Shown here piece by piece: positions 1 to 25,344 of a stretch of DNA of 25,344 nt. Position 1 is the first letter of the stretch. Every line of letters starts with the position of its first letter. Origin of the DNA: Bacteroidales bacterium (GTDB lineage Bacteria > Bacteroidota > Bacteroidia > Bacteroidales > UBA932); the NCBI GenBank assembly GCA_017535125.1, contig JAFXUS010000042.1, positions 1 through 25,344 of the forward strand, in the 5' to 3' direction. The position numbers and the translations under genes were made by a program. The notes beneath the pieces were generated by a model. The model made no database searches. It was not told the origin of the DNA and saw nothing but the letters and a program-made list of their open reading frames with translations.

Positions 1-402
1 ATTGCCAGCGTGGACGACCCGACGGGGCGCGAGCTCGTGTTCATGGGCGCCTTCCTGGACATCATCCAGCGCTTCACGGAAGAGGCCATGGTCTCCGATA
101 ATGTGGCCTACAGCGGCCTCGAATCGGCCAACCGCATCCACCTGCGCGGCCGCACGGTCTATCTCGATCCGGACGCGGGCGACGAGGCCTACCTGCGGGA
201 AGAGCCGGGCGCCCTGCTCACCATCACCATCGCGCCGGAAGAACCCGGCCCCAGGACCGTCTGCTACAAGATCCTCATCTCGGCCGACACGCACGAACTC
301 CTCTCCTACGAGCGCAGCCGCTACAAAGAACCCGACGACGCACGCTTCAGCGACGCCGAAGCCCATCGCTTCGAGCGCCGCGGCGCCACGGTCATTCGCT
401 AG
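1..402 (+). CDS. Unrecognised protein, C-terminal part (5' truncated by window)
   Basis: The frame is open from base 1 to a TAG at 400-402, giving at least 133 residues. The upstream part lies outside the window, so the GTG at 10 need not be the real start. The visible part is hydrophilic and soluble-looking, with no membrane segment, and rich in Asp/Glu/Arg. It alternates short beta-like stretches (for example HLRGRTVYLD and TVCYKILISADTHEL) with charged loops, and ends in Arg. I do not recognise the family and see no catalytic motif. Base composition matches the neighbours, so transfer is not suggested. The gene converges on the response regulator gene, and the stop codon directly abuts the repeat element at 403-503. 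That it is a real gene is fairly sure; its function is unknown. Confidence 0.6.
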   Translation: MASVDDPTGRELVFMGAFLDIIQRFTEEAMVSDNVAYSGLESANRIHLRGRTVYLDPDAGDEAYLREEPGALLTITIAPEEPGPRTVCYKILISADTHELLSYERSRYKEPDDARFSDAEAHRFERRGATVIR

Positions 403-503
403 CCGGCAGCGGAAAAGCGGAGCCGGAATTGGTTTTCCGGCAAACTTGTTCGGAAAATAATTCAGGTCCGCCCGTCTGGAAGACTCCGACTGCCGGCGAA
501 AAA
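403..503. repeat. Structured intergenic repeat, copy 1 (arms shared with 17754-17847)
   Basis: This fills the gap between two convergent genes. The left arm (403-422) and right arm (466-488) match a second copy at 17754-17847 almost base for base, while the core differs. It can fold: CCGGCAG (403-409) pairs with CTGCCGG (490-496), CGGA (410-413) with TCCG (485-488), GCGGA (417-421) with TCCGC (467-471), and an inner hairpin GCCGGAA (422-428) pairs with TTCCGGC (435-441). It has no ORF of its own and no clean terminator U-run. Candidate roles are a REP/BIME-like repeat, a non-autonomous mobile element, or a bidirectional 3'-end structure. Confidence 0.65.
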
Positions 504-1649
504 TTAGAGGTTAACGTATGTTCGGACGTCGTCCGCGGAAACGGGCTCTCCGCCGAGGATGAGGAGCCGGTCGACGACGTTGTCCAGTTCGCGGATGTTG
601 CCGGGCCAGTGCTTCTGCTTGAGGAGTTCCACAGCCTCGTGCGAGAAACTGCGCGGCCTGTTGTCGTCGGCGTATTTCTCCAGGAAATGGTCGATCAGGC
701 GTGGAATGTCGTCGCGGCGTTCGTCCAGCGACGGCACGCGCACCACGATCACGCTCAGGCGGTGATAGAGGTCCTCGCGGAAATTCCCCTTCTCGATCTC
801 GGCCTGCAGGTCCTTGTTGGTCGCGGCGATCACGCGCACGTCCACCTCGATATCCTTGTCGGAGCCCACGCGGGACAGCTTCTTCTCCTGCAACACGCGC
901 AGCACCTTGGCCTGCGCGGCAAGGCTCATGTCTCCGATCTCGTCGAGGAAGAGCGTGCCGCCGTCGGCCTGCTCGAACTTGCCCTTGTGCTGTTTGATGG
1001 CCGAGGTGAAAGAGCCCTTCTCATGACCGAACAGCTCGCTCTCGATCAACTCGGACGGAATTGCGGCGCAGTTCACCTCCACGAACGGCATCGCGCTGCG
1101 GTTGCTCAGCTGGTGCAGGTTGCGCGCCACCAGCTCCTTGCCGGAGCCGTTCGGCCCGGTGATGAGCACGCGGGCATCAGTGGGCGCCACCTTGGCGATC
1201 ATGTCGCGGATGAGCTGCATCGGGGCGGACTCGCCGATCATGTCGGCTCCATAGACCTTCTTCTTGAGGGCCTTGTTCTGCGTGGTCAGCGAGACCCGCT
1301 CGGAAGCGTTCTTGATGGTAATCAGGATGCGGTTGAGATCGAGCGGCTTCTGCACGAAATCGAAGGCGCCCTTCTTGATGCACTCCACGGCGGTCTCGAT
1401 GTCGGCGTGGCCGGAAATCATCACCACGGCGCTGTCCAGACCCATTTCCACGAGCTTCCCGAGCACCTCGACGCCGTCCATGCCGGGCATCTTGATGTCG
1501 CAGAAGATCACGTCATATTTCTCCTTCTCCACCAGAGCGAGTCCGGAAGCGCCGTCCTCGGCGGTATCCACCTCGTAGCCTTCGTCGGTGAGGATCTCCC
1601 CCAGCGAATTGCGGATCGCCCGCTCGTCGTCAATAATCAGAACTTTCAT
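504..1649 (-). CDS. Sigma-54-type response regulator without HTH domain (AtoC/NtrC-like)
   Basis: A 381-residue response regulator. The receiver domain (about 1-120) has acidic D7/D8, phosphoacceptor D51 and K101. The AAA+ domain (about 135-365) has Walker A GPNGSGKE (165-172), Walker B FLDEIGD (234-240) and WPGNIREL near 348. The sigma-54 contact loop, usually GAFTGA, reads GSFTSA (212-217). The protein stops 26 residues after that WPGNIREL motif, so the C-terminal Fis/HTH DNA-binding domain of typical NtrC proteins is absent; similar short forms exist in Bacteroidetes (from memory). I chose the ATG at 1649 because the protein then begins MKVLIIDDER; the ATG at 1691 would overlap metG. It follows metG by 13 nt and is probably co-transcribed. 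No histidine kinase is in view, so its signal is unknown. Confidence 0.9.
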   Translation of the reverse strand: MKVLIIDDERAIRNSLGEILTDEGYEVDTAEDGASGLALVEKEKYDVIFCDIKMPGMDGVEVLGKLVEMGLDSAVVMISGHADIETAVECIKKGAFDFVQKPLDLNRILITIKNASERVSLTTQNKALKKKVYGADMIGESAPMQLIRDMIAKVAPTDARVLITGPNGSGKELVARNLHQLSNRSAMPFVEVNCAAIPSELIESELFGHEKGSFTSAIKQHKGKFEQADGGTLFLDEIGDMSLAAQAKVLRVLQEKKLSRVGSDKDIEVDVRVIAATNKDLQAEIEKGNFREDLYHRLSVIVVRVPSLDERRDDIPRLIDHFLEKYADDNRPRSFSHEAVELLKQKHWPGNIRELDNVVDRLLILGGEPVSADDVRTYVNL

Positions 1650-1662
1650 AACGGGACAACTT

Positions 1663-3717
1663 TTATCCAATAATCGCGCCGTTCGCGACAATTTCCTGCG
1701 GGGTGATAAAACGCATCGAGCCGTCGCCCTGCTTCGCCATCAGGATCATGCCACGGCTCTCGATGCCGCGGATGGTGCGGGGCTGCAGGTTCGCCAGGAT
1801 GCAGATCTGCTTGCCGACCATGGCCTCGGGCGTGTAGTATTCGGCGATGCCGGACACGATGGTGCGGCGGTCGATACCCGTGTCGATCGTGAGCTTGAGC
1901 AGCTTGTCGGTCTTGGGTACACGCTCGGCCTCCAGCACCGTGGCGGTGCGGATGTCCATCTTCTCGAACTCGTCGAAGGTGCATTCCGCCTTCTGCGGGG
2001 CCACCTGCTTCGCGGCTTCGGCCTTGGCAGCCGCCTCGCGCTCGGCGCGGATGCGGTCCAGCCGGTCAAGCTGCTTCTGGATGGCGTCGTCCTCGATCTT
2101 GGCGAAGAGCAGCTCCGGCTCGCCGAGCTGGTGGCCGGCGGGCAGGACCTGCGGGCGGCCGAGGACTTCCCAGTCGAGGCCGGACCCCAGCATTTCCCGG
2201 AGCCGCTTCGCGGCGAACGGGGTGAAGGGCTCGAAGGCGATGGCGAGGTCCGCGCAGATCTGCAGGGAGATGTTGAGGATGGTCGCGGTGCGGTCGAGGT
2301 CGGTCTTCGCGACCTTCCACGGCTCCGTGTCCGAGATGTATTTGTTGCCGACGCGGGCGATGCCCATCGCGTCCTTGAGCGCCTCGCGGAACTTGAAGCC
2401 CTCGATGTTCTTCTCCATGGAGGCCTTCAGCGCCGGGATCTCGGCGAGCACCTCCTTGTCGATGTCCTCCAACGCGCCGCAAGCCGGCACTTTGCCACCG
2501 AAGTATTTGTGCGTCAGCACCATGGCGCGGTTGACGAAGTTGCCGAAGATGGCCACGAGTTCGCAGTTGTTGCGCTGCTGGAAATCTTTCCAGCTGAAAT
2601 CGTTGTCCTTGGTCTCGGGGGCGTTGGCCGTGAGCACGTAGCGGAGGACGTCCTCCTTGCCGGGGAAATCCTGCAGGTACTCATGCGCCCAGACGGCCCA
2701 GCCGCGCGAAGTCGAAATCTTGTCGCCCTCGAGGTTCAGGAACTCGTTGGCGGGGACGTTGTCCGGCAGGATGTAGCCGTCGCCGTAGGCCTTCAGCATG
2801 GCCGGGAACACGATGCAATGGAAGACGATGTTGTCCTTGCCGATGAAATGCACCAGGCGGGTGTCCGGCGACTTCCACCATTTCTCCCAGCTGTCCGGCA
2901 GGAGTTCCTGCGTGTTGGAGATGTAGCCGATCGGGGCATCGAACCAGACATAGAGCACCTTGCCCTCGGCACCCTCGACGGGCACGGGCACGCCCCAGTC
3001 AAGGTCGCGCGTGACGGCACGCGGCTGCAGGCCGCCGTCGAGCCAGCTCTTGACCTGGCCGTAAACGTTGGAACGCCACTCCTGGTGGCCCTCCAGAATC
3101 CATTCGCGCAACCACTGCTCATAGTCCTGCAGCGGGAGATACCAGTGGGTGGTCTTCTTCTTGATGGGCTCGGCGCCGCTGAGCTTGCTCTTGGGGTTGA
3201 TCAGCTCCTCGGGGCTGAGGGTGCTGCCACATTTCTCGCACTGGTCGCCATAGGCGCCTTCATTGCCGCACTTGGGGCAGGTGCCCACGATGTAGCGGTC
3301 GGCGAGGAACTGTTTCGCCTCCGGATCATAGTACTGCTCGCTCTCCTTCGTGATGAACTTGCCTTCGTCGTAGAGCTTGCGGAAGAACTCCGAAGCGTTC
3401 TTCTCGTGCACCTTGGAGGAGGTGCGGCCGTAGATGTCGAAATGGATGCCCAGCCCCTCGAAAGAGTCCTTGATGATGCCGTGGTAGCGGTCCACGATGT
3501 CCTGCGGGGTGCAGCCCTGCTGGCGGGCCTTGATGGTGATGGGCACGCCGTGCTCGTCGGAGCCGCAGACATACAGCACTTCCCGGCCGCGCATCCGCAG
3601 GTAGCGCACATAGATGTCGGCCGGCACATAGACACCGGCCAGGTGGCCGATGTGAACAGGACCGTTGGCGTAAGGCAACGCACAGGTCACGAGGGTTCTT
3701 TTGAATTGTTTGTCCAT
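1663..3717 (-). CDS. metG: Methionyl-tRNA synthetase
   Basis: A 684-residue cytosolic enzyme that charges tRNA-Met with methionine using ATP. The class I catalytic domain carries HIGH at 22-25 and a KMSKS equivalent, KISTS, at 333-337. Between them is a zinc-knuckle insertion with C147, C150, C160 and C163. The C-terminus (about 579-684) is an EMAP-II/Trbp111-type tRNA-binding domain with the typical MDIRTATV and SRGMILMA segments, as in the long dimeric form of MetG. The ATG overlaps the dnaG stop codon (TAATG), so translation is probably coupled. The response regulator follows 13 nt downstream. All signature motifs are intact and the length is normal for the family. Confidence 0.97.
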
Positions 3718-5717
3718 TATTTCGTGTTTTTTTCTCTTCCCATTTTCTGTTTGATCCGCCGCTGCGCGGCCTGGATCTTAACCATCTCCTGGAGGATGGC
3801 CGGCTCCTGCTCCGGCGATGCGCCCGGCAGCTGCCGGCGGAGCTGTTCATAGCGGTCCTGCATGCGCCGTTCAGCATAGCCGAGGATGGCGCGCGGGACC
3901 TGGGCCACCAGCCAGGAGGCGGTGGTCGTCATCGCATTTTCAAAGGCCTGCACGGTCAGGCGGTACTTTTCCGTGGAGAGCTGCGAGGCCACGTCCGCGA
4001 TGCGGCGGTCCGGCGCGTCCAGCAGGCGCTTGACGATGTCCTCCTGGCCCAGGCCCTCGTCATACAGGGCAAAATAGGCGTCATATACGGCGGCGTAGGC
4101 GCTGTTCACCATCCGCGAGCCGTCGCTGAAGGCGTCGCGGATGAAATCCGCCACGCTGGGTTTGTCCATCTCGTTGCCGCTGTAATAGTCCGAGTCGGAC
4201 TCAAAGTCCAGCTCGTCGCAGCCATGGCGCAGCAAGAAATAGAGCAAATCCCGCTCCGAAGGGCCCAGGAGACGGTTCTCCTCCTGGAAGGCCGGCGGCG
4301 CGACGGGCTGTTCGGGCGCCGGCTGCGGGTCGGAGACGACCGTGTCGTACGCGCTCGGGGCGGAGCCGCTCTGCCGGCGGCGCTCCTCGCGTTCCGCCTG
4401 CTTGAGCGCGTCCTCCTGGAGCTTGCGGCGCGTCTTGCCGATCCGGTCGAAGAGGATGGACACCTCGATACCGAACTGCATGGCCGTGGCCTCCGCGTAG
4501 GTCGAACGCTTGACGGCGTCCGGAATCTGCGCGATGGTGTCGGCGATGTCGTTGATCAGGCCCGCCTTCTTGAGCGGATCGCCCGCCGCCTCGGCGAGCA
4601 GCAGATCCGTCTTGAAAACGATGAAATCCTTCTCGTTCTCCCGGATGTAGTCCCGCACCTCGTCACGCGTGTGCTTGCGCGAGAAGGAATCGGGATCGTC
4701 GCCGTCCGGCAGCAGGACCACACGGACGTTCATGCCCTCGGCGAGCACCATCGGGATGCCGCGCAGGGCGGCGTGGATGCCGGCGGAGTCGCCGTCATAC
4801 ATGATGGTGATGTTCTCCGTGAACTTCTTGATCAGGCGCACCTGCTCCACCGTGAGCGAGGTGCCGCAGGAGGCCACGACGTTCGTGATGCCGAGCTGGT
4901 GCATCATCACCACGTCCACGTTGCCCTCCACGAGGATACAGCGGTCTTCGCGCGCAATGTCCGCTTTCGCGAAATAAATACCCAGCAGGTTGCGGCTCTT
5001 GACGTAGATCTCCGTCTCCGGGGAATTGACGTACTTCGCGGGGTTGTCCGCCTTGAGCGTGCGGCCGCTGAACGCGATCACGCGCCCGCTCACGGAGTGG
5101 ATCGGGAACATCACCCGCTCGCGGAACTTATCCGACAGCGAGCCGTCCTCGTTCTGCACCGCCAGGCCGGCGCCCAGCAGGTACTCGTCCTTGTAGCCGG
5201 CGGCGCGGGCGGCGTCCACCAGCGCAGTGCGGCCGGACGGCGCCCAGCCGAGTCCCCAGCGTTCGATGGTCTCATCCTCGATGCCGCGGTCGCGGTAATA
5301 GCGATAGCCTACAGCCTTGCCCTCGCCGCTTTTCAGCTGCTCGGAGAAGAACTTGCGGGCGAACTCGGAGACCAGCAGCAGGCTCTCGCTGCGTTGCCGC
5401 CGGGCGATCTCCTCGGCGGATTCCTCCGCCTCGACGATCTCGATATGGTACTTGCGTGCAAGGTAGCGCAGGGCTTCGACGTAAGAGCAGTGTTCCTGCT
5501 CCATCACGAAGCCCACGGCCGTGCCGGCCTTGCCGCAGCCGAAGCATTTGTAGATGCCCTTGGAGGGCGTGACGTAGAAGGAGGGTGTCTTCTCGTTGTG
5601 GAACGGGCAGCAGGCCACATAACTGGCCCCGCGGCGCTTCAGCGTCACATAATCACTCACCACATCCACGATCTGCGCGGTGTCCAGAATCAGATTGACG
5701 GTCTCCTGCGGTATCAC
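3717..5717 (-). CDS. dnaG: DNA primase
   Basis: A 666-residue primase that makes the RNA primers for replication at the fork, together with the DnaB helicase. The N-terminal CHC2 zinc finger uses C37, H40, C58 and C61. The TOPRIM catalytic core has the VEGNVDVV motif (E264) and MYDGDSAG (D308, D310). After a Pro/Gln-rich linker around residues 450-475, the C-terminal part (about 480-666) fits the helicase-interaction domain and is the least conserved. The start is a GTG inside the recQ stop (GTGA, 4-nt overlap); it gives [20 protein letters not shown], the normal primase N-terminus, so coupling to recQ is likely. The stop overlaps the metG start by one base. Confidence 0.97.
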
Positions 5718-7930
5718 GATGCGATCTCACATAGGAATTTGAGCCGGACCAGCCGGACTTCGTTCTCATAGTAGTCCGGGCCGAGGGCCTCGATGGCGGC
5801 CTGGACGTCGTCCGACGTCGCTTCCTCCTTGAAATAACGATAGATCTCCTCGATGATGTCCTGGTCGAGGTTGTTTTCGATGTAATAGTCCAGATTCAGC
5901 TTGGTGCCGCTGGACACGATGGCTTCGATCTCGCTGAGCAGCTCGTCCATCTCCATGCCGCGCGCCTCGGCGATGTCCTCGAGGTCCATCCGCCGGTCGA
6001 TGCTCTGGATGATCGCGACCTTGGCGGCCGACTTGTTCGGTGTGGATTTCACGACGAAGTCGTCCGGACGCTCGATTTCGTTTTCCTCGACGTATTTCTT
6101 GATCAACTTGATGAACTCTTCGCCGAACTTGCGGGCCTTGCCTTCACCCACGCCCTGGCAGTTCTTGAGTTCGTCGAAGGTGATCGGATAGAGGATGGAC
6201 ATATCCTCCAGGGCCGGGTCGCCGAAGATGATCCAGGGCTGCAGCTTGAGGCGCTTGCCCAGATCCTTGCGCAGGTCCTTGAGCATGGACAGCAACATCG
6301 GGTCGCCCGCACCGCCGCCGGCCTTCATCGCCACGGCGGCCGCCGCGGCTTCTTCGTCATCCTCGTCATCGTCCGAGCCGCCGGCGAACACGCGGTCCTC
6401 CACGAGGCGGAGCTCCCAGGGATCCGCGGCGAACTGGCGGCCGAGGTCCGTTACGTGGATCAGGCCGTAGGTCTCGATCTCCTTGACCAGCAGGTGGGCG
6501 ATCAGCCCCTGGTGGATGACGGTGGCCCAGAATTTCTCGGAGTGGGCCTTGCCCGCACCGAAGAACTCCAGCTCGTCGTGCTTGTAGGACTTGGTCAGCG
6601 AATTGGACACGCCCGCGAGAATATTGGCGAGGTGGTCCAGCTTGAAATGCTCCGGCAGCGCCTCGATGAGGCGGATCACCAGCTGCATCTCCTTGCGGCC
6701 GTCGAAGGTCGGCTTGGGATGCACGCAGTTGTCGCAGCAGTGGCAGTTGTCTTCCGTGTAGTCCTCGCCGAAATAGTTGAGCAGCAGCTTCCTGCGGCAC
6801 TGGCTGGACTCCGCGTACGCGAGCACCTCGGAGAGCAGCTGGCGGCTGATCTCCTGCTCGGCGATGGGCTTGCCCTGCATGAACTTCTCCAGCTTCTGGA
6901 TGTCCTTGTAGCTGTAGTAAGCGATACAGAGGCCCTCCTGGCCGTCGCGGCCGGCGCGCCCCGTCTCCTGGTAGTAGCTTTCGATGCTCTTGGGGATGTC
7001 GAAATGGATCACGAAGCGGATGTCCGGCTTGTCGATGCCCATGCCGAACGCAATCGTGGCCACGATCACCTGCACCTCCTCCATGAGGAACTTGTCCTGG
7101 TTCTCCGCACGCACCTTGGCGTCCAGGCCGGCGTGGTACGGCAGGGCCTTGATGCCGTTGATGCACAGCAGCTCCGCCATCTCCTCCACCTTCTTGCGGC
7201 TGAGGCAGTAGATGATGCCGGACTTGCCGGGATTCTGGCGGATGAACTTGATCAGGTCCTTCTCCGGATCCACCTTGTCGCGGATCTCGTAATAGAGGTT
7301 GGGCCGGTTGAACGAAGACTTGAACACGGCCGCGTCCGGGATGCCCAGGTTCTTGAGGATGTCGCTCTGCACCTTGGGCGTGGCCGTAGCCGTGAGCGCG
7401 ATGATGGGCGCGCGGCCGATCTGGTCCACCAGCGCGCGGATGCGGCGGTATTCAGGCCGGAAATCGTGTCCCCATTCGGAAATACAGTGCGCCTCGTCCA
7501 CGGCGTAGAAGGAGATCTTCACCTCCCGCAGCAGCTGGACGTTCTCCTCTTTCGTGAGCGACTCCGGCGCCACGTACAGCAGCCGGGTCTTGCCCGCCAG
7601 CAAGTCGTCTCGGACTTCGTCGATCTGCTGCCGCGTGAGCGAAGAATTGAGGAAATGGGCGATGCTGCTCTCCCCCGCCTCGAAACCGCGCAGCAGGTCG
7701 ACCTGGTTCTTCATCAGGGCGATCAGCGGGGAGATGATGATCGCCGTCCCTTCCATCACCAGAGCCGGCAGCTGATAGCACAGCGACTTGCCGCCTCCGG
7801 TGGGCATCAGGACGAAAGCGTCACCCCCTCCAATCAGGTGCTGGATGATCTTCTCCTGGTCCGCCTTGAAGGCATCATAGCCGAAAAACTCCTTGAGAGT
7901 CTTGTGAATCAGTGCCGAATCGGGTTTCAT
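5714..7930 (-). CDS. recQ: ATP-dependent DNA helicase RecQ
   Basis: A 738-residue 3'-5' superfamily 2 helicase for recombination and repair of stalled forks. Walker A PTGGGKS is at 43-49, DEAH at 145-148, and the motif VI region TGRAGRDG at 323-330. A zinc site in the RecQ C-terminal region has C378, C396, C399 and C402, the spacing known from E. coli RecQ. A flexible linker (about 517-544) contains an acidic run and an Ala/Gly stretch and joins the winged helix to the HRDC domain (about 545-620). A further helical C-terminal domain (about 635-735) is typical of long RecQ forms in Bacteroidetes and Firmicutes. It starts 5 nt after the DUF1015 gene stops and overlaps dnaG by 4 nt. Confidence 0.96.
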   Translation of the reverse strand: MKPDSALIHKTLKEFFGYDAFKADQEKIIQHLIGGGDAFVLMPTGGGKSLCYQLPALVMEGTAIIISPLIALMKNQVDLLRGFEAGESSIAHFLNSSLTRQQIDEVRDDLLAGKTRLLYVAPESLTKEENVQLLREVKISFYAVDEAHCISEWGHDFRPEYRRIRALVDQIGRAPIIALTATATPKVQSDILKNLGIPDAAVFKSSFNRPNLYYEIRDKVDPEKDLIKFIRQNPGKSGIIYCLSRKKVEEMAELLCINGIKALPYHAGLDAKVRAENQDKFLMEEVQVIVATIAFGMGIDKPDIRFVIHFDIPKSIESYYQETGRAGRDGQEGLCIAYYSYKDIQKLEKFMQGKPIAEQEISRQLLSEVLAYAESSQCRRKLLLNYFGEDYTEDNCHCCDNCVHPKPTFDGRKEMQLVIRLIEALPEHFKLDHLANILAGVSNSLTKSYKHDELEFFGAGKAHSEKFWATVIHQGLIAHLLVKEIETYGLIHVTDLGRQFAADPWELRLVEDRVFAGGSDDDEDDEEAAAAAVAMKAGGGAGDPMLLSMLKDLRKDLGKRLKLQPWIIFGDPALEDMSILYPITFDELKNCQGVGEGKARKFGEEFIKLIKKYVEENEIERPDDFVVKSTPNKSAAKVAIIQSIDRRMDLEDIAEARGMEMDELLSEIEAIVSSGTKLNLDYYIENNLDQDIIEEIYRYFKEEATSDDVQAAIEALGPDYYENEVRLVRLKFLCEIAS

Positions 7931-7935
7931 ATATT

Positions 7936-9234
7936 TCAGTCTAAGGTATGGATGGCAAGTCCGGAACGGAGCTTGGGCTCAAACCACGTGGTCTTGGGCG
8001 GCATGATGTTGCCGGTGTCGGCAATGTTGATGAGCTGCTGCATGCTGACCGGGTAGAGCGCGAAGGCGACCTTCATCTCGCCGCTGTCCACGCGGCGGGA
8101 GAGCTCGCCCAGCCCGCGGATGCCGCCGACGAAGTCGATGCGGTCCGAGGTGCGGAGGTCCTTGATGCCGAGAATCTTGTCGAGCACCAGGTTGGACAGG
8201 ATGGTCACGTCCAGCACGCCGATCGGGTCGGCGTCGTCATAGCGGCCCGGCTTCGCCGTCAGGCTGTACCAGACGCCTTCGATATACATCGAGAAGTTGT
8301 GCAGGCAGCACGGATGGTACACCTCGCTGCAGCTGCAGTGGCACGGGTACTCGCATTCACACTTGCCGCCGTCCTTCGTGCAGTCGCACTTGCATTCGAC
8401 GATGAAGTCCTCCTCGAGGGCTTTGAAGAAGTCCTTCGTGCTGAGGCCGTTCAGGTCCTTGACAACGCGGTTGTAGTCGATGATGGCGAGCTGGCTCTCC
8501 GGGAAACAGACGGCCATGAAGTAGTTGTACTCCTCGTTGCCGGTATGCTTCGGGTTCTGCGCGCGCTTCTCCGCGCCTACGCGGGCGGCAGCGGCCGTTC
8601 GGTGGTGGCCGTCGGCCACATAGAAGGCGTCCACGTCCTTCGTGAAGATCTCCGTGATGCGGGCGTTCACCGCGTCGTCATCGATCACCCAGAAGGTGTG
8701 GGTGAAATCGTTCTCGTCGATGAACTTGTATTCCGGCGCGCCGGCGGCGGTCTTCGCAATGATGGCGCCGAGCTCGGCGTTGTCCTTGAAGGCGAAGAAG
8801 ACCGGCTCGATGTTGGCGTTCTGGATGCGGACGTGGATCATGCGGTCGTCCTCCTTGTCCTTGCGCGTCAGCTCGTGCTTCTTGATGATGCCGGCGGCAT
8901 AGTCGTCCGTGTGGGCGCAGAGCACGATGCCGTACTGCGTGCGGCTGCCCATCGTCTGGGCATAGACATAGTATTTCTCCTTGTCCTCGCGGACCAGCCA
9001 GCCTTTCTTCTGCCAGGCCTGGAAGTTCTCCACGGCGCGGTCGTAGGTCCGCTGCTCGTGCTCCCCGGCGATCGGCGTGAAATCGATCTCGGGCTTGGTG
9101 ATATGCAGGAGGGATTTCTCCCCGGCCATCTTCCGGGCCTCTTCGGAATTCAACACATCATAAGGCGGCGCCGCGACTTCCGTCACGATGCCTTTGGGCG
9201 GCCGCAGGGCGGCGAAGGGTTTGACTCGTACCAT
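7936..9234 (-). CDS. DUF1015 family protein with cysteine-rich insertion
   Basis: A 432-residue soluble protein. The N-terminus MVRVKPFAALRPPKG, the central VADGHHRTAAA motif (206-216) and the C-terminal SDRIDFVGGIRG (363-374) identify the DUF1015 family. Genes of this family often sit beside serA/serC, as here, and a role in serine or phosphoserine metabolism has been suggested; I cannot confirm an activity from sequence. Unusually, residues 281-310 hold ten cysteines (281, 283, 285, 292, 294, 298, 300, 302, 309, 310) plus histidines, suggesting a bound metal or Fe-S centre. It is the first gene of the recQ-dnaG-metG cluster. A perfect TAnnTTTG box lies 8 nt before its ATG, so the mRNA may be leaderless. 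Confidence 0.88.
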   Translation of the reverse strand: MVRVKPFAALRPPKGIVTEVAAPPYDVLNSEEARKMAGEKSLLHITKPEIDFTPIAGEHEQRTYDRAVENFQAWQKKGWLVREDKEKYYVYAQTMGSRTQYGIVLCAHTDDYAAGIIKKHELTRKDKEDDRMIHVRIQNANIEPVFFAFKDNAELGAIIAKTAAGAPEYKFIDENDFTHTFWVIDDDAVNARITEIFTKDVDAFYVADGHHRTAAAARVGAEKRAQNPKHTGNEEYNYFMAVCFPESQLAIIDYNRVVKDLNGLSTKDFFKALEEDFIVECKCDCTKDGGKCECEYPCHCSCSEVYHPCCLHNFSMYIEGVWYSLTAKPGRYDDADPIGVLDVTILSNLVLDKILGIKDLRTSDRIDFVGGIRGLGELSRRVDSGEMKVAFALYPVSMQQLINIADTGNIMPPKTTWFEPKLRSGLAIHTLD

Positions 9235-9242
9235 TTTTCAAT

Positions 9243-9250
9243 CAAAACTA
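9243..9250 (-). promoter_or_regulatory. Bacteroidetes -7 box for the DUF1015-recQ-dnaG-metG-RR cluster
   Basis: On the minus strand this reads TAGTTTTG, an exact TAnnTTTG match, with 8 nt between its last base and the DUF1015 ATG. I find no TTTG-like -33 box at 19-21 nt spacing. Transcription would begin within a few bases of the start codon. Confidence 0.4.
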
Positions 9251-9265
9251 TATTCGAAGATAATG

Positions 9266-9290
9266 ATTATTTACCATATTACCAAATAAT
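9266..9290. repeat. AT-rich inverted repeat upstream of the DUF1015 promoter
   Basis: ATTATTT (9266-9272) and AAATAAT (9284-9290) form a perfect 7-bp inverted repeat around an 11-nt centre. It covers the position where a -33 box for the DUF1015 promoter would fall, so it might be an operator. It may equally be chance in an AT-rich gap. Confidence 0.3.
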
Positions 9291-9291
9291 A

Positions 9292-9320
9292 GCGGAGGCC
9301 AAAACAAATTTGGTCTCCGC
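9292..9320 (-). terminator. Hairpin terminator after the acidic-tail gene
   Basis: GCGGAGGCCAAA (9292-9303) and TTTGGTCTCCGC (9309-9320) form a 12-bp stem with one mismatch on the minus-strand RNA and a 5-nt loop, followed in that direction by TATTATTT. It lies 25 nt past the stop at 9346. A smaller palindrome, GGGCATGCCC (9332-9341), lies between stop and hairpin. Confidence 0.65.
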
Positions 9321-9345
9321 CATTCTTGTCGGGGCATGCCCGCTT

Positions 9346-9891
9346 CTATTCTTCGTAGAGGAGCTCTTCCTCCTCCTTGTCTTCATCCTCCTCGTCTTCG
9401 TCGTCCTCATCCTCGAAATCTTCATCATCCTCGTCGTCCTCCCCGCGCGCTTCGCCCGGCAGGTGCCGGCGCTCTTCCGGCAGATCCTCGAACGCGACGT
9501 AGCCGTTCTCGAACTCAAGGGGCACGGGACCCTTCGTCTCGACGACGCGCGGCATGGCCGTGCGCTCGGTGGTCTCCCCCTCGAAGGTGATGATCACGTT
9601 CTTCTTGGAAGCGATGTCGTAGAAATACACGAAACTGGCGACCCCGGCCTTGATCGTGTCGGCGATGGACACGTTGTCCACGGCGCCGTAGCCGATGTCC
9701 ATCAGGGCGTAACGGGCCACTACGCCGCCTTCGGCGTCCAGGGCTTTGAACAGGATGGGCTGGTCCATCGGGAACTCAAGGTCCGCACGCAACTGCTTAT
9801 GGAACGTGTACAGCGAATTGTCGCCGTTCACGACATAGACCCGGTAAAATCCTTTGATACCGGACAGGGTGACTCTGTATCTGTAATTCAT
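9346..9891 (-). CDS. pRiA4b ORF-3 / IS1096-passenger TnpR-like protein with acidic tail
   Basis: A 181-residue protein. Residues 1-130 resemble the plasmid pRiA4b ORF-3-like family (annotated in Bacteroidetes as IS1096 element passenger TnpR family), judged from the opening YRYRVTLSGIKGFYRVYVV, the segment around FHKQLRADLEF and the following beta-rich region. The name is historical: no transposase or inverted repeats are nearby, so it is not evidence of a mobile element. The function of the chromosomal forms is unknown to me. Residues 151-181 form an extreme acidic tail with 26 Asp/Glu in 31. I chose the ATG at 9891 because the domain starts there and upstream sequence belongs to the divergent promoter region. 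Family assignment is moderately sure. Confidence 0.7.
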   Translation of the reverse strand: MNYRYRVTLSGIKGFYRVYVVNGDNSLYTFHKQLRADLEFPMDQPILFKALDAEGGVVARYALMDIGYGAVDNVSIADTIKAGVASFVYFYDIASKKNVIITFEGETTERTAMPRVVETKGPVPLEFENGYVAFEDLPEERRHLPGEARGEDDEDDEDFEDEDDEDEEDEDKEEEELLYEE

Positions 9892-9923
9892 ATTGCGAAG
9901 ATATAAATTATTCACTAATTTTG
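9892..9923 (+). promoter_or_regulatory. Promoter of the yigZ-like gene
   Basis: TAATTTTG (9916-9923) is an exact TAnnTTTG -7 box. ATTG (9892-9895) stands 20 nt upstream at the right place for a -33 TTTG box. The ATG at 9932 follows after 8 nt, predicting a leader of only a few bases. The -33 box abuts the first codon of the divergent gene. Confidence 0.5.
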
Positions 9924-9931
9924 GTTCCCCG

Positions 9932-10528
9932 ATGGCAGCAAAAGATACATATAAAAGCATCGGAGCGCCGAGCGAAGGGCTTTTCAAGGACAACGGAAGC
10001 CGATTCATCGCCCGCGCCTATCCCGTCGAGAGCGAAGCCGAGATCAAGGAGATCGTCGCGTCGCTCAAGAAGGAGTACCACGACGCGCGCCATCACTGCT
10101 ACGCCTGGCGGCTCGGCCTGGACGGGGAGCCCTGGCGGGCGAACGACGACGGGGAGCCTTCCGGCTCGGCCGGACGCCCCATTCTCGGACAGATCGACTC
10201 GGCCGGCCTGAGCGACATCCTCGTGGTCGTGATCCGCTATTTCGGCGGCATCAAGCTGGGCATTCCCGGGCTCATCCGCGCCTACAAGACTTCCACCGCC
10301 GACGCCCTCGCGGCCGCCAGCGTCGTGGAAAAGGTGGCCGGCCGCTGGTACACCCTGCATTTCCCGTACGGGGACCTGCCGGCCGTGATGAAACTCGTCA
10401 AGGACATGGATCTCCCGCAGCGGGGGCAGTCGTTCCTGGCGGACTGCACCCTTGACGTTCGCGTGCGCGCGTCGCTCGAGGAGGACTTTTTGGAAAGGAT
10501 TGAAAAATTAGGTATCTTTATCGGCTAA
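9932..10528 (+). CDS. YigZ/IMPACT family protein (UPF0029)
   Basis: A 198-residue protein of the YigZ/IMPACT family. The N-terminal UPF0029 domain (about 5-130) shows the family pattern: [13 protein letters not shown], the [11 protein letters not shown] block (50-60), [14 protein letters not shown] (72-85), and [20 protein letters not shown] (99-118). The C-terminal 60 residues fit the DUF1949 ferredoxin-like domain. The eukaryotic relative IMPACT regulates Gcn2; the role in bacteria is not settled, and a link to ribosomes or translation is only inferred. An in-frame ATG at 9893 exists, but it lies upstream of the predicted transcription start, so 9932 ([11 protein letters not shown]) is preferred. 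serC follows 22 nt downstream from its own promoter. Confidence 0.9.
10489..10520 (+). promoter_or_regulatory. Promoter of serC-serA
   Basis: TTTG (10489-10492), a 20-nt spacer, then TATCTTTA (10513-10520) fit the Bacteroidetes -33/-7 consensus with one mismatch in the last base. It lies in the final codons of the yigZ-like gene and would give a leader of roughly 25 nt that is A-rich and lacks a Shine-Dalgarno. Confidence 0.5.
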
Positions 10529-10550
10529 TTTATACAACTTAAAGCAAAAA

Positions 10551-11624
10551 ATGGGCAAAAAACATGTCTTCAATGCCGGGCCTTGCCTGCTCCCGCAGGT
10601 GGCCATCGACAACACCATCGAAGCCCTCAAGGACTTCAAGGGGACCGGTGTATCCCTGATTTCCATTTCCCACCGCACCAAGGGCTGGGACGAAGTGATG
10701 GACGAGTGCCGCGCACTCTGGAAGGAGATCCTCGGTATTCCCGAAGGCTACGAAGTCGTCTTCCTGGGCGGCGGCGCCAGCCTCCAGTTCCTCTATGTAG
10801 CGATGAATTACCTGGAGCACAAGGCCGGTTACCTCGAGACCGGCGTGTGGGCCAAGAAAGCCCTCAAGGAAGCCCAGGGGCTCGGCAATGCCGTCGCCCT
10901 GGCCAGCTCCGCCGACAAGAACTACTCCTATATTCCGAAGGGATATGAAATCCCCAAGGACCTGGATTATTTCCATATCACCACGAACAATACGATCTAC
11001 GGTACCGAGATCAAGCACGATATCGACTGCCCCGTTCCCCTCATCGCGGACATGTCCTCCGACATCCTGAGCCGCCGCGTGGACGTGAGCAAGTACACCA
11101 TGATCTACGGCGGCGCCCAGAAGAACGCCGGTCCTGCCGGCGTGGCCTTCGCCATCATCAAGAAGGACAGCCTCGGCAAGGTGAGCCGCTACCTCCCGAC
11201 GATGCTCGACTACCGCACGCATATCGACAAGCTCTCGATGTTCAACACCCCGCCGGTCTTCGCCATCTTCGTGATGAACGAGACCCTGAAGTGGCTCAAG
11301 GGCATCGGCGGCATCGACGCCATCCATGCGATCGACACCAAGAAGGCCGAAACGCTCTATGCCGAGATCGACCGCAACAGCCTCTTCACCGGCACCGCCG
11401 CCAAGGAGGACCGTTCCATCATGAACGTCTGCTTCGTCATGGCCCCGGGCCACGAGGACCTGCAGGACGAGTTCATGAAGTTCGCGACCGAGCGCGACAT
11501 CGTGGGCATCAAGGGCCACCGCTCCGTCGGCGGCTTCCGCGCTTCGCTCTACAACGCCAGCACCCAGGAGGACGTCGAAGCCCTCGTGGCGGCCATGAAG
11601 GAATTTGAAAAGATCCGCGGCTAG
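10551..11624 (+). CDS. serC: Phosphoserine aminotransferase
   Basis: A 357-residue PLP enzyme that converts 3-phosphohydroxypyruvate and glutamate to 3-phosphoserine and 2-oxoglutarate, step two of serine synthesis; family members also act in pyridoxal phosphate synthesis. The N-terminus [11 protein letters not shown] and [13 protein letters not shown] are typical. [10 protein letters not shown] (71-80) is the cofactor phosphate loop, and the Schiff-base lysine is K191 in [12 protein letters not shown]. The C-terminal [11 protein letters not shown] is the substrate-binding segment. Length is normal. serA starts 2 nt after its stop, so the two form an operon. No phosphoserine phosphatase (serB) gene is in the window. 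Confidence 0.97.
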
Positions 11625-11626
11625 CC

Positions 11627-12547
11627 ATGAAAGTTCTCGTCGCCACCCAGAAGCCTTTCGCGGCCGCAGCGGTCGCGGGCATCCGCCAGATCGTCGAGGA
11701 AGCGGGCTACGAGCTCGCCCTGCTCGAGAAATACGCCGACCAGGCCGACCTGGTCAAGGCCGTCGCCGACGCCGACGCGCTGATCGTCCGTTCGGACAAG
11801 GTCACCGCCGAAGTGGTCGCCGCCGCCCCCAAGCTCAAGATCGTCGTGCGCGCAGGCGCCGGCTTCGACAACCTCGACCTTCCCGCCTGCACGGCGCATA
11901 AGGTCGTCGCGATGAACACTCCCGGCCAGAACGCCAACGCCGTGGCCGAACTCGCCATCGCCCTCATGATCTTCATGGCGCGCACGCAGTTCACCCCGGC
12001 CACGGGCTCGGAGGTCCAGGGCAAGACCCTCGGCATCCAGGCCTTCGGCGCCGTCGGACGCCTGGTCGGTGCGAAAGCCGCCGCCCTCGGCATGAAGGTG
12101 AAGGCCCTCGACCCGTTCCTGACCCCGGACCAGATCCGCGCCGGCGGCGCCGAGCCCGTCGAGACCCTCGACGAACTCTATGCCGGCAGCGACTATGTGT
12201 CCCTGCACATCCCCGCCACCCCGCAGACCATCGGCAGCATCGGCTATGAGCTGATCAACAAGATGCCGAAGGGCGCGACCCTCGTCAACACCGCCCGCAA
12301 GGAGGTCATCGACGAGGCCGGGCTCGCCAAGGTGCTCGCCGAGCGTCCGGACCTGAAGTACGTCACCGACGTGGCTCCCGACAACCTCGCCGCCCTGCAG
12401 GAGCAGTTCGGCCTGCGCGTCTTTGCAACGCCCAAGAAGATGGGCGCCCAGACCGCCGAGGCCAACCTCAACGCCGGCCTCGCCGCCGCCCGCCAGATCG
12501 TGGCGTTCTTCAAGGAAGGCTGCACGAAGTTCCAGCTGAACAAATAG
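11627..12547 (+). CDS. serA: D-3-phosphoglycerate dehydrogenase, short ACT-less form
   Basis: A 306-residue NAD-dependent dehydrogenase that oxidises 3-phosphoglycerate, the first step of serine synthesis. The substrate-binding region has VRAGAGFDNLD (74-84), the nucleotide-binding loop is LGIQAFGAVGRLVG (135-148), and the catalytic-arginine segment is NTARKEVIDE (221-230). It lacks the C-terminal ACT and intervening domains, so classical serine feedback is not expected. In place of the usual TPHIGA with catalytic His it reads TPKKMGA (268-274). I recall the same Lys form in Bacteroides and Entamoeba enzymes, so this is a clade feature rather than a broken gene. It follows serC by 2 nt and ends 20 nt before a strong terminator. 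Confidence 0.94.
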   Translation: MKVLVATQKPFAAAAVAGIRQIVEEAGYELALLEKYADQADLVKAVADADALIVRSDKVTAEVVAAAPKLKIVVRAGAGFDNLDLPACTAHKVVAMNTPGQNANAVAELAIALMIFMARTQFTPATGSEVQGKTLGIQAFGAVGRLVGAKAAALGMKVKALDPFLTPDQIRAGGAEPVETLDELYAGSDYVSLHIPATPQTIGSIGYELINKMPKGATLVNTARKEVIDEAGLAKVLAERPDLKYVTDVAPDNLAALQEQFGLRVFATPKKMGAQTAEANLNAGLAAARQIVAFFKEGCTKFQLNK

Positions 12548-12567
12548 GAACGTAATACCCTGATACA

Positions 12568-12600
12568 AAGAAAGCCACCCGGAGTTCGGGTGGCTTTCTT
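12568..12600. terminator. Bidirectional intrinsic terminator between serA and the FKBP gene
   Basis: A perfect 14-bp stem, AAGAAAGCCACCCG (12568-12581) with CGGGTGGCTTTCTT (12587-12600), and a 5-nt loop. The ends are A-rich on the left and T-rich on the right, so it can end transcripts from both strands. A weaker outer pairing, GTAATAC (12552-12558) with GTATTAC (12617-12623), could extend it. Confidence 0.9.
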
Positions 12601-12619
12601 ATTTCCAGAGAATGACGTA

Positions 12620-13366
12620 TTACTCAGCTTCGACGACTTTGCCGACCTTCGTCAGCTCCACGTTGAAGATCAGGGTCGAGTTGGGGGCGATGCCCTGATT
12701 TCCTTGCTCGCCGTATCCGAGATTGGCGGGCAGATAGAGATCGATCTTGCCGCCTTCACCGATGAGCTGCAGGCCCTCGGTCCAGCCGGAAACGACGCGG
12801 TTGAGCGTCAGGCGGACCGGCTCCGCATCCTCGGCCACCTCGTCAAACACGGTACCATCGAGCAGGGAGCCCTTGTAGCGCACCCACACGGTGTCCTTCG
12901 GACCCGGCTTCACGTCGTTGCCCGGCTCGATGATCTTGTACTGCAGACCGGATTCGGTCGTGACGACGCCGTCCTTCTTGCCATTGGCTTCGAGGAACTT
13001 CTCGCCTTTCTGCAGGTTCATCATCGCGACGCCGCTGCGGCGCTTCTCCAGGTAGTTGTTGAACAGGTCGTTCATCGTGTTCGGATCAATCTTGAACTGC
13101 TTGACGAAATCCTCGTCGCGGGTGTCGCCCTTCGCGTTCACGAAATCCTTCATGCCCTTGACGATCTCGCCGTAGTTGAGGTCGGAGCCGAACTCATATC
13201 CTTTGAGGAAAGAGCCGAAATTGATACCGAGCAGATAGCTCACGGAGTCCACCTGGGCTTTGGAGGACTGAAATTCTTTGGGGAGCGTGTCTCCCGACGG
13301 CTGGCCGGAGCAAGCCGCCACTGCGAGGCCCATCAGCAGGACCACGAAAAGTTTGTTTACTTTCAT
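12620..13366 (-). CDS. FKBP-type peptidyl-prolyl isomerase, lipoprotein
   Basis: A 248-residue prolyl isomerase exported as a lipoprotein. The signal peptide MKVNKLFVVLLMGLAVAAC ends in a lipobox with the acylated cysteine at C19. The helical FKBP N-terminal dimerisation domain (about 35-135) includes VSYLLGINFG, as in FkpA/Mip. The catalytic FKBP domain (about 140-245) has ESGLQYKIIEPG, VRYKGSLLDGTVFD, GWTEGLQLIGEGGKIDLYLPANLGYGEQG and IAPNSTLIFNVEL. It is likely a periplasmic folding helper for envelope proteins. It starts 24 nt after the ROK kinase gene with no promoter box seen, so it is probably the last gene of that operon, ending at the bidirectional terminator. Confidence 0.93.
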   Translation of the reverse strand: MKVNKLFVVLLMGLAVAACSGQPSGDTLPKEFQSSKAQVDSVSYLLGINFGSFLKGYEFGSDLNYGEIVKGMKDFVNAKGDTRDEDFVKQFKIDPNTMNDLFNNYLEKRRSGVAMMNLQKGEKFLEANGKKDGVVTTESGLQYKIIEPGNDVKPGPKDTVWVRYKGSLLDGTVFDEVAEDAEPVRLTLNRVVSGWTEGLQLIGEGGKIDLYLPANLGYGEQGNQGIAPNSTLIFNVELTKVGKVVEAE

Positions 13367-13390
13367 TGCTACTATTTAATAACTAACATT

Positions 13391-14353
13391 TTACAGTTCC
13401 CATGCAAGGGCCGATGCGCCGAGGATGGCGGCGTCGGACTCCTTCAGCTCGGAGAAAACGATCTTCACCTTGCCCTTCCAGATCTTGAGCAGATTGTCCT
13501 CCATCGCGCGTTTCATCGGCTCGTAGAGGAACTCCTTGGCGCGGGCCAGGCCGCCGAAGAGCACGATGGCCTCCGGAGCGCTGAACGCCACGAAGTCGGC
13601 AAAGGCCTGACCGAGCAGCGTACCCGTGTAATCGAACAGCCGGAGGGCGAAGTTGTCGCCCTGCTTGGCCGCGTCGTAAATATCCTTGGAGGTGATGTTC
13701 TGCAGATCGCGCAGCGGGGTCGGCTGGCCGGAAGCCTCCAGCCATTCACGCGCCGTGCGGGCGATACCGATGGCGGAGCAGTAGGCCTCGAGGCAGCCGG
13801 TCTTGCCGCATCCGCAGGTGCGGCCGTTGTGGCGCACCACGCAGGTGTGGCCCAGTTCGCCGGCGAAGCCGTCATGGCCGTAGAGGACCTTACCGTCCAC
13901 CACGATGCCGCTGCCGACGCCGGTGCCGAGGGTGATCATGATGAAATTCTTCATGCCGCGCGCAGCGCCGTAGGCCATCTCGCCCACCGCCGCCGCATTG
14001 GCGTCGTTGGTCAGGGACACGGGCACGCCGCAGGCCTCGGAAAGCATTTTCGAAAGGGGAACGGCGCTCTTGGCCGCCCAGGCGAGATTGGGGGCGAATG
14101 CCACCTCTCCCGTATAATAGTTGCCGTTCGGCGCACCGACGCCGATGCCGCGGATGTCTTCCGGGGTCTTGTCGGCCGCTGCGATGCATGCCTTCACGGC
14201 TTCGGCCAGGGCCGCGATGTATGCGTTCGCGTCATCCCCGAAAGTGTCCGTACGGATCACGCTCTGGGCGAGGACTTCGCCGCGGGCGTCCACCACGCCG
14301 ATCTTGGAGGTCTGGCCGCCGATATCGACGCCGACTACATATTGTCTTGCCAT
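13391..14353 (-). CDS. ROK family sugar kinase (probable glucokinase)
   Basis: A 320-residue ROK-family kinase, probably phosphorylating glucose or a related hexose with ATP in the cytoplasm. The ATP phosphate loop is VGVDIGGQTSKIGVVD (7-22), which has the form I know from Bacteroides ROK kinases rather than DxGGTK. The catalytic aspartate is D117 in LTNDANAAAVGE. The ROK zinc site is H169 with C180, C182 and C187 (GELGH...CGCGKTGC). It has no N-terminal helix-turn-helix, so it is an enzyme rather than a ROK repressor. It sits 18 nt downstream of the sugar permease gene, which supports uptake followed by phosphorylation. The exact sugar cannot be read from the sequence. Confidence 0.92.
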   Translation of the reverse strand: MARQYVVGVDIGGQTSKIGVVDARGEVLAQSVIRTDTFGDDANAYIAALAEAVKACIAAADKTPEDIRGIGVGAPNGNYYTGEVAFAPNLAWAAKSAVPLSKMLSEACGVPVSLTNDANAAAVGEMAYGAARGMKNFIMITLGTGVGSGIVVDGKVLYGHDGFAGELGHTCVVRHNGRTCGCGKTGCLEAYCSAIGIARTAREWLEASGQPTPLRDLQNITSKDIYDAAKQGDNFALRLFDYTGTLLGQAFADFVAFSAPEAIVLFGGLARAKEFLYEPMKRAMEDNLLKIWKGKVKIVFSELKESDAAILGASALAWEL

Positions 14354-14371
14354 AATATTCTTGTTATTAGA

Positions 14372-15688
14372 TTATTCCACAGGGATGTCCTTGTTCACGT
14401 TCTTGCTGCCGATGAGCGCATAGAACACCATGTACACGAGCACGGCGATGACGATCACGTAGCTGAAACGCAGCGAGCCGATGGTGGTCTTCACGATGGA
14501 GTTCTGGACCAGCGGGAGAATACCGCCGCCGACGACCATCATCATGAAGATGCCGGAAGCCTTTTCCGTGTACTTGCCCAGGCCTTCGGTGGCCAGGTTG
14601 AAGATGCAGCCCCACATAATGGACGTGCAGAGGCCCGTCAGCACAAGGAAGACGGTGAAGAGCGGCACGTTGTTGATGGCGAACGAACCGTTGCTGAAGC
14701 CGACCATGGAGACGCCGGTCGTGGCAGGAACGATCATGGAGATGAGCACCAGCACGATACCCACGCAGGAGACGATGAGCAGCTGCGTACGGCTGGACAC
14801 CTTGCCGCTGATGAAGCCGGAGGTCAGACGGCCGACGAGCATCAACAGCCAGTAGAGGCCGGTCATACCGCCGATAATGGCAGCGGCATTGGCGGAATTG
14901 GCGGGATCGAACAGATTGAAGTTCACTTCCTTGCCCAGGAAGTTGCCGAAGGTGTTCGGGATACCGACTTCCATACCCACATAGCAGAAGATGGCGACGG
15001 CGCCCAGCACGAAGTGACGGAAGCTCCAAGGGCTGTGCTCGTGCTTCACGGAAACAGCTTCATTCTTCCTCTGATGAGGCTCTTCGATCTTGGCGAAATA
15101 GATGACGATGAATGCAACGACGAAGATAGCGATGGCGCCGAACAGCATCGGGCTGACCTCGGTGATCTTCGTGCTCTTGGTAATGGCACCGACATAGGAA
15201 CCGACCATGATCGGGGCGATCGTGCCGGCAAAGGAGTTGCAGGCACCGCCGAGCTGGAGGAGCTGGTTGCCCTTGGCTCCGCCGCCGCCGATGAGGTTCA
15301 GCATCGGATTGACCACCGTATTCAGCATGCACACGCAGAGGCCGCAGACGAAAGCACCCAGCAGGTAGATGCAGAAGCCGGGGATACCGGAGCTGAAACC
15401 GGAGAAGTACTGGATGAGCAGACCGACGATACCCACTGCGATAGCGATCAGCGCGGTCTTCTTATATCCAACCTTCGTCAGCATATTACCGGCGGGGATA
15501 CCCATGAAGAGGTACGCGAAGAAGTTCATGAAGTTGCCCATGAAACCGAGCGCCGGATTGTTGCCCACGGCATCATCCATTGTCCAGATGTTGCCGACAG
15601 GTGCAGCCATGTTGGTGACGAATGCAATCATCGCGAAAAGGAAGAACATCGTGATGACTGCAACCATGTTGATTTTTTTCTTTTCCAT
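14372..15688 (-). CDS. MFS sugar transporter, FucP/GluP-like
   Basis: A 438-residue inner-membrane permease with about twelve hydrophobic segments. The first is around 8-28 (MVAVITMFFLFAMIAFVTN). MGIPAGNMLTKVGYKK is the cytoplasmic loop 2-3 motif. VVNPMLNLIGGGGAKGNQLLQLGGACNSFAGTIAPI resembles the FHS (fucose/glucose/galactose-proton symporter) family. A hydrophilic central loop lies after ITKSTKITEVSP. The neighbouring ROK kinase suggests a hexose substrate. An upstream in-frame ATG at 15724 overlaps the preceding kinase gene; the ATG at 15688 (MEKKKINMVAV), with an A-rich upstream region, is preferred. The gap to the upstream kinase gene is 25 nt without a TAnnTTTG box, so it may be read from the kinase promoter. 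Confidence 0.9.
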   Translation of the reverse strand: MEKKKINMVAVITMFFLFAMIAFVTNMAAPVGNIWTMDDAVGNNPALGFMGNFMNFFAYLFMGIPAGNMLTKVGYKKTALIAIAVGIVGLLIQYFSGFSSGIPGFCIYLLGAFVCGLCVCMLNTVVNPMLNLIGGGGAKGNQLLQLGGACNSFAGTIAPIMVGSYVGAITKSTKITEVSPMLFGAIAIFVVAFIVIYFAKIEEPHQRKNEAVSVKHEHSPWSFRHFVLGAVAIFCYVGMEVGIPNTFGNFLGKEVNFNLFDPANSANAAAIIGGMTGLYWLLMLVGRLTSGFISGKVSSRTQLLIVSCVGIVLVLISMIVPATTGVSMVGFSNGSFAINNVPLFTVFLVLTGLCTSIMWGCIFNLATEGLGKYTEKASGIFMMMVVGGGILPLVQNSIVKTTIGSLRFSYVIVIAVLVYMVFYALIGSKNVNKDIPVE

Positions 15689-15713
15689 TTGTATTGGTTT
15701 TAGTATTAAGTTT

Positions 15714-16352
15714 TTATTCTCCAAACTGGGTCGGCTTCGGCGCGAACAGTCCGTAGAGCTGCGCGTCGATCATGTCGGTCACCTTCTCGAAGTCCTCCGG
15801 ATTGTTGCCGAACTTGATGTGGTCGGCGTCGATGACCAGCAGGTTGCCGTCGTAGTCCTTGATCCAGTTCTCGTATTTCTCGTTGAGCCCGGTCAGGTAG
15901 TCGATGCGGATGCTCTTCTCGTACTCGCGGCCGCGCTTCTGGATCTGCGAGATGAGGTTGGGGATGCTGGAGCGGAGGTAGATCAGCAGGTCGGGATTGC
16001 CGACCAGCGACATCATCAGGTCGAAGAGGTCGGTGTAGTTCTCGAAGTCGCGGGTGCTCATCAGCCCCATGTCGTGCAGGTTGGGCGCGAAGATGCGGGC
16101 GTCTTCGTAGATGGTGCGGTCCTGGATGATGACGTCGTCAGTCTTGGCGATCTCCACCACGTCCTTGAAGCGCTTGTTGAGGAAATAGATCTGGAGGTTG
16201 AACGACCAGCGTTCCATGTCTTCGTAGAAGTCGGACAGGTACGGATTGAAGTCCACGGATTCGAATTTCGGGATCCACCCGTAATGCGCGGCCAGCATCT
16301 TGGTGAGCGTGGTCTTGCCGCTGCCGATATTTCCTGCAATCGCAATATGCAT
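15714..16352 (-). CDS. Deoxynucleoside kinase, paralogue 1
   Basis: A 212-residue kinase of the dCK/dGK/dAK family that phosphorylates deoxynucleosides in salvage. The P-loop is GNIGSGKT (7-14), the base-binding region FESVDFNPYL (30-39), the DRS-type motif IIQDRTI (75-81), and the lid KRGREYE (139-145). IDADHIKF follows near 174. It is about 60% similar along its whole length to the gene immediately upstream, so the pair arose by tandem duplication. In lactobacilli such tandem dGK/dAK proteins form heterodimers; whether that applies here is inference. The substrate cannot be told from sequence. It carries its own TAnnTTTG box 21 nt before the ATG, inside the 33-nt gap. Confidence 0.9.
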   Translation of the reverse strand: MHIAIAGNIGSGKTTLTKMLAAHYGWIPKFESVDFNPYLSDFYEDMERWSFNLQIYFLNKRFKDVVEIAKTDDVIIQDRTIYEDARIFAPNLHDMGLMSTRDFENYTDLFDLMMSLVGNPDLLIYLRSSIPNLISQIQKRGREYEKSIRIDYLTGLNEKYENWIKDYDGNLLVIDADHIKFGNNPEDFEKVTDMIDAQLYGLFAPKPTQFGE

Positions 16353-16373
16353 ACTCTTCTTTATTATAGCTTA

Positions 16374-16381
16374 CAAATGTA
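16374..16381 (-). promoter_or_regulatory. -7 box before deoxynucleoside kinase 1
   Basis: On the minus strand TACATTTG matches TAnnTTTG exactly, 21 nt before the ATG at 16352. No good -33 TTTG is visible. It would let kinase 1 and the sugar genes be transcribed separately from kinase 2. Confidence 0.4.
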
Positions 16382-16385
16382 CGAA

Positions 16386-17000
16386 TTATTTGAATAGGCC
16401 GAACAGTTCGGCGTCAATCTTGTCGGTAATCAAGGCAAAGTCTTCCGGGTTGTTCTCGAAGTCCAGGTGGTCGGCGTCGATGACCAGCAGCGGGTCCTTG
16501 TACGCCCCGATCCATTTCTCGTAACGCTCGTTCAGGCCGCTCAGGTACTCCAGGTTCATGCTCTGCTCGTACTCGCGGCCGCGCTTCTGGATCTGCTCCA
16601 CCAGGTGCGGCACGCCGCAACGGAGATAGATCAGCAGGTCCGGCGGGCTGACCAGCGACATCATCAGGCGGAAAAGCTGCATGTAGGTGTCGTAGTCGCG
16701 GTCCGACAGGTTGCCGAGGTCGTGGTTGTTTGCCACGAAGATCTCCACGCCCTCGAGGATGGTGCGGTCCTGGATGATGACGTCGTCCGACTTGGAGATG
16801 TCCAGCAGATCCTGGAAACGCTGCGCGAGGAAGTAGGTCTCCAGGTTGTAGGACCAGCGCGCGATGTCCTTGTAGTAATCCTCCAGATAGGGATTGTAGG
16901 TCACGGATTCATATTTCGGCGTCCAGCCGTAATGCTCCGAGAGCTTACGGGTGAGGGTGGTCTTGCCGCTGCCGATATTTCCTGCGATACCAATATGCAT
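16386..17000 (-). CDS. Deoxynucleoside kinase, paralogue 2
   Basis: A 204-residue kinase with the same layout as its downstream neighbour: P-loop GNIGSGKT (7-14), YESVTYNPYL (30-39), IIQDRTI (75-81), lid KRGREYE (139-145) and IDADHLDF near 174. It lacks the last eight residues of the paralogue and ends in GLFK. Differences cluster in the substrate-side segments, such as ARWSYNLETYFLAQ versus ERWSFNLQIYFLNK, and around residues 83-100, which may mark different base preference. The ATG at 17000 is chosen because the P-loop must start within ten residues of the N-terminus; the upstream open frame is antisense to the hydrolase gene. It is transcribed from a promoter overlapping that of the divergent hydrolase. 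Confidence 0.9.
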   Translation of the reverse strand: MHIGIAGNIGSGKTTLTRKLSEHYGWTPKYESVTYNPYLEDYYKDIARWSYNLETYFLAQRFQDLLDISKSDDVIIQDRTILEGVEIFVANNHDLGNLSDRDYDTYMQLFRLMMSLVSPPDLLIYLRCGVPHLVEQIQKRGREYEQSMNLEYLSGLNERYEKWIGAYKDPLLVIDADHLDFENNPEDFALITDKIDAELFGLFK

Positions 17001-17005
17001 ACCTA

Positions 17006-17038
17006 CAAATTTAACACAAGTTTTGTAAATTTGCCAAT
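17006..17038. promoter_or_regulatory. Overlapping divergent promoters (kinase 2 and MBL hydrolase)
   Basis: The minus strand has TAAATTTG (17006-17013) with ATTG (17035-17038) as a -33 box at 21-nt spacing, 5 nt before the kinase ATG. The plus strand has TAAATTTG (17026-17033), 21 nt before the hydrolase ATG. The two boxes are identical and inverted, forming an AT-rich near-palindrome, so polymerases on the two promoters would compete. Confidence 0.5.
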
Positions 17039-17054
17039 CAAAAGACGCAAAGAA

Positions 17055-17753
17055 ATGCTCAATATCCGCTCCCTCACCTGCAATCCCCTTCAGGAGCGCG
17101 CCTACGTGGCCTGGCGCGAGCCCGGCCGCTGCATCGTCGTCGATCCCGGCAGCTACGGCACCGCCGAGCGGCAGGCGCTCGAGGCGCTCTTCGCGCAGGA
17201 GAAGCTGACCCCGGAAGCCGTACTGCTCACGCACGCCCACTTCGACCACATTTATGGCGCGAAGCCGCTCCAGGAGCGCTACGGCATCCCCATCTATATG
17301 CACCCCGCCGACGAGCCGCAGCTCACGCACGTCAGCACCATGCCGCGCATGCTGGGCATGGACGATCCGGCCACGGACTTCGACTGGACGCCGCTGTCCG
17401 AAGGCCTGCTCCGCGTCGCGGGAATGGAATTCGAAGTCATCGCCACGCCCGGTCACACCCCCGGCGGCGTCTGCTTCCTCGACCGCGAAGCCGGCGTCCT
17501 CTTCACCGGAGACACCCTCTTCGCCGGTTCCATCGGCCGCACCGACCTCCCCGGCGGCGAATACGACGACCTCATCCGTTCCATCATGGAAAAGCTGATT
17601 CTCCTCGACCCGCAGACCCGCATCTTCCCCGGCCACGGCCCCTCCTCCACCATCAGCCAGGAGCGCACGGGGAATCCGTTTTTGGAGCCCTTCAATGAGC
17701 CCGAAGAAACCCCCGACCCCGACCTGGAACCGGTTATCATTAACAGAACATGA
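17055..17753 (+). CDS. Metallo-beta-lactamase-fold hydrolase (glyoxalase II-like)
   Basis: A 232-residue cytoplasmic hydrolase. The metal-binding motif HAHFDH gives H60, H62, D64 and H65; further ligands are H134 (TPGHTPGG), D153 (FTGDTLFAGSIGRTDLPGG) and H194 (FPGHGPSS). All ligands of the dinuclear metal site are present. GDTLFAGSIGRTD is typical of the short YcbL-type relatives of glyoxalase II, so a thioester of glutathione or another thiol is a possible substrate; this is not proven by sequence. The Pro/Glu-rich C-terminal tail (211-232) is less conserved. The ATG at 17055 is chosen because it begins the fold and follows a promoter box; the longer open frame upstream is antisense to kinase 2. 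Confidence 0.9.
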   Translation: MLNIRSLTCNPLQERAYVAWREPGRCIVVDPGSYGTAERQALEALFAQEKLTPEAVLLTHAHFDHIYGAKPLQERYGIPIYMHPADEPQLTHVSTMPRMLGMDDPATDFDWTPLSEGLLRVAGMEFEVIATPGHTPGGVCFLDREAGVLFTGDTLFAGSIGRTDLPGGEYDDLIRSIMEKLILLDPQTRIFPGHGPSSTISQERTGNPFLEPFNEPEETPDPDLEPVIINRT

Positions 17754-17847
17754 TCCTGGCCGGCGGCGGAAAAGCGGAGCGGAAATTGGTTTCTCGGGAA
17801 CCGAAAGTAAATTTTCGTCCGCCCGTCTGGAAGTCTCCGCCGCTGCG
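17754..17847. repeat. Structured intergenic repeat, copy 2
   Basis: This fills the gap between the convergent hydrolase and DUF486 genes and abuts the DUF486 stop codon. The left arm (17759-17779) differs from copy 1 (403-503) at one base in 21, and the right arm (17818-17840) at one base in 23. The core between them is shorter and diverged. The outer stem CGGCGGCGGA pairs with TCCGCCGCTG with one mismatch. Where copy 1 has A at 408, this copy has G, and its right arm has changed too, which fits pressure to keep pairing. Confidence 0.65.
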
Positions 17848-18216
17848 TTATTTCAGGAACACGAAGAAGACAGCGAGGATGAGGCACACGAAGGCGGCGA
17901 GGTGATTCCACTGGAGGGACTGGCCCTGGAAGAGGAAGTGGACGATGACGGTGAAGACCGTCAGGGAGATGGCCTCCTGGATGACCTTGAGCTGCATGAG
18001 GTTGTAGGGGCCGCCATTGCCGACGAAGCCGATGCGGTTGGCCGGGACGGTGAGGCAGTATTCGAAGAAAGCGATGCCCCACGAGAATAGAATGATGAGA
18101 ATCAGCGGCCAGCCGGTCGAGATCTTCATTTCCTGCAGCTTGAGATGGCCGTACCACGCGAACGTCATGAAGATGTTCGAGCAGATCAGCATCAGGATGG
18201 TCCAAATACCTTGCAT
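17848..18216 (-). CDS. DMT-type small membrane protein (DUF486)
   Basis: A 122-residue inner-membrane protein with four hydrophobic helices, roughly 3-22, 36-54, 78-96 and 104-120. The sequence MQGIWTILMLICSNIFMTFAWYGHLK, the central FFEYCLTVPANRIG and the segment QLKVIQEAISLTVF are characteristic of the DUF486/DMT family, which is related to small multidrug-resistance-like transporters. Its substrate is unknown. An in-frame ATG at 18255 lies upstream of the predicted transcription start, so 18216 is preferred. It has its own TAnnTTTG box after the pbpC stop codon and ends directly at repeat copy 2. Confidence 0.85.
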   Translation of the reverse strand: MQGIWTILMLICSNIFMTFAWYGHLKLQEMKISTGWPLILIILFSWGIAFFEYCLTVPANRIGFVGNGGPYNLMQLKVIQEAISLTVFTVIVHFLFQGQSLQWNHLAAFVCLILAVFFVFLK

Positions 18217-18243
18217 AGAGCGCGTTTCGTATAAAAAAGCGCG

Positions 18244-18251
18244 CAAAGATA
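18244..18251 (-). promoter_or_regulatory. -7 box before the DUF486 gene
   Basis: On the minus strand TATCTTTG is an exact TAnnTTTG match, 7 nt after the pbpC stop codon and 27 nt before the DUF486 ATG. There is no clear -33 box. It suggests DUF486 is not simply the tail of the pbpC transcript. Confidence 0.45.
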
Positions 18252-18258
18252 GCAATAA

Positions 18259-20571
18259 TTACTTTACGGTGAACACCGACACGCGGCGGGCGCCCTGCTC
18301 GTCGATGAGCGTCAGCACATGCCGCCCCGGGGCGGGATCGACCCGCAGTTCGTGTTCGCCGACCGTCTCCCCGACGAACTCGTCGTCGATGTGCCAGTAG
18401 ATCGTGGCGCCGGCGTCGGCGTGCGCCGCGCGGAAGACGGCGCCGTTCTCCCGGCCGGTCAGGCTGCGCGTCAGCACGAGCGTGATGTCCGGCTGGGGGT
18501 AGATGATGTCGATCGGATTGTATCCGGACGAGGCCGCGTCGAAGAGCGGATGCTTCGGCGGCAACGGCTTGTAGTCGAGATGCTTCTTCATGTAGTACCA
18601 CTCCTGCGCCGGCGGCAGCACGAAGCGCACCTCCGCGTGCATCTGCTCCGGCGGGCAGCAGCTGGAGTTGACCTGGTAGCGTCCCTCGGCGTCCAGGTGG
18701 ACCAGGCGGTGGTAGCGGCACATGTCGGGCTGCTCCTCGACGTCCGGCACCCAGATGGTGTCGCGCTGCGGACAGAGGTCGCTCGCGGGGAAGCCGCTCT
18801 CGTGGCAGACCTCGATCTGCGTCATCCCGTCGGTCGGCCGGGCGAACCAGCCGGAGCCGGGCAGGGCGGAGAACACGTCGAACATGACCGGGGAGGCGTA
18901 GGACACGCCGGTGACGCCGGAACGGCCCTCGCCGTCGCTGTTGCCCACCCAGACGGCCACGACCCAGTCACGGTTCACGCCCACGCTCCAGGCGTCGCGG
19001 TTGCCCCAGCTGGTGCCCGTCTTCCAGGCGATCCGGCGCCCGGTGGCGAAGTCCATCCAGGACGACTCTTCCTCGGGACGGTTCGCGTTGGACAGGGCGT
19101 CGAAGGTCAGGTACGCCGCGGCGCGGCTGATGGGAATGCGGCGCGCGGGCAGGCGGTCCCGCCGGACGTCGGTCCGATAGGCAAAGTCCTCGAAGACAGG
19201 GTCCCCGGCCAGCTCCGCCGCCAGGTAATAATAGGCGCGCGCCAGCGTCTGCAGGGAGATCTCTGCGCCGCCGAGAATGAGTGACAAGCCGTAATGGTCG
19301 GCGTCCTTGTCGATGGTCGTGAAGCCCATGCGCTGCAGGATCTGCAGGAAGCGCTCCGCGCCGAACTGCTCCAGCATGCGCACGGACGGCACGTTGAGCG
19401 AACGCTCGATCACCTCGTGCGCCGGCACGGCGCCGTCATAGCTGCGCCCGAAATTCTGCGGCGAGAAATTATTATAGTTATAAGGGGTGTCCTTGACCAG
19501 CGAGGTGGGCAGCAGCTCGCCCGCGTCCAGCATCGCGGCGTAGAGCAGCGGCTTGAGGGTGGAGCCGCTGGAACGCGCCGCCGGGATCATGTCCACGTCG
19601 GCGCCGCGCAGGCGGGGGGCACAACCGCGCGTGTTGCCGTAGTAGGCGCGGATCTCTCCCGTGTGAACGTCCACCACCAGCACGCCCAGGTTGTCCACGA
19701 GGTTGGTGTGGTAGCTGTCGAAATAGCGTTTCGCGATGGCGTTCACGCGCGTCTGCAGCGCGGCGTCCAGCGTCAGGGTAAAGGGGCCGTCGCCCGATTC
19801 CGCACGGCAGCGCTCCAGGAGATGATAGGCCGCGTCCGGCATCGGCAGCGGCTTGTCCGGCAAGGGCTCATCCTTCGCCAGCAGGCACTCCGTCGGGTCG
19901 ATGATTCCCTTCTCCGCCAGCTTGTCCAGCAGGGCGTTGCGCTTCTCGAGCAGGCGTTCCCGGGCACGACCGGGATGGATCAGGCCCGGCGCGTTGGGCA
20001 GCACGGCGAGCATGGCGCTCTCGCCCCAGGACAGGTCGTCCGCACTGCGGCCGAAATAACGCCAGGCAGCCGCTTCCAGGCCAATCACGTTTCCCCCGAA
20101 GGGGGCATTGGAGGCATACAGGAGCAGGATTTTCCGCTTGGTGTAGCGCATTTCCAGGCGCGTGGCGAGCATCATTTCATAGACCTTCTCCGGCAGGGTG
20201 CGCGGCGCGCCGGGGCGGCTCAGGCGGATCACCTGCATCGACAGGGTGCTGGCACCGCTGATCACTTCCCCGCGGGTGAGGTTCTGCACGAGCGCCCGGC
20301 CGGCGGACAGGTAATCAATACCCAGATGCCACCAGAAGCGCTTGTCCTCATAGGTCACGATGCAACGGGCGAACTTCTCCGGCACGTGGTCCGCGGCCGG
20401 GAAGCACCACTGCCCGTCCGCAGAGATGCGGGCGCCCAGCAGGGTGCCGTCGGCCGTGACGGCCGTCGCGCTGAGGGGTTGTCTGAACAGATGCACCGGC
20501 AGGCAGAGCAAATACCAAACAATCAGCGCAAACGGGATCAAAATAAGAAGGTTTTTTCTATCTTTGCCCAT
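18259..20571 (-). CDS. pbpC: Penicillin-binding protein 1C
   Basis: A 770-residue bifunctional peptidoglycan synthase anchored in the inner membrane by one helix (about 7-25). The GT51 glycosyltransferase domain has catalytic E75 in YEDKRFWWHLGID and GASTLSMQV (106-114). The transpeptidase domain has the active serine S337 in SGSTLKP, SLN at 391-393 and KTGTSWG at 517-523. The C-terminal 100 residues match the PBP1C beta-rich domain (BiPBP_C). The length is close to E. coli PBP1C. The ATG at 20571 gives the short N-terminus MGKDRKNLL; the longer open frame beyond it is antisense to the macroglobulin gene. PBP1C is known to be paired with alpha-2-macroglobulin in many bacteria, and here that gene starts divergently 27 bp away. 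Confidence 0.96.
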   Translation of the reverse strand: MGKDRKNLLILIPFALIVWYLLCLPVHLFRQPLSATAVTADGTLLGARISADGQWCFPAADHVPEKFARCIVTYEDKRFWWHLGIDYLSAGRALVQNLTRGEVISGASTLSMQVIRLSRPGAPRTLPEKVYEMMLATRLEMRYTKRKILLLYASNAPFGGNVIGLEAAAWRYFGRSADDLSWGESAMLAVLPNAPGLIHPGRARERLLEKRNALLDKLAEKGIIDPTECLLAKDEPLPDKPLPMPDAAYHLLERCRAESGDGPFTLTLDAALQTRVNAIAKRYFDSYHTNLVDNLGVLVVDVHTGEIRAYYGNTRGCAPRLRGADVDMIPAARSSGSTLKPLLYAAMLDAGELLPTSLVKDTPYNYNNFSPQNFGRSYDGAVPAHEVIERSLNVPSVRMLEQFGAERFLQILQRMGFTTIDKDADHYGLSLILGGAEISLQTLARAYYYLAAELAGDPVFEDFAYRTDVRRDRLPARRIPISRAAAYLTFDALSNANRPEEESSWMDFATGRRIAWKTGTSWGNRDAWSVGVNRDWVVAVWVGNSDGEGRSGVTGVSYASPVMFDVFSALPGSGWFARPTDGMTQIEVCHESGFPASDLCPQRDTIWVPDVEEQPDMCRYHRLVHLDAEGRYQVNSSCCPPEQMHAEVRFVLPPAQEWYYMKKHLDYKPLPPKHPLFDAASSGYNPIDIIYPQPDITLVLTRSLTGRENGAVFRAAHADAGATIYWHIDDEFVGETVGEHELRVDPAPGRHVLTLIDEQGARRVSVFTVK
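20559..20566 (+). promoter_or_regulatory. -7 box for the alpha-2-macroglobulin gene
   Basis: TATCTTTG is an exact TAnnTTTG match inside codons 2-5 of pbpC, 32 nt before the macroglobulin ATG. No -33 TTTG lies at 19-21 nt spacing. Transcription would start near 20572. Confidence 0.45.
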
Positions 20572-20579
20572 TGTTAGAA

Positions 20580-20587
20580 CAAAAGTA
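20580..20587 (-). promoter_or_regulatory. -7 box for pbpC
   Basis: On the minus strand TACTTTTG is an exact TAnnTTTG match with 8 nt to the pbpC ATG. Transcription would start at about 20573 or closer to the ATG, almost the same base as the oppositely directed macroglobulin transcript. The promoters face each other 13 bp apart. Confidence 0.45.
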
Positions 20588-20598
20588 GTTATTTTTCT

Positions 20599-23500
20599 AT
20601 GAAAACATTCCGCTTCTTCCTCACTTTGCTTGCTGCTGCCGGACTGTTCGCCGCCTGCCAGGGTGGTGGTTCCGCCAAGAAGGCAGCCGGTCCTGCCGTC
20701 TCCGCCGTCCGCGGCGAGACTGCCATGACCCTCGACAACGAGGGCAACGCATTCACGGGAGAGGACATCGATCCCGAGGTCCCGACCATCCGCTTCATCA
20801 GCAAAGGCTCCATCCTGCCGTCCAAGGGCAGCCTGGACCTGCTCTTCGGCTCCGTCTCCTACGCCAAGGCGCAGGTGCGCGTGAAGAAGGTCTTCAGCAA
20901 CAACATCCTGCAGTTCATGCAGCTGGACAGCTACGAGACGCGCTATGAGCTGTACAAGGTGGCCTCGATCGTCGCGGACACGACCCTCGTGCTCGGTGAC
21001 AAGGACGCCGACCACATCCGCGAGTGGCGGACCTACGGCCTGAGCCTCGACGAGCTGGTGAAGCCCGAACCGGGCGCCATCTACCACATCGAGATCCGCG
21101 GCCGCGAGCCCCTCGTGGAAGAGGATTTCTGGGACAGCGACAGCTCCTTCGGCGACTATGAGACCTACGAGCAGCGCAGCGTCGATCTGCTGGCCAGCAA
21201 CCTGGTCCTGATCGCCAAGCGCGGCGACAACGCCACCGAGGTCTTCGCCTACGACATCCTTTCCGGCAAGCCGGTCTCCGGCGCCAAGGTCAAGCTCTAC
21301 AGCTTCGCACAGCAGGAACTCGCCAAGGGCACGACCAACGGCGAAGGACAGATCTCCTTCCCGGCCCAGACGGACGCCAGTTTCGTGGTGGCCACGAGCG
21401 GCAGCCAGTACGCCTATCTCGACCTCAAGTACGAGAAGGCCCTCTCCACCAGTAACTTCGACGTCAGCGGCACCAGCTATGACGGCGGCATCAAGGCCTA
21501 CATCTTCGGTGAGCGCGGCGTCTGGCGCCCGGGCGACACCCTGCACGTCAGCGTGGTCACCCTCTTCGACGACACCCCCCTGCCGGCCGGACACCCCGTC
21601 ACAGCGCAGCTGCGCAACCCCGACGGCCAGCTCGTGCAGACGATCTCCGCGAAGACCACGGCATCCAACATGTACCATTTCCCGTTCTCGACGGCCCAGG
21701 ACGCCCCTTCCGGGCGCTGGCGCGTGGACGTGAGCCTGGGCGGCCAGACCTTCAGCAAGACGCTCCGCGTCGAGGCCATCAAGCCCAACAAGCTCGATAT
21801 CCAGATGCATTTCCCCGACGGCTACGTGACCTCCTACCCGAGCGACAACAGCCGCTTCGACCTGTCCGTGGCCTGGCTGTACGGCGCTCCCGGCAGCGAC
21901 CTCAAGGTCAACGGCGACCTGGAGATCGCCTCCGCCACCACCCGCTTCAAGGGCTGGGAGGACTATGATTTCATGGATGACGCCCGCTCCTTCGAGACCC
22001 AGTCCTTCTCCTACAAGGACTTCAAGACCGGCGAGAACGGCGAGGCGGGCATCAACACCCAGGTGGACATCAACAAGGCCACCACGCCGGGCATGCTGAC
22101 CGCGGGCTTCACCTTCCGCGCCTTCGAGCCGAGCGGCGAGTTCAGCACGAGCTACGCCAGCATCCCGATGTCCCCGTTCAGCAACTACGTCGGCATCAAG
22201 ACCGAGCTCCAGAAGGATGAATGGGGCGACCGCTACATCCAGGCGGGCAAGTCCCAGAAGTTCGAGGTCGCCACGGTCGATCCCGACGGCCACGCCACCA
22301 ATACCGCCGGCCTGCACGCCGAGGTCTATCACGTGAACTGGAGCTGGTGGTGGGACGCCTCCGGCGAGATCGCCGGCTACATGGCGAGCCGCAGCAAGGA
22401 GCTCCTCTACGAGAAGACCTTCTCCACCAGCAACGGCAAGGGCAGCTTCAGCTATGACTGGGCCGACGCCCCCTACGGTCTCTACTACATCCGCGTCACC
22501 GACACCCGCGGCGGCCACGCCACCTCAATGCTTTGCGAGGTCAACGAGCGCTCCGCCTCCGACGCTTCCGAAGGCGGCTCCACGCAGCTCAACATGCTGA
22601 TCGACAAGGAGAAATACGCCGTCGGCGAAACCGCCCGCATCACGATTCCTTCCGCCGCCGGCGCCAACGCCCTCGTCTCCATCGAGAAGGGCGGCCAGAT
22701 CCTGAGCACCCGCCGCGTGCAGTGCTTCGAGGGCAGCACGGAGATCCGCATCCCCATCACCAAGGAGATGACCCCGAACGCCTACGCCTCCATCGCCCTG
22801 ATCCAGCCGCACGGCAACGTCCACAATGACGCCCCGATCCGCCTCTACGGCGTGAAGAACATCAACGTCGAGGATCCCGCCTCGCACCTCGCCCCGGTGA
22901 TCGACATCCCGGCCGAGACCAAGCCGGAGTCCACCCTGAGCTTCAAGGTCAAGGAAGAGAACGGCCGCGCGATGAGCTACATCGTCGCCCTTGTGGACGA
23001 AGGCCTCCTCTCCCTGACCGGATTCAAGACCCCGGACGCCTGGAGCGCCTTCTATGCCAAGGAAGCCCTGCGCGTGCGCACCTGGGATGAATATGATTCC
23101 GTCATCGGCGCCTACGGCGGCCACATCGAGCAGCTCTTCGCCATCGGTGGTGACGAGGACGGCAGCAACGGCCAGCTCAAGCGCCAGGGCGCCGACCGCT
23201 TCAAGCCGGTGGTCGCCTACCTCGGTCCCTTCGACCTGAAGGCCGGCAAGACTGCCACCCACAGCGTCGAGGTCCCGCAGTACATCGGCTCGCTGCGCGC
23301 CATGGTCATCGCCACCGACGGCAAGGCCCAGGGCAGCACCGCCAAGGACGTCGCCGTGACCCAGCCCGTCATGGTCCAGGCCACGCTGCCGCGTACGCTC
23401 AGCATCGGCGAGACCATCCGCATCCCGTCCACGGTCATCGCACTCAAGGACGGAGTCGGCAAGGTCAAGCTCGACATCAAGACCGACGACCTGCTCACGG

Positions 23501-25176
23501 TCAAGGGTCCCTCCACGCTCGAGACCAGCATCGCGAAGGCCGGCCAGCAGGTCGAGTACTTCGAGGTCCAGGTCGGCGACAAGACCGGCATCGCGCACGT
23601 GACCGTCACGGCGCAGGCCGGCTCCGACAAGTCCGTCAGCCGCGTGGAAATCGACGTGTTCAACCCGAACCCGCCCGTCACCCGCGTGCAGTCTTTCCTG
23701 CTTGACGCAGGCAAGAACAAGGACGCCACCGCCGAACTCTTCGGCCTGCCCGGCACGAACAGCGTGGCCGTGGAGCTCTCCTCCATCCCCGCCATCGACC
23801 TGGGCCGCCGCCTGAAATACCTCATCGAATACCCGTACGGCTGCGTCGAGCAGACGATTTCCGCCGCCTTCCCGCAGCTCTACCTGAGCCAGGTGATGGA
23901 GTGCGACGACAACACCGTGGCACGCAGCGCCCGCAACGTCACCGCCGCCATCAACCGCCTGCACAGCTTCCGTCGTCCGGACGGCTCGCTGAGCTACTGG
24001 CCGGGCAGCACCTCCTCTTCTTCGTTCGGTTCCGCCTACGCCCTCCACTTCCTGCAGGAAGCCGAGAACCAGGGCTACGCCGTGCCCGCCGACCTCAAGG
24101 CCGGCCTGGTCCGCTACCTCACGAACAGCGTGGTCAGCAACAAGAAGGAAGATGACATCGTGCGCGCCTATGGCCTCTACGCCCTCGCTTCGGCCGGCAA
24201 GCCGCAGCGCAGCGCCATGAACCTGCTCCGCGAGTCCGCCAAGAAGATGCCGCGCAGCGCCGTCTGGATGCTCGCGGGCGCTTTCGCCAGCGACGGCAAG
24301 AAGCAGGTGGCCACCTCGCTCACCAACGGCCTGCCTTATCTCGAGGCCTCCGATCAGTACTACTACAGCTGGTACGGCAGCGAGGACCGCAACATGGCCA
24401 TCGCCCTGCGCACCTCCATCCTCACCGGCCAGAAGGAGACCGCCTTCGAGCTCGCCGAGAAGGTGGCCGCCCGCCTCAACGACAGCCAGCACTACATGAG
24501 CACCCAGGCCACCGCCTGGTCGCTCTACGCCATCAGCGACTACGCCCGCACCATTGCCGGCGGCGGCGTGAACGCCACCGTCAAGGGTCCGGAGAAGAGT
24601 TATAAGATGAACACCGCCAAGGCCATCGTCCGTCAGGAGGTCGCACTTCCGAAAGACGCCGCCGGCAAGACGCAGCTGAACGTGTCCAACACGGGCAGCG
24701 GCACCATCCACGCCGTGGTGGCCGTGACCGGCACGCCGCAGGCGGGCAGCGAGAAGGCCAAGGCCGACGGCCTGTCCATCAAGGTCAGCTACGTCGGTCC
24801 TGACGGACAGCCCGTCCAGGTCGACACCCTCTCCCGCGGCCGCAGCTTCAAGGCCGTCGTGACCGTGACCAACACCGGTTCTTCCTATGCGCGCGACCTC
24901 GCGCTCGCCCAGAAGTTCCCGTCCGGCTGGGAGATCCAGAACGACCGCATCGGCAAGGAGAACTACTCCTACCCGGCGGGTGTGACCTACCAGGACATCC
25001 GCGACGACCGCGTGTACAGCTTCTTCGATCTTGGCGCCGGCCAGAGCGTGACCATCACCACCGGCCTCACCGCCACCTACCCGGGACGCTTCTACCTCCC
25101 GGCCGTGAGCTGCGAAGCCATGTATGACGACAAGATCTCCGCACTCGTCCCCGGCAAGTGGACCGAGGTGAAGTAA
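20599..25176 (+). CDS. Bacterial alpha-2-macroglobulin, thioester-containing lipoprotein (YfhM-like)
   Basis: A 1525-residue periplasmic protease trap. The signal peptide MKTFRFFLTLLAAAGLFAAC has a lipobox with acylated C20, followed by a Gly/Ser linker. Repeated beta-rich macroglobulin domains fill about 60-900; GERGVWRPGDTLHV (304-317) is the conserved RPG motif of such domains. The thioester motif is intact: YPYGCVEQ with C1082, E1084 and Q1085, followed by the alpha-helical thioester domain (about 1085-1370) and a C-terminal receptor-like beta domain. The intact Cys-Gln pair means it can covalently trap proteases, unlike MagD/YfaS types. The E. coli homologue YfhM works beside PBP1C, a proposed pairing of protease defence and wall repair. 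It ends 12 nt before a terminator. Confidence 0.95.
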   Translation: MKTFRFFLTLLAAAGLFAACQGGGSAKKAAGPAVSAVRGETAMTLDNEGNAFTGEDIDPEVPTIRFISKGSILPSKGSLDLLFGSVSYAKAQVRVKKVFSNNILQFMQLDSYETRYELYKVASIVADTTLVLGDKDADHIREWRTYGLSLDELVKPEPGAIYHIEIRGREPLVEEDFWDSDSSFGDYETYEQRSVDLLASNLVLIAKRGDNATEVFAYDILSGKPVSGAKVKLYSFAQQELAKGTTNGEGQISFPAQTDASFVVATSGSQYAYLDLKYEKALSTSNFDVSGTSYDGGIKAYIFGERGVWRPGDTLHVSVVTLFDDTPLPAGHPVTAQLRNPDGQLVQTISAKTTASNMYHFPFSTAQDAPSGRWRVDVSLGGQTFSKTLRVEAIKPNKLDIQMHFPDGYVTSYPSDNSRFDLSVAWLYGAPGSDLKVNGDLEIASATTRFKGWEDYDFMDDARSFETQSFSYKDFKTGENGEAGINTQVDINKATTPGMLTAGFTFRAFEPSGEFSTSYASIPMSPFSNYVGIKTELQKDEWGDRYIQAGKSQKFEVATVDPDGHATNTAGLHAEVYHVNWSWWWDASGEIAGYMASRSKELLYEKTFSTSNGKGSFSYDWADAPYGLYYIRVTDTRGGHATSMLCEVNERSASDASEGGSTQLNMLIDKEKYAVGETARITIPSAAGANALVSIEKGGQILSTRRVQCFEGSTEIRIPITKEMTPNAYASIALIQPHGNVHNDAPIRLYGVKNINVEDPASHLAPVIDIPAETKPESTLSFKVKEENGRAMSYIVALVDEGLLSLTGFKTPDAWSAFYAKEALRVRTWDEYDSVIGAYGGHIEQLFAIGGDEDGSNGQLKRQGADRFKPVVAYLGPFDLKAGKTATHSVEVPQYIGSLRAMVIATDGKAQGSTAKDVAVTQPVMVQATLPRTLSIGETIRIPSTVIALKDGVGKVKLDIKTDDLLTVKGPSTLETSIAKAGQQVEYFEVQVGDKTGIAHVTVTAQAGSDKSVSRVEIDVFNPNPPVTRVQSFLLDAGKNKDATAELFGLPGTNSVAVELSSIPAIDLGRRLKYLIEYPYGCVEQTISAAFPQLYLSQVMECDDNTVARSARNVTAAINRLHSFRRPDGSLSYWPGSTSSSSFGSAYALHFLQEAENQGYAVPADLKAGLVRYLTNSVVSNKKEDDIVRAYGLYALASAGKPQRSAMNLLRESAKKMPRSAVWMLAGAFASDGKKQVATSLTNGLPYLEASDQYYYSWYGSEDRNMAIALRTSILTGQKETAFELAEKVAARLNDSQHYMSTQATAWSLYAISDYARTIAGGGVNATVKGPEKSYKMNTAKAIVRQEVALPKDAAGKTQLNVSNTGSGTIHAVVAVTGTPQAGSEKAKADGLSIKVSYVGPDGQPVQVDTLSRGRSFKAVVTVTNTGSSYARDLALAQKFPSGWEIQNDRIGKENYSYPAGVTYQDIRDDRVYSFFDLGAGQSVTITTGLTATYPGRFYLPAVSCEAMYDDKISALVPGKWTEVK

Positions 25177-25188
25177 CAAAAAAGAAAC

Positions 25189-25220
25189 AACCCCGACCGG
25201 ACCGGTCGGGGTTATTTTTT
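25189..25220. terminator. Intrinsic terminator after the macroglobulin gene
   Basis: AACCCCGACC (25189-25198) pairs with GGTCGGGGTT (25204-25213) around a 5-nt loop, followed by ATTTTTTA. The left flank is A-rich (AAAAAAGAAA), so it can also terminate the convergent minus-strand gene that ends at 25219. Confidence 0.9.
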
Positions 25221-25344
25221 ATAACGTCTGTCCTCCGATAAACTCCCTCATAATGGAAGTGGGAGGGATGGCGGCGATTTCCACCGGTTTGAGGGCCGTG
25301 ACCTTCGTCAGGAAGGACAGCAGGCTCTGCGCTTTCTCGTAAGC
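25219..25344 (-). CDS. Probable nucleoside (uridine-like) kinase, C-terminal end
   Basis: Reading the minus strand from the window edge gives 41 residues ending in TAA at 25219-25221. The end IPPTSIMREFIGGQTL strongly resembles the C-terminus I know from the Bacteroidetes/Firmicutes nucleoside kinase with a P-loop kinase domain and an N-terminal ThrRS-like region (pattern IPPTSILREFIGGS). The preceding YEKAQSLLSFLTKVTAL fits the helix before it. The catalytic part is outside the window, so the assignment rests on this short tail. It is convergent with the macroglobulin gene and shares its terminator. Confidence 0.55.
   Translation of the reverse strand, partial: AYEKAQSLLSFLTKVTALKPVEIAAIPPTSIMREFIGGQTL

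Follow-up and report, generated by a model that had tools for sequence, protein, structure and literature searches.

Evidence for a non-autonomous palindromic mobile DNA element between and within genes of a Bacteroidales genus

Introduction

Small palindromic repeats have been described from several systems. Rickettsia palindromic elements (RPEs) are reported as palindromes of about 100–150 bp, belonging to several families and found intergenically as well as in frame within conserved genes; guanylate kinase, the product of one carrier gene, was shown to be active (PMC2229807, PMC10969869). Bacterial MITEs such as ERIC and Correia/NEMIS are small and non-autonomous, have terminal inverted repeats and in some cases give rise to in-frame fusions (PMC2229807). 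In E. coli REPs, a mismatch bulge is needed by TnpA-REP (PMC8266576). In mitochondria of Nematomorpha, inverted repeats lie inside protein genes, and their arms are thought to change together (PMC6649704). Among the titles and abstract openings that we searched, in a literature mostly without subscription journals, we found no report of in-frame palindromic elements in Bacteroidales; in the accessible part of a recent REP survey, the only mention of Bacteroidota is in a table listing other genera (PMC12306157).

Here, we analyze two related sequences, W1 and W2, within a 25,344-nt stretch of a Bacteroidales genome (contig JAFXUS010000042.1), referred to as the window. The original prediction described them as two copies of a defined element, with fixed arms and a free core, and suggested a repeat of the REP or MITE kind or a structured RNA. 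We find that W1 and W2 are very probably copies of a non-autonomous palindromic mobile DNA element that spreads in one Bacteroidales genus, and we propose a hairpin mechanism for it.

Results

Two copies between convergent genes

W1, measured from outer stem to outer stem, occupies positions 402..497 of the forward strand, and W2 positions 17757..17846 of the same strand. Our family model scores W1 at 102.5 bits (400–495) and W2 at 86.4 bits (17757–17845), both copies being among the sequences from which it was built. The 22-nt left arms, which start at 402 and 17759, differ by one base, as do the 23-nt right arms, which start at 466 and 17817. Since the next-best sites in the window have at least 6 mismatches to the left arm and at least 7 to the right arm, the predicted pair of near-identical arms is real. 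The core hairpin (414..473 in W1, forward strand, with a GG/T internal loop and 20 pairs counted; 17771..17823 in W2, forward strand, with a short loop) is a row of the core alignment in each case and is common to both copies, loop length being the main difference. Where the alignment has a T facing GG, W2 carries an A instead. By arm comparison, the conserved right module of W1, GTCCGCCCGTCTGGAAGACTCCG, spans 466..488 on the forward strand and contains a small GTCT/AGAC hairpin.

Each copy lies between convergent genes. W1 is bounded by the end of a 130-aa gene (10..402, forward strand), which has no match in a Pfam search and has orthologues in relatives, and by the end of a response-regulator gene (504..1649, reverse strand), with orthologues of up to 96% identity; we take this regulator to be of NtrC type. 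W2 is bounded by the ends of a metallo-beta-lactamase-fold (MBL) hydrolase gene (17055..17753, forward strand; PF00753) and of a DMT_6/DUF486 membrane protein gene (17848..18216, reverse strand; PF04342), for which orthologues were found. Elsewhere in the window are two adjacent similar genes (15714–16352 and 16386–17010), presumably encoding deoxynucleoside kinases. As predicted, the element corresponds to no known Rfam family: there is no match at gathering threshold in the whole window, and none over the element at E≤1 in four related loci.

W1 and W2 are gained DNA

To obtain empty sites for W1 we compared 30 regulator loci, of which 7 have the neighboring gene within 100 bp. The other 23 were not used (13 have no upstream-gene orthologue, and 10 have it at least 600 bp away), and loose-pattern element matches at L205, L209, L210 and L216, which seem due to AT-rich sequence, were not counted. 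In five of the seven (L198, L199, L202, L207, L211) the element is absent and the spacing between the aligned gene ends is −1 to 6 bp, versus about 107 bp in the window. L200 has a 34-bp remnant, and L197 has another repeat. For W2, 23 loci were compared, including 15 without the MBL neighbor, three with only a distant partial match to it (L232, L239, L240) and one with a 300-bp gap (L245). The gene ends nearly abut without the element in L231, L243 and L246 (the last two judged by eye), and L247 has another palindrome at this junction. L249, which lacks the MBL neighbor, carries a broken element copy at the corresponding DUF486 gene end. Because gene ends abut or nearly abut in relatives that lack the element, W1 and W2 are gained DNA, and both are insertions.

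These junctions also bear on whether the window copies are simply bidirectional terminators, or boundaries between convergent genes. Their placement exactly between convergent stops is what such a role would predict. However, five relatives at W1 and three at W2 have abutting gene ends that leave no room for a hairpin, and a number of copies lie inside genes, so that we regard this explanation as extremely unlikely.

The termini of the element are variable, a fixed terminal inverted repeat (TIR) is not established, and neither a target-site duplication nor an excision product could be defined. W1 has TA on both sides, yet 7 more bases do not fit, which makes a TA target duplication suggestive, not convincing. 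Remnants were seen at the W1 junction (L200), in PrmC (L174), in ManA (L046) and at the W2-equivalent gene end (L249). In L200, L174 and L046 the right module is kept and the core hairpin is missing; the element thus seems to decay by deletion.

Distribution of the family

An exact 24-base pattern over both arms gave 6 matches in the whole genome_contigs collection, against a chance expectation of about 0.06 that ignores base composition. These matches fall in four Bacteroidales MAGs, two of them labeled yak rumen and goat omasum; carrier records in general include MAGs. A covariance model built from 8 copies (R1) found 6, 14, 9 and 4 places in G001–G004 at E≤1e-4, counting one strand per place. 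With a second model (R2), restricted to the core hairpin, the element was detected in 66 or more of the 400 genomes searched within a single Bacteroidales genus, a lower bound given that at most 13 candidates were scored per genome, and a close search with R2 located 29, 24 and 17 places in G444, G346 and G536. We believe the carrier genus to be Cryptobacteroides. The remaining samples, like the R2 genus search, were run with stricter filters and 13–68 candidates scored per genome, so that their matches are likewise lower bounds. In this way R1 matched at least 7 of 61 genomes of the genus (two draws differing only in centre genome) and at least 1 of 149 sampled from the family, and R2 matched at least 1 of 344 across the order; in both wider samples the match is the known carrier G003 itself. 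The further copies that the prediction anticipated are therefore present in relatives, and their changes preserve pairs, as described below.

Copies may occur in clusters, three lying 700–800 bp apart in one case (G002:C77, 5695–7278) and two about 330 bp apart in another (G180:C3, 1776–2194). Integron attC sites, considered for the first cluster, were set aside, no attC boxes being recognized by eye. Carriage by phages or plasmids was rejected, since viral_contigs gave no match with one core pattern and W1 had no match in plasmids or phages.

A conserved core within compensating arms

The short form of the element is about 85–105 bp. Its core is a hairpin of about 60 nt, AATT-GG-TTTTTCGG-loop-CCGAAAAA-T-AATT, that continues into a GC-rich stem. 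Across 29 distinct cores, 96.5% of cells are paired, and shifting the alignment by one column lowers pairing to 58–64%; the helix was drawn from the same 29 sequences, which favors the first figure, and the contrast is still large. Both sides have changed in 14 of the 20 core pairs, and 0 of 500 shuffles reach these levels. Of the 29 rows, 28 have the GG and 26 have the T facing it. Among 579 cells scored for pairing, 554 are Watson-Crick, 5 are G-U and 20 are mismatched. The scarcity of G-U suggests that pairing in DNA, or correction of the palindrome, fits better than selection on RNA.

Two classes were distinguished by eye. Class I adds GGAMAG on the left of the core and CCGTCTGGAAGACTCC on the right, and class II has GCGTTGGCGTTGTGGAG and CGCGGGG in their place. 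An outer stem of variable sequence surrounds both classes. In 47 distinct class I copies, 30 left arms occur over 34 distinct inner sequences. Here, pairing within a copy covers 6.04 of 8 positions, versus 4.55 across copies, and 0 of 2000 permutations reach as high; we offer this statistic as a description rather than a probability, as copies from related loci are not independent. W1 itself has only 3 of 8 positions paired in the ungapped register, a one-base shift lowering the score of such copies. Outer arms thus tend to differ between copies while remaining complementary within each copy. The predicted arrangement of fixed arms and a free core is roughly reversed, since the core hairpin is conserved family-wide and the outer stem varies most, with compensation. 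By contrast, the idea of a defined dispersed element of the REP or MITE kind holds up well, with many copies, pair-keeping changes and no Rfam match.

The architecture is modular. In G346, 12 of the 16 copies fetched (of 24) carry one of two outer stems. One of these, the ATTCGCCGG...CCGGCGAAT palindrome, occurs in five class II copies and also stands alone; such a short stand-alone palindrome, encoding the peptide FAGLTGESP, was seen in PrmC of L171 (G450) near 1993–2031, and related forms occupy the W1- and W2-equivalent junctions of L197 and L247. In G444, the long class I form, which has a second hairpin, accounts for 10 of 29 copies, the short form for 16 and other forms for 3.

Matching arms that differ between copies, with nearly all pair changes being Watson-Crick, would also be expected if the repeats spread without a transposase, by template switching during replication together with gene conversion between quasi-palindromes; template switching has been proposed for other coding palindromes (PMC6649704). 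Such a process can hardly place near-identical cores at dozens of sites in one genome, as in G444, and we consider transposase-free copying of this sort doubtful.

Copies inside protein genes

Some copies lie within coding sequence, in either orientation. Among the 46 match rows with a fetched locus (five further G002 matches, C2, C13, C50, C74 and C109, were left out), 10 are fully inside conserved genes and free of stops: three in PrmC, two in DapF, and one each in ManA, TrpC, a U32 peptidase, MetH and RmlD. One more copy sits at a contig edge, within an MBOAT fragment, and one ManA copy is a remnant. In XseA and one other gene, a copy at the gene end provides the stop codon. Insertion in frame into a conserved gene with insert-free homologues was found for PrmC and DapF, the two genes for which such homologues were compared (besides the ManA remnant). 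For the other genes the in-frame assignment is read from an open frame and family matches, several of which are below the family cut-off (the MetH fragment, the NCBIfam models of ManA and TrpC, DltB). In G444 and G346, codon support on both sides was obtained for only 2 of 45 fetched copies (RimO and a DltB-like gene), indicating that the element is mostly intergenic in these genomes and that in-frame insertion is a minority habit.

PrmC was examined in 123 proteins (the 120 best database matches and three from element loci), of which 122 were classified after P0044 was dropped. One loop is short (≤13 residues) in 77, holds the element in 20 and a remnant in 2, and holds something else in 23. 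Among these relatives the element is present in four readings. On a tree of the protein outside the loop, with one change being a gain or a loss, reading A requires 9 changes, of which supported branches force at least 7; the corresponding figures are 4 and 3 for C, and 2 and 2 for B. Reading D is a single row. The tree of the rest of the protein thus demands repeated gains or losses at this loop. P0004, with the insert, and P0008, without it, are identical outside the loop. Likewise, L037 and P0001 (312 aa) carry the element, whereas P0002 and P0003 (284 aa; 91% and 90% identical to L037) lack it; these two could be excision products rather than empty targets.

DapF was examined in 122 proteins, P0182 and P0224 being left out as not read. 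In the loop after GTGIT, 20 proteins have the element in the antisense reading and 2 have it in the sense reading; 75 have other long sequence there, and 23 have a loop of ≤32 residues. Either these sites in PrmC and DapF attract insertions or only insertions there survive, two options that are inseparable here. The same MBOAT/DltB-like gene has a copy at about the same place in L055 (G208) and L126 (G444), and is possibly a third hot spot.

The PrmC and DapF loops also hold other repeated insert peptides, for example GQENRPRSAAEMPSRGKP, PSFAGHEKSARQILG and GISPEPPAAINPFPT (P0026, P0030, P0038, P0128, P0133, P0155). Apparently, these are other element families or diverged relatives. Compared with the fetched loci, palindromic DNA is convincing for family F8 and for the F5/F6/F7 group, weak or partial for F3, F4 and F9, and was not found among those loci for F2. 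The ends of the F2 peptide, RAG...STTPTHAS, resemble one antisense class II reading, RAD...STTPAHAS, and this likeness makes F2 a possible relative of class II in which the core differs.

The structured-RNA option of the original prediction, an ncRNA gene or cis-regulator kept by selection on its fold, can be weighed against these data. Strong covariation, a fold resembling a three-way junction and invariant unpaired motifs in class I are all in keeping with it. On the other hand, pairs change almost only as Watson-Crick, copies sit in both orientations inside coding genes, near-identical proteins differ in presence or absence, and Rfam gives no match. The first two points in particular disfavor this option, which we now judge to be very unlikely.

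Effect on the carrier protein

Class I copies have a mean of 4.88 of 6 frames open; dinucleotide shuffles give 3.74. Among 30 copies, 28, 29 and 30 are open in the three antisense frames, and 28, 24 and 7 in the sense frames. For P0001 PrmC, an AlphaFold prediction made with 50 sequences has a mean pLDDT of 82.6 and matches E. coli PrmC (2b3t, TM 0.78/0.88); residues 162–190, the insert, are the only stretch of three or more residues with pLDDT under 50. By this prediction, the fold is intact and the insert forms a disordered loop on it. With stops missing from most frames, the element may be tolerated in proteins as such an extra loop.

Mobility and the candidate enzyme

The element inserts, resides in frame, turns over and leaves partial remnants. 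How it does so can be outlined in a model. The element would move as a DNA hairpin, a trans-acting enzyme may recognize it by the GG/T bulge, and the arms would be kept complementary by hairpin-based copying or repair, by selection for the hairpin, or by both. Our leading guess for the enzyme, a speculative one, is a single-strand Y1/HuH transposase of the TnpA-REP-like type, acting on the single-stranded hairpin; another kind of transposase is an equally uncertain candidate.

We considered whether the element is a REP or BIME of a known superfamily (GTAG or CGTC) and is mobilized by a RAYT resident in the genome. It is a hairpin with a conserved bulge, such as E. coli REPs need (PMC8266576), and Y1_Tnp matches occur in four of five carrier genomes (three over cut-off). 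Of 118 copies, 64 have CGTC in the flank 3′ of the hairpin foot, most of them judged by eye to be class I. Repeats with CGTC have been reported from Bacteroidetes (PMC3733652); in the present family the motif lies inside the larger element, not at its end. However, none of the 118 copies has GTAG 5′ of the foot and only 2 have it 3′ of the foot, and the element is about 100 bp and modular rather than 20–40 bp. The core hairpin is present in 0 of 8 Y1_Tnp loci (about 3 kb each, from five genomes), and the RAYT-type transposase that the original prediction proposed to look for was not seen beside copies there. One of these Y1_Tnp loci is about 2.1 kb from a copy (G208:C31), and G001 has 6 copies and no Y1_Tnp match. 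The Y1_Tnp matches are weak and none is adjacent, so that they link no transposase to the element, and membership of a known REP superfamily is improbable.

A tandem array encoding repeats such as RRQAPDGRQPSGFPGWGIHPKPVAGAGPGRPAAI lies upstream of a RAYT-like Y1_Tnp gene in L064 (G208:C14), and probably represents that gene's own repeats.

Discussion

In-frame selfish palindromes are best known from Rickettsia. In the present family, presence and absence are recent and the sites are repeated hot spots. These features, together with 66 carriers beside 334 genomes without a match, make target choice, protein tolerance and the moving enzyme directly testable. One picture, which we put forward tentatively and at rather less than even confidence, is that the genus hosts a community of palindromic families competing for the same permissive loops of housekeeping proteins. 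They would enter in any open frame or orientation, be lost within species leaving peptide remnants, and be driven by a hairpin-specific enzyme. If so, new protein sequence would be arising from them in gut bacteria, as a continuing process open to observation. For annotation, the practical warning is against mistaking such inserts, which are DNA elements, for protein domains.

Compared with described systems, the element is, like ERIC, Correia/NEMIS and other MITEs, a small non-autonomous repeat sometimes fused in frame. Unlike these, it has variable termini, with no fixed TIR or target duplication established here. It shares with REPs and REPINs mobilized by TnpA-REP (RAYT) an imperfect hairpin with a conserved bulge, here the GG/T loop, but is practically without GTAG at the foot, has no adjacent RAYT that we could find, is larger and modular, and also lies inside genes. 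As in the coding palindromes of Nematomorpha, inverted repeats with co-varying arms occur inside protein genes; the Bacteroidales element differs in being a dispersed family with a conserved core sequence. The resemblance to RPEs is that of a dispersed palindrome, both intergenic and in frame, although the short form here may be somewhat under 100 bp. The two differ in phylum, and in the Bacteroidales element one site takes the insert in at least four readings and both orientations, the arms vary with compensation, and carriers belong to one genus only among the genomes searched. By analogy of behavior, rather than by sequence comparison, the Bacteroidales element is like an RPE in another phylum.
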